Assembly: GCF_000800015.1 (NCBI RefSeq) | Contig: NZ_JUGR01000003.1 | Location: 124,001 to 188,000 of the forward strand | Length of the DNA stretch: 64,000 bases | Direction of reading: 5' to 3' | DNA from: Terriglobus sp. TAA 43 | GTDB taxonomy: Bacteria; Acidobacteriota; Terriglobia; Terriglobales; Acidobacteriaceae | Shown: piece after piece, positions 1 to 64,000 of the stretch | How positions within the stretch are numbered: position 1 is the first letter of the stretch | Layout: each line of letters opens with the position of its first letter | Notes under the pieces: generated by a model | Told to the model about the DNA's origin: nothing | Database searches by the model: none | Seen by the model: the letters and a program-made list of their open reading frames with translations, nothing else | Translations under genes and position numbers: made by a program

Positions 1-67
1 TAGTTCCATCAGACAGTTCAGTGACGGCGCACCAAAGCTGCTCCTTCGGCACACGCTGAGGGAGCTG

Positions 68-1267
68 TCAGGAGGAACTCGCGTATCGCCTGCAATGTTC
101 CAGATAAGCCGCTTCATGGTCTGCAATTAGCGAAACTACACTTGACCACAACCAGTTCGGGGCATCCAGGCTTTTCGAGTGTTGTTTCTTCAACTTGGCG
201 AGCCAAGATTGGCGCGTCTCGCGGTTCATCTGCCGACCATGAGCTTTGCCCACGATTCCTGCGAGATAGCGAGCCGCCGCCAAAGCTTCTTGCTGGGTCA
301 GGCGATCCAGATCGAATTTGAGGTCTTGCGGCATTAGCTCGCGCATAACAAGATTTTTCCCGAGAAGCGGGACTGCTAACATTCGTTGGCCTAGGTTCGG
401 AGAGAGATTCGACGCTCCCGTCACCACTCTCTCCGCGTCGTTGCGGATGGTCATTTCGACCTTCGGTGCAGCAGCACAAGTAGCTTCCTTGAGGTCAATC
501 AGGCAGTGGGTTCGGTCGGCTTTCTTGCCAATGCTGAGAAGAACAGCGAAGCGGAGTCGACCGAGCGAACTGCATCCCTTCATCCAATAGGCAGCGTCCA
601 CTACGGATACTTTTGATCCCGGCCTGCGGCCTTTGAATGCCAGAATTTTCGCTACAACCGTTTCATCACGAAACAGTTCATCCATCGCGACGCGCTCCTG
701 CTCTTCCAACATCCAGAATCGCTTTCCGAGGGGGATCTGGGGCTTAACATCCTCGATCCTTTCTTCAGCAAGATGATGCCAGCGACGGCGGCGTGATTGT
801 TCCAGTACGTTTCGGATGGGAGCAAGATCGTCACTGTTGGCTTTGATGGTTGTGTTCGGAGCGACGAGAGCCCGTTCGTAACCTTCGACCATCTGTTCCA
901 TCATTTTGACGACAGTGACGCCCGGCAGATCGGACCCGCGTGCTGCCGTTGCCAGCGAGAGCGCTAACCGCACTAAGTCATGAGCAGGGTTTCCGACAAC
1001 CGTCTGGTCCAGATCGCGAATCTGGATTTCAATTTTGCCGTCCGAATCGGACAGCGGTCCAATATTCCCCACGTGGCAATCCCCGCAGATCCAGACCGGC
1101 GGGCCCTCCGGAATGCTCTTGGCCGAATCCTTTTTCAACCATTCGTAAAACTGGAGCGTGTTTCCGCGAACATAGGCGTGGGCAGACTGAGCCATCTTCG
1201 CCTGACGATTTGCGTTAAGAACCTTCGACCGATCTCGGGGCTTGATGGAAGACGCGACTTGAGCCAT
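68..1267 (-). CDS. DUF2252 family protein
   Basis: A 399-residue protein recognised as DUF2252. The motif CGDCHVGNIG lies at residues 61-70 and a DLDQTVVGNPAHDLVRL stretch at about 85-101. The GD-H-x-x-N pattern followed by a paired-Asp segment resembles the catalytic loop of aminoglycoside-phosphotransferase/kinase-like folds, so phosphotransfer is possible but is my inference; the family has no settled function. There is no signal peptide or membrane segment, so it is probably cytoplasmic. It starts with ATG at 1267 and stands alone: the next gene rightwards is on the other strand. The stop is inside the window, so the gene is complete. Confidence 0.85.
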   Translation of the reverse strand: MAQVASSIKPRDRSKVLNANRQAKMAQSAHAYVRGNTLQFYEWLKKDSAKSIPEGPPVWICGDCHVGNIGPLSDSDGKIEIQIRDLDQTVVGNPAHDLVRLALSLATAARGSDLPGVTVVKMMEQMVEGYERALVAPNTTIKANSDDLAPIRNVLEQSRRRRWHHLAEERIEDVKPQIPLGKRFWMLEEQERVAMDELFRDETVVAKILAFKGRRPGSKVSVVDAAYWMKGCSSLGRLRFAVLLSIGKKADRTHCLIDLKEATCAAAPKVEMTIRNDAERVVTGASNLSPNLGQRMLAVPLLGKNLVMRELMPQDLKFDLDRLTQQEALAAARYLAGIVGKAHGRQMNRETRQSWLAKLKKQHSKSLDAPNWLWSSVVSLIADHEAAYLEHCRRYASSS

Positions 1268-1628
1268 CAGTTAGTTCTACAACAATCATCAGTGAAATGC
1301 GGAGGGGTGCTGGCGAGCTTGCGACGATCGGCCCTTGGTATCAAATTATTCGTCTGCATGGGAGATTCCTCCGCTCTGCCCAAGGCAGATTTCGACATAT
1401 TCCTACTTGGGATAATGCTTTGCCTCATCTTTTTCTGCGATGAGGAGTTGAGTCACGCAGAGAGTTTTCCCATTCAATTAAAGCTGGACGTCCTTTGCTT
1501 GCGACGATTCTCGATTTTGACCACCCCTACGATGCATGACTTCAACGCTACAAGCGATCAGCGCCTTTCTGTGGCGCGCTAGTGGTGGGATAGGAGTCTA
1601 GGAAAGGATTTTATAAACTCAATGTCTT
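1268..1628. other. Intergenic region between divergent genes
   Basis: About 360 bases between a leftward DUF2252 gene and a rightward response regulator. It must hold promoters for both. I see no clear -35/-10 pair, repeat or RNA gene. A purine-rich GGAAAGGA lies near 1600, too far from the ATG at 1629 to be a good ribosome site. Long frames running through here are extensions of frames antisense to the DUF2252 gene. Confidence 0.5.
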
Positions 1629-2000
1629 ATGAAGGCCTACAAGGTCCTTGTTATCGACGACAACCGTGCCCGGTGCCAGGGACTGGCGGAGTTACTCACG
1701 CTTCAGGGTTTTGAAGCTTATGCCGAATTCGGCGGAACAGAAGGTATCGCTCGCGCACGATCTCTCCGCCCTGACGCAGTGTTGCTGGATCTGCATATGC
1801 CGGACATGGACGGAGTCGAAGTCATGACCATGCTTCGCGACGATCCATCCATGCAGAGCGTCGCGATCATACTTCTGACGGCGGAAGGCTCACCCGTTTC
1901 CACTCACGGCTCCGACGCTTTCCTTACCTTCCCGTTTGAGACAACAACGCTCACGTCAGTGTTGTTGGGCTGCATCACGCGGCGAAAACAAACCAAATGA
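1629..2000 (+). CDS. Single-domain response regulator with altered receiver site
   Basis: A 123-residue receiver (CheY-like) domain with no output domain. The acidic pair is D10-D11, the phosphoacceptor Asp is D54 in VLLDLHMPDMDG, and the switch Thr is T84 in LLTAEG. The usual lysine before the cis-proline near the end (K-P) is replaced: the sequence reads LTFPF, with Phe101 in its place. That Lys normally contacts the phosphate, so signalling may be altered. No histidine kinase gene is adjacent. It converges on the acyl-CoA dehydrogenase-like gene with a gap of only 7 bases. The receiver assignment is firm; the partner is unknown. Confidence 0.85.
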   Translation: MKAYKVLVIDDNRARCQGLAELLTLQGFEAYAEFGGTEGIARARSLRPDAVLLDLHMPDMDGVEVMTMLRDDPSMQSVAIILLTAEGSPVSTHGSDAFLTFPFETTTLTSVLLGCITRRKQTK

Positions 2001-2007
2001 TCTGAAC

Positions 2008-2943
2008 CTATGCGAACAGCCCATTTGATCCAGGCAAGGCGCCAATGCAGTTGAGAGCTCGCCCAAGGGATTCCAGATCGCGCTCCGCGTGGCACTGCCG
2101 CAGGTAAAGTTCCAACTCCGCATAGCGCCTCGCAACCTCCACATCCTTTACAAATGGTGCGGCTCCCAGAGATCTGCCAAACCGTTGCAAGATATCAGTA
2201 CAGGCCGCCTCGACGAGATGCCGTACTGTGAGAGCTCGAATCATTGCCGGTTCTGTGGGCATAGCATCGAAATGTTCTGCTACTCCAGTTAGCACATACT
2301 CCATCCCTATAACTTCCGCACTCATGGCACCCAGGTGGGCCATGGAATGTGGTTCGTCTCGTCTTTTGGAAAAGGCATAATCGACAAGCCCTGCGGCACC
2401 TCCGGCCCATGCTGCGGCCGGACCACACGCTCCCTGCCAGAAACCCACACGCTTGGTGTACCAATCTTCATCACCGACAATCGACACGATGGGAAAGTGA
2501 TCAAAGGTTAGGGACGCAGTGTGCGTCATCCGAAATGCTTCGGTCTTCCAGCCATCTTCTCGGATCGTTAATTGTGAGGGCGCTGAGTTGAGATCGATTT
2601 CTACGATGACAGGACCTGCTGTCACAAGAGCGCGATCCACGAGGGTGGCACCACTGCAAAAGTCCTTCTGACCGTGAAGCATCCCGTCGCGCAAAGAAAG
2701 GGGTTTACCTGGAAGCTCACTAGCCCAAACGGCATAGGCAATTCCCTGCTTTGGCTCCTTACCAGCCTCCTCAAGAATCGCGACGGCGTCCCAATGGGCC
2801 TCAATTAACTTCGCAAGACTCAAATCTTCCCGCCCTGCAGCAAAAATCGCATCATGGCGAACCGCAGTCTTTCCAATCCCAGGCCGAGCTAGACGGACAT
2901 CCGTTAGCGATCGAAAGCGATCGATAAGATGCTCACCCGTCAT
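2008..2943 (-). CDS. Acyl-CoA dehydrogenase-like protein (short)
   Basis: A 311-residue flavoprotein of the acyl-CoA dehydrogenase superfamily, shorter than the usual ~380 residues. The middle domain is recognisable (KDFCSGATLVDRALV, then FDHFPIVSIVG), followed by a helical C-terminal part (CGPAAAWAGGAAGLVDYA). It is the last gene of a leftward operon; its ATG overlaps the stop of the glycosyltransferase gene as ATGA. Genes in such clusters are often annotated only as acyl-CoA dehydrogenase and the substrate is unknown. From context I infer it oxidises an acyl or related group on the product made by the upstream deacetylase, methyltransferase and glycosyltransferase. Confidence 0.75.
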   Translation of the reverse strand: MTGEHLIDRFRSLTDVRLARPGIGKTAVRHDAIFAAGREDLSLAKLIEAHWDAVAILEEAGKEPKQGIAYAVWASELPGKPLSLRDGMLHGQKDFCSGATLVDRALVTAGPVIVEIDLNSAPSQLTIREDGWKTEAFRMTHTASLTFDHFPIVSIVGDEDWYTKRVGFWQGACGPAAAWAGGAAGLVDYAFSKRRDEPHSMAHLGAMSAEVIGMEYVLTGVAEHFDAMPTEPAMIRALTVRHLVEAACTDILQRFGRSLGAAPFVKDVEVARRYAELELYLRQCHAERDLESLGRALNCIGALPGSNGLFA

Positions 2944-3686
2944 GCCGCTACCATTTCATTGTGTGCGGCAAGTGCGCCCGCAAATCCCATCGGCGCTCGT
3001 CCCACTCGACGGCCGCTTGTGATCACCTGCAGACTGGCATCGCTCAGGCGTCGTGCACCGCAATCAGCCAAGCGACGCCAAAGGTCGTGGTCCTCAGCCG
3101 TAATCAGAGGACTCCATCCTCCAGCCATCTGATAAACGTCCGCTCGAACACCCAGATTCGCACCGTGAATATGTGGGTGTGTCCCGTCGGGTTCGATTCG
3201 ATAAGATTTCCGAAATCGTTCCTCAACAAAGAAAAGATGTTCGGAGAAGTCACGCACATCAACGATGCCTGCGACGGCTTCAAATCCCCGTTGCGTGATG
3301 CGAAGTTGGTCGACAAGCCATGTTGGCGAGACCTCACAGTCTGCGTCCGTATTCGCAATCCAGCAGCGGCTCAAGGGCCCAGTGTACCGGCCAAGAGCCT
3401 CCGTCACAGCGAGCGAACGTGCAGCGCCTACACACGCGAGATCGATCTCCAATACCAGGCCATTGCCGGTAAGGAGGTCTCTCGCCAGCTTTGCCGTGTC
3501 ATCGGTGGAACTATCCGCAATGACGATAACGTCGGAAGTCACCTCCGACGGCAGCTGGGCTTGTGCTGTGGCAACAGAGCGAAGGCAACGCGGAAGGAGT
3601 TGCTCCTCGTTACAGGCCGGAATGATTACGGCAAAATGCCATGCGATAGCAGGTTCAATAGGCAGTCTCATGTTGTTCGTATCCAT
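2940..3686 (-). CDS. Family 2 glycosyltransferase
   Basis: A 248-residue GT-A fold glycosyltransferase. The N-terminal strand and nucleotide-binding loop (FAVIIPACNEEQLLPRCL) start at residue 18, the metal-binding D-A-D lies at 114-116 within NTDADCEVSP, and an acidic AEDHDLWRRL motif near the C-terminus is the likely catalytic-base region. No membrane helices are seen, so it is probably a soluble enzyme. It overlaps the methyltransferase gene by 19 bases and the dehydrogenase gene by 4, so the four genes are almost certainly co-transcribed. The sugar donor and acceptor cannot be told from sequence. An internal ATG at codon 6 is an alternative start. Confidence 0.85.
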   Translation of the reverse strand: MDTNNMRLPIEPAIAWHFAVIIPACNEEQLLPRCLRSVATAQAQLPSEVTSDVIVIADSSTDDTAKLARDLLTGNGLVLEIDLACVGAARSLAVTEALGRYTGPLSRCWIANTDADCEVSPTWLVDQLRITQRGFEAVAGIVDVRDFSEHLFFVEERFRKSYRIEPDGTHPHIHGANLGVRADVYQMAGGWSPLITAEDHDLWRRLADCGARRLSDASLQVITSGRRVGRAPMGFAGALAAHNEMVAA

Positions 3687-4252
3687 CGGTCCAAACGAAA
3701 TCCTTCATAGCAGCTACTCAGCGTGCCCACGAGCAGAGGATGCGTTATCGCTTCATGCACCTCTTGCCCGCGCTGTAGATGATCTTCAGATTCCCCAAGC
3801 CAGTGACAAGCAAGCAGCACTGTTCCCGGCCTCATAGCGTGAACCATGTTCTCCACCAATTTCTGCCAAGCGTCGGCGGTGAAGTAGTAGCCGATCTCGC
3901 ACAACACGATGAGATCGAACTTCGACCAGGGTTGACTTCCAGTGAGTGATGCACAACGCACCGTTACGCCCGGAAGATCACGGCAACGTTCTCGCGCCAC
4001 ATCCACAGCAGTGGCTGAAAAATCGCACGCATAGACCTTGTCGCAGACGGAAGCAAGCTGCTGGGTGAGTACACCAATGGAACAGCCTGGCTCATATGCA
4101 TGTTTATAAGTACGTTCCTTGAGTGCCTGCATAACGACTCGGTAGCGGCCGAGTTCATAGTCCGAAGTCGCAAACCTCCAAGGGTCAAAATCGGGGGCTT
4201 GCCGATACTTGGTTTCAAAGAAATCTGCGCTTGATGTCGAGGGTGTACTCAT
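3668..4252 (-). CDS. SAM-dependent methyltransferase, NodS-like
   Basis: A 194-residue class I methyltransferase. The SAM-binding motif I is EPGCSIG at residues 54-60, with acidic post-I residues in VYACDFSATAVDVAR and motif IV-like LIVLCEIGYYF. Overall it resembles the NodS group, which N-methylates chito-oligosaccharides, and proteins found fused or adjacent to PIG-L deacetylases. I chose the ATG at 4252 because it overlaps the stop of the upstream PIG-L gene as ATGA; an upstream ATG nine codons earlier is possible. The substrate is probably the amine freed by the neighbouring deacetylase, which is inference. Confidence 0.82.
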   Translation of the reverse strand: MSTPSTSSADFFETKYRQAPDFDPWRFATSDYELGRYRVVMQALKERTYKHAYEPGCSIGVLTQQLASVCDKVYACDFSATAVDVARERCRDLPGVTVRCASLTGSQPWSKFDLIVLCEIGYYFTADAWQKLVENMVHAMRPGTVLLACHWLGESEDHLQRGQEVHEAITHPLLVGTLSSCYEGFRLDRWIRTT

Positions 4253-5052
4253 GCAGAAAGGAAGACCTCGAAGTCCCAATAAATCGGGGCAATAAGACGG
4301 TCATTCAAGATAGGATCGCCGGATTCGCTCTCGAACTGCGAACGATGCTGGCTAATGGCTTGTGCCTTCGCTGCCCGAGCATCGAAGGTGGGGATGAATC
4401 TCCGTAACGGCAGTCCGTCCAATGTCTCTGGAGATCCACGGTGCCATGTCCAGAAAAAGTAGGATATCAACGCAAGTCCCTTTGCTTGCGCAACAGAACA
4501 CGCTACATGGGCACATGCAACGTGATCAGGGTGAAAGTCTCCTTGCCACGGAGCAAGGATTGTCATCCCTGGCTCTGCAACCTCCATGACTCTGCGTTCC
4601 AACTCGGAGCGCTGTCCCATAAGGCCGCTGTCCGTTAGGCGCAAACGTATCACCGAATCCGGTTGCACACCTAACAGCCCCAAAGCCTTGCGTTGTTCGC
4701 GCTCGCGAATGAGGCCAAGATCGATTCGGCCTGCCGGAGGAAGGTCATATGCATTCTCTCCATCCGTCGCTGCAACGACGATCACTCTCGTCGCTTGCGC
4801 GGACAGAGTGGCAATCAGAGCACCCGCTCCGAGGGTCTCATCATCGGGATGCGGAGCGATCACGAGAATTGGCCCCGTCGGCAGATCAAGAGGCCTTAAA
4901 GTACCAAGATTCTCGCGCCAAATCCGGTCATCAGTAATCGGCACAATCACGCTGTCTGTGATGCGCTGAGATCGATCCAACGTCGCCTGAAGTGCTCTAT
5001 CCAAAGTTGAAGTATCTACCCAAGGTATGGCAGGCGCAGCGAAACCATCCAT
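4249..5052 (-). CDS. PIG-L (LmbE-like) family deacetylase
   Basis: A 267-residue PIG-L/LmbE family metal-dependent N-deacetylase. The family signature HPDDE is at residues 68-72 (VIAPHPDDETLGAGALIA), and the second metal motif HPDH lies in GDFHPDHVACAHVA. Known members remove acetyl from N-acetylglucosamine-linked substrates. It is the first gene of the leftward four-gene operon. The reading frame could start at a TTG at 5055, but the ATG at 5052 is the better start. About 130 bases separate it from the end of the pyrophosphatase pseudogene. The catalytic class is firm; the substrate is unknown. Confidence 0.88.
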   Translation of the reverse strand: MDGFAAPAIPWVDTSTLDRALQATLDRSQRITDSVIVPITDDRIWRENLGTLRPLDLPTGPILVIAPHPDDETLGAGALIATLSAQATRVIVVAATDGENAYDLPPAGRIDLGLIREREQRKALGLLGVQPDSVIRLRLTDSGLMGQRSELERRVMEVAEPGMTILAPWQGDFHPDHVACAHVACSVAQAKGLALISYFFWTWHRGSPETLDGLPLRRFIPTFDARAAKAQAISQHRSQFESESGDPILNDRLIAPIYWDFEVFLSA

Positions 5053-5182
5053 CAACGCATGGGCTTGCAGATCGTTCCCGGGTGTCTGGAGGTTTCCGAG
5101 AATAAACCCACTCCGTCAGTTACGGAATTGATTCGGATCGAAATCAGATGACTTTGCTCCAGCGATGTTTCCCAACTCGACC

Positions 5183-5682
5183 CTACTTGCTTCGGCTGGT
5201 TTTGATGATGCGAAAGCCTGTTTGGGGCCCTTTGCAGCCAAGCAACTTGTATTTCTTGCCCTCGAGTCCGTGATAGTTCACAAAGAACGTCTCCGGTTCG
5301 CGAATCCACTTCTTCGGGAGATCGGATAAGGTTTGATCTTTGCGTATTGATGGGTCGATTCGGATACCGCAACTAGCCTGTCGTTACGAAGCCTCTTCTT
5401 GCCGTCAACCTGTTCGCCCTCGATCACGCCGATGAGGCGAGCTCTGACGGCGACTCCAGGAAACGCTGGCTCATCCATGAGAAGAAGCACGTCCACCGGA
5501 TCGCCATCGCCTCCCTCGGTCCCGGGCAGAAAGCCGACATAGGGGAAGACCATGCCGGCTGGAAGAACGCTCTTGAGCGTGAAGATTTCCTGATCGGGAT
5601 CAAACGCGAACTTATTTCGACTTCGTGCGGGAGTTTCGACGATGACTTGGATGCTTTGGCCTCCGTCTGGAAGCGGTTTCAA
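5183..5682 (-). pseudogene. ppa: Inorganic pyrophosphatase, frameshifted
   Basis: Soluble family I inorganic pyrophosphatase remnant. The frame from 5682 carries RSRNKFAFDPDQ and the metal-binding GDGDPVDVLLLM, then leaves homology after STHQYAKIK. The family sequence resumes in another frame (LSDLPKKW...FFVNYHGLEGKKYKLLGCKGP) and ends at a TAG at 5183-5185. Restoring one A in the AAA run (plus-strand TTT at 5332-5334) joins the two halves. A second lesion is visible: the conserved PY-[DN]-[FY]-G-F segment reads PYVGF, one residue short and without the aromatic active-site position. The first usable start is a TTG, with an in-frame stop not far upstream. Two or three defects together argue for a true pseudogene. 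Confidence 0.8.
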
Positions 5683-5727
5683 TTTGGTGGGATTCGCTAA
5701 GGGATTTCATTGTCGTCTCCGAAGGAA

Positions 5728-8307
5728 TCACGATCTGTCTTCTGTAGGATGCGCCCTTGATGCGCCCTTGATGCGCCCCGAAATCCCCAACCGACTCCGG
5801 ATGTAAGGCGCCGTTCTGCTCCCGGAGATGTGGGCTATTTGCTCGGGAGTTCCTTCTCCGACAATCGTTCCACCTTCTTCACCCGCGCCGGGACCAATGT
5901 CGATGACCCAATCGCTCGCCGAAACAACGTGCATGTCGTGTTCAACGATCACCACCGAATTGCCCGCAGACACAAGTTCGTTCAATTGCCGTAGCAGCCG
6001 TGTTACGTCCGCAGGATGGAGGCCTGTGGTTGGTTCGTCGAGAACGTAGATCGTGTTCCCGCGGGTGGCACGCTGCAACTCCGTCGCCAATTTCACGCGC
6101 TGGGCTTCTCCGCCTGAGAGTTCGGTCGCAGGTTGTCCCAATCGGAGATAACCCAATCCGACCTCGTGTAAGACTTGCAATGAGTGACGGACGGATGGGG
6201 ACGTGTCGAAGAATACGATTGCATCATCGACCCTCAGGTTTAAAACCTCTGCGATGTTCTTGCCGCCCCAGGTCACCTCGAGTGTTTTGGCATTGAAGCG
6301 CGCACCGTGGCAGGTCGGGCACGGTGAATATACGCTCGGTAGAAAAAGTAGTTCGACACAGACCTGCCCTTCTCCTTTGCAGGTCTCGCAGCGCCCCTTC
6401 GTCACATTGAAAGAGAAGCGGCCTGCATCATATTTCCGTGTACGTGCCAGCTTCGTTGATGCGAAGAGTTTTCGGACTTCGTCGAACAGACCGGTATACG
6501 TGGCGATGTTGGAACGCGGCGTTCGTCCAATTGGTCTTTGATCGACGCGGACCAATCGACGTATACCTTCCATGCCGGACAGAATTCTTCCCTGCGTTAG
6601 AACCACTGAGGAGTGTGCAGCGAGAGCGTCGTCTTCCTCTCCATCCTCAATTGGTTGGCCGAGATGCGCCGCAATGAGATCCACTAGAGCCTGGCTGACT
6701 AGGGTGGATTTCCCCGATCCAGACACACCAGTGACCGCCACCAGAACACCAAGCGGAATCGATACAGCAACCTGGTGGAGATTGTTACGGGTCACACCTT
6801 CCAGACGTAGCCATTGTTTTGGGTTTCTTCGTGGAGCTACGGAAGCTGCGGCGTTCGCAAAGAGATGCTTGGCGGTTTCGGAGCTGCCGACATCCTTTAG
6901 TCCTGCTAGCGGTCCACTGTAGAGCACCTCACCACCGTATGCTCCGGCTGCAGGCCCGACATCCACAATCCAATCGGCAGCCCGGATGACGTCCACTTCG
7001 TGTTCGACGACGAAGAGCGAATTGCCGCTCTTCTTCAACGCCGCGAGTGCGTGGAGTAGCGTCTCTGTGTCGGATGGATGCAGGCCAGCCGATGGTTCAT
7101 CCAGCACGTACACAACACCAAAAAGATTTGAGTGCAACTGTGTCGCAAGTCTGAGCCGCTGAAGTTCTCCGGGGGACAGTGTCGGTGTACTTCGCTCCAA
7201 ATCCAAATAGCCGAGACCGAGTTCGATCAATACCTCGAGTCGACTCACGACATCCTGCGTGATGCGTTGCGCCGCGGCTGCCTTTTCTACATGCTTGGCA
7301 AAATCATTCGAACTCCCCGTAGTGAAGGGCTGCAGGATCGTTGCCAATTGTTTTAGCGGAAGACGGCTCATCTGCGCAATGTCGATGCCTGCGAATGTCA
7401 CATCCAGTGCGTCCGTTCGGAGCCTCTTACCGTGGCACAAAGAACATTCGCTGCTGAGCATGAACTGCGCGACTCGCTGTTTCATCATGGCACTCTGGGA
7501 TTTTGAGAAGGTCTCCATCACGTAACGCTGGGCGCTGGTGAAGGTGCCCATATAACTCGGCTCTAGCTTGCGTCGTAATGCTTGCTGAGTTTCAGTGGGC
7601 GTGAACCCTGCATACACTGGGACTGTTGGTTGCTCGTCCGTGAACAGAATCCACTTCCGTTCTTTGGCGGGAAGCCTTTTCCACGGTGTGTCGACGTCGT
7701 AGCCTAAGGAGACGAGGATGTCACGTAGATTCTGCCCCTGCCACGCAGTAGGCCACGCAGCAATGGCACGCTCGCGAATCGTCAACGATGGGTCCGGCAC
7801 CATGGATTGTTCGGTCACCTCGTAGATGCGGCCGGTCCCGTTGCACTTTGGGCAAGCCCCCTCAATCCGATTGGGGGAGAACGATTCGGCATAAAGCATC
7901 GGGCGGCCGGCCGGATAGTTCCCAGCTCTTGAATACAACATGCGAAACAGGTTCGAAAGTGTCGTCACACTTCCAACCGAAGACCGCGTGGTGCCACTTC
8001 CCCGCTGTTGTTGCAGAGCAACGGCTGGGGGAAGACCTTCGATGGAATCAACTTCGGGAATGCTCAGTTGATGGAAAAGCCTACGAGCATAGGGCGATAC
8101 CGATTCCAAATAACGCCTTTGCGCTTCGGCATACAACGTTCCAAACGCAAGAGACGATTTGCCCGATCCTGAAACGCCGGTAAACACGACCAACGCATCT
8201 CGCGGAATATCCACGTCGACATTCTTCAAGTTATGTTCGCGCGCACCTCGCACGCGAATCATTCCGGTTGTCTGTGCGCCTTCTGCCCGACTCCGAGCGT
8301 CATTCAT
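5728..8307 (-). CDS. uvrA: UvrA paralogue (short, UvrA2-like)
   Basis: An 859-residue ABC-type excinuclease A paralogue, shorter than housekeeping UvrA (~940). The first Walker A is GVSGSGKS at 44-51; the second is TGVSGSGKSTLV near the middle. Both ABC signatures are present (LSPGELQRLRLATQL and LSGGEAQRVKLATEL), as are zinc-binding Cys pairs in CPKCNGTG, CSLCHGK, CETCKGEG and CPTCHG. The reduced length fits UvrA2-type proteins that lack the UvrB-binding region and are linked to resistance to DNA-damaging compounds. The frame is open to 8895, but homology starts at the ATG at 8307 or 8262. The last residues are encoded by an 11-bp tandem repeat. Confidence 0.9.
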   Translation of the reverse strand: MNDARSRAEGAQTTGMIRVRGAREHNLKNVDVDIPRDALVVFTGVSGSGKSSLAFGTLYAEAQRRYLESVSPYARRLFHQLSIPEVDSIEGLPPAVALQQQRGSGTTRSSVGSVTTLSNLFRMLYSRAGNYPAGRPMLYAESFSPNRIEGACPKCNGTGRIYEVTEQSMVPDPSLTIRERAIAAWPTAWQGQNLRDILVSLGYDVDTPWKRLPAKERKWILFTDEQPTVPVYAGFTPTETQQALRRKLEPSYMGTFTSAQRYVMETFSKSQSAMMKQRVAQFMLSSECSLCHGKRLRTDALDVTFAGIDIAQMSRLPLKQLATILQPFTTGSSNDFAKHVEKAAAAQRITQDVVSRLEVLIELGLGYLDLERSTPTLSPGELQRLRLATQLHSNLFGVVYVLDEPSAGLHPSDTETLLHALAALKKSGNSLFVVEHEVDVIRAADWIVDVGPAAGAYGGEVLYSGPLAGLKDVGSSETAKHLFANAAASVAPRRNPKQWLRLEGVTRNNLHQVAVSIPLGVLVAVTGVSGSGKSTLVSQALVDLIAAHLGQPIEDGEEDDALAAHSSVVLTQGRILSGMEGIRRLVRVDQRPIGRTPRSNIATYTGLFDEVRKLFASTKLARTRKYDAGRFSFNVTKGRCETCKGEGQVCVELLFLPSVYSPCPTCHGARFNAKTLEVTWGGKNIAEVLNLRVDDAIVFFDTSPSVRHSLQVLHEVGLGYLRLGQPATELSGGEAQRVKLATELQRATRGNTIYVLDEPTTGLHPADVTRLLRQLNELVSAGNSVVIVEHDMHVVSASDWVIDIGPGAGEEGGTIVGEGTPEQIAHISGSRTAPYIRSRLGISGRIKGASRAHPTEDRS
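5748..5779. repeat. Three tandem copies of an 11-bp unit at the uvrA 3' end
   Basis: Unit GATGCGCCCTT at 5748-5758 and 5759-5769, then GATGCGCCCC at 5770-5779. It encodes part of the tail GRIKGASRAH of the UvrA paralogue. Because 11 is not a multiple of three, gain or loss of a copy would change the frame and length of the C-terminal tail. Confidence 0.8.
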
Positions 8308-8442
8308 AAATTCATAGGATGCAACGTACCACCCGTGCGCCACCTCAACGATTCGGGAAGTGCTATTCCACCGCATGGAAGGCACAGCATTGAGTGAGAG
8401 CCCGTGGCAACATCGTTCGGGCGAGTTCGCATCCCTTGCTGC

Positions 8443-9612
8443 ATGAAGCTCACTCCGGTTGTATTCTTCACCGCTCTCGCGTTGTCGGCTTCGGCACAGA
8501 CGATGCCGAACCCACAGCGTGACAGTCACACCGTCAACGTAGTGCTGCCAGCGCCGCTGACCGCCACGCCGGAGAATATTGGGAGACTGAAGCTGCCCGC
8601 GGGTTTTCATATCGCCAAATTCATCGAAGGATTGGATAGTCCTCGGGTCGTCGTAGTTTCCGAAGCTGGAAACATTTACGTCAGCAGCCGCGATGCGGGA
8701 ACAATCACGATGATCGATGGCAGCGGTAAGAAGAAGAAGGTTCTCGAACTGGAAAATGTTCACGGCATGGTGATCCATGCCGGCATCCTGTACTACGTCA
8801 CGATCAAGCAGGTATACGCCGCACCGCTCAATCCCGACGGAACGCTCGGGGCATCGAAGCTTCTGATTGCGGACTTGCCGGACGCTGGACAACATGTGGA
8901 TCGGACGCTCGCGGTGGGACCGGACAACAAGCTATACGTCTCGGTCGGGAGTACCTGCAATACCTGCGAGGAACGGAATCACATCAACAGTACGATGCAG
9001 CGTTACAACCTGGACGGTAGCGGTCGAGAGACCTTTGCCACCGGGCTTCGCAACACGATTGGATTCAACTTCAAGCCCGGCACCAAGGACTTGTATGGGT
9101 GGGACGATGGCGTGGATTGGATGGGGGATCAGGAGCAACGTGAAGAGTTGAACAAGATCGAACAGGGCAAGGAGTACGGCTGGCCGTACATCCTTGGCAA
9201 CGGTCTCAAGAACCTTTATCTCACACCACCCCATGGCGCCACTCTCGATCAATGGGCCGCGAAAACAACCCTTCCAGTTTTGACTTGGAATGCCCACGCG
9301 TCCGGCATGCAACTGATCTTCCTCAAAGGAACGGGGCTGCCGTCCGATTTCGACGGGGATGCGCTGGCCAGCATGCACGGCTCATGGGGAGCCAACCCAT
9401 CCAGTGGCTACCAAGTGGTTCGCATTCATTTTGAAGGTAGCGTCGCCAAGACAATCACGCCGTTTGTCGATGGCTTTCTGATGCAGACCCAAGGTGGTAG
9501 TGGATGGGCTCGGTTTGCTCGCCCCTTTGGCTTGGCGCAAATGGCAGACGGAAGCGTCCTGCTCGGCGATGAGCAGAATGGGATTCTCTACCGAATCACC
9601 TATTCGCGATAA
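8443..9612 (+). CDS. Secreted PQQ-type sugar dehydrogenase-like beta-propeller
   Basis: A 389-residue exported protein. The N-terminus has a signal peptide (MKLTPVVFFTALALSASAQT, likely cleaved after ASA). The rest is a beta-propeller of the sorbosone/soluble glucose dehydrogenase type: VDRTLAVGPDNKLYVSVGSTCNTC, FATGLRNTIGFNF, WDDGVDWMGDQEQREELN and GSWGANPSSGYQVVRI. Such proteins oxidise sugars or related alcohols with PQQ outside the cytoplasm. An upstream GTG at 8404 extends the frame, but the ATG at 8443 places the signal peptide at the N-terminus. It is divergent from the uvrA paralogue and convergent with the next gene. The substrate is unknown. Confidence 0.82.
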   Translation: MKLTPVVFFTALALSASAQTMPNPQRDSHTVNVVLPAPLTATPENIGRLKLPAGFHIAKFIEGLDSPRVVVVSEAGNIYVSSRDAGTITMIDGSGKKKKVLELENVHGMVIHAGILYYVTIKQVYAAPLNPDGTLGASKLLIADLPDAGQHVDRTLAVGPDNKLYVSVGSTCNTCEERNHINSTMQRYNLDGSGRETFATGLRNTIGFNFKPGTKDLYGWDDGVDWMGDQEQREELNKIEQGKEYGWPYILGNGLKNLYLTPPHGATLDQWAAKTTLPVLTWNAHASGMQLIFLKGTGLPSDFDGDALASMHGSWGANPSSGYQVVRIHFEGSVAKTITPFVDGFLMQTQGGSGWARFARPFGLAQMADGSVLLGDEQNGILYRITYSR

Positions 9613-9626
9613 TCCCCAAGAGTCCT

Positions 9627-9641
9627 AGCGGCCCTGCCGCT
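9627..9641. terminator. Short stem-loop between convergent genes
   Basis: AGCGGC-CCT-GCCGCT forms a perfect 6-bp GC stem with a 3-base loop in the 31-base gap between two convergent genes. There is no T-run after it on either strand, so a bidirectional terminator is only plausible. Confidence 0.35.
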
Positions 9642-9643
9642 CG

Positions 9644-10924
9644 CTACTCAAGCGGCGGCAGAATGCCAAGACGTGTAGCACCTGCGGGCGCCTCAATAGA
9701 AGCGAGGCGCCCTTCTCTTGCAGATCGATAGATCGCCTCGATGATTCTTTGATCTTGCAACCCTTCCTCACCACCTGTGCGTGGCTGCTGATTCTGCAGG
9801 ACGCAAACAGCCATGTGATCCATCTCGAGGGCAAACTGATCTTTCTCCTCAATCGCTGGATGTAGTTCGGTGTCTTTTCCGTCCATCAGTTTCGTGAAGC
9901 GAAGCTTTGAACCGTGATATCCGAAGGCTGGATCCACCTCGGCAAAGCCATCGGTTCCCTCGAGCCGTAAGAATGCCGAGCGATGCACATCATACCCGCT
10001 TGTGAATGTTGCGGTCATACCGCTTGGAAACCGTGCGATCACTTCGCACCGCGCTTCGACCTCTTTGAAACGAGGATCGTCTTTGGGCTGCACCAGAGTT
10101 GCGATTACCTCGTTCGGCTCTTCTCCCGAGAGGAAACGACTTGCATTCAAGCAATAAATCCCAACATCGGGTAGCGCTCCCCCGCCAGCTAGTTGCTTGT
10201 TGAGCCGCCACTGCGTTGGATCGCCTTCGTTCTGCGAATTTGAAGCCACAATGCTGCGTAGCTTTCCTAGCTTGCCCTCTCGCACTGCCTTTTCCAAAGC
10301 CCGATTCATCGGCTCATATTGCTGCCTATACGCGATCATCAACTTCACGTTCCTTCGTTGACAGGCAGCGATCATCTCTTCACACTGTGCAGTGCTGTTT
10401 GCCATCGGCTTCTCGCAGAGGATGTGCTTGCCGATCTTTGCCGCGCGAAGTACGAACTCGTGATGCATTCCATTTGGCAACACGATATAAATCACATCCA
10501 CACCGGACATTTCTTTCAGTTTTTCAAAGCTGGCGTAATCGGTGATGTGACTCTCGGCAATGCCATACTGAGTCGCGATTTTGAGCGCCTTCGAACGATC
10601 TCCGCTCACAAGAGCAACTGGCTTGCAGTAGTCACTTGTCGCGAACGCCGGCAGAATCTGATTGAGCGAAAGACGTCCCAGCCCAACAATCGCAAAGCCC
10701 ACGCGGCGATTCACGGGCAGGAATGGCCCCGGAGCCTTCTCTGGAGCCTCGGTTGGGGCATGAATCTGCGATAACTGGACATCGTTCGCCTCATTCGGCT
10801 TCTGCGCTTGGCCACTCACGCTGGGTACCACCGCTGCCATGCCCGCAATCGCTGAAGAAGCAGATCGCAAAAAAGCACGGCGAGAAGAAGATACGTCGAC
10901 GAAAAGATCCCGAGGAGTGTCCAT
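9644..10924 (-). CDS. Gfo/Idh/MocA oxidoreductase with Tat signal
   Basis: A 426-residue NAD(P)-dependent sugar oxidoreductase of the Gfo/Idh/MocA family. A twin-arginine motif SRRAFLR at residues 14-20 is followed by a hydrophobic stretch (SAIAGMAAVV), so the protein is probably folded with its cofactor and exported by Tat, as glucose-fructose oxidoreductase is. The Rossmann domain starts at VGFAIVGLGRLSLNQILP; the family EKP motif is in HILCEKPMANS, and the C-terminal domain has GGGALPDVGIYCLNASRFL. It converges with the secreted sugar dehydrogenase; both act on sugars in the periplasm, which is suggestive but not proof of a shared pathway. Confidence 0.88.
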   Translation of the reverse strand: MDTPRDLFVDVSSSRRAFLRSASSAIAGMAAVVPSVSGQAQKPNEANDVQLSQIHAPTEAPEKAPGPFLPVNRRVGFAIVGLGRLSLNQILPAFATSDYCKPVALVSGDRSKALKIATQYGIAESHITDYASFEKLKEMSGVDVIYIVLPNGMHHEFVLRAAKIGKHILCEKPMANSTAQCEEMIAACQRRNVKLMIAYRQQYEPMNRALEKAVREGKLGKLRSIVASNSQNEGDPTQWRLNKQLAGGGALPDVGIYCLNASRFLSGEEPNEVIATLVQPKDDPRFKEVEARCEVIARFPSGMTATFTSGYDVHRSAFLRLEGTDGFAEVDPAFGYHGSKLRFTKLMDGKDTELHPAIEEKDQFALEMDHMAVCVLQNQQPRTGGEEGLQDQRIIEAIYRSAREGRLASIEAPAGATRLGILPPLE

Positions 10925-11204
10925 CCCCCATGGGATGCCGGCTCATAGCCAGACAGATGGCGATCTGGTGCTCTTGAGACGATACGAACGCACGTCACTT
11001 CGAGCCTCTCATCGTCAAACCCGCCTTCCAAGACTGTGCTGTTCATGAATCTTTTGCTCGCCATCGTCCGTGGATTGAGGGTTCAACTCACAAGAAAATC
11101 TTCTGCAGTTATCTGCAACTGCGACAAATGCTCGACGCTGCCCCGGTGTATCGGGAGGCTCTTTAGGCGGATTATGATCCTCCCAGATTGCTTATCTAAG
11201 CTGC

Positions 11205-11251
11205 TTGCAGCGCATCTCGTTTTCGAGGATAATTACTCTCGAAAGCGAGAT
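11205..11251 (+). promoter_or_regulatory. Promoter and 14-bp inverted-repeat operator of the Xre/RES operon
   Basis: A -35-like TTGCAG (11205-11210) and a -10-like GATAAT (11228-11233) are spaced by 17 bases. The -10 lies between the arms of an inverted repeat: ATCTCGTTTTCGAG (11214-11227) and CTCGAAAGCGAGAT (11238-11251), which pair at 13 of 14 positions. The site ends 5 bases before the antitoxin ATG. This is the expected layout for autorepression by the antitoxin or toxin-antitoxin complex. Confidence 0.7.
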
Positions 11252-11256
11252 TTGCT

Positions 11257-11703
11257 ATGGCAACCGCTGCGTCCCTTGTCTTGCCCCGAATCGCCGGATA
11301 CGATTTCGAATCGGGTGCCGATCTTAGCAATGCAGCCGAACGAGCGGAGCTTTCGTCCGCTGCCATCAAAGCGTTCCTGAATCTCCGGAAAAAGTGGGGA
11401 TTGAATGAAGAGGACTCTCGTTCCCTTCTCGGAGGTTTGGCGTCGTCGACCTTCCACGCATGGAAGACGAACCCGAAGCGTACGCTCGATCAAGACACGT
11501 TGACCCGAATCTCACTGCTGATCGGAATCTATAAGGCCCTGAATATCTACTTTGGAAAACCCTGGGCGGATCGTTGGATCACTCTTGCGAATCGTGGACC
11601 GGTCTTCATGGGGCGCACACCGCTCGCCTATATGATCCAACGGGGGCAACCCGGAATGATTGAGGTTCGGCGGATGCTGGATGCATGGCGAGGCGGCCAG
11701 TGA
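11257..11703 (+). CDS. Xre/MbcA/ParS-type antitoxin
   Basis: A 148-residue antitoxin of the Xre/MbcA/ParS group that partners RES-domain toxins. The N-terminal half is helix-turn-helix-like (SSTFHAWKTNPKRTLDQDTL) and the C-terminal half carries the toxin-binding region, which ends in the characteristic NRGPVFMGRTPLAYMIQRG-type segment before a short tail that binds the toxin active site. The ATG at 11257 follows the inverted-repeat operator directly. The toxin gene starts inside its 3' end, so the two are translated together. Role: neutralises the toxin and represses the operon; both are family knowledge. Confidence 0.88.
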   Translation: MATAASLVLPRIAGYDFESGADLSNAAERAELSSAAIKAFLNLRKKWGLNEEDSRSLLGGLASSTFHAWKTNPKRTLDQDTLTRISLLIGIYKALNIYFGKPWADRWITLANRGPVFMGRTPLAYMIQRGQPGMIEVRRMLDAWRGGQ

Positions 11704-12437
11704 CACCACCACTCCGGCAGATCGACCGAAGCGGAATGCATCGGTTGCTTCCCTCGCGTTACAGCGAAGCGGGTACGGTTCTTGATGATCTGGCTGACGA
11801 TGACGACATGCTCCAGAAGTTGATCCGCCTGGATGGAGCGACGAATGACCGGATCCAGGGTGAACAGTTCGGACTTCCTGGCATTAGCACTTATGAGCTG
11901 GTCTACGGGATTCCCAACGCTCACATCGTCCGCGCAGCATTCCTCCATCCGAGTCCGAACGGAGCACGCTTCAACGGTCCGGACCGAGGTGCGTGGTACG
12001 CCGCAGACAGGTTGGAGACATCGGTCGCAGAAGTCAGCTATCACAAGGCCAAGCGCCTCGCGGAAATCATTGTTCCGGAGACAGCGACAGGTGTCCCCGA
12101 GTCGGATGCATCGACGTATGACGACTGGCTCGCGGATTTTCACGGTGAGTTTCATGCGTTGGAGCCGGCCGCTGACTACGCCACATGCCTCGCGCCAGAA
12201 CCCGTTCCTGCATGCTACGGAGAGTCACAGAAGCTCGCGCAACAACTTCTGAAAGACAAGTCCAATGGCATCCTGTACCCCAGCGTACGCAAGAAGGGTG
12301 GTCGCTGCCTGGTCTGCTTTCGCCCTGCCTTGGTCTATCGCCCACGGCGTGCCAAACGATATCTCCTCTCCTTCCATTGGAGACGGGATCATTACCGACA
12401 AGAAGTGAACGAAGTCCCCTTGCAGCGATCCCGATAG
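11685..12437 (+). CDS. RES-domain toxin (ParT/MbcT-like)
   Basis: A 250-residue RES-domain protein. RES toxins consume NAD+ (phosphorolysis or hydrolysis) and stop growth when unbound. The conserved Arg is in RLLPSRYSEAG, with RFNGPDRGAWYAADRLETSVAEV carrying the Arg, Tyr and Glu of the active site and GGRCLVCFRP near the C-terminal Ser/Cys region. It overlaps the antitoxin gene by 19 bases from the ATG; a GTG at 11700 would give a GTGA overlap and is an alternative start. Size is typical to slightly long. The operon is complete and looks functional. Confidence 0.88.
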   Translation: MARRPVTPPLRQIDRSGMHRLLPSRYSEAGTVLDDLADDDDMLQKLIRLDGATNDRIQGEQFGLPGISTYELVYGIPNAHIVRAAFLHPSPNGARFNGPDRGAWYAADRLETSVAEVSYHKAKRLAEIIVPETATGVPESDASTYDDWLADFHGEFHALEPAADYATCLAPEPVPACYGESQKLAQQLLKDKSNGILYPSVRKKGGRCLVCFRPALVYRPRRAKRYLLSFHWRRDHYRQEVNEVPLQRSR

Positions 12438-12648
12438 CACGGGGAATCTTCATTTGCAAAGAACAAGGCGCGAAGTAGTTTCTGGATTTGTTGGACACAG
12501 TTGCCGGTGCGAGCACGGTAGCCTGAAATCTTCGGCTTCACCATCTCCGTTTCACGCTCTCAACATCCCGTATTGTTTCTTCCCCTATACCCGAAGTGTC
12601 TCCGAGATTCACTTGCAAAATATTTTGCAGAGTTCGTACGCTTTCCGA

Positions 12649-12951
12649 ATGTCGAACCCCCTTCCGATCATCGACATTATCGTGACTGCATCCAACGAGA
12701 CATCCATCGTAAGCGTAAGCGTCGCCCCGTCACCCCAATTGCACGACACGTCACAAGCGCGAACGTTCCAGCATGATTGGAGCTCGTTGACGGAGATTCT
12801 CGGACTATGTCGCGAAACGAAAGATTGGGCTGAAAAGAAGTTGGCCGCGAGAGGATGCGTGCATCTTGGGACCTTCGCGTACAACGCGCTTGGCAAGACG
12901 CCTTGGCTCAACTCAGAAAAGTCTCGGGGCATTCTTGAACGCGACAACTGA
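12649..12951 (+). CDS. Hypothetical small protein
   Basis: A possible 100-residue protein starting MSNPLPIIDIIVTASNE, with a helical, charged C-terminal half (ETKDWAEKKLAARGC, NSEKSRGILERDN). I do not recognise a family. No good ribosome-binding site precedes the ATG, and a weaker frame runs antisense over the same stretch. It lies downstream of the toxin gene, separated by about 210 bases. Its reality is uncertain; I include it because the region would otherwise be an unexplained gap of over 800 bases. Confidence 0.3.
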   Translation: MSNPLPIIDIIVTASNETSIVSVSVAPSPQLHDTSQARTFQHDWSSLTEILGLCRETKDWAEKKLAARGCVHLGTFAYNALGKTPWLNSEKSRGILERDN

Positions 12952-13254
12952 TTTCTTCAGTATCACGTACCTCTCAAGTAGCTCCGATCGCTCCAGGGTC
13001 TCGTTTACCTCTATATGATCGGGAGCAATCTCTTTGAGACGAGCGCCGGAAATGGTTCTCTCATCAAAGAGTTCGCTGCGGAACAGTTGCAAATCCCTCA
13101 GGGATTAAAGAAGCACCGGTTGATCGCTCCTCTCGCGCCTGGCTGAAGTTATTTGCCTTGAACGGCGATGGCGATTGCGCAAGCCTTACGGAACTATTAC
13201 CGTCATACCACTCAGCGGATGACAGACGAAGCGTCCTACTTACTGAGGATTTCC
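12952..13254. other. Intergenic region upstream of the desaturase
   Basis: About 300 bases with no gene I can support. The desaturase frame is open through the last 87 bases (from an ATG at 13168), but homology and the ribosome site favour 13255. A promoter for the desaturase must lie here; I could not pick one out. Confidence 0.4.
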
Positions 13255-14097
13255 ATGGCATCGCTGCTACCAGCCAAGTACGACCGCACATTTCAACAGC
13301 CAGTAGTATGGGCTACCAGCCTCGTCTTGTTAGCCTTCCACCTTGGGGCGATCGCCGCCTTGTTTTTCTTTACATGGAAGGCCTTCTTGTTCTCCTTACT
13401 TCTTTGGTGGCTGGCGGGCGGTCTGGGTATCGGCGTGGGGTATCATCGACTGCTCACGCACCGCGGGTACAAGACTCCGAAACTCGTCGAGTACTTCCTG
13501 ACTATTTGCGCGACGCTTACTCTGGAAGGCGGACCAATCTTCTGGGTTGCCACGCATCGGAAACACCACCAGAACACCGACAAGGAGGGCGATCCACACT
13601 CTCCCCACGATGGAGGCTTCTGGTCGCACGTAGGCTGGCTACTCACAGGGCAGACCATGCACAATGATGCCGCTGATCTGTTGCCTTACGTACCGGATCT
13701 CCGCAAGGATCGTTTCCACGTCTGGATTAGCAGATGGCATTGGGTACCAATGACCATACTTGGAGTCCTGCTGCTTTCTCTCGGGGGCTGGCCCTTCCTG
13801 CTTTGGGGGATTTTCTTCAGGACCGTGCTCGGCTTGCACTCCACTTGGCTCGTGAATTCCGCAACGCACATGTGGGGATCGCGCAGGTTCGCCACCGGCG
13901 ACTCCTCACGGAACAGCTTCTGGGTTGCGCTCCTGACGTTCGGTGAAGGCTGGCACAACAACCACCACGCACATCCCCAGTCATCGCGCCACGGCCTGGC
14001 CTGGTACGAAGTTGACCTGAATTGGTATGGCATCTGCCTGCTCAAAGCAATGGGTTTGGCTTGGGACGTGAAGGCACGATCGCTGTCTGAGGGATAG
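13255..14097 (+). CDS. Acyl-CoA/acyl-lipid delta-9 type fatty acid desaturase
   Basis: A 280-residue membrane desaturase. The three histidine boxes that bind the di-iron centre are HRLLTH, HRKHHQ and HNNHH, in the spacing of stearoyl-CoA desaturases. Hydrophobic segments precede box 1 (LVLLAFHLGAIAALFF, FLFSLLLWWLAGG) and lie between boxes 2 and 3. It introduces a double bond into fatty acyl chains, which adjusts membrane fluidity. The start at 13255 has a strong GAGGA ribosome site 6 bases upstream; an upstream ATG at 13168 would add 29 poorly conserved residues. A decayed relative of this gene lies at 57330-57485. Confidence 0.93.
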   Translation: MASLLPAKYDRTFQQPVVWATSLVLLAFHLGAIAALFFFTWKAFLFSLLLWWLAGGLGIGVGYHRLLTHRGYKTPKLVEYFLTICATLTLEGGPIFWVATHRKHHQNTDKEGDPHSPHDGGFWSHVGWLLTGQTMHNDAADLLPYVPDLRKDRFHVWISRWHWVPMTILGVLLLSLGGWPFLLWGIFFRTVLGLHSTWLVNSATHMWGSRRFATGDSSRNSFWVALLTFGEGWHNNHHAHPQSSRHGLAWYEVDLNWYGICLLKAMGLAWDVKARSLSEG

Positions 14098-14317
14098 TTT
14101 TGTCACTCAAACACTGCTGGGCCTCCCATGGAGATCTGCAGGTGGCCCGTATGCAAAAATTTCGAGAGCCTAGATAGGATCCGGAGTAAAAGAAACTACG
14201 GAACAATGGCGAACAGTGCGAAACCGATGGTGTGATCACACGATTAGGACCGTTGCTCTTCGCCTTATGCAAGCTGGGTGACAGCGCGGAGATAAGGAAT
14301 GAGATGATCCTTAATTC

Positions 14318-14503
14318 ATGGAAACTTCAATCGACCTCTCAAATCCTCTGAGCTCTGCTCCCCGTATCGCAGTGGTAGACAGATTGAATGATGGATTGGT
14401 GATCCAATTCGAGAATGGCGCGTGCGGATATTATTCCGACGCGTTTCTCTTCTCTAAACTCCCCGAGTGCACAATGCTCAAGGAGGGAGACGTCGAGTGG
14501 TAG
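14318..14503 (+). CDS. Small hypothetical protein
   Basis: A 61-residue protein (METSIDLSNPLSSAPRI...), with an alternating hydrophobic/polar beta-like middle (IAVVDRLNDGLVIQFENG) and an acidic end (LKEGDVEW). I do not recognise a named family, although its size and composition are typical of small acidobacterial proteins. The ribosome site is weak. It converges on a Crp/Fnr gene with a 19-base gap. Coding status is likely but unproven. Confidence 0.45.
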   Translation: METSIDLSNPLSSAPRIAVVDRLNDGLVIQFENGACGYYSDAFLFSKLPECTMLKEGDVEW

Positions 14504-14522
14504 ACACCGCGACATGAATCCG

Positions 14523-15236
14523 TCAGCTTGTGAAACCTGTGTCGAACTCCGCGAAGTTATCAAGGTGGCTTTTTACGAGGCGATAGCATTCACAAGCCTG
14601 CTTCTCGAGTCCCTCCCTGTTCAAAATGCGGATTATTCCTCTGGAATACGTGATAAGTCCTAGAGATTTTAGCTTTCGCGCTGTGATGGTAACAGTGGGT
14701 CGGGCACTTCCCAACATCCCCGCCAAGAACTCTTGTGACAGCTTCAAGATGTCCTTCTGGGCACGATCAGAGCAGATAAGAATCCATCGCGCAAGCCGTT
14801 GCTCATGATTGTGATGGACGTTGCAGGCTGTGGACTGCGTGGCTTGAGTCAGTTGAGCCTGCACGTAGCGAAGTGCCAGATCGTGGAAATCTCCGTGGCG
14901 GCGGAACTCCTCCATTGCTGTAGCGAGTGCTGATGAATATCCGTGGCCGGCAAGTTGCATAAACACGCGATTCAAACTTTGCTTTGTACCCATGAGAGCA
15001 GAAACGCCAATCGCGGACTCGTAACCGAACATCCCGATCTCGACCTCAAACCCGTCCTTGAACACACTGGTCATGGATCCAATGCCCTCTTCGACAAAGA
15101 CCACATTACGGATACTCTTGCCCGGGCTTTCTACATCCTGTTCAAGCTTCAGTTCTATTGAACGAAGCTGAAGTCTCCGAATCGTTTCTGGGTGTAGGTG
15201 CTGAAGTATTGTGTTCCGGAACTCCTGTCTCTGCAT
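14523..15236 (-). CDS. Crp/Fnr family transcriptional regulator (copy 1)
   Basis: A 237-residue regulator with an N-terminal cyclic-nucleotide-binding-like beta-roll (VFVEEGIGSMTSVFKDGFEVEIGMFGYESAIGV) and a C-terminal winged helix (LSQEFLAGMLGSARPTVTITARKLKSLGLI). It lacks an obvious Cys cluster for an Fe-S centre, so it is not a classic FNR, and the ligand is unknown. The ATG at 15236 is chosen because GGAAGGGAA lies just upstream; the frame extends 18 codons further. It is the same length as copy 3 (16512-17225) and shares the ALMG-KQSLNRVFMQLAG block, so the two are close paralogues. Confidence 0.88.
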   Translation of the reverse strand: MQRQEFRNTILQHLHPETIRRLQLRSIELKLEQDVESPGKSIRNVVFVEEGIGSMTSVFKDGFEVEIGMFGYESAIGVSALMGTKQSLNRVFMQLAGHGYSSALATAMEEFRRHGDFHDLALRYVQAQLTQATQSTACNVHHNHEQRLARWILICSDRAQKDILKLSQEFLAGMLGSARPTVTITARKLKSLGLITYSRGIIRILNREGLEKQACECYRLVKSHLDNFAEFDTGFTS

Positions 15237-15625
15237 CGTTCCCTTCCTCTGTTCGGTTGGCCAGATGCTTAAGAAAGGAAGATATTGCAATCGCCGACTT
15301 CACTTGAGGTGCCTACGTCTCACGAAAGCCCATGTCGGGCATTACGCTGCGGACACTCGACGTCACACTTTGTAGTTCATCTGCCTACTCGGTCCAGACC
15401 ACACGCCTGTGAACTTCGGTGCGGTAACTGAAGTGTGTCTCAGTGAGTACAGGTCTGTCCGTGCGAACTCGCACTTATGGATGCGTGTTCAAATCTCAAA
15501 TCGAGTGAAGTGCGTGGCATATTCTGGATTTGTAAGCGGAGTCTGCCAACGTTCGCAATGTGCGCCTGTTTTCTTACGCGACAGTCCTTTCCGAAAACAA
15601 GGTCCGTGAATCGAGAGCCACGCAG
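15237..15625. other. Intergenic region between two Crp/Fnr genes
   Basis: About 390 bases upstream of Crp/Fnr copy 1 and downstream of copy 2. Short frames here are not convincing. It should contain the promoter of copy 1; I see no clear site. Confidence 0.4.
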
Positions 15626-16315
15626 CTATCTACCTTCCGCGGCAAGTCGCCGCACGATGGCGTAGCATTCGCATGCCTTTCGCTCCAGACCTCTGCGATT
15701 AAGAACTTTCATGTCACCGCGGCTGTAACTGATGACTCCCTCATGCCGCAGTCGTCGTGCGGCACGTGTGACTGTCGTTCGGCGCGTACCAAGCAGTTCC
15801 GCAAGGACATCCTGGGTAATCGGAAAGTTCTGCGCACCCAGGCGGTCCTGCATCATGAGCAGCCATCGAGCGATGCGCTGATCAACTTCATGGTGGCGAT
15901 TACACGCAGACAGTTGCTCCAAGATGAAGCTACGCCTTTGCACGTACGCAAGCACCACAGATCGCAACGGCCGATATTCCGTGAATTGAAGTTGCAACTC
16001 ACCGAGCCGGCAACGGATTGCCCGGCCCTCAATCTGCACCACGGCTCTTGCAGGAGAAGTCGATTGACCCAGAAGATGAGTCGCTTCAACAAGTCCCTCT
16101 CGCCCAACCGAAAAGATTTCGACGCCATCGCCGCTCTGAAAAGAATCGACGACGGAAATGGCTCCCGAAAGAACGAAGTGCGCGTGAGTCGGAACTCTTC
16201 CCGGTTCGAAAAGTACCGTTGAGACGGGAAGGGATACCTCTTCCATGCTGGCGATGAGTGCTTGACGATAAACGCGCGGCAACCTCTGCAGAAGCTCATT
16301 CGTCGTCTGGCGCAC
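15626..16315 (-). CDS. Crp/Fnr family transcriptional regulator (copy 2)
   Basis: A 229-residue Crp/Fnr-type regulator. The beta-roll sensor contains PTHAHFVLSGAISVV and VEIFSVGREGLVEATHLLG; the winged helix contains ITQDVLAELLGTRRTTVTRAARRL. It starts at a GTG (16315) preceded by a good AAGGAG ribosome site. It is more distant from copies 1 and 3 than they are from each other, but all three share the C-terminal pattern R-GLE-[KR]-ACECY-[AR]-[IL]-V. No Fe-S Cys motif is visible. Ligand and targets are unknown. Confidence 0.87.
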   Translation of the reverse strand: MRQTTNELLQRLPRVYRQALIASMEEVSLPVSTVLFEPGRVPTHAHFVLSGAISVVDSFQSGDGVEIFSVGREGLVEATHLLGQSTSPARAVVQIEGRAIRCRLGELQLQFTEYRPLRSVVLAYVQRRSFILEQLSACNRHHEVDQRIARWLLMMQDRLGAQNFPITQDVLAELLGTRRTTVTRAARRLRHEGVISYSRGDMKVLNRRGLERKACECYAIVRRLAAEGR

Positions 16316-16511
16316 GCAACTCCTTCGTCACGTCGCAAGAGATTGCCTAGAGAACCGGCGGCGAACAAACTTCTGACGGGAGCAGATGCGATGGCTCCGC
16401 TTCCAACCGTATGTTCGGTGTCAACAGCTGTCTGTCACTTGGCTGACTTAGTCAAGAGCACTACTGGAATATCTTGTTCCTGCATTCCCTCACGGGCAGC
16501 ACGCGATCGCG

Positions 16512-17225
16512 CTATGTGACGAACTCAGTATCGAACTGAGCGAAGCTTTCCAGATGATTTCGAACCACTCGATAGCATTCACAGGACTCGGCTTCCAGTC
16601 CACGCTTATCGATCAGGCGGATGTGTCCGCGGCTATAGTCTATGAGCCTCTTGGCTTTGAGGTGAGCAGCCGCTATCGAGACGGTCGAACGCGTGCTACC
16701 GAGCATCTCCGCAACAAACTCTTGTGGCAATTCAAGGGTGTCTTGAGCCGCTCGTTCCGAACAGATTAGCAGCCAACGCGCCAGGCGTTGCTCATAGCTG
16801 TGAGAGGAGTTGCATGCAGCATTTTGCATGGCGAGCGTGAGCTGAGCTTGGACGAAACGCAGCATTAGTCCTCGAAAATAAGCATTGCTCTCGAATTCCA
16901 CGAATGCAGTCTGTAGATTGCAGGTATAACCGGTTCCAGCGAGCTGCATGAATACGCGATTCAGACTTTGCTTAACCCCCATCAGTGCAGAGACGCCAAT
17001 CACTGACTCGTACCCAAACATGCTGACTTCTACCTGCGCCCCGTTCTCGAAACAGGTGGTCATCGATCCAATGCCTTGTTCCAAAAAACACAGGCACTGA
17101 ATGCGTTCACCAATGACGGCGAGATCCCGTCCCCGAGGGAGATCGACGCGATGGAGATTGAGTCGAGCGATGGTACTCGGCGGGAGACGCTTCAGCAAGG
17201 TGTTGGCAAATGTGAGGTTGTGCAT
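16512..17225 (-). CDS. Crp/Fnr family transcriptional regulator (copy 3)
   Basis: A 237-residue regulator that matches copy 1 over its full length (for example CFLEQGIGSMTTCFENGAQVEVSMFGYESVIGVSALMGVKQ compared in blocks, and LPQEFVAEMLGSTRSTVSIAA in the helix-turn-helix). An N-terminal cNMP-like domain is followed by a winged helix. The start ATG at 17225 has only a weak ribosome site. It faces a long intergenic region shared with a rightward DUF892-like gene, so it may control that gene. No effector can be assigned from sequence. Confidence 0.87.
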   Translation of the reverse strand: MHNLTFANTLLKRLPPSTIARLNLHRVDLPRGRDLAVIGERIQCLCFLEQGIGSMTTCFENGAQVEVSMFGYESVIGVSALMGVKQSLNRVFMQLAGTGYTCNLQTAFVEFESNAYFRGLMLRFVQAQLTLAMQNAACNSSHSYEQRLARWLLICSERAAQDTLELPQEFVAEMLGSTRSTVSIAAAHLKAKRLIDYSRGHIRLIDKRGLEAESCECYRVVRNHLESFAQFDTEFVT

Positions 17226-17719
17226 TTGACCGTCCGATCATGTGCGCGGGTTTAAGGGGTGAAAGGCGTTGAAAATTGCCGAACGCAACTCACATTGCCT
17301 AAGTAACCTATGTCACATTGGATGCAAGCCGCCGGAAAACAGAATTTGCAGAGGAAGTCAGCGTTGCCACCCCACGAAGACAACATCCTTACTCCTCGCC
17401 CGGAGGGTTTATTTTTATTCAAATGTGTGAAGTCGCACAGACCGTTTCAGGCCGGGTATAGAGACTTGGAACAGTGACACTCCCGGGAGACCCTAACGGA
17501 GAATTAGAGACGCAGAAATATGGCGCATCCCCGATTCAACTCGGGGGCAATGTAAAGCTAATTGCTTCCTCTCCGGCTGTATACCTGGTTGAACGATAGG
17601 TTCCTGCCTTGTTTTCAAGAGCGTGTGTTTCCGATGCCGCTCCTTTTCGTTCTCCGCGAGCGCGCTTTTGCAAAAGGCGTTCCGGTTAACGAAAGCTGCA
17701 ACGCTCAAGGGGATTGGAA
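17226..17719. other. Long intergenic region with a possible regulator site
   Basis: Nearly 500 bases between a leftward Crp/Fnr gene and a rightward DUF892-like gene, with no convincing gene. At 17426-17439 TGTGAAGTCGCACA is an inverted repeat (TGTG-N6-CACA) that resembles half-sites of Crp-type regulators, although the spacing is shorter than the classical TGTGA-N6-TCACA. An AT-rich stretch (17408-17424) precedes it. A ribosome site AAGGGGA at 17707-17713 serves the gene at 17720. Confidence 0.4.
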
Positions 17720-18259
17720 ATGAATGCTAAGAGTGCGCTGCTTGATGAGCTTGGTTTGCTGTATGGTGAGGAATATCGCGCTCTCAGGGCGTCAGCAGAG
17801 CTTTTTATACCTCATTCCATGCCCTGCTTTCCATCCAGTCTGCTAGATCAGTACTTTGACGAGACAGAAGAGCATCTTCTTCGGCTTGAGGATTTGTTCG
17901 ATTATCTCGAATGTTCGCACGACCATGCTATAACTCCCACGGCCAAAGCTAAGTATCCAGGAATAGTTATGCCAGGTACGCTTTTCGTCGTGGAAAGGAC
18001 ATCGCGTAGCGCTGATCCAATTGATGCTTTTCTGCTGCTTGATCATTCCATTTTGAGTTACTACCGTGCGTCTCTGTCCCAGGCCAGAGCTTTTGGGAGA
18101 AGGAAAGTTGTCGAGGTGCTCTTTCAGGGTTTCCACGAAAAAGTAGCAATGCAACAAAGGTTCTCAGACCGCTTGCTGACCGACCACGATTCGTTATACT
18201 CACGCGAAGTAGATCGGATGGAACATCCCACTCTCCTCGAGTCGGGCGGCTTCCGATGA
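17720..18259 (+). CDS. DUF892 (YciE/YciF-like) ferritin-like protein, divergent
   Basis: A 179-residue helical protein that resembles DUF892 ferritin-like proteins: an N-terminal LLDELGLLYGEEYRALRA helix, then YFDETEEHLLRLEDLFDYLE, which parallels the family's E-H-x3-R-L-E-x-[VL]-F-E signature. The usual metal ligands are only partly kept, so metal binding is uncertain. The ATG at 17720 has an AAGGGGA site 6 bases upstream; the frame extends to a TTG two codons earlier. Its stop overlaps the response-regulator start as ATGA, so the two are co-translated. A clearer DUF892 protein lies at 28560. Confidence 0.6.
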   Translation: MNAKSALLDELGLLYGEEYRALRASAELFIPHSMPCFPSSLLDQYFDETEEHLLRLEDLFDYLECSHDHAITPTAKAKYPGIVMPGTLFVVERTSRSADPIDAFLLLDHSILSYYRASLSQARAFGRRKVVEVLFQGFHEKVAMQQRFSDRLLTDHDSLYSREVDRMEHPTLLESGGFR

Positions 18260-18693
18260 GCGTGAATCTCACCACGGTCGGAAGAACGATGCGGGTATTT
18301 GTTGTCGACGATGAGTCCACGATCGCGAGAACCCTGGCAATCATCCTGTGCCAGAAGGGTTTCAACGCCTCGCCGTACACGAATCCACTGAACGCTCTAG
18401 AAGCTGCTCAGTATCTCGTTCCGGATCTCTTAATCTCTGATGTCGCAATGCCGGAATTGTCTGGTATCGAACTCGCGATCCAAATGAAAGCGCAACATCC
18501 CGGATGCAAAGTCCTTCTGTTCTCCGGCCAGGCTGCCACAGCAAATCTTCTAGAAGAAGCTCGCAACGCGGGACATGACTTCCTACTCTTGACGAAACCG
18601 GTGCATCCGACAGACCTACTGCTTCAGATCGGGCAGATGCTTGAGACAGGTGAGCCGTGCGTGTTGCCGGCAGAGCTCACCTCGTCTCATTAG
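18256..18693 (+). CDS. Single-domain response regulator
   Basis: A 145-residue receiver-domain protein. From the inner Met (18289) it reads MRVFVVDDES with the acidic pair, then the phosphoacceptor Asp in LLISDVAMPELSG, the switch Ser in LLFSGQ and the conserved Lys in LLTKPVHP, so all key residues are kept. No output domain is present. The ATG at 18256 overlaps the preceding stop as ATGA, which favours it over the inner Met, though the first 11 residues are not part of the fold. The cognate kinase is not in the window. Confidence 0.88.
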   Translation: MSVNLTTVGRTMRVFVVDDESTIARTLAIILCQKGFNASPYTNPLNALEAAQYLVPDLLISDVAMPELSGIELAIQMKAQHPGCKVLLFSGQAATANLLEEARNAGHDFLLLTKPVHPTDLLLQIGQMLETGEPCVLPAELTSSH

Positions 18694-18701
18694 AAAACGA
18701 A

Positions 18702-18719
18702 CAACTTCATATGAAGTTG
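18702..18719. promoter_or_regulatory. Perfect 18-bp palindrome
   Basis: CAACTTCATATGAAGTTG reads the same on both strands. It starts 8 bases after the response-regulator stop and lies between converging transcription units (next gene 18845-19087, leftward). With no loop and few GC pairs it is a poor terminator; a dimeric protein-binding site is more likely, but no regulator can be assigned. Confidence 0.5.
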
Positions 18720-18844
18720 AAAGCAGGTGCCGTTTATACAGTCTGTAATTGCGAGCATCTAATGGCTTCGTAGTTAACTTCGATTAGTGGGCTTGAGACT
18801 GAATCGCCATGGTCGGCCTCGTTTGGCGATAACGCATTCCTTCC

Positions 18845-19087
18845 CTAGAGCAGTTCGGGCAAACCAAAGAGAACAGTAGTATGCAGTTCTGACGGGACCG
18901 ATGTTCCAGGAAATCGGCTTATGCCCCGGATCCTGCCTGCCTCAATACCCCGCAACGCTTCAGAAACACTGTCCTCGATCGGAAAGCCACCTCTATGAAT
19001 AAGACGAACACTTTGGGAGATGACCTGACACAGCATGAAGCGATTTGATATCTGCTCTAGAGAGCGGAATGTTTCGGCTGAACGCAT
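18845..19087 (-). CDS. RNA polymerase omega (RpoZ)-like small protein
   Basis: An 80-residue protein starting MRSAETFRSLEQISNRFMLC. Its N-terminal half parallels acidobacterial omega subunits (M-R-S-x-x-x-F-x-x-L-x-x-[VI]-x-N-R-[FY]-x-L-C, then a charged helix with a His and I-[QE]-D). Omega promotes assembly of RNA polymerase. The housekeeping copy normally sits beside gmk/coaBC, which are absent here, so this is likely a divergent second copy. It is the last gene of a leftward group with an orphan AtpH. The resemblance is by eye and needs a profile search. Confidence 0.5.
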   Translation of the reverse strand: MRSAETFRSLEQISNRFMLCQVISQSVRLIHRGGFPIEDSVSEALRGIEAGRIRGISRFPGTSVPSELHTTVLFGLPELL

Positions 19088-19252
19088 GCGAAACTCCAGA
19101 AGACCGTTGTGAGGTGGTGCGTTGAACTGCGCGGATACAACCAAGGGACAACGGATGGATTTGAAGCGTTTAGATACCACGCAGCGAAAGCTGAGGGCCC
19201 TCCGAGCAAGCATCAGACTATTGTTGCAAGCTACCCGAGAAAATAGCCAGAA

Positions 19253-19429
19253 TCACCTCGCAAAAAGACGCTTCCACCAGGGACGATCATGGTGGTTGAA
19301 CATTTCCGATGCGAATGCTGCTGCTTCTCGTTTTGATCTATCAAGCTGCGCACGCTGCGTCTGTAGGATTTCGCCTGCCGTTGGATACCAGCTAGGAATG
19401 TTCTTAACAGTGTCAGTCTTTTTGGACAT
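19253..19429 (-). CDS. Small hypothetical protein downstream of atpH
   Basis: A 58-residue basic protein (MSKKTDTVKNIPSWYPTAGE... ending HHDRPWWKRLFAR). It has a helical middle (RAQLDRSKREAAAFASEMF) and no membrane segment. An in-frame GTG at 19438 could be the start, only 7 bases after the atpH stop. The ribosome site is poor, and I recognise no family. Placement and strand suggest it belongs to the atpH transcript. Confidence 0.4.
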   Translation of the reverse strand: MSKKTDTVKNIPSWYPTAGEILQTQRAQLDRSKREAAAFASEMFNHHDRPWWKRLFAR

Positions 19430-19445
19430 CTTATTCACCGTGATT

Positions 19446-20003
19446 TCAGGCTGCTTTCAAAGTGGCAAGAAGAGTTGCCAACCGTTGTTTGACCGTGTCG
19501 TCCCATACCTGAGCCCCAATCTGCATGCGGATTCCGCCAAGAACAGATGGGTCTACGATATGAATGAGCCGTACTGTGGATCCTCTTTGCGAGGCAATCT
19601 GCGTCCGAAGCAACTGCATCTCTGTCTCAGCAAGTTGACGTGACGTCGTAATTTGAACCCGTTCGACGTGCCTTATCTCATCGGACAACGCATCGATAGA
19701 GTCCACGATGATAGAGAGGCTTCGCATAAGGTGCCGATCACTTAGTATGAAGAGGAGATTGCGAGTGAACGACCCCGTCTCCAATCGATCACAGAGGGAG
19801 GCGATGACAGAACGTCTCTCTGGCGCAGTGACCCATCGCGAATTCAGCGCCTTCTGTAATTCTGCAGACGCACTCAGTACGGCAGCAAATCCACGCAAAT
19901 TTCTTACATGCGTCTCCAATGAAGCATCGCCTTCTTGGTGGCGCACGGCTCCGAGGAATGCTCGTCCGTATCGCGATGCTCGAGATGAGCTCATTATTTC
20001 CAT
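19446..20003 (-). CDS. atpH: F1Fo ATP synthase delta subunit, orphan copy
   Basis: A 185-residue OSCP/delta subunit of ATP synthase. Family landmarks: SRYGRAFLGAVRHQEG near the N-terminus, RNLLFILSDRHLMRSL in the middle and the C-terminal signature DPSVLGGIRMQIGAQVWDDTVKQRL. Delta joins the F1 head to the peripheral stalk. In most genomes atpH lies between atpF and atpA; none of these is nearby. A GGAG sits 10 bases before the ATG at 20003, and a second ATG three codons in is also possible. It is either the only copy, displaced, or a divergent extra copy; the window cannot tell. Confidence 0.85.
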   Translation of the reverse strand: MEIMSSSRASRYGRAFLGAVRHQEGDASLETHVRNLRGFAAVLSASAELQKALNSRWVTAPERRSVIASLCDRLETGSFTRNLLFILSDRHLMRSLSIIVDSIDALSDEIRHVERVQITTSRQLAETEMQLLRTQIASQRGSTVRLIHIVDPSVLGGIRMQIGAQVWDDTVKQRLATLLATLKAA

Positions 20004-20082
20004 GACCGACGATCTCCATGAAGACTGCTTGCGACTCTACAAATTCGAACGCTCCCACTCGACAGCGAAGGTCTCGAGTCGC

Positions 20083-20496
20083 CTAACCGTTGACTAGATC
20101 CGGAGCGATCCTGAAGACCGCCTCGTCGACCAGCCCGAGGGACGCCCACTCCTGAATGTGTCGGGCGGCCAGCTTTACCTTTGCGACGTAAAATCCCGGA
20201 TATTTTCTCACCCTTACATCCATCAGCTCTGCCGTATTGAATCGGGGCTTGAGATCCTCGAGGCCTGAACGGATCGCTTTATCGAGTGCCGAAGTTCGAC
20301 TACGTCCAACTCCGATCCTCGTGGAATATAGCGCTAACCACATGAAGTGCCATCCCAGTTCGCGGATCCGTTGGTCCACCTTGTGTGCGGACTCAAACTC
20401 GGAGTTACTCCAACCGGCATAGCCGGGCTTGTCAGGAAAACTAAAATTTCTTGGGAAGCGAGTACCAGAACGAAAGAAAACGGAACCTGTAGTCAT
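20083..20496 (-). CDS. Conserved-looking hypothetical protein
   Basis: A 137-residue protein, first gene of the leftward group that includes atpH. It has aromatic-rich beginnings (FFRSGTRFPRNFSFPDKPGYAGWSN) and a central basic helix (SRTSALDKAIRSGLEDLKPRFN). There is no signal peptide, membrane helix or known motif. The ATG at 20496 has a GGAAGATC site upstream. The gap to atpH is about 80 bases. I cannot assign a function. Confidence 0.55.
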   Translation of the reverse strand: MTTGSVFFRSGTRFPRNFSFPDKPGYAGWSNSEFESAHKVDQRIRELGWHFMWLALYSTRIGVGRSRTSALDKAIRSGLEDLKPRFNTAELMDVRVRKYPGFYVAKVKLAARHIQEWASLGLVDEAVFRIAPDLVNG

Positions 20497-20836
20497 CCGG
20501 TTTGATCTTCCATTAACGGCAGTATTAATCGACCAACCGATTTTCTAACCAGGACCAGCGAAGGCTTTTCTACCGCAATCGCCTGGGAAGTTGCGTCGGT
20601 CTTTCGATCCGTGGGCGAAATCAACGGCGAGTGCTTGCGCGAGGCGGAAAGGTGGTTATGTACGTCAGACTTGTCTCTGCGACTCATGTCTACACCAGAG
20701 TTCCAGTTGCTTGCTTGGGAGGTGCTCGTCTGAAGCGAAGCGATGGTACTGCTGGAGGCGAGAAAGAATAGCTACTGCGCTGAGCTTACGCTCTTTATTT
20801 CGGCCTGCGCGCTTTTCAGCTGGTATGTCGTGCGTC
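20497..20836. other. Intergenic region, no gene seen
   Basis: About 340 bases between the hypothetical gene above and the end of the GH130 gene, all leftward. Short frames on both strands lack homology and ribosome sites. It probably carries the promoter for the atpH group. Confidence 0.4.
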
Positions 20837-21871
20837 TTACGATTCAGTTCCATCAGACAAAGTAATTGGTGCATTCGTTTCTAACCACGACAGCAGCTTA
20901 CGAATACTCCCTGTGGCCACGGCCATATAGGAATCTGCGGCACCGTAATAAAGACGGATCGTATCGCCATCGTCTTCAACAACCTGTCCACAAGGAAAGA
21001 CGACATCCTTCACATCACCATTTCGTTCATAAGGAGCTTCTGGTCCGAATATCCAAGCGTCGCCACGCTGAAGACATACTTCAGGGCGGTCGAGATCAAA
21101 CAAGGCTAACCCCAATCTGTAGATGCTTCCAGATGCGGTAGTACGGACACCGTGATAAATCACGAGCCACCCTTTTGCTGTCTCTATGGGAGGTGAGCAA
21201 AGCCCTATCTTATTTGCGTCCCACCAGCCGCCTTTCCGTGCCTCGAGCATCACCATGTGATCTCCCCAATGTCGAAGATCAGGAGAGTAAGAGATCCACA
21301 TATGAGCGCCCAGTGCCGTCATTGGACGATGTATCAGGGCCCATTTTCCATTGATCTTCCTTGGAAACAGTGCGGCGTCTTTGTCCTCAGGTGGCATGAT
21401 GACACCGTAACGATCGAACGTAACAAAGTCTGATGTCAGAGCCAGGGAGACTCCCGGACCTCCGCGAGCGAACGATGTGTACGCAACTGCGAACTGCTTG
21501 AGTTCTGGGACATACGTGATGCGTGGATCTTCGACACCCCATATCTCTTCAGGAAATTCCTTCGGCAACGCGGGCATGGTTGGTGTCCGATCGATCCTCC
21601 ATCTATCAATGCCGTTTGCGGACCTTGCGGCACAGAGATGAGAGAGTCCTCGCCTATCCTCAACACGACATAGCAGAAGCGTATCTCCATCCGGCAGCTT
21701 GACTGCGCCAGCATTGAAAACGCTATTGATGGGATAGGGCCAATCATTGGGGCCGAGGATCGGGTTCGCAGAATGCCGCTGAAACAGCGGTTCGTTCGCA
21801 AGTGTGCTGAGGCGTTCTGTCTCTCGGTCCGTGTGGGCCGAGGTAAAGCTGATCGGGGCTGTAGAACTCAA
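20837..21871 (-). CDS. GH130 family glycosidase/phosphorylase
   Basis: A 344-residue five-bladed beta-propeller of family GH130, whose members phosphorolyse or hydrolyse beta-1,2- or beta-1,4-mannosides. Family markers: NPILGPNDWPYPINSVFNAGAVK, LLCRVEDRRG, EIWGVEDPRIT with the catalytic Asp, and IYHGVRTTASGSIYRLGLALFDLDRP. No signal peptide, so it is cytoplasmic. Its start overlaps the stop of the GT4 gene as ATGA. The pair, one making and one breaking glycosidic bonds, suggests turnover of a mannose-containing oligosaccharide, which is inference from adjacency. Confidence 0.9.
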   Translation of the reverse strand: MSSTAPISFTSAHTDRETERLSTLANEPLFQRHSANPILGPNDWPYPINSVFNAGAVKLPDGDTLLLCRVEDRRGLSHLCAARSANGIDRWRIDRTPTMPALPKEFPEEIWGVEDPRITYVPELKQFAVAYTSFARGGPGVSLALTSDFVTFDRYGVIMPPEDKDAALFPRKINGKWALIHRPMTALGAHMWISYSPDLRHWGDHMVMLEARKGGWWDANKIGLCSPPIETAKGWLVIYHGVRTTASGSIYRLGLALFDLDRPEVCLQRGDAWIFGPEAPYERNGDVKDVVFPCGQVVEDDGDTIRLYYGAADSYMAVATGSIRKLLSWLETNAPITLSDGTES

Positions 21872-24201
21872 AGCGATGCACTCATTTCAGAAAGCTGTTG
21901 CGTTTCATTGGAAAGTTCCATGCCACGCAGTTCAAGAAGTGCCATGAGAAACGAAAGAGTCGATTCTGCTCCCTGATTCTCATTAACACGGTCTGGATGC
22001 AGGCCGTCCCTACAGCCACCTGTCGCGGCATCGTAGAGAGGAACCTGGAGATCGTTCTCGCCGAGAAACCAACGAAAGGCAACTCCTGCCTCGTCGAGCC
22101 AGGACTGCTCTCCGCTGATCTGGTGCGCGGTCATGCACGCTGAAACCGTCGCGCATGCTTCGACGGGTTGCTGATCAAATCTCTCCTTCTTCGAACCAGC
22201 AACAAATCCCATCGATCCCACGGGAACAAACACGCTATCGCTCTCACGATGTTGTTCTGCCAGCAGCCACCTCAAAGATTCAGTGCCAGCCTCTACCATC
22301 CGCTTGTTGTTACTCTTCCATCCAGCGAGGAGAAGCGCCTGCGGCAAGCGAGCGTTGGAATAGGACAAGTGTTTCTCAAACCAATACCAGTTATTGCCGC
22401 GTGTCTGATCGAAGATGCTCAACAGACGGTTTGCCAAGACGTTTCTCCAACCTTGGATTAACCGGTCACCGGGAAACCAATCGAGATAAGCCTGCATACC
22501 AAGCACTGAGAAGGCCCACGCGCGTGGACTACTGAAGGTAAGGCTAGAGGCGGCAGCAGCCTGGAACATCCTGCCGGCTGCGCCGCGAAGGCCGGCATGG
22601 CTCGAAGTGCCAAGCACGGTCCCGATCGCCCATAACGCACGACCATGACTATCTTCGGAGCCGGTCTCTTCTAGCCACGTTCGCCCATAGCTCAAGAAAT
22701 TCCGAAACCGACCAGTGTCATGACGGAAGGCAAGCCATAGAAAAGCCATGTATCGACAGGACAATGTTTCATACTCGACACTGCTCGATAGAGGAGATGC
22801 ATTCAACGCGTTGGCTACGATGAGTGCTCGTGCGTTGTCGTCCGTGGTGTAACCCTCTGAGCTGTTTGGCAGAGAGTAGATGGCATGCTGCAGAATGCCG
22901 GTGTCGTCTGTCATGGCGAAAAGGTGGCTCGTGTTGAGAAATGGCAGTCGATCCAAGGCGATGGTTTCTGCATCGCGGGGGGCCGGCCGCGGCCTTGACA
23001 TCCGCTCCGAGCGGGCTCTTTGAAAGCTTGCCATGTACGCCTGCGCGGTCATCTTCCATGTTGTGCCACGCGAATGGAGATAAGCACGTTTGCGCATCTG
23101 ATGCCGCAAAGCGTCGTTCGCGAGCAGAATGTTTACGCTTTCGGCGATGGAAGCCGGATCGTCGAATGGGACAATGATTCCTCGCTGATCGGTAAGCAAC
23201 TCTTTGGCGTGCCAATAAGGTGTCGAGATAATTGCCTTCCCCGCACCGAACGCGATAGCCAGCGTACCCGAAACAACCTGCGCCTCTTGCCGATAGGGAG
23301 TGATATAGATGTCAGCCGCGCCTACGTGTTCCATCAATTCTTCATTGCTCACGAAGCGGTTATCGAATATCACGTGTTCACTGACCCCAAGTGAGCTCGC
23401 GAGTTCAGTAAGCCCTGTTCGGTAGGCCTCTCCCTCAGACCTTCTGACGTGAGGATGGGTGGCACCTGAAATGATATAAACCACATCCGCGTTTTCTTTC
23501 AGAATGGCGGGCAAGGCACGGAGTACGTTCTCAATCCCTTTGTTTGGAGACAGCAAACCAAATGTGAGAAGAACCGACTGGCCTTCGACGTTGAAACGAT
23601 CTTTGAAGTAATTCGGGTCATTGAAGGGGAGATCGGGAACCCCATGCGGAATCAAGTCAATCTTGCTTGCAGGGACGTCATAGATTTCTTCTAGAAGATC
23701 TACCGCATGCTGACTCATCACCACGATGCGGTCGGAGATCCTCGCAATTTCTCGAAGGTTCGCCATTTGATCCAGGTTCGGCTCTCGCAGCACTGTATGT
23801 AGGGTTGTAACGATTGGCATCCGCAGCTTCCTAAGCAGCGTTAGGATGTGGCCACCCGCTGGGCCGCCGAAGATGCCGTATTCATGCTGTAGGCACACGA
23901 GATCGTTGCCGTTGAAGTTGAGAAAGTCAGCCCCGCGCTCATACGAGCTAACATCCTCTTGCTCTAATTCAAGGCGAACTCGCTCCGGGTACTGATAGTC
24001 CCCTCCCGGATCGTTGACCGGAATCGCGAACAACCTCTCTTCTCCAAACTCTTGTGCGATTGCGGTGCAAAGATCCGTGGTGAATGTCGCGATGCCACAT
24101 TGCCTGGGTAAGTAGTTGCCGATAAACGCGATTCGTGTGGGGAGCGGCAACGGCTGTGAGTTGCCGAGCTCAGAGAGGGCAGGAGCGATCTCATTGGACA
24201 T
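21868..24201 (-). CDS. GT4 glycosyltransferase with C-terminal alpha-toroid domain
   Basis: A 777-residue two-domain protein. Residues ~18-400 form a GT4 GT-B glycosyltransferase (FIGNYLPRQCGIATFTTDL; FGLLSPNKGIENVLRALP; the E-x7-E-like region in YRQEAQVVSGTLAIAFGAGKAII). Residues ~430-770 are a helical, (alpha/alpha)-toroid-like domain of the type found in glycosidases (SEGYTTDDNARALI, YWFEKHLSYSNARLPQALLLAG, NQGAESTLSFLMALLEL). It is translationally coupled to the GH130 gene. The likely role is synthesis or trimming of a storage or compatible-solute oligosaccharide; donor and product are unknown. Confidence 0.87.
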   Translation of the reverse strand: MSNEIAPALSELGNSQPLPLPTRIAFIGNYLPRQCGIATFTTDLCTAIAQEFGEERLFAIPVNDPGGDYQYPERVRLELEQEDVSSYERGADFLNFNGNDLVCLQHEYGIFGGPAGGHILTLLRKLRMPIVTTLHTVLREPNLDQMANLREIARISDRIVVMSQHAVDLLEEIYDVPASKIDLIPHGVPDLPFNDPNYFKDRFNVEGQSVLLTFGLLSPNKGIENVLRALPAILKENADVVYIISGATHPHVRRSEGEAYRTGLTELASSLGVSEHVIFDNRFVSNEELMEHVGAADIYITPYRQEAQVVSGTLAIAFGAGKAIISTPYWHAKELLTDQRGIIVPFDDPASIAESVNILLANDALRHQMRKRAYLHSRGTTWKMTAQAYMASFQRARSERMSRPRPAPRDAETIALDRLPFLNTSHLFAMTDDTGILQHAIYSLPNSSEGYTTDDNARALIVANALNASPLSSSVEYETLSCRYMAFLWLAFRHDTGRFRNFLSYGRTWLEETGSEDSHGRALWAIGTVLGTSSHAGLRGAAGRMFQAAAASSLTFSSPRAWAFSVLGMQAYLDWFPGDRLIQGWRNVLANRLLSIFDQTRGNNWYWFEKHLSYSNARLPQALLLAGWKSNNKRMVEAGTESLRWLLAEQHRESDSVFVPVGSMGFVAGSKKERFDQQPVEACATVSACMTAHQISGEQSWLDEAGVAFRWFLGENDLQVPLYDAATGGCRDGLHPDRVNENQGAESTLSFLMALLELRGMELSNETQQLSEMSASL

Positions 24202-24314
24202 GATTGCTTTCGAAATTCGACAGCGTTAGGAGGAAGAGCAGAAGCCGGGTCGGGCTTGTAGAGTTTCCTACGTATGGGATCTGCCGCAAGGCGGATCCTT
24301 GATCCCGTTAGGAT

Positions 24315-24593
24315 TTACGCTGCGACCGGGTCCCAAATCCCAAGCAGGCACAGCGTTCGTTGATCACATTCGACGGCTGCATGTAGCCCACCGCGGAGTT
24401 GGCGGTCTGCGATCCACGGAAGGCTGACTCCGAGATTGTCCAGATCGTCTTTTAGATCGGCATAACTTTGGAACGTATAGCTAAGGGACCGCCCCACCGC
24501 ATCAATTCCACGCCCAGTCACCGTGTAAGTCGATATCTCGTTCGTGGAGCAACGACGGATATCAATCCAAAACTGAGATACTCCTGTTTTCAC
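24315..24593 (-). CDS. Hypothetical protein (92 residues)
   Basis: A plausible small protein with mixed strand/helix character (FWIDIRRCSTNEISTYTVTG, then YADLKDDLDNLGVSLPW). I chose the GTG at 24593 because it lies just 4 bases after the stop of the preceding small gene, suggesting translational coupling; an ATG at 24656 overlapping that gene is an alternative. No recognised domain, signal or membrane segment. It lies about 110 bases upstream of the GT4 gene on the same strand. Confidence 0.45.
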   Translation of the reverse strand: MKTGVSQFWIDIRRCSTNEISTYTVTGRGIDAVGRSLSYTFQSYADLKDDLDNLGVSLPWIADRQLRGGLHAAVECDQRTLCLLGIWDPVAA

Positions 24594-24597
24594 AGAG

Positions 24598-24810
24598 CTA
24601 TCTCGTTTCCGGTAGAGGCTCAGAATCGTCTGTTTCCTGAATCGTTTGTAAGTCATCCACGAGGAGTTGTCCCTCCGTCGCTGCTGCCATTTCACTCGTC
24701 TGACCATCTCGGCCAGGAACATGCGGTGTTGGAAATGGCAGGATAATTCCTTTGCGCTTGGGGCTACGCGCAAGATGCTTTGAGACGTCGCTGCTACGAG
24801 GAACACTCAT
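24598..24810 (-). CDS. Small hypothetical protein (70 residues)
   Basis: Begins MSVPRSSDVSKHLARSPKRKG and ends with an acidic tail (DDLQTIQETDDSEPLPETR). The ATG at 24810 has GGAG 5 bases upstream; the frame extends to a GTG at 24915. The basic N-terminus and acidic C-terminus suggest a disordered protein. No family recognised. It is followed directly by the 92-residue gene. Confidence 0.45.
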   Translation of the reverse strand: MSVPRSSDVSKHLARSPKRKGIILPFPTPHVPGRDGQTSEMAAATEGQLLVDDLQTIQETDDSEPLPETR

Positions 24811-25119
24811 TAGGACTCCGAGACTGTGGCGTGCTTGAAAGACGCTCGTCTGGAGCAATGCCGTGAAGGCTGAAGGCGAGAAGGACTCTAAACGTAACTG
24901 TACGCCGTTATTCACGAGCGTGCCGAGAAGGGCAATCCGTATTCGTCCCTAGCAAGGGGACAACATTCGGAACCACGTGTGAATCAGTACCTTAGAGCAT
25001 CGTAAGCACCGCGATTTTCTTTAGGCTATAGGTCCTAGTTCCTTGTCGTGACAAGCCGACCGAAGCGATGACTGCACCGTATGCCAAGATTTTTGACCTG
25101 TTTTATAGGGCTGAACTGG
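24811..25119. other. Intergenic region
   Basis: About 300 bases upstream of the two small genes. The only long frame is the unlikely upstream extension of the 70-residue gene. No repeat or RNA gene seen. Confidence 0.35.
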
Positions 25120-25308
25120 TTACCCAATCTGAATGTACTCCAACGATGCAAAGACATGCTTGCCGTGCCGCCCCGGATCGATCTTGATCTCAAGCATGCG
25201 TCTGGAATTTAAGAGCAGCTCTTGCTTTGCCTCAGATGAGGCATTAAGAAGCTCGCGATGGAGAGATATAAAGCGGAGAAGTTCGAAGGCTTTCACACGT
25301 CCCTGCAT
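25120..25308 (-). CDS. Short reading frame after the KaiC fragment
   Basis: A 62-residue frame (MQGRVKAFELLRFISLHRE... ending KHVFASLEYIQIG), helical and charged. Its start overlaps the end of the truncated KaiC-like frame. It does not match the rest of KaiC as I know it. It may be a remnant or the C-terminus of another gene that fused with the KaiC fragment. Coding status is doubtful. Confidence 0.25.
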   Translation of the reverse strand: MQGRVKAFELLRFISLHRELLNASSEAKQELLLNSRRMLEIKIDPGRHGKHVFASLEYIQIG

Positions 25309-25730
25309 GAAAGCGTAGGAACATCGTTTCGGTGGAAGTGAATACGGAAATGGTTGCCTATCTTAAGCTGTGTGGAGCTACACCCCTGCATGTGTAACCT
25401 CCTATATTGCTGTTCCGCTGAAAGGCTCGCTTCGTCAGGCAGGAACTCCACGACTGGAAGCTCCGCGGGCTTCCAACTGTGCGAGCGCATGGTGAGCTCC
25501 AACTCGGCCCGGGGTTCCGATAGCGTCACATAAAGTCCCTTTTGCCCATGCCGAAAGCCCTCGAGGATGAATTGCATTGCCAGCGTTGTCTTACCCGTTC
25601 CTGGATCGCCCTCTAGGAGATACATCTGCCCAGTAGGCAGGCCGCCTGCAAGAATGTCGTCGAGTCCAGCGACCCCGGTAGTGAGTCGCGTCAGGTTGAA
25701 GTCCGTTGGCAGGGCACCAGAATAGTGCAT
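25293..25730 (-). pseudogene. Truncated KaiC-like RecA-family ATPase
   Basis: A 145-residue frame whose first ~105 residues are the start of a KaiC-like ATPase: LTTGVAGLDDILAGGLPTGQMYLLEG, Walker A GDPGTGKTTLAM, and YVTLSEPRAELEL. KaiC-like proteins are ~450-500 residues; here homology stops after SLSAEQQYRRL, before Walker B, and the frame ends about 40 residues later in unrelated sequence. A 9-bp direct repeat (CATGCAGGG on the minus strand, starting at 25392 and 25309) brackets about 83 bases across the break, which may mark a small insertion. Without Walker B it cannot act as an ATPase. Confidence 0.7.
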
Positions 25731-25864
25731 GAGCCCTATCCGGCGGGTTCACGACTCGATAAGTCGTGTTCTTACAAATATGGAATCGGACGTAGCTGAC
25801 CAGCGCAGACCGCATCAAATACGTTAGGCGTCAACCCATCCCTACGGTCCGCTGAGGAAGCAAG

Positions 25865-26017
25865 ATGTTTGTGCAATTTCTACCCATCGTCGTTGTCGCG
25901 CTTCTCACCGGAGTTGCGGTATTTTTGCACTTTCGATCGATCAGACTGAGACGCAGGGCTCATTTCTTAGCGGAACGACGCGAGATGTATCGGTATCTTG
26001 GCTCGCTCGAAGACTAA
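25865..26017 (+). CDS. Small single-span membrane protein
   Basis: A 50-residue protein too short for most gene callers. One hydrophobic segment (FLPIVVVALLTGVAVFLHF, residues ~5-23) is followed by an Arg-rich cytoplasmic tail (RLRRRAHFLAERRE) and an acidic end (GSLED). A good purine-rich ribosome site (GAGGAAG) lies about 7 bases before the ATG. The positive tail predicts N-out/C-in topology. No family recognised; it stands between the leftward KaiC fragment and the leftward transaldolase gene, with its own promoter presumably at 25740-25850. Confidence 0.6.
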   Translation: MFVQFLPIVVVALLTGVAVFLHFRSIRLRRRAHFLAERREMYRYLGSLED

Positions 26018-26219
26018 AGCTTCACGGTATTGGATACTGCTGTCTCCTCTCGAATATGAACGTTTGGGTGCGCGATTGAAAATGCGCTGGTGACAGTTCA
26101 AGTAAAACAAAGCTTCCCTCTGGGATCGTGGCGAACCGATGATGCGATATTTGACAGCTGTCACTCCCGAGGCGATGGATCCGCGTTAGGCAGCGTCAGT
26201 GCGTCCGGTTATAGCTCCG

Positions 26220-27203
26220 TTAGTCTGATTCAATCTCTCTCAGACGCATCAAGAGAAGAGCTTCCAGGCTCTCCAGAGCCTTCGAAAAACGTTCAATGCC
26301 GTCGCTTAGCTGTTCGTGGGCCATGGAATCAGCGGCATGCATTCTCTCAAAGGTCTGTTGTTCCATTGGCAACTTCTCCACATTGAATTCCCTTGCACTC
26401 TGCGGATCCAATTTGCGAGGAAGTTCCTCCCTGCTCAAGGCCAACTTGCTAAGGAGCGTGGGAGAAATGGTCAATAGGTCGCACCCAGCTAGTTCCTTGA
26501 CTTCGTCGAGGTTGCGGAAGCTCGCTCCCATGATCTGGGTGGAGTACCCAAACTTCTTGAAGTAGCGGTAAATTTCCGTCACAGACTTGACCCCGGGGTC
26601 TTCCGCACCTGTATAGGTCTTGCCTGTATTGGCTTTGTGCCAATCGAGAATGCGCCCCACGAAGGGAGAGATCAGGGTCACGCCAGCTTCAGCACACGCG
26701 ACGGCTTGATGAATGCCGAAGAGCAAAGTCAGGTTGCAGTGAATTCCTTCTTTTTCCAAAATCCCGGCCGCTTGAATGCCCTCCCACGTGGCGGCAATCT
26801 TAATGAGCACCCGCTCACGAGATATGCCAGCTTCATCGTACTGACGGATGACATCCCGAGCTTCTTCGATGGTCTTCTCACGATCAAAACTTAAACGCGC
26901 ATCCATCTCGGTCGAGACACGACCCGGAACGATCTCTAGGATCTTGCGACCGAAGGCAACAGCCAGCGTTTTGAATGCGGCCGCCGATACCTCTTCACTC
27001 GATGCCGATGTACCCGCCTTCCTGCGGGCGGTGCGGAGGACATCATCCACGATAGTTTGATACTCCGGCATCTTTGCAGCCGCCTCAAGCAGGGATGGAT
27101 TCGTTGTGGCATCTGTCGGAGCGTATGCGCGGATCGAATTCATATCGCCCGTATCTGCGACAACCGTCGTCATCGTGCGGAGCTGTTCGAGCATCGTGGG
27201 CAT
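26220..27203 (-). CDS. tal: Transaldolase
   Basis: A 327-residue transaldolase (TalB type, pentose phosphate pathway), which moves dihydroxyacetone units between sedoheptulose-7-P and glyceraldehyde-3-P. The Schiff-base lysine is K135 in RVLIKIAATWEGI; other markers are DATTNPSLL near residue 31, CNLTLLFGIHQAVACAEAG and ISPFVGRILDWHK. The length is normal. The ATG at 27203 follows AGAAAGGAAG. It lies downstream of the Mn catalase gene; stress regions in related bacteria often pair the two, since the pathway supplies NADPH. Confidence 0.95.
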   Translation of the reverse strand: MPTMLEQLRTMTTVVADTGDMNSIRAYAPTDATTNPSLLEAAAKMPEYQTIVDDVLRTARRKAGTSASSEEVSAAAFKTLAVAFGRKILEIVPGRVSTEMDARLSFDREKTIEEARDVIRQYDEAGISRERVLIKIAATWEGIQAAGILEKEGIHCNLTLLFGIHQAVACAEAGVTLISPFVGRILDWHKANTGKTYTGAEDPGVKSVTEIYRYFKKFGYSTQIMGASFRNLDEVKELAGCDLLTISPTLLSKLALSREELPRKLDPQSAREFNVEKLPMEQQTFERMHAADSMAHEQLSDGIERFSKALESLEALLLMRLREIESD

Positions 27204-27282
27204 GAACTTCCTTTCTGAACCAACTGAGATTCATCGGGTGGAGCTGCTCGTTTATATGCGTTGACTTCAACTGAAGATGAAC

Positions 27283-27309
27283 GCGGAATGGACCCAAGAT
27301 CCATTCCGC
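27283..27309 (-). terminator. Stem-loop after the Mn catalase gene
   Basis: GCGGAATGGA and TCCATTCCGC form a perfect 10-bp stem around a 7-base loop, 18 bases after the catalase stop and about 80 before the transaldolase start. No U-run follows on the minus strand, so it may be a weak terminator or an mRNA-stabilising hairpin that separates expression of the two genes. Confidence 0.55.
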
Positions 27310-27327
27310 ACACAACTTCCAAACACA

Positions 27328-28218
27328 TTACTTTGTGGGAGTTTCTCTTAGGAATGCCTGCTTACCTGTTTGAGCGGCGTCAGTCTGCGGTACGGGTTTA
27401 GGGTCAACAGTCAAAACGTCCGTTGCGGTGGCCGCTTTGATTCCACTGTCTTGTTTTCCGCGGCCCTCCGGGCCAGCGATACCCTGGATATCTCCGATGG
27501 ATAGTCCAGGGCCTCCATTCATTTCCGACTCCACTGGATGAAGACCGAAGGATGACTGCCACGGTCCGTGCATGTCCGTCTCACCCTCGTTTCCATCCCC
27601 TGTGGATGCATTGAAATACTCACTGCCGATTCCGGGAGTTACCGCGAGACGACCGATCGAAAATGGCGACTTTTCCAACGATTCGAGCGCCGCCGAGAAC
27701 GCCTTCATATGAGTGATTTCTCGCGTCATGAGGAACTGTAGAGTGTCGATCGAACCTGGATCGTCGGTGTAATTGATCAGACGCTCGTAGACGATTTTGG
27801 CGCGAGCTTCGGCCGCGATGTTGCTTCGAAGATCCACGTCGAGTTCGCCGGTGATCTTCAAATAGTCCGCTGTCCACGCATTTCCCATCGAGTTGCGTAA
27901 ATCGACTCCTCCGCCTCCCGCGATACAGATGAGGGGATCCGCTTCGGCTGCTTCCCGATTCTCCTTCATCGGCTTCAAATGCATACGGATGAGCGCGCCT
28001 ACTACCTCAAGGTGGCTCAACTCCTCTGTTCCGATATCAAGGAGCAGATCGCGTCGCGCGAGATCATCCACGCAGTTCCAACCCTGAATCGTGTATTGCA
28101 TCGCAGCTGCGAGTTCGCCATTGGCACCGCCAAACTGCTCGAGTAACATGTTGCCGAACCGTACGTCCGGCATGCCGACGTTGACGGTATACATCATCTT
28201 CTTAATGTGGTGATACAT
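27328..28218 (-). CDS. Manganese catalase
   Basis: A 296-residue non-haem Mn catalase that disproportionates hydrogen peroxide. The ferritin-like four-helix core carries the di-Mn ligands: E35 in GANGELAAAMQY, E and H in TEELSHLEVVGAL near 65-72, and E/H in REITHMKAF. The C-terminal tail (after GIGSEYFNASTG) is glycine- and acid-rich, as is usual. The start ATG at 28218 has AGGGAGA upstream; an earlier in-frame start six codons up is less likely. It is divergent from the DUF892 gene at 28560, and the two probably respond to the same stress. Confidence 0.93.
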   Translation of the reverse strand: MYHHIKKMMYTVNVGMPDVRFGNMLLEQFGGANGELAAAMQYTIQGWNCVDDLARRDLLLDIGTEELSHLEVVGALIRMHLKPMKENREAAEADPLICIAGGGGVDLRNSMGNAWTADYLKITGELDVDLRSNIAAEARAKIVYERLINYTDDPGSIDTLQFLMTREITHMKAFSAALESLEKSPFSIGRLAVTPGIGSEYFNASTGDGNEGETDMHGPWQSSFGLHPVESEMNGGPGLSIGDIQGIAGPEGRGKQDSGIKAATATDVLTVDPKPVPQTDAAQTGKQAFLRETPTK

Positions 28219-28559
28219 GAAAGTCTCCCTGACCAAATCGATCGAGCTGACACAATGGGATGCGCAAAGCTCAGGGGAAAACGCCTCCGCTTAGAACCGA
28301 ATGTAAGTGCCAAAGAGAGTAGTTTCATGTAAGTCCTATTCCCGGCATACAAATTGAGTCCCATCGATATAGCGTCAATCAATCATCTCGATAAGTCTCC
28401 TTTCAGACATTGTGCTGAAGTAGGAAGTTGCGATCCCGACATAGTGTGCCGTTGAAAAACGAAATGCGCCGCTTTGACGCACGAAGTATTTCCGTCTGAG
28501 CCAACCTGCGACCGGTATAGGCGCTCTCAGCAGGAAGATCGTGACCGACAGGAGAATAT
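28219..28559. other. Divergent promoter region, catalase/DUF892
   Basis: About 340 bases between two divergently transcribed stress genes; no gene inside. GGAG at ~28550 is the ribosome site of the DUF892 gene. I could not define promoters reliably. Confidence 0.4.
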
Positions 28560-29072
28560 ATGGGACTAATTACACCGAATGAATATGAAGACCTGCGTTC
28601 GCTCTACATAGGACAGCTTCAGTACCTGCTCTCAACGGAGACGCAGATCGTCAAGGGTCTTGCAAGCATGATTGAGCATGCCCGGGACACGCAGCTCAAG
28701 CAGGCTTTTCAATCTCATCGACAGGAAACCGAGGTACAGGCTGATCGTCTTAGGCAGATGCTGATGGAACTAACGGACGACGATGATGACAAGAAAGATC
28801 CCATCACCACGGCCTTGATTTCGAGTGGCACAAATATCGTTAGCGAATCGAGCGAAGGTCCCGTTCGAGATGCAGGGCTGCTTGCGACGGCACAGAAGAT
28901 CGAACACTACGAGATTGCTTCCTACGGCTCCGCGCGGGAATGGGCACGGATTCTTGGCCTCTCTGAGCATGCTCGCCTCTTGGAGCAGACGCTGAGTGAA
29001 GAGAAGCATGCGGATTCGTTGCTGACTTCCATTTCCCAACGAGAGAATACGGAAGCTGCTGCAGCTGCATAA
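28560..29072 (+). CDS. DUF892 (YciF-like) ferritin-like protein
   Basis: A 170-residue helical protein of DUF892. Family markers: LYIGQLQYLLSTETQIVKGL, the central HRQETEVQADRLRQML and the second pair IEHYEIASYGSAREWA with EEKHADSLLTSI, which hold the Glu/His ligands of a di-iron site. YciF-type proteins are induced by osmotic or oxidative stress. A clear ribosome site (AGGAG) precedes the ATG. It diverges from the Mn catalase gene. Iron or oxidant detoxification is likely, though the family's exact role is unsettled. Confidence 0.9.
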   Translation: MGLITPNEYEDLRSLYIGQLQYLLSTETQIVKGLASMIEHARDTQLKQAFQSHRQETEVQADRLRQMLMELTDDDDDKKDPITTALISSGTNIVSESSEGPVRDAGLLATAQKIEHYEIASYGSAREWARILGLSEHARLLEQTLSEEKHADSLLTSISQRENTEAAAAA

Positions 29073-29080
29073 ATTTTCTT

Positions 29081-29108
29081 GCGGGTGCCACGATATCGCG
29101 GTGCCCGC
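29081..29108 (+). terminator. Hairpin downstream of the DUF892 gene
   Basis: GCGGGTGCCACG and CGCGGTGCCCGC pair over 12 positions (two G-U pairs, one mismatch) around a 4-base ATAT loop, 8 bases after the stop. The following TTACCTTTT is T-rich. It is a likely intrinsic terminator. Confidence 0.6.
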
Positions 29109-29261
29109 TTACCTTTTGGCCTGATTCGTAAGTCAATGGCGCATGGGGAAGAATGGCTTCCGTGTGCGAGGCGTAATGAGAATCTCTTTGCCGGAGGCAG
29201 CCGTGAGGCATTTGCCACGGAAAGCCGACGGCGGAACATTCAATCGCTCTTTGCACCACCC

Positions 29262-29687
29262 TCAAGCGGAGGGCGGTGGAAGCGTTGGATAGGTGATCCC
29301 ATAGGTTGCAGAATAATCCACAATGGCCTGTACGTCTTGCGGCAAGACATAGCGCGATAAGCCTTCGAGGAAAATATCGAACTGATCTCCACTGCAGATG
29401 AATTGGATGGTGCCATCTGTATCGCCGCAGTTGCGGAAGCAATGCACGCCTCCACGAGGTGCGAAGATGATGCCGTTCTTTGGAACCTCTGTCCACGATT
29501 CCCCGTTGAAGATCTCGAAACGTCCGGTCACCACGGAAAAGACCTCATCTTCATGTTGATGAACGTGTGGCGGCGTTCCGCTGCCGGGTTTACAAGTCTG
29601 GCGGCCGATGGAGAACATCCCGTTTGTCTTGTCGCTGGTGAGGACTAGTTCAACCGGTTCACCGAAGATGTCAAAGTGCGTTTTCAT
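29262..29687 (-). CDS. Cupin-domain protein
   Basis: A 141-residue single-domain cupin. Motif 1 is GTPPHVHQHEDEVFSVVTG, with the His-x-His and Glu metal ligands; motif 2 is PRGGVHCFRNCG, with the last His. The start at 29687 has an AGAAAGGA ribosome site; the frame extends 29 codons further without support. It is a close relative of the cupin at 30629-31090 and the two flank a secreted protein on the same strand. Cupins of this size often act as dioxygenases, isomerases or quercetinase-like enzymes; the substrate is unknown. Confidence 0.87.
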   Translation of the reverse strand: MKTHFDIFGEPVELVLTSDKTNGMFSIGRQTCKPGSGTPPHVHQHEDEVFSVVTGRFEIFNGESWTEVPKNGIIFAPRGGVHCFRNCGDTDGTIQFICSGDQFDIFLEGLSRYVLPQDVQAIVDYSATYGITYPTLPPPSA

Positions 29688-29739
29688 TACGATCCTTTCT
29701 GAGTTGTGATGTGTAAGAAGGTTATTGATCGTTGAACGG

Positions 29740-30531
29740 CTAACGGGTGGCTGCGGCCGCGACCTTGCTTGCAACCGTCGTGATCATCCCGGTCACAACC
29801 GAGTAACCGTCGCTGCCCGACCGTTGCTTTTCCGTTCCCGACAAGACAATCTTGGAGTGCGCATCGGTCAATCTGTACTCCATGATGATCTCGGAGTTTG
29901 CCTTTACCTGTTGAGGCAGACCATCAGCCAAAGAAGGACGGCCTTGAGACGCTAAGGTAGAGACCGCCATGTTAGCGACGTTGGCACCCGAGCTGACGCC
30001 AGGAACGAACTGCGCTGCAGTAGCGGCAGCTTGTAGCGTCCGCATGTTACTGAGCCTGCTGAAGCGACCTTGTGTTTGGACCGGCTGCTGTGTGATCGTG
30101 GTCGTCAAAACGTAGTCGCAGGCAAGAAGCTCTGCTTCTTTGAGGGCCTGCTCGGGAAGGATCGACTTGAGCGCAATCGCCTCCAGCGTTGGTCCCGCAA
30201 GTAACTGCAATTCGGCGGTTCGCCACGGTTCACCATCGTTCAATTGTCCCTTGTCATCAAGCTTGTTGATCGGCAGGATCACGCCGATGCGGACAACATC
30301 GGGCTTCTTCGCAGCGAAGATTGGCAACGTGCCATCCTCATTACTAAATGCAACTGCTGTCCTACCACCGACGGACTGCGGTAGTTGCTGCATCTGAGGT
30401 TGCTTCTCCACCAATGTGGACTTCTGGTGCGGGGACCATAGCTGGGCATGCATAAAGGATGGATACGGAATAAGCGCGAACACGATAAGCGCTTTTGCAG
30501 TTATTCCAAAGAATGTTCGATAGATCGTCAT
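29740..30531 (-). CDS. Secreted protein of unknown function
   Basis: A 263-residue protein with a signal peptide (ITAKALIVFALIPYPSFMHAQ, cleavage likely after MHA). The mature part has VRIGVILPINKL, LACDYVLTTTITQQPVQ and MEYRLTDAHSKIVLSGTEKQ, the style of acidobacterial outer-surface proteins whose repeats start with a bacterial CsgG-like fold, but I cannot place it firmly. GGAG precedes the ATG by about 7 bases. It lies between the two cupin genes with gaps of about 50 and 100 bases and is probably co-transcribed with them. Confidence 0.6.
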   Translation of the reverse strand: MTIYRTFFGITAKALIVFALIPYPSFMHAQLWSPHQKSTLVEKQPQMQQLPQSVGGRTAVAFSNEDGTLPIFAAKKPDVVRIGVILPINKLDDKGQLNDGEPWRTAELQLLAGPTLEAIALKSILPEQALKEAELLACDYVLTTTITQQPVQTQGRFSRLSNMRTLQAAATAAQFVPGVSSGANVANMAVSTLASQGRPSLADGLPQQVKANSEIIMEYRLTDAHSKIVLSGTEKQRSGSDGYSVVTGMITTVASKVAAAATR

Positions 30532-30628
30532 GATGTTGCTCTCCTCGAGGCAGCAAGATAGCCGCCTTGTTCTTGTCGTGAGGCGCTTCTGGGCGCACGG
30601 GGTCGTCGCCCTGCGGGGCGCCTGTTAT

Positions 30629-31090
30629 TCAGCGATACTGAAGTGCTTGTTCCCTACCAGCCACAGGTTGCTCGGGTGTCACAAAGCGGATGCCGTGCTT
30701 CGCTGAGATCTCGGCAAGTCGATCCAAGTCTTGTGGCATCTGCAATGCGGCGATCTCTTCCAGATACTCATCGAACTTCATCGACGTAAACGCGACACCC
30801 TGAATCTTGCCCATACCTGAACCGCAATTGCGAAAAGTGTGCAGCGTCCCACGCATGGAGTACGTCGTTTCGCCCTGGGATAGCGTCTTCCAGGTGTCGT
30901 CCGTCAGCACCTCAAATTCACCTTGGAGAACAGTGAAGACTTCGTCCTCATACTCGTGAATATGAGGCGGGGGACCTCCACCCGGGCCGCAGGTCTGCGT
31001 CACGACGCAGAAGGTGTTGCCGGTCTGTTCGCTGCTTACTAGGATTTCAACGAGTTCGCCGAACACGCGGAGTTGCTTTAGTGGTGCCAT
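30629..31090 (-). CDS. Cupin-domain protein (paralogue)
   Basis: A 153-residue cupin closely similar to the one at 29262: VFGELVEILVSSEQTGN compares with the other's IFGEPVELVLTSDKTNG, and motif 1 is GGPPPHIHEYEDEVFTVLQG. The His-x-His of the usual motif is kept, and the second motif is MRGTLHTFRNCGSG. The ATG follows an AAAGGA ribosome site. A shared origin by tandem duplication is likely. The TetR gene upstream, about 160 bases away on the same strand, may control the group. Confidence 0.87.
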   Translation of the reverse strand: MAPLKQLRVFGELVEILVSSEQTGNTFCVVTQTCGPGGGPPPHIHEYEDEVFTVLQGEFEVLTDDTWKTLSQGETTYSMRGTLHTFRNCGSGMGKIQGVAFTSMKFDEYLEEIAALQMPQDLDRLAEISAKHGIRFVTPEQPVAGREQALQYR

Positions 31091-31250
31091 AGAGAATCCT
31101 TTCTGTGGGCCTCAAGCCAAGGCTGAAGCGATTGAAGTTTTTGGGCGCAGAGCCGCGGTCACGGTCGATGACGGTGTGCGGCGGACTGCGAAGATCTTCT
31201 GTTGTTGTTAGCCGCCCAGAGGCGATGTCATTCGCCGTCCGACGGAGATC

Positions 31251-31919
31251 TCAACGCTTCGTATTGAGTCCCCCTTTGTTCGCCTTAGAGGAAGCCTTTA
31301 TCATTTTGGCGACGCTCGTCTTGTTCTGCTTCTGGTCGCGACGAAGCGAGTCCAGCAGCGTCCGCATAGCCCATCCAACAGCCTTGCTAACTTCGCCATC
31401 CTTCAGGTGCGCACGGTCGCGCATCATCTCCCACGTACGAGCGCTGTAGAGGGATTGGAAGACCGCAATCACCTGCCTGCGCTCACCCTCTGAAAGTTGG
31501 GACGTCGCATCAGCGAGCGCTTTGACCACGCCCTGCCGTCGGCGTTCACTGTCCCGGCGGCGCATCTCCTGGCCGGCGTTGGAATACAGCAGCCCGCGGA
31601 TGAGTCCCGGGTGCGCATCCATGTTGCCGTATACAGAGTCCAGCGAAGCAAGCATGTCGCTCTCGGTGTCCGGATAGTGCGCCAATTGCAGTCGGCGATC
31701 ACTCTCCTGCCAGACCGCATCCAGCAATTCTGTGCGGGAAGGAAAATGCCGATACACCGTTCGCAGCGCAATCTCGGAACGCTTGGCAATGCGTTCGTGG
31801 GACAGCGCCTCCTGAGGTGTTTCCTGAATCAGTTCCAGCGCGGAATCAACGATTCGTCGGCGGGTATCCTCGGCTTGCTGTTTACGGAGAGGGCTCGTAT
31901 ATCCGCGTGCTTCATTCAT
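31251..31919 (-). CDS. TetR family transcriptional regulator
   Basis: A 222-residue regulator. The N-terminal helix-turn-helix spans about residues 13-60 (TRRRIVDSALELI, then HERIAKRSEIALRTVYRHFPSRTELLDAV), the TetR pattern. The C-terminal ligand domain is all-helical (RRRQGVVKALADATSQL, FQSLYSARTWEMMRDRAHL). The start ATG at 31919 abuts a 17-bp partial palindrome. The likely regulated genes are the cupins downstream or the gene upstream; no effector can be named. Confidence 0.85.
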   Translation of the reverse strand: MNEARGYTSPLRKQQAEDTRRRIVDSALELIQETPQEALSHERIAKRSEIALRTVYRHFPSRTELLDAVWQESDRRLQLAHYPDTESDMLASLDSVYGNMDAHPGLIRGLLYSNAGQEMRRRDSERRRQGVVKALADATSQLSEGERRQVIAVFQSLYSARTWEMMRDRAHLKDGEVSKAVGWAMRTLLDSLRRDQKQNKTSVAKMIKASSKANKGGLNTKR

Positions 31920-31935
31920 GACACCTAGTATGTCA
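31919..31935. promoter_or_regulatory. Possible operator next to the TetR start
   Basis: TGACACCTAGTATGTCA is an inverted repeat with 5-bp arms (TGACA/TGTCA) and a partly symmetric centre. It starts at the last base of the TetR start codon, so it could be the site of autoregulation. The match is short and could be chance. Confidence 0.4.
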
Positions 31936-32165
31936 TCATTGCACTACTCAGGCAATCAATTTTATTTGGTTGTCTCAAATATTTTCGTTTGTTTGCAATC
32001 CGTAAGGGGTTCTTCCGGCGGCGCCGCACATGGAATGAAAAGGCCATCCCGGACGTTTGCCGAGATGACCGATACGGAAAATTCTGTCACGCTATGCTAC
32101 GTAATCTTTCATCCCTCATTCGCTCGGCTACTGTTCTTCCTTCACGCTCTCGCATCTCATTCTTC

Positions 32166-32837
32166 ATGTGCGGTCGTTACAAACGGAAATCGGATAAGCA
32201 GGCCATCGCCACGGCGTTCCATGTTAACGGGCATCTAGACAGCGTTATTCTGCCCCCTGATGACGACGTACGACCCGCCACTATGCAGCCGATTATCCGC
32301 GTGAACAAAGATACTGGTGAGCGTGACCTTGTGATGGCCCGTTGGGGTTTCGTTCCTTCCTGGCATAAGCCCAATGAGAGGTTTCCACCCACCACGTTCA
32401 ATGCACGGGCGGAAGGAATCGAGAAGGCAGGCATGTGGAAGAGAGCCTTCGCAACCCATCGCTGCCTGGTTCCAGCTGATAGCTTTTATGAGTGGCATAA
32501 GATCCGCAAGAAGGACAATCCCAAGTACGAGATCACTCTCAAGAACCATCGCCCCTTCGCCTTCGCGGGATTGTGGGGAGCGTGGAAGAATCCTGAAACT
32601 GGCGACTGGTTACAGAGCTACACCATCATCACAACGGACCCGAACGAACTGATGGAATCAATTCATAATCGGATGCCAGTTATCTTGCACCCGAACGACT
32701 ACACACGATGGCTGAGTCGCGAAGAGACAGAGCAGCCACCCATTGATCTGCTACGTCCGTTTGAAGCGGAGACGATGACAGCACATCTCACCGACAACAC
32801 ACAGGATGAGATGTTCGTTGAACCGAATAGCAAATGA
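32166..32837 (+). CDS. HMCES/YedK-type SOS response-associated protein
   Basis: A 223-residue SRAP-domain protein, which forms a DNA-protein crosslink with abasic sites in single-stranded DNA to protect them. The catalytic Cys2 follows the start (MCGRYKRK); N in TFNARAEGIE, E in ADSFYEWH, and H in ESIHNRMPVIL are the other active residues. The frame continues upstream, but the Met just before Cys2 must be the start since Cys must be the mature N-terminus. It lies 5' of the imuA-imuB-dnaE2 genes, with one hypothetical gene between, and fits a DNA-damage tolerance block. Confidence 0.92.
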   Translation: MCGRYKRKSDKQAIATAFHVNGHLDSVILPPDDDVRPATMQPIIRVNKDTGERDLVMARWGFVPSWHKPNERFPPTTFNARAEGIEKAGMWKRAFATHRCLVPADSFYEWHKIRKKDNPKYEITLKNHRPFAFAGLWGAWKNPETGDWLQSYTIITTDPNELMESIHNRMPVILHPNDYTRWLSREETEQPPIDLLRPFEAETMTAHLTDNTQDEMFVEPNSK

Positions 32838-32873
32838 TGGTCTGCAACACATCCCAGGTTGTGACGGTGGCAA

Positions 32874-33176
32874 GTGAGTGAAGGGCGAAATGGCGAAGTA
32901 CTCGGCAAGAGATTGCCGGACGGCACCTATGAACTAAGTGCGTTTTCGGATGGCCACCAGGTGGCGCATCCTTTCATTCATCGGGACGGTTCTCCTCTCA
33001 TCAGAGAACGGGCACTGTATGCCACTTGGAGCGAACTGCTTTCTGCTTACGAAAAACCAGACGGAACCCTGGTCTGCTCCGTGACTGAGATCGACAGGTT
33101 TATCGACGCCGTGGGTATGAGGCGCATCGATACCAACCCGGACAAGAAGTCGACGAAACAAGAGTCGCCGGAGTGA
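32874..33176 (+). CDS. Hypothetical protein between HMCES and imuA
   Basis: A 100-residue protein starting at a GTG (MSEGRNGEVLGKRLPDGTYE). It contains a compact beta-rich start and a helical YATWSELLSAYEKPDGT and ends in a basic/acidic tail (DKKSTKQESPE). It has no clear ribosome site. I recognise no domain. Its stop lies 330 bases before imuA. It may be co-transcribed with the SRAP gene, from which it is separated by 36 bases. Confidence 0.5.
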   Translation: MSEGRNGEVLGKRLPDGTYELSAFSDGHQVAHPFIHRDGSPLIRERALYATWSELLSAYEKPDGTLVCSVTEIDRFIDAVGMRRIDTNPDKKSTKQESPE

Positions 33177-33506
33177 GTTACTTCTTCTGAGAAACGTGTT
33201 TACGATCAGTGACGCACCTGAAGGAGAGCCAAATCTCCTATGTATTCACCGATAGAGTGAGCGCTTCTGTTTCTATGCAAGAGGCTCCGCCAAGAGATAA
33301 CCGCAGATAGGCAGATGGAGCATATGGTGTTCTATCCCGTTCGTATTAACGTGTTGCGTACGAAAGAAGCGCCTTGGTTTAAGCCCGCAATCAAGAAATC
33401 TTTACTTCTTTCATTGCTTATCGTTAGATAGCATTTGCACATGTAAGGGTGCAAGAATTGCTTGACGTCTCCCCGTCACCATAGGCGAATATATGGCGAA
33501 TACGCC
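33177..33506. other. Region upstream of imuA
   Basis: About 330 bases without a gene. Just before and over the imuA start, ATGGCG-AATA-CGCCAT (33493-33508) is a perfect inverted repeat with 6-bp arms, and GGCGAATA occurs twice nearby. A TTGACG hexamer at 33462 could be a -35 element. A LexA-type site would be expected here, but acidobacterial LexA sites are not certain enough to call it. Confidence 0.4.
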
Positions 33507-34538
33507 ATGCTCTCCTCCAACACAATCCGGGTACAGGTTGAGGCTGCTTTAGCAGCCCGAATTCCATCGGCGCTAACACCACCGCCAAGGATCATTCGCC
33601 CTACGAACCCGATTGGCATCACTGCGTTGGACGACCTGTTGGGTGGCGGATTTCCTGTGGGGGCTCTTACGGAGTTGGTGGGGGAAGAGTGCTCCGGCCG
33701 AACTTCAGTCGCTCTTTCCTTCCTTGCCTCGATTGCGGCATCGGGAAGGGTATGCGCCTGGATTGATGCAGCAAACACATTCAATCCTACGTCCGCAGCC
33801 TCTGTCGGGATGGATCTGAAGCGCTTGCTTTGGGTACGTTGCGGTGTGCACGAACGCATCGAAGCGCAGGAGACGAAGCAGCTTTCTCTGCCGCCGGAGT
33901 GCTTCGCCCCCAAGGCAGTGACGAAAGGTTTACATGGCGGTGGACACGGAACGCATCCACGATCCGAATCGAAAGGGCTTTCCGCAGCTGTGGATCGGTT
34001 CTTGGGTGAGGAAGTCATTGCCGCTCGCTGTGCGGAGCCGATTGCCAGGCCACGTTCTATTCCTCAAACCTTCGAGTCAAGCCTGATCTCCGCCGCAACT
34101 GCGAAACGGACGCATCGTCGGGCCCGTACCTACGATGCCATCGAACAAGCACTGCGTTCCGCCGATCTCTTGATTCAGACGGGTGGCTTCAGTGCGATCG
34201 TGCTCGACCTTGGTGGGATCGCACTGGAACACGCTGCGCGGATCGAACTTTCGACCTGGCATCGTTACCGAGTCGCGGCAGAGAAAACGCAGTCCACCAT
34301 CCTTCTTCTCTCGCAATATCCGTGCGCGAAAAGTAGCTCCGAGTTGCAACTGCGGCTGCATCCGATGGATGACACCGATGAAGAACGAACAGTGTTCACG
34401 GGACTGAATGCGCGAGTGGAAGTGTTACGCCAGCGATTTGCACCAACGCCTTCCAATGTCATTCCGATGTATAAGCCTCCACAACGTGCGACAGAAGCAC
34501 GGTGGCAGCAACGTGCAAGTTGGGTAGGGCCGAGATGA
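33507..34538 (+). CDS. imuA: ImuA, RecA-like mutasome accessory protein
   Basis: A 343-residue RecA-like protein (ImuA/ImuA' group). The fold is visible in GITALDDLLGGGFPVGALTELVG; its Walker A-like loop reads GEECSGRTSVAL, with Arg replacing the catalytic Lys, as expected for a non-ATPase adaptor. It is shorter and more divergent than RecA. The start at 33507 falls within an inverted repeat; a TTG at 33462 is an alternative. Its stop overlaps the imuB start as ATGA. In other bacteria it recruits ImuB and DnaE2 to damaged DNA. Confidence 0.85.
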   Translation: MLSSNTIRVQVEAALAARIPSALTPPPRIIRPTNPIGITALDDLLGGGFPVGALTELVGEECSGRTSVALSFLASIAASGRVCAWIDAANTFNPTSAASVGMDLKRLLWVRCGVHERIEAQETKQLSLPPECFAPKAVTKGLHGGGHGTHPRSESKGLSAAVDRFLGEEVIAARCAEPIARPRSIPQTFESSLISAATAKRTHRRARTYDAIEQALRSADLLIQTGGFSAIVLDLGGIALEHAARIELSTWHRYRVAAEKTQSTILLLSQYPCAKSSSELQLRLHPMDDTDEERTVFTGLNARVEVLRQRFAPTPSNVIPMYKPPQRATEARWQQRASWVGPR

Positions 34539-36046
34539 AGACACCTCCCGAACTCTACGTGTGCGTCTATGCGCGAGAGTTTCCTGCGCAAGCCCTTCTG
34601 CGCCTTCGTCCAGAACTGAGCGAGAAACCGTGTGTGGTCTTCGAAGGAGAGGCTCCACAGCAAACCGTGTGCGCCCTGAATACACGCGCCCGACTTCTAG
34701 GCCTTCGACCCGGGATGACGAAGGTTGAAGTGGACACCTTCGAAGGTGTCACTGTACTGGATCGATCGTTGCGCATCGAAGATACGGTACGAACCATTCT
34801 GCTTGAGTGCGCAGGTTGTTTCTCTCCGCGCATTGAAGATCGAAGCGTCAACGGCAGCTTTGTTTGTGTCCTGGATGCTTTCGGAACGGAAAGCCTATTC
34901 GGGCCACCGGCCATGCTGGCGAAGCAGCTGAGACAACGGCTTCGCGCAATAGGCGTCTCCGCATCGATTACTGTGAGCTCGAACCTTCATGCTTCTATCT
35001 GCTTCGCACGAGGGCTACGAGGCGGAATTCCGATTCAGGTGGTGCGCCGAGGTGATGAAGCGAAAGCCTTGTCTGGTCTTCCGCTATCCGTGCTGGACAT
35101 GAGTGAAAGCCAGGAAGAGACGTTTCGTGCATGGGGCATACGCACCGTCGGTGCATTGTCGGCCCTGCCGGAAAAGTCGTTAATCTCTCGTTTAGGACAA
35201 GACGGCAAGCGTCTGCTCGAACTCGCACGTGGAGAACGACCTCATCTTCTGCAACCAATCCTCGTCCCCTTCGTTTTGGAAGAAGAGGCGGAACTCGACT
35301 TTCCGCTCGACGATCTAGAATCGCTGCTCTTTGGCCTCTCGACGATGTTGGAACAATTGATTCTAAGGGCCAAGTCACGCGTGTATGCGTTGGCGTCGAT
35401 CACGATCACACTGCATCTCGAAGGTGGTGGACGTCACGAACGAACTGTGAATCCCCGCGTACCAACCAGCGATAAACAGCTCTGGTTAAAGCTACTTCAT
35501 CTAGATTTACAGGGCCATCCTCCGCAAACCTCGATTCTGAGGGTTCATCTGCACGCGGAGCCTGGTGCAACGAGTAAGGTCCAGCTTGGTCTCTTCTCAC
35601 CACAGCTACCGGAGCCAGGAAGACTAGACGTCACTCTTGCTCGCATCGCAGCCATCGTTGGAGAAGGCAATGTAGGGCAAGCCGTTCTCAATGACACGAG
35701 GCGAGTCGATGACTTCCACATCGAACCCTTTGCAATTGTGTCTACGGAACCGCTTCCCTTCACTGCAACAGAGCGTCTGTGTTTGCGCACTCTTCGTCCG
35801 GCCGAACGAACTAGAGTCGAGGTGCATTTGGGACGCCCCTGCGAGTTCTACTTTCGATCCCGCCGTTATGGCGTGGAAAAAGCCTATGGCCCTTGGCTAA
35901 GTGGTGGTGATTGGTGGAACGAAGCAATTTGGGGTAACGAACAGTGGGATGTCATTGCACGATCCACGGACAGCAGCTTTCTGGCGTGCAGGCTCGCCAG
36001 AGATTTCGTCCGGAATGAATGGCGCGTGGCAGGTCTCTATGACTGA
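34535..36046 (+). CDS. imuB: ImuB, inactive Y-family polymerase
   Basis: A 503-residue Y-family DNA polymerase homologue. The N-terminal palm begins YVCVYAREFPAQALLRLRPE, where active DinB-type enzymes have an Asp-rich DMDAFF; the catalytic acids are missing, so it is likely a scaffold, as known for ImuB. The thumb and little-finger domains (RLGQDGKRLLELARGERPHLL; LDFPLDDLESLLFGLSTMLEQL) follow, and the C-terminal region normally binds the beta clamp and DnaE2. It overlaps imuA by 4 bases and dnaE2 by 8. Confidence 0.92.
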   Translation: MKTPPELYVCVYAREFPAQALLRLRPELSEKPCVVFEGEAPQQTVCALNTRARLLGLRPGMTKVEVDTFEGVTVLDRSLRIEDTVRTILLECAGCFSPRIEDRSVNGSFVCVLDAFGTESLFGPPAMLAKQLRQRLRAIGVSASITVSSNLHASICFARGLRGGIPIQVVRRGDEAKALSGLPLSVLDMSESQEETFRAWGIRTVGALSALPEKSLISRLGQDGKRLLELARGERPHLLQPILVPFVLEEEAELDFPLDDLESLLFGLSTMLEQLILRAKSRVYALASITITLHLEGGGRHERTVNPRVPTSDKQLWLKLLHLDLQGHPPQTSILRVHLHAEPGATSKVQLGLFSPQLPEPGRLDVTLARIAAIVGEGNVGQAVLNDTRRVDDFHIEPFAIVSTEPLPFTATERLCLRTLRPAERTRVEVHLGRPCEFYFRSRRYGVEKAYGPWLSGGDWWNEAIWGNEQWDVIARSTDSSFLACRLARDFVRNEWRVAGLYD

Positions 36047-39000
36047 TCACTACATCGAGCTCCACGCATCAAGCGCATTCTCGTTTCTCGAAGGCGGCTC
36101 TCAACCTGAGGCATTGGCCGAACGCGCGTTTGCGCTCGATATGCCTGCGATGGCGCTGATGGATCGGAACGGATTCTACGGCTCCGCACGGTTTCACAAG
36201 ATCGCTTCCGAGAACAAGATCGTCGCTCATGTCGGATCAGAAGTTGCGATCACCGGCTTTGGTCATCGTCTTGTCCCGCCTGTGTGGCTTCCGCATCAAC
36301 ATCTATCCGAGCCAATACGTCTTCCGTTGCTTTGTGAAACACGAGAGGGCTATCAGAACCTTTGTCAACTCATCACGCGTTTCAAGATGCGGGAGAACAC
36401 CAAACAGGAAGGCTCCGCCAAGCCTGCGGATATGGAAGAGTACGGACGTGGATTGATATGTCTTACCGGTGGCGATGAAGGGCCGCTGGCTGCTGCGCTC
36501 ATGCGAGGTGGAGAATCCGCAGGCCGCGAAACCGTAGAGCACCTCGTTCGCATCTTCGGTCCGAACAACGTTTACGTCGAACTGCAGCGTCATCGGGAGC
36601 GTGCGGAAGAGTGGCGAAATCAGGCAGCACTACGGATCGCGGAATCACTGCGACTTCCGGTACTCGCGACCAATGGAGTACGCTATGCAACCAAGTATGA
36701 TCGCGAAATTGCCGACCTCTTCACTGCCGTGCGCAATCACACGCGTCTTGACGATGCGGGACGTCTCTTAGCTTCCAATAATCAACGCCATCTTCGTCCA
36801 GCGAATCGCATGGCGGCTCTCTTTCGCGATGTACCTGGCGCGATTGAAAACACGGTCGAAGTTTCATCGCGGCTCCACTTCCAGCTCTCTGATTTGGGAT
36901 ATGAATTCCCGCGCTATCCAGTACCGGATGGCGAGACAATGGACAGCTTCCTCGAGAAACGCGTTGCAGAAGGCGTCGCACGGAGATACGGATCGAAGCG
37001 CAATACAGGCCTCCTCGAACGCGCAAAGAAGCAGGTCGCACATGAGCTGAGGTTGATTGCAAAGTTAGGCTTTGCAGGCTACTTCCTCATCGTGTGGGAT
37101 ATCGTCGAGTTCTGTAAGAAGCACGGCATTCTCATTCAGGGACGAGGCAGCGCTGCCAACTCTGCGGTCTGCTACGCGCTGGAGATTACAGCAATCGATC
37201 CCGTTGGGATGGAATTACTTTTCGAACGCTTTCTCTCAGAGAGCCGTGGTGAGTGGCCGGACATTGACCTCGATCTGCCTTCGGAAGAAAAGCGCGAACA
37301 AGCCATCCAGTATGTGTATCAACGGTATGGCCAACTGGGTGCAGCAATGACTGCGAATGTCATCACATATCGAGGTAAGTCGGCGGCACGTGAGGTCGGC
37401 AAAGCTCTCGGCTTCGATCCAGAATCGCTGCAACGTCTCTCCGGTTTAGTTGCTAACTACGAGTGGAAAGGGCCGAACGACACGATGGCGCGTTCCTTCC
37501 AGAACGCTGGCTTCGATGTGCATCATCCGCGCATCGCAAAGTATCTGGAACTTTGCATGCGTGTGCAGGATCTTCCACGTCATCTCGGACAGCACTCCGG
37601 CGGCATGGTGATCTGTCAGGGAGCGCTCGACAAGGTCGTCCCTCTCGAACGCGCGTCAATGGCGGGACGCACCGTCGTGCAGTGGGACAAGGAAGACTGT
37701 GCCAACCTCGGCATCATCAAAGTCGATCTCTTAGGACTGGGCATGATGGCCGTTCTTAAGGATTGTTTAACTCTTGTGCCACAGCATTACGGAGAGCCAC
37801 TCGATCTAGCCCAGCTTCCCGAAGACGAAGAGGTGTATCGCACACTCCAACGGGCGGACACGATCGGGATGTTTCAGGTTGAAAGCCGAGCGCAAATGTT
37901 CTCGTTGCCGCGCAATCGCCCCGAGAAGTTTTATGACTTGGTGGTTCAGGTTGCCATCATTCGCCCGGGGCCAATCGTCGGCAAGATGATGCATCCCTAT
38001 ATGCGACGGCGGCAGAAGCAGGAAGAAGTGAGCTATCCACATCCTTCGCTGGAATCCACATTGAAGCGAACGCTTGGTGTTCCCCTCTTTCAGGAACAAT
38101 TACTGCGCATGGCAATGGTCGTTGCGAATTTCACCGGCTCCGAAGCAGAAGAGTTACGCCGCGCCGTTGGTATGCGCCGCTCCTGGGAACGGATGAAAAA
38201 TCTCGAAGGCAGGCTTCGAGAAGGAATGACAACGAACGGGCTCGATACCGAGACCCAGGAAACGATCATCCAGAACATCAGTTCGTTCGCACTCTATGGC
38301 TTTCCCGAGAGCCATGCAGCGAGTTTCGCTCTGATTGCGTATGCCTCTGCCTTCATCAAAGTGAAGTATTTGGCGGCTTTTACATGTGCCATGCTCAACA
38401 ATCAGCCCATGGGTTTCTACAGCCCGTCGGTAATCGTGGAAGATGCACGACGTCATGGCTTGCGTGTGAAGCCCATTGATATTCAGATTTCAGATTGGCC
38501 GTGCTCTGTCGAACATGAGACCGACTATTCCCTATCGCTACGTCTTGGTCTCGGATACGTCCGCGGATTACGACGTCAATGCAGCGAGGCCATTATGCAA
38601 GCGAGAAAGCAAGCCCGATTCACGTCGGTGGATGATCTTGTCCTTCGAGTTCCGCAATTGAACCGGAAGGAACTATCTCTGCTAGCAAACGTCGGAGCGT
38701 TGAACAGTCTCGATGGAGTCGAGCACCGACGGGATGCGTTGTGGCAGATCGAACGAGCGGGCCGATTGGAAGGCCCGCTGCTCATGCAACAGAGCCGCTG
38801 GCTTCGGGAGGAAATCTCTGAGCCTCCCCTCCTGCCCATGACAGCGGAAGAACGGCTGGTCGCAGACTACGCCGTCAGCAGCGTGACAACAGGGCCGCAT
38901 CCAATGTGGTTTCGTCGTCAGGAGCTTCAGCAAAAGGGCTATCTGCGTGCGGTGGACCTCGCTCATTACCCCGATGGTTCTTATGTCCGAACTGCGGGCC

Positions 39001-39266
39001 TCGCGATCGCCAAGCAACGTCCGGGCACTGCCTCGGGAGTGGTGTTCCTTTCCGTTGCAGATGAGACAGGAGTTTTTAACATCTTTGTTGGCCCTGAATT
39101 CTTTGAGCAAAACCGACAGGTGATCACAACGGCTAAGTTCATCGCGGTCGAAGGTCCTCTCCAGAAAGAAGGACCGATCATTCATGTCATGGCGAGTTCC
39201 TTCGAAGAGCTCTCACTCGATAACGCCTCAGGAACTCTTCAGGTGACTTCCCATGACTTCCACTAA
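36039..39266 (+). CDS. dnaE2: Error-prone DNA polymerase DnaE2
   Basis: A 1075-residue C-family polymerase alpha-subunit homologue used in translesion synthesis. An N-terminal PHP domain (YIELHASSAFSFLEGGSQPEALAERA) precedes the polymerase core with GRGSAANSAVCYALEITAIDP and the catalytic Asp motif WPDIDLDLPSE; FALYGFPESHAASFALIAYAS and a C-terminal OB fold (SGVVFLSVADETGVFNIFV) follow. I used the ATG at 36039; the open frame reaches back to 35901. It overlaps imuB by 8 bases and the next small gene by 14. SOS control is likely from its family. Confidence 0.95.
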   Translation: MTDHYIELHASSAFSFLEGGSQPEALAERAFALDMPAMALMDRNGFYGSARFHKIASENKIVAHVGSEVAITGFGHRLVPPVWLPHQHLSEPIRLPLLCETREGYQNLCQLITRFKMRENTKQEGSAKPADMEEYGRGLICLTGGDEGPLAAALMRGGESAGRETVEHLVRIFGPNNVYVELQRHRERAEEWRNQAALRIAESLRLPVLATNGVRYATKYDREIADLFTAVRNHTRLDDAGRLLASNNQRHLRPANRMAALFRDVPGAIENTVEVSSRLHFQLSDLGYEFPRYPVPDGETMDSFLEKRVAEGVARRYGSKRNTGLLERAKKQVAHELRLIAKLGFAGYFLIVWDIVEFCKKHGILIQGRGSAANSAVCYALEITAIDPVGMELLFERFLSESRGEWPDIDLDLPSEEKREQAIQYVYQRYGQLGAAMTANVITYRGKSAAREVGKALGFDPESLQRLSGLVANYEWKGPNDTMARSFQNAGFDVHHPRIAKYLELCMRVQDLPRHLGQHSGGMVICQGALDKVVPLERASMAGRTVVQWDKEDCANLGIIKVDLLGLGMMAVLKDCLTLVPQHYGEPLDLAQLPEDEEVYRTLQRADTIGMFQVESRAQMFSLPRNRPEKFYDLVVQVAIIRPGPIVGKMMHPYMRRRQKQEEVSYPHPSLESTLKRTLGVPLFQEQLLRMAMVVANFTGSEAEELRRAVGMRRSWERMKNLEGRLREGMTTNGLDTETQETIIQNISSFALYGFPESHAASFALIAYASAFIKVKYLAAFTCAMLNNQPMGFYSPSVIVEDARRHGLRVKPIDIQISDWPCSVEHETDYSLSLRLGLGYVRGLRRQCSEAIMQARKQARFTSVDDLVLRVPQLNRKELSLLANVGALNSLDGVEHRRDALWQIERAGRLEGPLLMQQSRWLREEISEPPLLPMTAEERLVADYAVSSVTTGPHPMWFRRQELQQKGYLRAVDLAHYPDGSYVRTAGLAIAKQRPGTASGVVFLSVADETGVFNIFVGPEFFEQNRQVITTAKFIAVEGPLQKEGPIIHVMASSFEELSLDNASGTLQVTSHDFH

Positions 39267-39546
39267 CGATGGTTCACGTGTCGGTGGATATCGGAATGAG
39301 GTCGATCAACAGAAGCTTGGCCCCGCCCTCGTAATTACGGCAGGCCTCATCTTGGGGATGCGCACAATCCGATGGGAAGCCACACACAGCGACGGGCTTG
39401 CAGGAGAGGAATGGGAAAAGGAGGTAGAGCACAGCGCACGAGTTGCGAAGCGCATGTTGAGCTTCCTAACGACACGGTACCCAGATCTTTTCCACTCAAA
39501 GAGAGTTCCGTGGTATGTCGCTACCGATGAAGATTCTCCCAAATAA
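39253..39546 (+). CDS. Small protein coupled to dnaE2
   Basis: A 97-residue protein whose ATG lies 14 bases inside the dnaE2 3' end, so it is almost certainly translated with it. It has a hydrophobic stretch (GPALVITAGLILGMRTI), an amphipathic acidic helix (EEWEKEVEHSARVAKRMLSFL) and a C-terminal PWYVATDEDSPK. No named family recognised. As the fourth gene of the imuAB-dnaE2 unit it may be an unreported accessory factor or simply an unrelated hitch-hiker; the overlap favours a functional link. Confidence 0.65.
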   Translation: MTSTNDGSRVGGYRNEVDQQKLGPALVITAGLILGMRTIRWEATHSDGLAGEEWEKEVEHSARVAKRMLSFLTTRYPDLFHSKRVPWYVATDEDSPK

Positions 39547-39618
39547 AAACACATCTTGATGGCTCAGATGAATGAATGATCCCCATCCAATTTTCATGGA
39601 CGCTAATAGACTTGTTTC

Positions 39619-40014
39619 ATGCGAGTCCCCCTAAGACAAACAACATTCGTTATAGGCAATGCCACCTACCGTAGTGGTGACTACAGCAACAACCTGCTTG
39701 CGAATGATCTTGTCATCGATGTTCAAGGTGATCGCTGCGTTCTCTCACTCGATCTGTCGCCGAGCCAACCCAGCGGCCGCGAGATGTCACAAACCTATAC
39801 GGACGCAGAGGATCTTAAGGAGAACTTCGTCTCGCTCGAATTTCTGCAATTTCATCGCGAAGGTTGGCTCGAAAACGGCTTGCGTGATGCCCTGCAACAG
39901 GGAGAACCATCGGAATACATCTTGGAGTTGCATTTCAAGGATGGCTCCCGAAAGACAACATCGGCGACCTTCGAGTTTGATGCGCACGATCTATGGATTC
40001 GTCCAGTTCGTTAA
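39619..40014 (+). CDS. Hypothetical protein
   Basis: A 131-residue soluble protein with beta-strand-rich sequence (VIDVQGDRCVLSLDLSPSQPSG, YILELHFKDGSRKT, FEFDAHDLWIRPVR). The ATG at 39619 lacks a clear ribosome site. It may be co-transcribed with the mutasome genes (72-base gap) and converges on the relaxase gene (9-base gap), so it marks the boundary of the conjugation block. No family recognised. Confidence 0.55.
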   Translation: MRVPLRQTTFVIGNATYRSGDYSNNLLANDLVIDVQGDRCVLSLDLSPSQPSGREMSQTYTDAEDLKENFVSLEFLQFHREGWLENGLRDALQQGEPSEYILELHFKDGSRKTTSATFEFDAHDLWIRPVR

Positions 40015-40022
40015 CCACGTCG

Positions 40023-42953
40023 CTAACGCCCAATCCCAAATCCTGACCGCACGATCTCGTCAGCAATCGGGGCAGTAACACTATTCAGTGTTTTGGGTCG
40101 ATTCAAAGTTTTCGCGCTGACAACTTGTTGCAGGTTGGTGTCACTGGACAAGGCAACCGACGCCAGGTGACGCTCTGGATCTGCGAACTCATGCATTTTC
40201 ATTTCGGATACCGCGGACCTCTTACCGTGACCATCTTTGGTTTGCTCCTTCCTGTCCGACTTAGGGCTGGAGCCAAGCTCGATTGCTGCAGTCTTTGAAA
40301 CATCTACAGCGAGCCGACGACCGAGGGTGATGGCATCGTTGGTGTAGATGTGCGCTTCTTCCGAAGCTCGCGAGATTGCGACGTAGGCAAGTCGCGAGTT
40401 GATGAGAAGTCGTGGACCATCTGTATCAAAATGTGCGAGGACGCGAATCGATGTTAGGCCTTGGGAACTGTGTGATGTGACCGCGTACCCATGATCGAAC
40501 TGGCGGACCCTTGATAAGTTCAGTTCAACCAATCGTGGGATTTTCCCATCGATCTGAATCGTCATCTGTCCCTCCTCGATCCGTTGGATTGTTCCCAGAT
40601 CGCGGTTCGCAATACCGAGCTCCTTCTGTGGCGCGGTGAATTGCAGGCGGTCACCCGCAGCAAAGTCTCTTACCTGTTCTCGGAAGACGTTCACTCCACG
40701 AAGCCGCTTCGGATCGTAGGAGATCATCTCACCGTTGGCTAGTTCCACTGTGAGCATATTCGCCCGTACATCCACGGCTCGTACCGTGGCTTGGCTTCCC
40801 CGCTCAATCCCATTGGCCCTGCTTCCGTTGTTGTATGCCAGAACATCACCAATGTTGTACCGAGCGGCCCACGTGCGGTCAGCGCCAGTCATATCAGAAC
40901 GATGAAGGAGTACAGGAAGAGAGTGGCTTCGCTTCGAAACCACTCCTGTTTCGGCGAGCGCGGCTCGGATCGCCTCGTTGATCTCTTGGCGGCTTCGATT
41001 GTCTGGAGAAACGACGATGGTGCCCTCTGGACGCTCAGCATAGTCCCTCGCAATGGCTGCAATTCGATCACGCCGATCAGCCAGTTCGGTGATGCGTCCC
41101 TGCTGTTGTAGCAGTGCAATGCCTTCGCGGGTTTCATTTCTGGAGAGATGTTCGACAGCTTTGAGCAGACCTGCATCCTTCTGTCGCACGATGCGGTCCA
41201 GCTGCGAAGTTCGCATGCCTGCCTCCTGCATCTGCTGGAACGGACGTCCCGCTTCGACTCCCTGATGCTGCCGGGTGTCACCAATCAGAAGAACCCTGTC
41301 ATTGGCCGCGATCTTACTGAGGAAGTCGCGCATCTGTCGGGTACTCGCAAGGCTCGACTCGTCCACCATGTACAAGTGCCCAATATCCGTGTCCGTGTTC
41401 CCGCTGGCCGCACGAGCGAGGAAACTCTGTAGTGTACTCGCCTGGATCCCGGCTTCGCGGAGCTGAGCAGCGGCGCGAGAGGTAGGGGCAAATCCTTCGA
41501 CCAGATAACCACTTTGTTCTGCGCCTTCCCGCACACTGAGGAGAACCGTTGTCTTACCCGAGCCAGCCCGTCCCTGAAGCCCATGAATCCGATCGGGCGA
41601 GTTTAATACTTCTTCGATGACACGACGTTGAGAATCATTCAGGAAGTCTCGAGAGTTTGCCTGACGCTGCGCCAACTCTGCCGTCATCATCGGCTCTACG
41701 CTGTTCCTTCCGCTCTGTACGCGTGCCAGATTTTCACGTTCGGCAGCAATTGTTTCTGCGGTAGTGAAGCGACGTCCCGAATCGTACTTGTGCGCAGCAA
41801 CCAACAGAAACGCACCGTCCGAGCGACGTGATTCAAACTCCGCGTAGACCTGCTGATAGGTCGTCTCGCCCATACCGCGACGGAGCGCGTCACGCAGCAG
41901 TAAGCGCTCATCGAGAACCGCCTCCCGTTCGAATAGACTTGCTCGCGCATAGGAAACAGCTTCGCGCGCGTGCGCCGCCTGGTCAGGACCATGGCCTTTG
42001 ACACGCGCCCGTTTACGCGCTTCAGCGATGATCCTTTCCGGTTGGTTGCCAAACTGTTCGGCCATCTCGCGATGGGCGGCAAGTACCTCCGCGGGCGTCA
42101 ACTTGTGCTTTCGTTCGCGGGTAGAACGAGCGGCAATTTCTGCTGCTTCCGGACCACTCACACCGCGACGCTCCATCTCCTCCTTGATCCTTTCGCGGCG
42201 GAGACTTGACGCCCTCAGATACTCCTCACTGTAGCCCTTGATTTCCGGAGCGCCACTGTTTCCTGGCTCGATCTCATAACCCAAGACGCGTAACCGATAC
42301 ATCAGTTCGGACTGGTAGATCGCAGTCACGAAGTTCTGGCTCTCGAAGAATGGCTGCTCTTGCAAAGCGCGCGTGGTTCCATCCTCCCGCTGGGTGACAT
42401 TGAACATCACCGCGTGGGTGTGAAGCTGAGGAGCAGCGTAGCCATCTACTGGACGAGCCGTGTCATGTTCAAACTTTGCGGCTACAAAGCGACCGGTTCG
42501 CTCGGCGGGATTGTTTCCTCCGATTCGTGCGTGCGTGTATTTTTCAAGCTCACCGAGCGCAATCGTGACTGCCTCACGATGCGCTTCCCGAATGCGATCA
42601 TCACCACCGACGAGTGCCGTTAGAGATACCGACTTGGCTGGAGCGAACATCGCATCCCAGCCAGCACGATGCGCTACCGCTTTCGTAACAGAGCCATCCG
42701 CGTTCCTGTATTCCGTCGCGATTCTGTGCCGCACCATCTGATCGTCGGTGCGGGGATGCCGACCTTCCGTTAGGCGAGAGAACTCCTGAGCAGAGACCTC
42801 ACCGGACAGTCCCATAGTCTCAGCGAGTTTGCCCTGCCACACGCCTTTCACCACGTCACCTTGCTCGTAATAGCTCTGCGTTGGCGAGGTGTAGTCCAAC
42901 TTGTGATAGGTCTGCGCCTGCGCGGCATTCAGCGCCTTGGATATCTCGAGCAT
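40023..42953 (-). CDS. MobF-type conjugative relaxase-helicase (TraI/TrwC)
   Basis: A 976-residue two-domain relaxase. N-terminal TrwC domain: catalytic Tyr candidates in YHKLDYTSPTQSYY, and the metal-binding histidines in YAAPQLHTHAVMFN. C-terminal SF1 helicase domain: Walker A GRAGSGKTTVLLS, Walker B LYMVDESSL and motif VI-like GYAVTSHSSQGLTSIRVL. It nicks oriT, stays on the 5' end and unwinds the strand for transfer. It is the last gene of the leftward module, 3 bases after the coupling-protein stop. Length is normal for MobF relaxases. Confidence 0.93.
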   Translation of the reverse strand: MLEISKALNAAQAQTYHKLDYTSPTQSYYEQGDVVKGVWQGKLAETMGLSGEVSAQEFSRLTEGRHPRTDDQMVRHRIATEYRNADGSVTKAVAHRAGWDAMFAPAKSVSLTALVGGDDRIREAHREAVTIALGELEKYTHARIGGNNPAERTGRFVAAKFEHDTARPVDGYAAPQLHTHAVMFNVTQREDGTTRALQEQPFFESQNFVTAIYQSELMYRLRVLGYEIEPGNSGAPEIKGYSEEYLRASSLRRERIKEEMERRGVSGPEAAEIAARSTRERKHKLTPAEVLAAHREMAEQFGNQPERIIAEARKRARVKGHGPDQAAHAREAVSYARASLFEREAVLDERLLLRDALRRGMGETTYQQVYAEFESRRSDGAFLLVAAHKYDSGRRFTTAETIAAERENLARVQSGRNSVEPMMTAELAQRQANSRDFLNDSQRRVIEEVLNSPDRIHGLQGRAGSGKTTVLLSVREGAEQSGYLVEGFAPTSRAAAQLREAGIQASTLQSFLARAASGNTDTDIGHLYMVDESSLASTRQMRDFLSKIAANDRVLLIGDTRQHQGVEAGRPFQQMQEAGMRTSQLDRIVRQKDAGLLKAVEHLSRNETREGIALLQQQGRITELADRRDRIAAIARDYAERPEGTIVVSPDNRSRQEINEAIRAALAETGVVSKRSHSLPVLLHRSDMTGADRTWAARYNIGDVLAYNNGSRANGIERGSQATVRAVDVRANMLTVELANGEMISYDPKRLRGVNVFREQVRDFAAGDRLQFTAPQKELGIANRDLGTIQRIEEGQMTIQIDGKIPRLVELNLSRVRQFDHGYAVTSHSSQGLTSIRVLAHFDTDGPRLLINSRLAYVAISRASEEAHIYTNDAITLGRRLAVDVSKTAAIELGSSPKSDRKEQTKDGHGKRSAVSEMKMHEFADPERHLASVALSSDTNLQQVVSAKTLNRPKTLNSVTAPIADEIVRSGFGIGR

Positions 42954-42956
42954 GGG

Positions 42957-45029
42957 TTAGTGCTCCCGTATCCACTCGTGATCTTGGGTTTGCTTTCCTT
43001 CTACCTCTTCACCTTCATCATGAAGCTCGGGTGGAGTCAGTTCGAGCGGCGTAATCGCACGCTCCAGGGCCGGTGTCTGGGCGACCGCAGACGATGTCCG
43101 CTGGTGATCAAATGGACCTGAGCTCTCGGCGGACATGATTGACTCTGAGACCGCCACTTGGTTTGGCTCTGAATGCGACGGAGAAATTGGCTCTAGCGTA
43201 TCCGGGTTGAACTTCATGCCACCCGCCGCGCTGGGGCGCGGGACAAAGCCTGACGTCCGAATCGGCAGGTCGAGATAGTCGAAAGCAAACCGAGCGACAT
43301 GGTTTCCAAGTTTCAGGTAGGCATGGCGGTCGTCCAGACCGGTAATCTCAGACCCCATGACCAACGGTTCGACCTGACGCTCGACCGTGAAGTTATGCCC
43401 GGATCGCGTTCCATCAAATTTAGTCTCTTTCAGACGTTCGATCTCGACCTTGCCGAGCGCCTCGGATATCCACTCCGCAGCTTTAGGCTCGGCAGTCTTC
43501 ATGAAGATTTTCGTGGCCGGTTGAGAGAGCATGACCTCAGCCAGATGGCCGTAGATCACCTCCAGTTGGGCCTTACCCTGGAAACCGAGGATGAGAGGGT
43601 TTCGTGACTTGCGATTCTCTGTAATGGCAGTGTGGAGTTGCGGCAGCTTCTGCAGGCTCGCCAGTTCATCAATCACAAACCACACGGGCCTCTGTCCTGG
43701 CTGAGGTGCAGTCAGGAGGCGCATGACAAGCAAGTCGATCCAGAGTGAATGCAGGGGGCGAAGTGTATCCCGTTCTGGCGGACGTGAGGTAATGAAAATC
43801 CATCCCTGGCGGTGTTTTGACCACGTCCGCGCGTTCCAAACAGGGCGTTTCTCATCGCGTTCCGGGAGAAGCCGGAAGCACTTAGCAACGAGTCCCAGAG
43901 AGGAAAGAACACCGGCTCGTTGCGGACCCGCGTTCCGATCGATATAGAACGCCATCTCTGTTCCATGAACTCGCTGGGTAAGTTCTTTATCGCTCGCCAT
44001 CCATTGGGCAAGCTGATGTGGCGTTGGCCCGAGCTTTAACAGATGAGAGAAGATCTGCGCTGGCGTCTCGTGAAAGAACTCATCCACCTTATCCGTCTTC
44101 GGTTGATAGAGGGATGCCGCAATCGCATCGGCCTCGGCGTTCGATTCCATCTCCTGTGCGGGCCCCCAGTAGGGGCAACGAGCATCAAGTGGATTAAGGA
44201 CGATGTCACCACGGTCGGCTTCGTAGAAACGTTGGATGTACTCACAAGCCGGGTCATAGATGATGGCAGAGTCTCCACGTCCACGAATCTGTCGTAGGCA
44301 CTGCATGATGAGTTGCGTTTTGCCCACACCCGTATCGCCCATGAGCTGAAGATGCTGTGCTTCTTTCCGGAGAGGAATGCGCATCATCTTGTTGGCCTGC
44401 GTTGTTTTGAAACCGAGCCCGTCACCCTTCTCAACGCGGTTGAATTGTCGCGGATCAAGCATCCGAGGCCCACGGAGGACACGTCCGTACTTCATCTGGC
44501 GATAACGCTGGATGTCCTTAGGAATAGCAAGACCAAGGAATAGAACCATGCAGACTCCACCTTCGATCAAGCTGATTCGGAAGGTCCGCCAAAGGCCGTG
44601 CCGTTCGAAGATCGCATCACGTAGCCAGGATTGCATCGCAGCATCCGAAGCTTGATACGGCATCCCGCGAAAGGGAAATGAATATCCTTGCGACGCGGCC
44701 AAGTCTGAGAGACGATACGATACCGTCGGCCCTCCGGGAAGAGTCATTGTTCCCGAGGTAAAGTCAACGGGAAGGGCGAGACGCGGCTTCGCTGTTAGAC
44801 CAGCAAGGAAGATCATCCGGTATTTTTCGTGCGCGTGAAAGGTCGCTCCGATCGACGACCTAACGTATTCAGAAGCATAGGAGCGCTGGAGTGGTTCGAG
44901 GCCATAATTGAGTCGTTGCCAGACGAACAGGACTGTGCAAAGGAGCGCAGTGGCAACCGCCGTATAACTCATGATCGGGGCATGCGGAGGCCAGATGATC
45001 GTCTCTTTTCGTCCCCATTGGGTTGCCAT
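42957..45029 (-). CDS. Type IV coupling protein (TraD/TrwB-like)
   Basis: A 690-residue inner-membrane ATPase. Two N-terminal membrane segments (VATALLCTVLFVWQ and GVCMVLFLGLAIP) are followed by a RecA-like core with Walker A GDTGVGKTQLIM and Walker B PVWFVIDELASLQKLP, and a soluble C-terminal tail rich in Pro/Ser/Glu. It brings the relaxosome to the secretion channel. It lies between the MobC-like gene and the relaxase gene with 3-base gaps on both sides, so the three are one transcription unit. Confidence 0.92.
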   Translation of the reverse strand: MATQWGRKETIIWPPHAPIMSYTAVATALLCTVLFVWQRLNYGLEPLQRSYASEYVRSSIGATFHAHEKYRMIFLAGLTAKPRLALPVDFTSGTMTLPGGPTVSYRLSDLAASQGYSFPFRGMPYQASDAAMQSWLRDAIFERHGLWRTFRISLIEGGVCMVLFLGLAIPKDIQRYRQMKYGRVLRGPRMLDPRQFNRVEKGDGLGFKTTQANKMMRIPLRKEAQHLQLMGDTGVGKTQLIMQCLRQIRGRGDSAIIYDPACEYIQRFYEADRGDIVLNPLDARCPYWGPAQEMESNAEADAIAASLYQPKTDKVDEFFHETPAQIFSHLLKLGPTPHQLAQWMASDKELTQRVHGTEMAFYIDRNAGPQRAGVLSSLGLVAKCFRLLPERDEKRPVWNARTWSKHRQGWIFITSRPPERDTLRPLHSLWIDLLVMRLLTAPQPGQRPVWFVIDELASLQKLPQLHTAITENRKSRNPLILGFQGKAQLEVIYGHLAEVMLSQPATKIFMKTAEPKAAEWISEALGKVEIERLKETKFDGTRSGHNFTVERQVEPLVMGSEITGLDDRHAYLKLGNHVARFAFDYLDLPIRTSGFVPRPSAAGGMKFNPDTLEPISPSHSEPNQVAVSESIMSAESSGPFDHQRTSSAVAQTPALERAITPLELTPPELHDEGEEVEGKQTQDHEWIREH

Positions 45030-45032
45030 GGC

Positions 45033-45425
45033 CTAGTCCTTTCCTGTCGATTGCGTGTATTGCCGCATGACCTCTTGGGCCGCTTTGTACTTCTCTTTGC
45101 GCACCATCGTCATGGCCTCTGCGATCCACGCCTGCGTCACTTTTTCACCGAGAACAAGTGGCTTCAATAGGTTGACAAGAAGCATCCGAGTCGCCACCAG
45201 TTCCGTGAAGACCGCATCGCCGGTTGCTCTGCGAGCCTCGCGTAATAGGACATCCCGAGCCCACTCGCTCAGAGCTTTACCTTCACGACGTGCTGCTTGC
45301 TCCAACTCTTCGTGTTCTGGGCGTGTCACGCGCGCTTGAGCCACATGCTGTCGAGGAGGGCGCCCTTTCGAGCGAGAGAGACGATCTTCCATCTCTCGGA
45401 TTGCAGGAGTATCGAGTGCGCTCAT
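45033..45425 (-). CDS. MobC/relaxosome accessory protein (RHH-like)
   Basis: A 130-residue protein with VTRPEHEELEQAARREGKALSEWARDVLLREAR, a ribbon-helix-helix-like segment typical of mobilisation accessory proteins, followed by a helical C-terminal half (ELVATRMLLVNLLKPLVLG, IAEAMTMVRKEKYKAAQEVM). The ATG at 45425 is chosen because the upstream extension is the repeat-rich regulatory region. It probably binds DNA at oriT and helps the relaxase. First gene of the mob unit. Confidence 0.75.
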   Translation of the reverse strand: MSALDTPAIREMEDRLSRSKGRPPRQHVAQARVTRPEHEELEQAARREGKALSEWARDVLLREARRATGDAVFTELVATRMLLVNLLKPLVLGEKVTQAWIAEAMTMVRKEKYKAAQEVMRQYTQSTGKD

Positions 45426-45439
45426 GCTCACCTCATTGC

Positions 45440-45523
45440 GAATGCAATCGCATACACAGTGAATGCAATTGCATACGTACGATTGCCAAGTCGTTGTGGC
45501 GATTGGCGTAGACAATTGCATAC
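45440..45523. repeat. Iteron-like repeats upstream of the mobilisation genes
   Basis: GAATGCAATCGCATAC (45440-45455) and GAATGCAATTGCATAC (45461-45476) are direct repeats differing at one base, starting exactly 21 bases apart (two helical turns). A third, partial copy CAATTGCATAC is at 45513-45523. The second copy contains the perfect palindrome ATGCAATTGCAT. They sit 15 bases upstream of the mobC-like start, and could be relaxosome-protein or repressor sites at the promoter or oriT. Confidence 0.75.
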
Positions 45524-45620
45524 GCGCGTTGCGCGAAACACGACCATCCGAGGGATGGAGTGTCAACCTTTTTCCGGTGCGCAGCACCGCGATCGCTTTG
45601 CCACGAATGTTGAAGCGGGA

Positions 45621-45947
45621 TCATGCTTTCGATCCCGCCACCGATGCAGTTGTTTGAGTAGGCGGAGATGTTGAGGAAGTCGGCCTACGAACAGCCGGTT
45701 CCGTGACATCGTTTACGGCTGGCTTACGGATGCGTAGTGTCGGTTTTATATTCTGCGCATCCGGTGACTTCAGGAACTCCTGGAAGTCACGGTCTTTGGT
45801 GAAGACGTAAGACAGCGCTTGTTCCACGACATCATCAGCAGAAGCACGGATGAAAGCTGCATACTGATCGACTTGTGTTGCAGTGGAGTCCGTCAACCGA
45901 ATCGAAGCGCTGATCAGGCGGGTTTGAACGACTTCAAGCAATGGCAT
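45621..45947 (-). CDS. RHH-like small protein in the conjugation block
   Basis: A 108-residue protein. Residues ~11-50 (ISASIRLTDSTATQVDQYAAFIRASADDVVEQALSYVF in blocks) resemble the ribbon-helix-helix fold; the C-terminal 40 residues are Pro/Thr/Ser-rich and disordered. The ATG at 45947 has a GGAGGG ribosome site; the frame extends 12 codons further. It lies between ssb and the repeats, and could bind them. The assignment to RHH is by eye. Confidence 0.6.
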   Translation of the reverse strand: MPLLEVVQTRLISASIRLTDSTATQVDQYAAFIRASADDVVEQALSYVFTKDRDFQEFLKSPDAQNIKPTLRIRKPAVNDVTEPAVRRPTSSTSPPTQTTASVAGSKA

Positions 45948-46049
45948 CTGAGTTCCCTCCTCTTCTGATCTTTTGTGGAGCAATTACAAGGTTCTAACGG
46001 CCGACAGAGTCCGGCTGGCTGCCGGACTCTGCGGGTTGGATGATGGAGC

Positions 46050-46424
46050 CTATGCGGCCTCTTCTTCGGGAGACTCTTCGTTGTCTTCCGCTGATCTCTT
46101 CGCTGCGCGATCCAGCTTGAGAATTGAGTCCACCCGAATCTCCCAGATGGTCTGCTCTGAGTTCGTCTTCGTGCTCTCGTACTTGCGGCTGCGCAATTCG
46201 CCTTCAAGGAGGACGTGGGCGCCTTTCTTCAGCGTGGCGGCGAACTCTCCGAGCTTGCCGAAGACAACGCAACGATGCCATTCGGTGTGCTCGATGTATT
46301 TGCCGTCCTTCTTGTAAGAGCTCTTGGTTGCCAGAGAAAGATTGGTAAGGCTGCGCTCGTTGTTGCTGCGAACTTCTGCATCGTTGCCAAGGAAGCCGAT
46401 GAGGGTGACTTTGTTTGAGTACAT
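46050..46424 (-). CDS. ssb: Single-stranded DNA-binding protein
   Basis: A 124-residue SSB with an N-terminal OB fold (NKVTLIGFLGNDAEVRSNN; WHRCVVFGKLGEFAATLKKG; VLLEGELRSRKYES). The C-terminal tail is short and acidic (EDNEESPEEEAA) and lacks the DDDIPF-like tip by which housekeeping SSBs bind repair proteins, as in several plasmid-type copies. It coats the transferred strand or protects it in the recipient. Start at 46424 by homology; the frame upstream is non-homologous. Confidence 0.92.
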   Translation of the reverse strand: MYSNKVTLIGFLGNDAEVRSNNERSLTNLSLATKSSYKKDGKYIEHTEWHRCVVFGKLGEFAATLKKGAHVLLEGELRSRKYESTKTNSEQTIWEIRVDSILKLDRAAKRSAEDNEESPEEEAA

Positions 46425-46956
46425 GATGGTGATCTCCGTTTCGTGTTGATTCCCGTAACCTGCTCGGGTCACCCTTCGCGAAGCGAGCGAGAGGGCCCGG
46501 CTCCCAAGTGCCAAGGAGTGCTTTCTTGGCGGGGCCCGGAAGAAGTTTGAGCAGCGTTCTTTGCTGCGGCCTTCAAACATCTTTTGGGAGGAACCGAGAC
46601 CCCGAAGGGGCGACGCAGGAGAAGCAGAACGACGCCGAGCCGCAGGGCGCCGGTTTGGCCCCGAAGCGTGAACCCGAACAGAAGACGGGATACGGGACGG
46701 AAGGAACTCCAATGCATCAAAGTCGCCTAACCGATTCCTGGCGTGCAGAACTCCAGCAATAGCAGTCGAGCTATTCACGGCAACCAACCTGCGTGAAGAC
46801 GGCCTCGAGTCCCCGTGGTGCCGTGTCCGGTAGGCCGAGTCTGCCATGTTGAGCGCATTCCAAAACGGGTTGGGGCGTGCAGTTACCAGAGCCGCTGGGA
46901 AGAGCATCGGAGTGACCTCAGATTGTGGGTTACGAAACTCGCGCTAAATCGCGGGG
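46425..46956. other. Long intergenic region between ssb and virB11
   Basis: About 530 bases. Upstream extensions of the ssb frame and an opposing frame have the odd, Arg/Pro/Ser-rich translation of noncoding GC-rich DNA. Small GC hairpins occur: CTTCGCGAAG (46474-46483) and CCCC-GAA-GGGG (46600-46610). It may contain the promoter of ssb and could contain oriT, which I cannot confirm. Confidence 0.45.
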
Positions 46957-47925
46957 CTATGCTTCGGAAGCACGATAGACCTCCTCGGTGAGGAAGCGCT
47001 GCTCCGCGTGACTGTAGCCGGAGACAGCTATGAGTTCCCGGACGCGTCGGCGGCCCTTGTGATCGCGCTCACAATGCAACACAAAGTCCACAGCTTTTCC
47101 GGTCTGGGACCGGACAAACGCCTGGTCCAAATTGGTCCTCGCACTCAGGGCCATGTCTGCCAACCGATCAAGAGCATCCGATGCCGAATCAGCATGCAGT
47201 GTGGACAGCGTTCCTCCGTGGCCGGTGTTCATGGCTTGCAGCAGGTCGTAGCCACACTCATCGCGAATCTCTCCTATGATGATTCGATCTGGACGATGGC
47301 GAAGTGCAGCGGCGACAAGCTGGCTCGGTGTGATGGCAACTTGCCCGGGAATCGCGGCCACGGCCTCCCAACGAACAGCGTTGGGATGGGCGATCTTCAA
47401 CTCTGCTGGTTGTTCGATGACCACGAGACGTTCTTGCACTGGAATGTGGTCGAGAAGTGCTTTCATCAACGTGGACTTTCCGGATCCCGTTCCACCACTG
47501 ATGATGCCGTTCTTGCGCTTGAGAATGAGGCTCACGACATCGTCGCGCATCCGCGAAGACATGGTCCCTGCTGCGACGAGTTCATCACTCGAGAACCAAC
47601 GATTGAATTTACGAACCGTTAGAGTTGGCCCGTAGATCGAAGAAGGCGAGCCAACGACGGCGACACGCGAGCCGTCTGGCAAGCGCGTGTTGAGGATGGG
47701 ATTCTGTGTCGTCAGATCCTGACCCAGGATCCGGGCGACGCGCTCGATCGCCGCTTGCAGGCGATCATTCGTGTAAGGCGTAGAAAGTGGAATGTGCTCG
47801 ATGACGCCATCGCGATCCACGAAGATTCCGGAGGTTCCATTGATCATTAAATCCGAGATCGAGGTGTCCATGAGAAGAGCGCGCAACTCTTCTGGAAAGA
47901 ACGGGAGTATGAGTTCAAAGCTCAT
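46957..47925 (-). CDS. virB11: VirB11/TrbB-type secretion ATPase
   Basis: A 322-residue hexameric traffic ATPase. Walker A is GGTGSGKSTLMKAL; the Asp box and Walker B-like region is RHRPDRIIIGEIRDECGYDL, and the His box is GHGGTLSTLHADSASDAL. N-terminal domain: SISDLMINGTSGIFVDRDG. It powers pilus assembly and DNA transfer at the inner membrane. Its ATG overlaps the stop of the virB8 gene (ATGA). Confidence 0.92.
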   Translation of the reverse strand: MSFELILPFFPEELRALLMDTSISDLMINGTSGIFVDRDGVIEHIPLSTPYTNDRLQAAIERVARILGQDLTTQNPILNTRLPDGSRVAVVGSPSSIYGPTLTVRKFNRWFSSDELVAAGTMSSRMRDDVVSLILKRKNGIISGGTGSGKSTLMKALLDHIPVQERLVVIEQPAELKIAHPNAVRWEAVAAIPGQVAITPSQLVAAALRHRPDRIIIGEIRDECGYDLLQAMNTGHGGTLSTLHADSASDALDRLADMALSARTNLDQAFVRSQTGKAVDFVLHCERDHKGRRRVRELIAVSGYSHAEQRFLTEEVYRASEA

Positions 47926-48728
47926 CGGACAACTCCTGCCATCGCTGGAGCATTAAGAGGACGACTTGTAGCAACACCATCCTGTGTCGCAACCTCTACC
48001 GAGACACGGTTCTCATGAAACTCCGTGATCGTTAAGCCCAGAGGATTGATGAACTCATACTGCGGATAAATTCGGGCCTGATCGTTCACCTGTTTCGGAT
48101 TCAGGTAATAGGTCACAGACAGCAACCAATGCTCGGTACGCGGCTGGTGAGAGTGTTCCTCAGAGAAGAGCTTGTCCAAGTTCACAAGCGCAGTTCCATG
48201 CGCGATACGCGTTTCTTGCACCATTTCTTCCGCCATGGAGGTAATCGTGACATTGCGTACCTGGACCTCGCTCGACTCCACCTGGCCGCCGACCACCTGA
48301 GAGACAAGATGATTCTGGTTGTCCGCGGCCATGAGCTGCGCTGCAAGTACTTGTGAAAGGAAGTAGTAGTTAAGCGGATATTTCTTGGCGATCGTCTCGT
48401 GATTGACTGTATAGCGATAGTTCACCCAATCGGTGAGATACGTCCGCACCTCCCCTTCGCGTGGGCTGTAGTTGAGATCGGCGTATTGGATCGCTTGGGC
48501 TCGTCCCATCTCATCGATACGGATGTATCGATTGGCGATGGGACGACGAGCGAGCGAGAGATTTAACCACAAGGAAACGCATAGGAGAACTGTCCCAGAA
48601 CCGATGATCAGACGGTAGGCTCTACGCTCCGCATAGTGCGAGGAGTACACCTCGTTCCCGATTTGGTCGACAAGGAGTGACTGCTCAGGCGTTAGCGCGG
48701 GCTCAGCGGACAGTGTGCGTGTGGACAT
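47922..48728 (-). CDS. virB8: VirB8/TrbF-type inner-membrane protein
   Basis: A 268-residue bitopic protein: a short cytoplasmic N-terminus, one membrane helix (LIIGSGTVLLCVSLWLNLS) and a periplasmic VirB8 domain (EGEVRTYLTDWVNYRYTVNHETI, WLLSVTYYLNPKQVND). It nucleates the inner-membrane complex. The ATG at 48728 is preferred over 48776. Its start lies inside the end of the small membrane-protein gene (48703-48891), giving a 26-base overlap. Confidence 0.85.
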   Translation of the reverse strand: MSTRTLSAEPALTPEQSLLVDQIGNEVYSSHYAERRAYRLIIGSGTVLLCVSLWLNLSLARRPIANRYIRIDEMGRAQAIQYADLNYSPREGEVRTYLTDWVNYRYTVNHETIAKKYPLNYYFLSQVLAAQLMAADNQNHLVSQVVGGQVESSEVQVRNVTITSMAEEMVQETRIAHGTALVNLDKLFSEEHSHQPRTEHWLLSVTYYLNPKQVNDQARIYPQYEFINPLGLTITEFHENRVSVEVATQDGVATSRPLNAPAMAGVVR

Positions 48729-48891
48729 GGTGCTGTTCACTCCTTTCCGAGAGGGCATGCAAAACGACATAGGCATAAATCATTCCTAAAACCAATAAAG
48801 TGACGAAAACACTGGCCAATAGGAGTGTGAACCAGCGAGGCCAACGTAGCCTGTCGCCACTGACGACTGCTAGCCAAAACCATCTCCGCAT
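48703..48891 (-). CDS. Small membrane protein in the T4SS operon
   Basis: A 62-residue protein with one hydrophobic helix (WFTLLLASVFVTLLVLGMIYAYVVL) flanked by an Arg/Trp-rich N-terminus and a His-rich tail (SEQHHVHTHTVR). Its ATG overlaps the virB6 stop by one base (TGATG) and its end overlaps the virB8 start, so it is translated with both. It has no lipobox and so is not a standard VirB7. Function unknown; its conserved position between B6 and B8 would support a channel role. Confidence 0.65.
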   Translation of the reverse strand: MRRWFWLAVVSGDRLRWPRWFTLLLASVFVTLLVLGMIYAYVVLHALSERSEQHHVHTHTVR

Positions 48892-49814
48892 CAAGCACCT
48901 CCACCGCTCTTCGCAAGCAACACTGCGCCGCCGCCCACAGCATTGGCAGCGGAGGAAGCCATACCTGCCGCTCCGCCAAAAACGGCCTGCGTCATGCTCG
49001 GAATGAATAGCATATTGATGATGAACGCAATGAAAACCATCAAGCAGGGGACCAGATTCGCGATCCACATCTCCATCGAATAGTTACCGTTGAAGGTCTG
49101 CTGGAGGAATGCATTCATGAACCCAGCCCAGACAAAGATGAAGGCAGCAGCCACAGCGCGAATCATCGCGAAACTGATAAGTACATCAAGGAAGTGGAAG
49201 AACTTGGACTTGAAGTTCTGCGTCATCAGCAGCGGTACAAATACAGGTCCAAACAAAGCGGTGACGCCATAGAGAATGAAGGCGCTGCAGTTAATGACGA
49301 AGAGAATCGCGGAAGCAAGTCCTAGCATGAGCTGAACCAGCACGTAGCAGAGGATCTGCACCGGAGCAGTCAGAGAAGGCATTGCGGTTCCGTCACCGGC
49401 TGTCTTCAAGAGCTGCAGGAGGTTATCGAGCGAGTTCTGATCGAAGGCCGCAACCATCGCTTGTGCAATGTAACTGAAGAAGTGATTGATGCCGAAGCTG
49501 GCACCGGGAAAAGGATTCACCCAATAGCTCAACAAGAGACTGCACACAATCAACCTAAGAAGGAAGTGGGTAAGATCGCCCGCTCGAACAGGGTGATGGT
49601 GCAAGCGGAAGGTCATGGTGCTGGTATTCCAGTTGATAACCATGCTCACGAGGGTGAAGAGAGCGATGCAACTCAGCTCTGTCCAGCCAAGCTGAGTCAA
49701 TGCGCCGCCGTTCTGAGTCGTAAGGTTGGTCAGGTTGTTTGTGAACTGGTAGAGCCAGTCCATGCCCGATGACGTAGACGGTAGTACCTGCGCGAGAACA
49801 ATGGTGACGCTCAT
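48891..49814 (-). CDS. virB6: VirB6/TrbL-type polytopic channel protein
   Basis: A 307-residue membrane protein with about six hydrophobic helices (LGWTELSCIALFTLVSMVIN, FLLRLIVCSLLLSYW, LVQLMLGLASAILFVI, LFGPVFVPLLM, AVAAAFIFVWAGFMNAFL, LVPCLMVFIAFIINMLF). Such proteins form the inner-membrane channel of type IV secretion systems. It starts with a signal-like MSVTIVLAQVLPST. Near its end is AGMASSAANAVGGGAVLL. It follows the virB5-like gene by 19 bases. Confidence 0.85.
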   Translation of the reverse strand: MSVTIVLAQVLPSTSSGMDWLYQFTNNLTNLTTQNGGALTQLGWTELSCIALFTLVSMVINWNTSTMTFRLHHHPVRAGDLTHFLLRLIVCSLLLSYWVNPFPGASFGINHFFSYIAQAMVAAFDQNSLDNLLQLLKTAGDGTAMPSLTAPVQILCYVLVQLMLGLASAILFVINCSAFILYGVTALFGPVFVPLLMTQNFKSKFFHFLDVLISFAMIRAVAAAFIFVWAGFMNAFLQQTFNGNYSMEMWIANLVPCLMVFIAFIINMLFIPSMTQAVFGGAAGMASSAANAVGGGAVLLAKSGGGA

Positions 49815-49833
49815 CCAATCTCTCCCGACTCCA

Positions 49834-50619
49834 CTAGGGCAGGTAAGCCTGCCACGTATTGCTCTCGCTCGTGGCGTTCATGTTGTGCGTCGAGTGCTGT
49901 GACTGGACGAAGACGGCAGTATTGAGGTCGGTCGCGGCAGCGTTCCGCTGTTGCATGTTGGCAACCGCCGTCTGCGAAGCGAGACAGGCCTGCATCGTCC
50001 CCTGCGCCTGCATCTCGGCCATCTTCTGCGCCTCGGCTGCATTGAGGAGGTTGAGTTGCTGCACCTCGCTGTTGGTCGCATCAGAGGAGTCCAATTCGTT
50101 CGCAGTGAGATCGCTTGCGGCTGTCGCGTTCAGTGTGCGGGAGGATCGATACTGACCAACAGCGGTGATGCAGTCCGGCGAAACCGCGTCTGACATTTCA
50201 ATCATGGCGAGTTCTGCCATTTGAGGATTTCCAGGCGTCTGGTTGCTCAGATACGAAGAGAGATCAGAACTGACGAGTACAGTTGCCGCGCTCCAGCCCG
50301 CCGACGATGCGGACGGCGAGTTGTTGTTCAGCGCCGTGGTCAAGCCATTCGTCTCGCCAAACATGCTCTTGACGTTGACGTTTTCCATCGCGTGTAGCGT
50401 CGTTTCCCACTGTTGTTTGATCGAAAAATGCTCGATGTTGTTCTTGAGCATGGTGTACTGCGTCTTCAGCGTGGTGAGTTGTGAGACGAGGCTTCCATAG
50501 CTAGTGGGATCGAAAACAATATCTCCGAATCCAAAGAGCGCAAAGCTTGGGGTCGCCGTGAACAAGAACAGACTGGCTCCGAGAAACCATCTGCAGCGGA
50601 TATTCGATTGGATCTGCAT
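49834..50619 (-). CDS. virB5: VirB5/TrbJ-like secreted pilus-tip protein
   Basis: A 261-residue protein with a signal peptide (FLGASLFLFTATPSFA). The mature protein is helical, Ala/Asn/Ser-rich (QLTTLKTQYTMLKNNIEHFSIKQQW; ANELDSSDATNSEVQQLNLLNAAEAQKMAEMQ), the style of TrbJ/VirB5 minor pilins. An AGGAGATTCT site precedes the ATG. The position between virB10 and virB6 fits. Sequence similarity in this family is low, so the name rests on size, signal and context. Confidence 0.75.
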   Translation of the reverse strand: MQIQSNIRCRWFLGASLFLFTATPSFALFGFGDIVFDPTSYGSLVSQLTTLKTQYTMLKNNIEHFSIKQQWETTLHAMENVNVKSMFGETNGLTTALNNNSPSASSAGWSAATVLVSSDLSSYLSNQTPGNPQMAELAMIEMSDAVSPDCITAVGQYRSSRTLNATAASDLTANELDSSDATNSEVQQLNLLNAAEAQKMAEMQAQGTMQACLASQTAVANMQQRNAAATDLNTAVFVQSQHSTHNMNATSESNTWQAYLP

Positions 50620-50633
50620 AGAATCTCCTTTGA

Positions 50634-51914
50634 CTAGAGCGTGGGGTCAACGCGATGCTCTGCGTACGACGGGATGAGGATGTCGCGGCCGATATACACA
50701 CGAGCGCGCGATCCTTCTTTAAAGGTGATGACGGGAAGTCGGTTTAGGAAATGGTTTAAGACCTGTTGCCCTTCCGCTGCGGTTTGCGCGGAGATACCGT
50801 TGCGAACTTGCGCTGATGGATCGAGGACAGTTCCACTATTGCCGATCTGTGCGAGGCCCCCCAGACCGCCGATGGCTGCAGCCGCGCCAAAGGCCAGCAG
50901 GTAGCCGTGGTCAATTTTTGTAGCAACGCCTGTTGTACCGATCGGATCGAGGCCAACATACTTGTCGAAATCAAGGGAGAAACCGTCAGGACATACGGCC
51001 CGATGAAAGGTAACGAACATCTTCCGTTGCTGCGTGTTCCCCACGCTTTGTACCGAACCAATCAGGCGTGTCCCTTGCGGCATCAGGAGTTGTAGGTGGT
51101 CGTGCGAGTAGTAGTCCGTAGTGAGCATGACCAGAATCGGGCCTGAGAATCCGCCATCGATGTGGTTCGTGACCACACCTTCGAGGACCGTGCCCTCGAA
51201 GACTCGGTAGAGACGCCCTTGGTACTGATCGAATGAATACGATCCCATCGGTTCGGACGTATCGGACTTGACCGGCTGGACCGCCATCGGATCGACCGAA
51301 GCGGGTCTAGGTAGAGTCTCTTCAGCATTCGTTGTCGTCACGGTAGGCTGTTGCTCCGACAGAACAACTACGGGATTGCTCCCACCATGAGAGAAGTCGA
51401 TGGCTACGGTGTCGCTGTTCAATGCATCCCGCTCCTGCTTTTCGTGAGCGAGGCGCTTTTGTTTCGCCTCGGCCTGCGTTTCCGAGACATTCGAGGTACG
51501 CTGTGGTGCGTTGGAACTTCCTCCATAGATCGAATCTCGCTGTGCGGCAGTCATTGGAGGAGTAGTATTCGACTCCGGACTGGGAACGGCCTGCTCCTCC
51601 TGGAGTCGCTGGAAAGCCTGTGCGAGCGCCTGCTGCCGTTGTTGCTCTTCAGCATCGTGCCGCGCCTGCATCTTCTGTTGCGTTTCAAAGCTAGCGACCT
51701 GTTGCGCGTTGGACGTCGTCGGACTCATGGTCAGCGCGCTGGCCGGAACAGACTTTTTATTGCCTTTCAGTAGGCTGGAAAGATTGGCAATACCGATCAA
51801 GGCAACAATCACCACCAGGGCGAGGATCACAGGCATGCCCTTCCTGAGAGGCGGCTTGGACTCTGGTTGCTCTGGGACGGTAGCAGGAGCACCGTTGTTG
51901 TCGAGTTCCGGCAT
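50634..51914 (-). CDS. virB10: VirB10/TrbI-type core complex protein
   Basis: A 426-residue protein that spans the envelope: a short cytoplasmic N-terminus, one membrane helix (GMPVILALVVIVALIGIANL), a long Pro/Gln-rich flexible linker, and a C-terminal beta-barrel domain (VFEGTVLEGVVTNHIDGGFSGPI; LLMPQGTRLIGSVQSV; VGLDPIGTTGVATKID). The C-terminus reaches the outer membrane and opens the channel. It follows virB9 by 2 bases. Confidence 0.92.
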   Translation of the reverse strand: MPELDNNGAPATVPEQPESKPPLRKGMPVILALVVIVALIGIANLSSLLKGNKKSVPASALTMSPTTSNAQQVASFETQQKMQARHDAEEQQRQQALAQAFQRLQEEQAVPSPESNTTPPMTAAQRDSIYGGSSNAPQRTSNVSETQAEAKQKRLAHEKQERDALNSDTVAIDFSHGGSNPVVVLSEQQPTVTTTNAEETLPRPASVDPMAVQPVKSDTSEPMGSYSFDQYQGRLYRVFEGTVLEGVVTNHIDGGFSGPILVMLTTDYYSHDHLQLLMPQGTRLIGSVQSVGNTQQRKMFVTFHRAVCPDGFSLDFDKYVGLDPIGTTGVATKIDHGYLLAFGAAAAIGGLGGLAQIGNSGTVLDPSAQVRNGISAQTAAEGQQVLNHFLNRLPVITFKEGSRARVYIGRDILIPSYAEHRVDPTL

Positions 51915-51916
51915 GG

Positions 51917-52750
51917 CTACCTTCCCTCCCCCGTGCGATGAAAGTCGACGCGCTGTTTGCCAATCGCCAGGTAGCCGTCGTCGATCTGTTTGGGGATCGT
52001 GTAGAGGCCACTCGCGAAGTCGAAGTTGATGAGCGAAGGCTTCTTGTCTTTCACCTCGTAAAGCGCCGGCGTCTCCTGAAACTGGCCGCGCAGATAGGTG
52101 AACCTCTCATCACGCCAAATCTGTTGCAGGCCGAGTTCCTTCCCTTTCTTCTCATCCCAGGTAAAGTCGAAGTGCAGCGAACGCGGATATTGGCTACGGT
52201 AGGTTTCTTCCTTGGCCTCTTCGGCCCTGACTGCAGTGACTTGAGCAGCCCGTGCGGCAGCAATCTCCAACCTGGCTCTATCGAGCTCTGCCGCGGGCAC
52301 AAACACTGGCAACTGGGTTAGCTTGTCTCTGGCCGCTCGTTCGCCAGGCTCTATAAGGACTTTCGAATCGTAATGGCTGTCCCCTTCACCGGAGACCTCT
52401 CGCAACTGCAATGTGTACTCGTTGCCATGATCGGAGACGATATGAATATCCGTCGTTGCATTCGGCGTCTTTGGTTTCACACTGATGAAACGTGAAGCAA
52501 CGTGTCCTCCATCAAAGGCCCAGTCCACCGTGTCCCCAGCAAAGACATTCGCTACCTTCTCTTCGGCCGGCAACACAATCAATGTCGATTGCAGCAAGCC
52601 TGCACGGATCGTGGGTGGAGTCTGCGACTCCAGAACAGTGACCGTGCGCGATGCGTTGGGCTGAAGCAGCTGCCCGGGTTCTGTCGCGCGCACGGAGACT
52701 GAGGCAAGAGCGAGGTTCAAGGCGACGGCGATAGGAATGAGCGGCTTCAT
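51917..52750 (-). CDS. virB9: VirB9/TrbG-type core complex protein
   Basis: A 277-residue exported protein: signal peptide (IPIAVALNLALASVSVRA), an N-terminal domain with VFAGDTVDWAFDGGHVASRFISVKP, and a C-terminal beta domain (LHFDFTWDEKK; WRDERFTYLRG; YLAIGKQRVDFHRTGEGR) typical of VirB9/CagX. It builds the outer-membrane ring with VirB10. Its ATG overlaps the virB4 stop as ATGA. Confidence 0.9.
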   Translation of the reverse strand: MKPLIPIAVALNLALASVSVRATEPGQLLQPNASRTVTVLESQTPPTIRAGLLQSTLIVLPAEEKVANVFAGDTVDWAFDGGHVASRFISVKPKTPNATTDIHIVSDHGNEYTLQLREVSGEGDSHYDSKVLIEPGERAARDKLTQLPVFVPAAELDRARLEIAAARAAQVTAVRAEEAKEETYRSQYPRSLHFDFTWDEKKGKELGLQQIWRDERFTYLRGQFQETPALYEVKDKKPSLINFDFASGLYTIPKQIDDGYLAIGKQRVDFHRTGEGR

Positions 52751-55143
52751 GCTTCCAGTCCTTTCTCAAATGGCGACACTGTTTCACCCACAGCAAAGCG
52801 GGCGATGCCCTCGGTGAGTCCGTATTTTGCGATGAGGTTTGATCTTCGCACTCGGTCTTTCGGTTTGGTGGAGAACGCCGCATAACTCCGACTGTCAAGG
52901 TTCAAGCGAATCACTTTCGTGAGTCCGTCGCGGCGTATATAAAGCGCCTCACGATCCTGCAGGCTCTCAAATAGCGACAGCTGTTGCTCGTTCATTTTGA
53001 AGAGCTCGGCGTATCGCTTGCGATTGAACGTGGCATCCCGAAGAAATAGGAAAGACGTGCACGAGTTGACGATGCTGTCGGCATTCGCGCCCAGATCTTC
53101 TACCGATTGGCCGATCATCGTGACGCCACCCAGATTCTTACGAACGGTCTTAATCGAAGCCAGCGCTGCTTCGAGAAGTTGGCGGTTCTTCATCGAAGAG
53201 AAGATCTCTTCAATGAGGATGTGTTTCGGGACACCGAGATTATCAGGGTTGAAGAGAACATCGTTGATGCATCGCAGTAACCAGACCATCAGCGGCTCGA
53301 TCAGGTCGGCATATTGCGCATTGTTCACACCCTGGAAGTCGAAGCATTGGATACGAGATAACCAGAGACTGTCCTCCACGTTGTCGAAGATCGCGCTGTA
53401 GACACCACGGCCCACCCACTTGGACAGGTAGCGGTCTAGTTTCTTGGGCAGATAGAGATTCGACAGACGGCGGTTCGATGGATCCAGGAGATACATGTCC
53501 CGCACGGCTTTGTGGATCACGTCATCGTCTTCTGGCTCTAACGCGGCGCCACCGTTGCTGAGGAGTAACTTGATGAAGCTGTAAAGGAACTGGATGTTGC
53601 TCTCGGTTGGCTCGAGTGTGAATGGGTTCACACGAGGACCATCTTTGGCGATTCGGTCGACACGACCGCCGTAGAGTTCGACCACACTCTCATAGCTGCC
53701 GCCGATGTCGAAGATGTAGGTGAAGCCACCGTACTTCTGTTCGTGCGCGATCGTGAGATTGCCCGTCACTGACTTGCCGCTGCCAGTGGGCCCGAGTATG
53801 AGTTGCACGCGAACGCCATCTACATACGCGTCCTGAAAGAACGGCGTCCCTGTCCGTGTTTCGAAGACGTTCAGATACTCGGCATCGAGATCCTCGGAAT
53901 GCGCATGCCCCAGGCTCGGTGCGAAAATGGAGGACAATCGTGCGTGATGGTCTTCACCAAGCCACAGAGGGAAGACATTGAATTTCCCATTGCCCGGAAA
54001 CATCGCGTAGAACGCGGAGAGATTCCCTAAGGTCTCTTCCATGATTTGCGCGCGGGCTTCGACGAAGACACGATGCACCGATGGAGAGATAGCGTGCAAC
54101 TGGCTAAGGCTGCGCGTAGCGACAAGCAGCCTCACAGAATATTCTCCCTGGGCTTTCTTATCCAAAGAACGAATCACTTCACCCAGATCATCGACGGCGA
54201 CGTTCGCGGCCTTCGCCCCGGCTCCTGTGTCAAGCGAGGCTGTGTCTCTGCCGGCCATCACGCGAGACAACACGCCCACTTTGAAGAAGCTGATGAACTT
54301 CTCCTGTTGGTCAATCTCATGGCGGGCAGTCGCCGAAGACTTCGGCCGCCAGGTCGAACAAAGGATGCTGTCACAGTCGAGTCCTAGCAGGCTCGAGAAC
54401 AGGCAGGGTCGTGAGGCTTCGGGTGTGGTTTTCAGCGAATACATCTGCACGAAGCGCTTCCCAACGCGCAGGTGATCGTTCTCCCAGGAAACGGCACTCT
54501 GTACGATGTTCCGATCAACTCCGAGACCGGATGTGAGTTGTGATGGTTCAGCCCAATCTTCAAGGTTGAAGAGATAGCTGAAAAACTGGAACGCCTGTTG
54601 TTTGTCGAGCCCACACAGTCCAATCAGGCTGGTGAGATTGCCAACAAGGAGGCTCGCGGATTTTTCGAGCTCAACCAGCATGCGAGAAGTGACTTCGGCA
54701 TGTTCCGGTGGCTTGTGCTTGAAAGATCCCGCCGTAGGTGGCTCCAATGTCAGGCACCAGTGCAGGTCGATACGACGGAAGCTTGCTGACGTCTCGAGGA
54801 AATGGAGACGGTCATCTACGAAGGCCTGTGTGACGGGATTGCCATAGGTTTTCTGTCGCGGGAGAGCGAACCCAGAACGCACACGCGTGTATTGGTAGAG
54901 GCAGGCGCCATCCGGTAGGCCACGTAACGCGCCCTCGATCATGCGGAGATGAGAATCCAGCTCTTGATCTGTCAGTCCTTCTTCGTCCAGTCCGGACAGG
55001 GAGAAGAGACATCCGTAGCCACCACTCTTCAATGCGAAGATGTGGTCGTTCACGAAGCGTGCAATCGGAACGATGCTGCACGCCGCGCCCGCTTTCGCGA
55101 ACCATGGAACCGATCGGATCTGCTCAGTGTTTGCGCGGGTCAT
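52747..55143 (-). CDS. virB4: VirB4/TrbE-type secretion ATPase
   Basis: A 798-residue ATPase of the type IV secretion machine. The C-terminal RecA-like half contains Walker A GPTGSGKSVTGNL and Walker B-like HILIEEIFSSMKN, with GVTMIGQSVEDLG as the sensor region. The N-terminal half (GGYGCLFSLSGLDEEGLTD) is the CagE/TrbE domain. Length is typical. It overlaps virB3 at its start by 20 bases and virB9 at its end by 4. Confidence 0.93.
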   Translation of the reverse strand: MTRANTEQIRSVPWFAKAGAACSIVPIARFVNDHIFALKSGGYGCLFSLSGLDEEGLTDQELDSHLRMIEGALRGLPDGACLYQYTRVRSGFALPRQKTYGNPVTQAFVDDRLHFLETSASFRRIDLHWCLTLEPPTAGSFKHKPPEHAEVTSRMLVELEKSASLLVGNLTSLIGLCGLDKQQAFQFFSYLFNLEDWAEPSQLTSGLGVDRNIVQSAVSWENDHLRVGKRFVQMYSLKTTPEASRPCLFSSLLGLDCDSILCSTWRPKSSATARHEIDQQEKFISFFKVGVLSRVMAGRDTASLDTGAGAKAANVAVDDLGEVIRSLDKKAQGEYSVRLLVATRSLSQLHAISPSVHRVFVEARAQIMEETLGNLSAFYAMFPGNGKFNVFPLWLGEDHHARLSSIFAPSLGHAHSEDLDAEYLNVFETRTGTPFFQDAYVDGVRVQLILGPTGSGKSVTGNLTIAHEQKYGGFTYIFDIGGSYESVVELYGGRVDRIAKDGPRVNPFTLEPTESNIQFLYSFIKLLLSNGGAALEPEDDDVIHKAVRDMYLLDPSNRRLSNLYLPKKLDRYLSKWVGRGVYSAIFDNVEDSLWLSRIQCFDFQGVNNAQYADLIEPLMVWLLRCINDVLFNPDNLGVPKHILIEEIFSSMKNRQLLEAALASIKTVRKNLGGVTMIGQSVEDLGANADSIVNSCTSFLFLRDATFNRKRYAELFKMNEQQLSLFESLQDREALYIRRDGLTKVIRLNLDSRSYAAFSTKPKDRVRRSNLIAKYGLTEGIARFAVGETVSPFEKGLEA

Positions 55144-55387
55144 AGTAGCTCTTTTGGTTGAGGCTGAGTCCCCAAAGCTGAAACATCTTCGGGTGTTTGC
55201 GGATGATGAGCCATGCAGCGATTGCCAACGTGGGAAATGCCATCATGGCCAGCAGACGAAGCCCAACGAGGAAAACCGTAATGCAGACGAATACGATCGC
55301 CATCCATGCCGTGAGGTCCAGACCGAGTTTGGCTCGCGGACGGTTCAATGCCTGATTGATTGCTTGCGGCTCTCCTCGACGGGACAT
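55124..55387 (-). CDS. virB3: VirB3/TrbD-type protein
   Basis: An 87-residue membrane protein. It has NRPRAKLGLDLTAWMAIVFVC as the VirB3 N-terminal pattern and two hydrophobic segments (MAIVFVCITVFLVGL; AMMAFPTLAIAAWLII), ending in SYYDPRKH. The ATG at 55387 has GGAGGT upstream. It lies between virB2 and virB4, its usual place; the larger open frame upstream is not homologous. Confidence 0.82.
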   Translation of the reverse strand: MSRRGEPQAINQALNRPRAKLGLDLTAWMAIVFVCITVFLVGLRLLAMMAFPTLAIAAWLIIRKHPKMFQLWGLSLNQKSYYDPRKH

Positions 55388-55401
55388 CGCAGATGTACCT
55401 C

Positions 55402-55770
55402 CTACATCTGCTGCCCGGTGAGCGAGCCAATCCAACCAGCTCCCCAGCCGAGCACACCGGCGCCAAAGAGCGCACCAAAGAGACCAGGAATTGCATCTTG
55501 AAATCGTCCAGACATCATGCGAATGCCGGCGAATATCAAGCCCCCCAAACAGATAACTGCCCCGGCATACATGGCAAACGTTTTGAACGTTCCCATCAAG
55601 GTCTGTGCGCCGGAGAAATCCATCGTTCCTTGTGCGTGTGCGATTCCGGCACATCCGGAAGCAACGAGAAGGGGTAAAAGAGTGCGGTAACACTCACGAA
55701 GGTTCCTCAACATACGTTGTCTAAAGCGGTGTGAGTGAAGGAAACGAACGATACGAAGTCTGTGATTCAT
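55402..55770 (-). CDS. virB2: VirB2/TrbC-type major pilin
   Basis: A 122-residue prepilin. It has a long leader with a hydrophobic signal (TLLPLLVASGCAGIAHAQ, cleaved after AHA) and a mature pilin of two helices (FKTFAMYAGAVICLGGLIFAGI and GLFGALFGAGVLGWGAGWIG, about 20 residues each). The ATG at 55770 is chosen for its perfect GGAGGT ribosome site; an ATG seven codons earlier is possible. It is the first gene of the virB operon, which runs leftwards to virB11. Confidence 0.85.
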   Translation of the reverse strand: MNHRLRIVRFLHSHRFRQRMLRNLRECYRTLLPLLVASGCAGIAHAQGTMDFSGAQTLMGTFKTFAMYAGAVICLGGLIFAGIRMMSGRFQDAIPGLFGALFGAGVLGWGAGWIGSLTGQQM

Positions 55771-55878
55771 AGGCACCTCCATCGACTCCATGCAGTCGAG
55801 ATATGCCTGAAGATTAGGAAGAGCTGGACATGCCGTCCAATACGTCTTTGCTATCGGGGGATAGCTGCTTCGTATCGG

Positions 55879-56916
55879 TCATGCGCATTTGCCGCGCTTC
55901 CCTTCCATTGCATCGAGGAGATTCAGCTGTGTGGAAACAGTCTTTTCCGGTTGCGGAAGCCGCCGCATTGCGGTCGATGTTGCATGACCATTTGAGACCC
56001 GACTCGGAGAGCCTTGCACTCTCGATAGGCCCAGGTTTCTCTTCAATCTCTTGACGAGTAACGGCAACGACTTGGAATGCGTATCGCGGCGATAGATAAT
56101 GGCCATGTCAACCGTCCACGAGACTCCCGCAACCGGACGCGTGGTGAGCACATCGTCGAGAGTTGTTCCTTCTCGCAGTAGGGCGATGCCATATCCCTCT
56201 CGTACAAGAGACTGCAACTCGGATGGATGCGTAGCACACGAGTACTCTCTGATCTGGATACCGGCATCCGTGAAGAGTTCCAGCAAACGTTCATGCGCCT
56301 CCGGATGTCGATCGGGATGGAACAGGACCGACAGCCGTTCCTGAAGATCGTGCGGTTTAATCGCCAGCTTTATTGCCAATGGATCGTCGCGTCGAAGACA
56401 ACACACCAACCGGTCACTTCGCAATAGCTCAACTCGGAGGTCAGGATGCTCAATGGGCAGCGTAACCAGTGCGGCGTCCAGACTTCTCTCCAGCACTTCC
56501 TTGCCGAGTTGCACGGTATCGCCGTGACTGAGACGGATCTGACAAGCGGGAGCAATCTCTTTCTGCAGAGCACACAAGTCACGAAACAAGATCGGATCGG
56601 CAAGCGAGGTGTATCCCAGATGCAAGGAACCGAGTTCACCGCGTTCGAGCGCCATCAGAGTATCAATCACCTCTTGCCTCGTCTCAAGGAGAAAGCGAGC
56701 GAGGGTCATGAACGCCATACCGGTTTCTGTAATGCGGATGCGGCCGCTCTTCGTCTTTCGATAGAGGCGAATCGATGCATTCTCTTGAAACTGTCGCGCC
56801 TGCACACTGAGGTTTGGTTGTGCCGTGCGAAGATCTTCCGCCGCAGCCCGAAACCCCTGCTTCTCGAGGATTGCGAGAAGGTATCGGAAGTGCCTGAATT
56901 CGGCCCAATCGTACAT
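55879..56916 (-). CDS. LysR family transcriptional regulator
   Basis: A 345-residue LysR-type regulator. The N-terminal winged helix is FRHFRYLLAILEKQGFRAAA...AQPNLSVQARQFQENAS (residues ~7-50); the C-terminal ligand-binding domain includes LGSLHLGYTSLADPILF and LVREGYGIALLREG. A basic C-terminal extension (RVQGSPSRVSNGHATSTAMRR) goes beyond the usual ~300 residues. It is the gene just upstream of the virB2 start, on the same strand, so it could regulate conjugation; it also faces the pao genes divergently. Confidence 0.9.
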   Translation of the reverse strand: MYDWAEFRHFRYLLAILEKQGFRAAAEDLRTAQPNLSVQARQFQENASIRLYRKTKSGRIRITETGMAFMTLARFLLETRQEVIDTLMALERGELGSLHLGYTSLADPILFRDLCALQKEIAPACQIRLSHGDTVQLGKEVLERSLDAALVTLPIEHPDLRVELLRSDRLVCCLRRDDPLAIKLAIKPHDLQERLSVLFHPDRHPEAHERLLELFTDAGIQIREYSCATHPSELQSLVREGYGIALLREGTTLDDVLTTRPVAGVSWTVDMAIIYRRDTHSKSLPLLVKRLKRNLGLSRVQGSPSRVSNGHATSTAMRRLPQPEKTVSTQLNLLDAMEGKRGKCA

Positions 56917-57329
56917 TCGTTCAGTCGTCCCGTTTTAACGTGCGTTGCGCGGTAGGAGAGGCGGAGAACGGACAGATGGCGAACTTGTGGATCTTCTTTG
57001 ATCGTTACAGAGCGTCGCCGGATTTTACGTATCGGGCGCGACAACGGCCAAATTTACGCGGGCATTTTTCCTCAGGAACGACCATCACCAGATTCGTGCA
57101 CCAACAAAACCCGAACGGCAGCTGGGAATCTGCATAAATCACAGCCGTTCTAACATCTGGATAGAAGCCGTTCCACACCACAACACCGTAACCAACTCGG
57201 TAGTTATCTGCCTATGTACGACAGTCAGAGCCTGTCGAGGACGGAATCAGTCAGGACTGATCACTGGGACGCAAGCTCGGAGGCCTAGCCGCGACTGGAA
57301 ATACAGTAGCAACACTTGTCGTATTTCCA
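56917..57329. other. Intergenic region upstream of the LysR gene
   Basis: About 410 bases with no gene seen. A long frame antisense to the LysR 5' end runs into it but is not homologous to anything I know. It must hold the LysR promoter. Confidence 0.4.
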
Positions 57330-57485
57330 TATTCTTTTGGTAGCTAGCGAGTGGTCCTGGCCGTGGGGTGGGATACCACCGACCTCTCACACATAGCGGA
57401 TACAAGAACCCGAAATTCGTCGAGCACTTCCTGACCATTTGCGCAACGCTCACGCGTGGAGGCGGACCAATCTTCTGTTAGCCAT
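57330..57485 (+). pseudogene. Decayed fatty acid desaturase fragment
   Basis: The plus strand reads, in one frame, F-W-stop-LASGPGRGVGYHRPLTHSGYKNPKFVEHF, then LTICATLTRGGGPIFC-stop. This matches the region around histidine box 1 of the intact desaturase at 13255 ([27 protein letters not shown] in its parts), at both DNA and protein level. In-frame stops lie on both sides, and the N- and C-terminal thirds are missing. It is the remnant of a second desaturase gene. Confidence 0.85.
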
Positions 57486-57785
57486 GAACCCGATCGCTTC
57501 GTTCTCGAGAAATGGCAAACGCAGTCCAGAAGTCACGTTTTGTATGTCCCGCTGTCGAACGTTTTCGCGTGAATATTCATCTAAATAGCGTGCGTGCGAG
57601 TGATCTTGAAGGATGTAACTCGGCAAGTGGCGTAGACCAACGAATGGAAGCGGGGCTAGACTCACGGTCACACAAGGCGGTTACTCACTGCCAGCGCGAT
57701 ATTGAATTGAAGATCTTTGCATTCGCCGCTGTATGGCGCACAAGAAAACCTTGGAACAGAGCAAGCTAAACGAACGGAGGGGACC

Positions 57786-58448
57786 ATGTCGGACCACTCG
57801 GACGAACAAAAGCCGTTAACCGCTATCGAACGCCTAAGCCGTCGTGCGTTCCTCACGCGAGCAGGCGCTGCCGGAGTGGCGACAGCCACAGCCGGTGTTG
57901 CGGCACCTCTCGCCGCCGCAGCCGTCGTCGATTCTGTCTCACAGGCAGCGCAAGCGCTCCATGAGAACTCGATTCCCGGAACGGTTCCGATCACGCTTCG
58001 AGTGAATGGCCAGATGCACAAGGTGGAGATCGATCCGCGTGCGACGGTGCTCGACACACTACGGGAAACGCTCCATCTGACCGGCACGAAAAAAGGCTGC
58101 GACCATGGCCAATGCGGCGCCTGCACGATTCATGTCAACGGCCAGCGTGCCAATAGCTGTCTTCTGTTTGCAGCCATGCAGCAAAACAAAGAGATCACAA
58201 CGATCGAAGGACTCGGTTCACCAGACAAACTGCATCCATTGCAAGCAGCTTTTGTTGAACACGATGGATATCAGTGTGGGTATTGCACCAGCGGACAAAT
58301 TATGAGCGCAGCTGCGATGTTGCGTGAATCATGGGGACCTGCCGACAGTGATGTCAAAGAAGCGCTCTCTGGCAATATCTGTCGTTGCGGAGCGTATCCA
58401 AACATCGTGGCTGCCGTACAGGCTTGCCGTCGTAATGCTACTGCCTAA
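57786..58448 (+). CDS. paoA: PaoA-like 2Fe-2S subunit of aldehyde oxidoreductase, Tat-exported
   Basis: A 220-residue small subunit of a molybdenum hydroxylase (xanthine dehydrogenase family). A Tat motif LSRRAFLTRAG and hydrophobic segment precede the mature part, so the enzyme is probably exported as a folded complex. The first cluster motif is GCDHGQCGACTIHVNGQ with Cys downstream (NSCLL); the second is CGYCTSGQIMSAA and NICRCGAYPNI. GGAGGG precedes the ATG at 57786. First gene of a four-gene rightward operon. Confidence 0.92.
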   Translation: MSDHSDEQKPLTAIERLSRRAFLTRAGAAGVATATAGVAAPLAAAAVVDSVSQAAQALHENSIPGTVPITLRVNGQMHKVEIDPRATVLDTLRETLHLTGTKKGCDHGQCGACTIHVNGQRANSCLLFAAMQQNKEITTIEGLGSPDKLHPLQAAFVEHDGYQCGYCTSGQIMSAAAMLRESWGPADSDVKEALSGNICRCGAYPNIVAAVQACRRNATA

Positions 58449-58461
58449 TTAGGAGCTGAGC

Positions 58462-59466
58462 ATGCACCCATTTGACTTGATCACAGCAGGGTCGGTTCCA
58501 GAAGCAGTCAAAGCGCAAGCCTCTTCGTCGACTGCGCAGCAAGGTGCTCCGGTCCGTTTCATTGCGGGAGGCACCAACCTTGTTGACTACATGAAGCTGA
58601 ACGTCGAGACGCCTCGCCAGCTCGTTGATATCAACAACCTCCCACTCGACACGGTCGAGCCACTCACGGATGGCGGACTCAGAATCGGAGCGCTTGCCCG
58701 CAACAGCGTGGTTGCGAATCATGACGCCGTGAAACAGCGGTATCCCGTCCTGTCACAGGCAATTCTCAGCGGTGCGTCGACACAATTGCGCAACATGGCG
58801 ACGACAGCTGGCAATCTTCTGCAAAAGACGCGGTGTGTGTATTACCGCGATACGGCATTCGGGTGTAACAAACGCGAGCCCGGAACTGGATGTCCAGCCA
58901 TTGGCGGCCATAATCGGATGCTGGCAATACTCGGCACCAGCGACCAGTGCATTGCGACCAATCCCTCGGATCAGAATGTTGCGCTAACAGCTCTTGAAGC
59001 GGTCATCCACATCACGGGTAGCAAAGGCGACAGGACAGTACCGATTACGCAGTTCTATCTCTTGCCAGGCACGACACCAAATCGTGAGACGGTGCTTGAG
59101 CCTGGAGATCTGATCACCTATATCTCTCTTCCCGCTCCGATACCTGGGTCGAAGGGTTACTATCTCAAGCTGCGTGATCGCGCCTCCTATGAATTTGCAC
59201 TCTCCTCGGCGGCGGTCATTTTGAAAACGACGAATGGTCATATCGACTTCATCCGTGTGGCGCTGGGAGGCGTTGGAACAGTCCCATGGCGAAGCCCGGA
59301 GGCAGAGCATTTTCTGAGAGGCAAGTCTCCCACGTCGGCGAATTTCCGCGCAGCAGCGGATGCGGCATTACGCGACGCAAAACCACAGTCGCAAAATGGT
59401 TTCAAGATCGAGCTAGCGAAACGTTGTTTGACGCATGCGCTGACGCAAGCAGTGGCGCAGGCCTGA
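58462..59466 (+). CDS. paoB: PaoB-like FAD-binding subunit
   Basis: A 334-residue FAD subunit. FAD motifs: FIAGGTNLVDYMKL and GASTQLRNMATTAGNLLQ. The four-Cys insertion TRCVYYRDTAFGCNKREPGTG...CPAIGGHN...DQCIATNPSD closely matches the PaoB-type [4Fe-4S] site. The C-terminal CO-dehydrogenase flavoprotein domain includes LRDRASYEFALSSAAVIL. It passes electrons between the Mo site, Fe-S centres and acceptor. The start is 13 bases after paoA. Confidence 0.92.
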   Translation: MHPFDLITAGSVPEAVKAQASSSTAQQGAPVRFIAGGTNLVDYMKLNVETPRQLVDINNLPLDTVEPLTDGGLRIGALARNSVVANHDAVKQRYPVLSQAILSGASTQLRNMATTAGNLLQKTRCVYYRDTAFGCNKREPGTGCPAIGGHNRMLAILGTSDQCIATNPSDQNVALTALEAVIHITGSKGDRTVPITQFYLLPGTTPNRETVLEPGDLITYISLPAPIPGSKGYYLKLRDRASYEFALSSAAVILKTTNGHIDFIRVALGGVGTVPWRSPEAEHFLRGKSPTSANFRAAADAALRDAKPQSQNGFKIELAKRCLTHALTQAVAQA

Positions 59467-59479
59467 CGGGAGATGAGCG

Positions 59480-61765
59480 ATGGCACAACATAAAGAACAG
59501 CTACCGCAGCAGCAACCGATCACGAAAAGCAGCGTCATCGGTGTTGCCACACCACGTATTGACGGCCCCCTCAAAACCACGGGCAAGGCCATGTACTCTT
59601 CAGATCATCATTTCCCTGAACTGGTATATGCGTGGCCCGTCACGGCTACCGTCAGCAGTGGCACGATTCAAGAGATGGACATAGCAGTCGCCGAGAAGAT
59701 GCCAGGTGTAATCGCGGTCTATTCCCACGAAACCCTGGGGCCTTTGTATCGAACCCCGCCTGCTGCCGGCTTCAGCATGATTGTCGATGAACGACGGCCT
59801 CCTTTAGAGGACAAGGTCGTTCGCTACTACGGTCAATACGTAGCGGTAGCGGTAGCGCAGACGGTAGAACAGGCACGGGCAGCTGCCGAAGCTGTCAAAA
59901 TCCGCTATAACCCAACATCGCTGAGCATCGAAGACAAGCTACTCGGTACCGCTTTGACGACGCCTTCAGCAACTGAAGTAACGAAGCGTGGGAACACTGC
60001 CGATGCTCTGAAGAGCAGTCAAGTCATTCACGACGCTGTTTATAAGATCCCCACGGAAACGCACAATCCCATTGAATTGCACGCTTCCGTCGCGGTTTAT
60101 AAAGACGGCAAGTACACGCTCTATGAAACCTCGCAAGCCGTGGTCAATCATCGCGACGTTATGGCGGCCATGCTTGGAGTACCTCCTGAAAACGTACAGG
60201 TCATCACGCGATTCCTGGGGTCCGGTTTTGGTGGAAAGCTCTGGCCGTGGCCGCATGCACTCTTGGCTGCGGCTTGCTCACGCAATTTAGGTCGGCCCGT
60301 GAAGCTGGTGGTGTCACGCAGCATGATGTTTCAAAGCGTAGGCCATCGTCCGGCGATCGATCAGCGGATACAACTCGCTGCCGACACCACCGGAAAGATG
60401 ACGGCGATCCAGCAGGACTATGTGAACCACACCAGTATGCTGGACGACTACGACGAAGGTTGCGGCGAAGCGACTGGCTTCATCTATTCCTGCCCGAACG
60501 TTTTGGTCACAGGCGGACTTGCGCGTCGTAATGTCGGGACACCAACCTCGATGCGCGGTCCGGGGGCGGTTCCGGGCCTCTACGCTCTGGAATCAGCGAT
60601 GGATGAACTCGCGGTCAAACTGAAAATGGACCCCGTTGAGCTTCGGCTTAAGAATGAGCCCGAGAAAGACGAAAGCACGGGTCTACCTTTCTCATCGCGT
60701 CACCTAAAAGAGTGCTTAACGACCGGGGCAGAAAAGTTTGGTTGGGCGCGCCGCAATCCAGCCATTGGCTCCATGAAGAATGCCGAAGGCATGACGATCG
60801 GCTGGGGTGTAGCTGCTTGCACGTGGATTGCAGCACGAACCGACTCGCAAGCAACAGTTGATCTCTTGGCCGACGGTTCGGCGCGTGTCGTGTGCGGCAC
60901 ACAGGATATTGGCGGTGGAACGTATACGGCCATAGCACAAATCGTCTCGCATGAAACAGGCGTGCCCCTCCATAAAGTGGATGTGGTACTCGGCGACTCC
61001 GCTTTGCCTCCGGGCCCGATCAGTGGAGGCTCTTGGGCTACGGCCTCAGTAACTCCTGCGGTATTGGAAGCGGCACAGAAATCGACGGAAGCGGCACTCG
61101 CGGTCGCGGTCAAGACTCCCGAATCTCCGTTTCACGGCAAGGACGCCAAGACGTTGGAGTATGCGGAGGGTTTCGTTCGAGTCAAGGATCAGCCGTCTAC
61201 ACAGGTCCCTGTCGCTGCTATCGTTCGGATGGCCAAACTGAAGTCCATTAGTGGAGCCGGCAAGTCTCAGGGCACGCTCGGCGATCCGAATCTCAAATTC
61301 TCATTTCATAGTTACGGAGCGCAATTTGCGGAGATTACCTGGCAGCCGGAAATTGCTCGGCTGCGAGTAAGCCGTGTGATGACCGTGATTGATGCAGGAC
61401 GAATGCTGAACCCAAAGGCGGCGCGGAATCAGATCGAAGGCGCGGTCGTTATGGGCGTTGGCATGGCGATGCTTGAGGCCACCGAATATGATCCGAAGTC
61501 TGGTGCACCGATCAACGCGAGCCTTGCTGACTACCTTGTCGCCGTCAGTGCGGATTGCCCGGAGATCGACGTAACATTCCTCGACTATCCCGATTACAAC
61601 CTCAACCCTCTTGGGGCGCGAGGTGTCGGTGAAATCGGTTTGGCAGGGGTCGCAGCGGCGATCACAAACGCCGTCTATCACGCCACAGGAGTTCGGGTGC
61701 GTAATCTTCCAGTTCGCATTGAAGACCTGTTGGGCGTGCATGGGGCGGCTCGACACCAGGCCTAA
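59480..61765 (+). CDS. paoC: PaoC-like molybdopterin-binding catalytic subunit
   Basis: A 761-residue large subunit of a Mo hydroxylase of the periplasmic aldehyde oxidoreductase (PaoABC) type. Landmarks are VIGVATPRIDGPLKTTGKAMY at the start, GSGFGGKLWPWPHALLAA in the middle, GTQDIGGGTYTAIAQI and the C-terminal active-site Glu in GARGVGEIGLAGVAAAI. It oxidises aldehydes to acids, probably for detoxification. Starts 13 bases after paoB. It lacks its own signal peptide and would be carried out by the Tat signal of PaoA. Confidence 0.92.
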   Translation: MAQHKEQLPQQQPITKSSVIGVATPRIDGPLKTTGKAMYSSDHHFPELVYAWPVTATVSSGTIQEMDIAVAEKMPGVIAVYSHETLGPLYRTPPAAGFSMIVDERRPPLEDKVVRYYGQYVAVAVAQTVEQARAAAEAVKIRYNPTSLSIEDKLLGTALTTPSATEVTKRGNTADALKSSQVIHDAVYKIPTETHNPIELHASVAVYKDGKYTLYETSQAVVNHRDVMAAMLGVPPENVQVITRFLGSGFGGKLWPWPHALLAAACSRNLGRPVKLVVSRSMMFQSVGHRPAIDQRIQLAADTTGKMTAIQQDYVNHTSMLDDYDEGCGEATGFIYSCPNVLVTGGLARRNVGTPTSMRGPGAVPGLYALESAMDELAVKLKMDPVELRLKNEPEKDESTGLPFSSRHLKECLTTGAEKFGWARRNPAIGSMKNAEGMTIGWGVAACTWIAARTDSQATVDLLADGSARVVCGTQDIGGGTYTAIAQIVSHETGVPLHKVDVVLGDSALPPGPISGGSWATASVTPAVLEAAQKSTEAALAVAVKTPESPFHGKDAKTLEYAEGFVRVKDQPSTQVPVAAIVRMAKLKSISGAGKSQGTLGDPNLKFSFHSYGAQFAEITWQPEIARLRVSRVMTVIDAGRMLNPKAARNQIEGAVVMGVGMAMLEATEYDPKSGAPINASLADYLVAVSADCPEIDVTFLDYPDYNLNPLGARGVGEIGLAGVAAAITNAVYHATGVRVRNLPVRIEDLLGVHGAARHQA

Positions 61766-61791
61766 GTGAACCAGGGAGGGTTGTTTACAAC

Positions 61792-62907
61792 ATGAGAGAG
61801 CGGCGACAAATCATCGATCGGTGGCAGCGTGGCGATGGCTCCGTTCTCGCGACACTCTTTCATGTCAGTGGATCGAGTTATCGCCAACCCGGAGCCCGCT
61901 TGTTGGTGTGTAAGGATGGCTCCTACGAAGGCAGCATCAGTGGTGGATGCCTTGAAGCGGACCTGGTTCGAAAGGCAACTTGGCTCGTTCGAGATGGAGC
62001 AGCGATAGAACGTTATTCGACAATCTTCGATGACGCATCCGAGGTTCCATATGGGCTCGGCTGCGGCGGCGTACTTGATGTACTCCTTGAGCCGGTCGAT
62101 TCAGAGGAAGGGCAAGCCCTACTAAGCGCATTCGAAGACCACATCGGAGGCAAAGAACGTTTGGTGGTTACATGGCTCCCGTCAACGTCAACCACTCTGA
62201 AACGAGTCATCGTTGATGGAGGCGGACAAATACTGTTCGCAAGTTCAGGACTTTCACAGGAGGAAGTGCTGAAGGCTCAGCGCAAGAGCTCTGGCTCGAC
62301 TCGGCTCACAGTCGAAGGCGTTGTCTGCGAACACCTGAAGCCACCTCAACGACTCTTTGTTTTTGGCGCCGGTGACGACGCAAAGCCCCTTGTGACGATG
62401 GCCTCACTTCTCGGTTGGAATGTTACGGTGGTCGACGGGCGGACGCACCTCGCGGCTGCTGACCGATTTCCAGAACGACATGTCAGGGTCTCCTCCTCTC
62501 GAGAAGAGATCTTGCATGAAGTCAGTGATCATGACGCTGCTGTCATCATGACTCACAGCTTTGAACAAGACCGAGACTGCTTAATCGCCCTTTTGTCGAA
62601 ACGTCCGAAATATTTGGGCCTTCTCGGCTCGCGTCAACGCAGCTCGCTCCTCATGGGGGACGCAGCGGGTCGACTCGGACTTTCCATTGAAGAATGCTGC
62701 CAGGTTGTGAGCGCTCCGGTCGGTCTTGATATCGGCGGTGAAGGACCGGAAGACATCGCACTTGCGATCATCGCCGAGGCTCAGGCAGTCTGCAGTGGCA
62801 AGGCGCAAACACGGGAAAAGCTGTCTGCGCATCGCGTGCAGAGCTACCTTGTCGATGTCGACTCTGAACGACAGATCTTCAGTCGATGTGAGCTCAATAC
62901 GCTATGA
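61792..62907 (+). CDS. XdhC/CoxI family Mo-cofactor maturation factor
   Basis: A 371-residue XdhC-type protein. N-terminal XdhC/CoxI domain: GDGSVLATLFHVSGSSYRQPGARLL, GSISGGCLEADL and YGLGCGGVLDVLLEP; C-terminal Rossmann-like domain: LFVFGAGDDAKPLVTMASLLGW. It sulfurates or inserts the molybdenum cofactor into the oxidoreductase made by the three preceding genes, as PaoD does for PaoC in Escherichia coli. It stays in the cytoplasm. The gap to paoC is 26 bases. Confidence 0.92.
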   Translation: MRERRQIIDRWQRGDGSVLATLFHVSGSSYRQPGARLLVCKDGSYEGSISGGCLEADLVRKATWLVRDGAAIERYSTIFDDASEVPYGLGCGGVLDVLLEPVDSEEGQALLSAFEDHIGGKERLVVTWLPSTSTTLKRVIVDGGGQILFASSGLSQEEVLKAQRKSSGSTRLTVEGVVCEHLKPPQRLFVFGAGDDAKPLVTMASLLGWNVTVVDGRTHLAAADRFPERHVRVSSSREEILHEVSDHDAAVIMTHSFEQDRDCLIALLSKRPKYLGLLGSRQRSSLLMGDAAGRLGLSIEECCQVVSAPVGLDIGGEGPEDIALAIIAEAQAVCSGKAQTREKLSAHRVQSYLVDVDSERQIFSRCELNTL

Positions 62908-63061
62908 AACCGCGTTAGCCCTGAACGTCTATAGCAGTTTCTCTTGATCACAGGAAGGCATCGGGCAAGTGACTAGCAGCTTGCGCGGATGATGTCCTGT
63001 GACTTGATAATCTACGTCGGGTCGGATGCAAAGAGATGAGAGCTTCTTAAGCCACGACAAG

Positions 63062-63096
63062 ACGTGCCGAGGGGTACGAATACGGGTACGGCACGT
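63062..63096. promoter_or_regulatory. Inverted repeat upstream of the luciferase-like gene
   Basis: ACGTGCCG (63062-63069) and CGGCACGT (63089-63096) are perfect inverted 8-bp arms with 19 bases between them that hold two GGTACG copies. It lies 97 bases before the next gene and 155 after the XdhC stop. A dimeric regulator site is likely; a terminator for the pao operon is less likely because there is no T-run. Confidence 0.45.
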
Positions 63097-63192
63097 TGAT
63101 TGACCTGTAATGCCTTTGCTCTCAACGTATGAGAATCCCTGGGGGGCAACCAAGCATCTCTTCTTCCGAGTAAACTCACACGTGGAGTCAGC

Positions 63193-64000
63193 ATGAAGAA
63201 GATTGGCTTTCTTTCTTTTGGCCATTGGACGCCTTCCCCACAATCCCAAACGCGCTCCGCTTCGGACGTACTGTTGCAGTCAATCGATCTGGCGGTAGAG
63301 GCTGAGCGGATCGGCATGGACGGCGCTTACTTCCGTGTGCATCATTTTGCTCGGCAACTCTCATCGCCTTTCCCTCTTCTTGCTGCGGTCGGAGCACGCA
63401 CACGCAATATCGAAATCGGCACCGCCGTCATCGACATGCGCTATGAGAATCCGCACTACATGTTCGAAGACGCGAGCGCGGCCGACCTGATTTCCGGCTC
63501 ACGACTGCAGTTAGGTATCAGCCGCGGATCGCCGGAACAGGTGATTGATGGATGGCGCTACTTCGGCTATCAACCGAAGGAAGGTGAAGACGACGCAGCC
63601 ATGGGACGACGTCACACCGAAGAGTTTCTAAAACTCCTCAGCGGAGAAGGTTTTGCTCGTCCCAATCCGCGTCCTATGTTCCCCAATCCTCCCGGACTCC
63701 TGCGACTGGAACCCTTCTCAGAAACATTGCATGAGCGCATCTGGTGGGGAGCCGCAACAAACGCAACCGCGGTATGGGCGGCGAAACTGGGAATGAATCT
63801 GCAGAGCTCAACGCTGAAGTTCGATGAAACAGGCGAGCCTTTCCACATCCAGCAGGCAAAGCAGATTCGCGCTTATCGCGAAGCATGGAAGCAGGCAGGA
63901 CACACGCACACGCCGCGTGTCTCCGTCAGCCGCAGTATCTTTGCTTTGACTAACGATCTGGATCGCGCCTACTTCGGGCACGACAGCAATTCGCAGGACA
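63193..64000 (+). CDS. LLM-class flavin-dependent oxidoreductase (partial)
   Basis: The first 269 residues of a luciferase-like monooxygenase; the gene continues past the right edge. Family features: KKIGFLSFGHWTPSPQSQTRS at the start, a TIM-barrel with AAVGARTRNIEIGTAVIDMR, ADLISGSRLQLGISRGSPEQVIDGW and IWWGAATNATAVWAAKLGMNL. GGAG precedes the ATG at 63193. Such FMN-dependent enzymes oxidise aldehydes, alkanes or sulfur compounds. It is unclear whether it is co-transcribed with the pao genes. Confidence 0.87.
   Translation, partial: MKKIGFLSFGHWTPSPQSQTRSASDVLLQSIDLAVEAERIGMDGAYFRVHHFARQLSSPFPLLAAVGARTRNIEIGTAVIDMRYENPHYMFEDASAADLISGSRLQLGISRGSPEQVIDGWRYFGYQPKEGEDDAAMGRRHTEEFLKLLSGEGFARPNPRPMFPNPPGLLRLEPFSETLHERIWWGAATNATAVWAAKLGMNLQSSTLKFDETGEPFHIQQAKQIRAYREAWKQAGHTHTPRVSVSRSIFALTNDLDRAYFGHDSNSQD

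Follow-up and report, generated by a model that had tools for sequence, protein, structure and literature searches.

Extra genes for a divergent ATP synthase delta subunit and an omega-like protein share an accessory locus of Terriglobus sp. TAA 43

The window analysed here is a stretch of 64,000 nucleotides (C3:124001-188000) of the genome of Terriglobus sp. TAA 43 (G000 below; 4.95 Mb in 7 contigs). Unless a contig or locus is named, all positions are those of the window. Its minus strand carries, in this order, a glycosyltransferase gene (21868-24201, 777 residues; PF00534, 67.3 bits), the gene of a GH130 phosphorylase-like protein (20837-21871; PF04041, 172.5 bits), two small genes that overlap by 4 bases, P0005 (20493-20687) and P0002 (20083-20496, 137 residues), a gene for an orphan F1Fo ATP synthase delta subunit, i.e. 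an atpH paralog (P0001, 19446-20003, 185 residues; PF00213 and TIGR01145), the small gene P0003 (19253-19438) and an omega-like gene, P0004 (18845-19087, 80 residues; PF01192). Only 7 bases separate the delta gene from P0003 on the same strand. The locus is surrounded by genes for three Crp-type regulators, a response regulator, a fatty acid desaturase, a transaldolase and a manganese catalase. The three Crp-type genes are consecutive (14523-17225), and two of them show 68% DNA likeness over about 400 bases. A first-pass annotation had placed a delta gene, an RpoZ-like gene and two small hypothetical genes (19253-19438 and 20083-20496) together, far from their atp and gmk partners. This layout is indeed present, and both the atp operon (C1:1785744) and the gmk-rpoZ pair (C1:54521) are distant, on another contig.

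Part of the locus has a recent history that can be read from the comparison with the sister species G005. In each of the ten 500-base windows between 15001 and 20000 the two genomes are 99.6-100% identical, while identity falls to 92-98% rightward over 20.0-25.4 kb and ranges from 90.8 to 99.6% to the left of 15.0 kb. Silent differences follow the same course, decreasing from 91 in the glycosyltransferase gene to 1 in the delta gene and 0 in the response regulator gene. The block around the orphan delta was probably exchanged recently between G000 and G005, and the identical delta proteins of the two species are therefore no evidence of selection.

Neither gene of interest is the only one of its kind in the genome. 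The annotation had considered displaced single copies, to be checked by a genome search for further atpH and rpoZ genes; both were found, an ordinary atpH within the atp operon and an ordinary rpoZ beside gmk, so that the delta and omega-like genes of the window are extra and the displaced-copy reading is ruled out. PF00213 has exactly two matches in G000, the operon delta and the orphan. The atp operon reads b'-b-delta-alpha-(short ORF)-gamma-beta-epsilon, with names given by eye and the places of alpha and beta taken from a PF00006 search. That search returned four places, which we read as alpha, beta, FliI (assigned by its neighbours) and Rho (assigned by its likeness to other rho genes). 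With one alpha and one beta only, there is no second F1 in G000, and a hidden second F-ATPase is excluded. Nor does any atp gene accompany the orphan among the ORFs of the window, as read by eye; the alpha and beta places are on C1. As for omega, G000 holds a canonical omega, one omega-like gene linked to rho and two accessory omega-like genes, that of the window included.

The orphan delta is an intact, very divergent, extra gene. Its description as a complete delta gene is borne out by a full-length match to PF00213 (98.8 bits, cut-off 22.3) and to TIGR01145 (71.1 bits, cut-off 57.5); it scores under the cut-offs of the narrower NCBIfam delta models. In size, in this match and in the intact C-terminal signature GG...G...D..V...L it resembles the usual delta/OSCP subunit of F-type ATP synthases, from which it differs by having neither atp neighbours nor an F1 of its own. 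It shares 30% identity with the delta of the atp operon and keeps 24 of the 46 positions that are conserved at 80% or more in 43 other deltas. The 22 altered positions include an invariant Pro (residue 56 of P0001) and an invariant Arg (residue 92), and this loss of invariant positions is what one might expect if the gene were a relic, a transferred gene or fast-diverging duplicate that was kept by chance and gives no working subunit. The recent sharing of the tract between G000 and G005 also favours such a relic. Against it stand a reading frame free of stops and frameshifts despite divergence to about 30% identity, the PF00213 score together with the preserved C-terminal signature, and a ribosome-binding-like GGAG upstream of the start.

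The distribution of the gene bears on the same question. Among the 19 genomes searched within the genus, only G000 and G005 have the orphan delta; the remaining delta rows of that search share 25-30% identity with it. A search of 300 genomes of the family at E <= 1e-19 gave no further orphan besides two rows at 31-32% identity, and one of 396 genomes of the phylum at E <= 1e-18 gave none besides four rows at 28-32% (71-74 bits), among which L035 adjoins atpA (the rest being L060-L062). Its presence in just two of the 396 genomes, these rows near 30% identity apart, again suits a relic. No relative was found by pattern scan in the genome_contigs and viral_contigs collections, and the plasmid collection contributed four distant matches of 22-30% identity. 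Two further matches of the delta searches, L024 and L025, sit in long frames of 441 and 502 residues whose products, judged by eye, resemble adenylosuccinate lyase. All in all, its sister copy apart, no delta recovered in these searches is more than about 32% identical to the orphan, which is seen in the two sister genomes only.

Extra deltas of another sort exist in the family. Among 200 family genomes, 183 had a delta match and six had at least two deltas (G000, G005, G124, G131, G205 and G169). In G124, G205 and G131 the second delta adjoins an atpA, as judged by eye, and belongs to a second F-ATPase locus; these genomes likewise carry a second delta within the same family, but the orphan of G000 has no such neighbour. 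G169 has three near-equal deltas; atpA accompanies the one at L243 and is absent from the ORFs selected at L246 and L251. At L250, in G131 (contig C18), a 295-residue protein that by eye resembles fused b and delta subunits adjoins atpA. In a tree of 44 rows, from which 8 of the 51 delta loci were left out, as from the alignment, since they gave no sequence, the orphan stands apart from every other delta on a branch of 4.0-4.7 changes per column, a length that also counts in favour of a relic. AU tests reject none of the groupings of the orphan that were compared, whether with the deltas of the genus (p 0.30), with those of G000, G005 and G013 (p 0.14) or with those of the family (p 0.205), so that duplication and transfer are both possible origins. 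We regard the relic as rather unlikely. On the reading that we prefer, the orphan could take the place of the housekeeping delta in the cell's single F1Fo, into which it would have to assemble.

Turning to the omega-like gene, the longest ORF spans 18845-19213, and the family alignment as well as a preceding ribosome-binding-like TGGAG place the start at 19087, which is residue 43 of that ORF. The protein then begins with MRS, as do 22 of 24 typed family sequences; one of the others begins with VRS, and one is an MES row with LRS a few residues on. Among 62 distinct named loci the MRS start is present in 57, and the other five have an AAG codon before RS, so that translation starts elsewhere in those. 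Cys20 is invariant in the 24 aligned members. Matches to P0004 occur in 280 of 300 family genomes (E <= 0.01), and a pattern scan found no viral source of the family. A paralog with 73% identity lies in G000 itself (C1:3169599; L083:9614-9853). Between these two accessory copies dN/dS is 0.09, with third positions accounting for 43 of the 70 differences; between the same two loci it is 0.14 for P0003 and 0.40 for the SDV protein. The low ratios and the third-position excess fit real genes under selection. The canonical rpoZ locus (L003) contains gmk, and P0004 does not match that locus. Across 38 omega-like loci, some of which overlap and many of which are only about 3 kb long, gmk had no match in 37 and one partial match (34%) in L083.

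Whether this family is omega itself, in the sense of common descent, is a matter on which the evidence points both ways. The annotation's term RpoZ-like stands as a distant likeness; it fails as a formal assignment, since PF01192 gives 13.5 bits for the whole ORF and 13.9 bits for the 80 residues, under a cut-off of 26. Because P0004 was scored against this curated cut-off and falls short of it, we do not classify it as omega. The profile check which had been proposed turned out differently for the wider family and for the predicted fold of a relative, in both of which omega leads. In a diverse set of 24 members (A1), TIGR00690 (rpoZ) was matched by 11 at E <= 1 (best 0.0017), PF01192 (Rpb6) by six at the same limit (best 0.00041) and a second omega model by three, and no family outside omega was matched by more than two of the 24. 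When the profile of these members was searched against 177,635 PDB sequences, omega took ranks 1-11 and 19 of the 22 rows, with a best E of 0.044. In the alignment to 6alf_K, residues 15-17 carry an NRF motif in the profile and in omega alike. Furthermore, when a rho-linked relative was modelled (pLDDT 86) and compared with known structures by VIA-align, rows 1-35 were chains of 55-87 residues from RNA polymerase entries, with Z from 6.4 to 3.1 and alignments covering up to 67 of 71 residues, followed by an unrelated row at 2.5; these rows carry entry titles rather than chain names, and five of the chains, 6asx_K, 9gdo_E, 9gur_5, 6j9e_E and 7l7b_E, are omega according to the PDB profile search.

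These results have to be set against the possibility that the family is not homologous to omega and consists instead of small helical proteins of acidobacteria which work together with Rho or on the rho leader, their likeness to omega being due to convergence or chance. This would agree with the score of P0004 under the PF01192 cut-off and with the behaviour of the 30 canonical omegas of this group, whose profile did not score the family above shuffled sequences (best member 7.2 bits, best shuffle 8.0) and which hhalign related to it with a probability of 1.6% (p 0.032). It would also agree with the ambiguous outcome of profile searches for the rho-linked subfamily alone. There, a profile of six members ranked a CRISPR protein first and omega third and fourth (E 0.41 and 0.50), and in a set of 30 rows (29 members of the rho subfamily plus P0004) rpoZ was matched by three, RelB/ParD and BatA by four each, DUF3591 by 12, DUF7740 by six, MA3 by four and Rpb6 by one, with the E-value of P0004 itself. 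The structural significance is low as well: in the Foldseek search of the rho-linked relative, ranks 1, 2 and 4 are polymerase chains of omega size with E over 1, and the VIA-align Z stays under 8. The model of P0004 itself is poor (pLDDT 70.5), its matches listed being mostly potassium and receptor channels, and no omega stands in the best 50 of its 72 Foldseek rows or among the 50 VIA-align entries listed. Against the non-homologous reading stand the first place of omega in the PDB profile search, its lead among the rpoZ and Rpb6 counts for the diverse set, the filling of VIA-align rows 1-35 by omega-sized polymerase chains, and the shared position of the NRF motif. We consider this reading possible, at somewhat less than even odds, and hold homology of the family to omega to be fairly probable. 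The proteins resemble RpoZ in length, in an NRF or NRY motif at residues 15-17 and in the predicted fold of the relative. They differ from it in that P0004 is under the curated cut-off, in being encoded in addition to a canonical omega, in the absence of gmk linkage (one subfamily being linked to rho instead) and in the invariant Cys20 and the N-terminal MRS.

The linkage to rho emerged when six members that are closely related (A2) were used as queries in a scan; it gave 335 relatives, the best 80 of which were kept. The same downstream family, which we take to be rho, was present in 29 of the 33 distinct loci with enough flank. Rho follows the omega-like gene in 76 of the best 80 loci, a figure that describes the rho-linked subfamily, as the scan favoured it by design; the strand is the same in 76 of 76, and at the remaining four loci the contig ends 5 to 254 bases past the match. 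The gap between the two genes is 37-266 bases, with a median of 86 in the 59 loci measured. In G000 such a gene precedes rho on C2 (L039), and it is 36% identical to P0004 where the two align. Among the omega-like loci of the genome search, rho lies within the flanking sequence compared for only eight, that of G000 included, and the accessory copies are without it. In a tree of 31 rows, the 14 rho-linked members cluster (support 90/86). All 80 named loci bear acidobacterial names (Acidobacteria/Acidobacteriota, Acidobacteriales, Acidobacteriaceae, Terriglobia, Terriglobales and Ca. Sulfotelmatobacter), and we read the whole set as Terriglobia.

The window's gene is an accessory member of an acidobacterial, probably omega-fold family, one subfamily of which lies directly upstream of rho. 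The likeliest mechanism is that the omega-like proteins bind core RNA polymerase at or beside the omega site and modify transcription. For the rho-linked member, the unvarying presence of rho next to it points to a role in termination, and this member may be tied to Rho-dependent termination, and the accessory copies, found in variable loci, are putative condition-specific variants.

A more far-reaching proposal can be made from the N-terminus. The MAR motif of omega is tied to (p)ppGpp binding in PMC6416229. None of the 30 canonical omegas of this group has a MAR start, when starts are chosen by script and one row is without a start. In the MRS start of the omega-like proteins, an equivalent Arg may be in place; sequence and structure alignments to omega differ by one residue at that Arg. 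Terriglobia might then possess a second, exchangeable omega system, made of the rho-linked protein in most genomes and of accessory copies that swap with canonical omega, in which the MRS start would bring back a ppGpp site like that of the omega MAR motif and couple alarmone sensing to Rho termination. We regard this as improbable.

The small genes of the locus help to decide whether its members belong together. P0003 (61 residues, C-terminus ...PWWKRLFAR) has no Pfam or NCBIfam family and matches in six of 300 family genomes. P0002 belongs to a family present in 48 of 200 family genomes; as in the window, its relatives adjoin a glycosyltransferase gene, the same gene being nearby in seven of the eight loci read, and searches with 10 of 14 sequences turned up no notable relative in the PDB or Pfam, so that the family is not a known one. 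P0005 is of a recurring type starting with SDVxxHL, proteins of which are encoded beside omega-like or P0002 genes at 20493-20687, at 24598-24810 (minus strand, start computed; a paralog of the gene that opens the L083 cassette) and at L083:8961-9173. A DEHLxSKQ stretch lies upstream of these proteins in some loci. The segment 24727-24945 is 86% identical in DNA to L083.

It could be argued that the delta, P0003 and omega-like genes are one functional unit that alters ATP synthase and RNA polymerase jointly under stress. The genes are adjacent on one strand, with 7 bases between delta and P0003, and Crp-type regulators, a response regulator and a manganese catalase are close by. The paralogous cassette at L083 speaks against such a unit, as it consists of the SDV, P0003 (80% identical) and omega-like genes without any delta, and so do the P0003 relatives at L254-L256, which adjoin other genes. 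We consider joint action very improbable; that the delta and omega-like genes share a locus is probably due to rearrangement and not to a joint function. Their reading as alternative subunits that would tune the two complexes under stress, also offered by the first-pass annotation, is possible. The best overall explanation is that of two independent extra small-subunit genes in one accessory locus, with the roles proposed above, and we give it a probability of about one half.

The larger finding is the omega-like family with its rho-linked subfamily. Neither a rho-linked omega paralog nor an orphan atpH is named in the titles and abstract openings that were surveyed. The orphan delta raises the question of whether a cell with a single F1Fo can equip it with a second delta of strongly diverged sequence. 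Of the small polymerase subunits, omega has the least clear role; a paralog with the omega fold that is linked to rho throughout a bacterial group would, if true, offer a direct test of whether omega exchange changes transcription.
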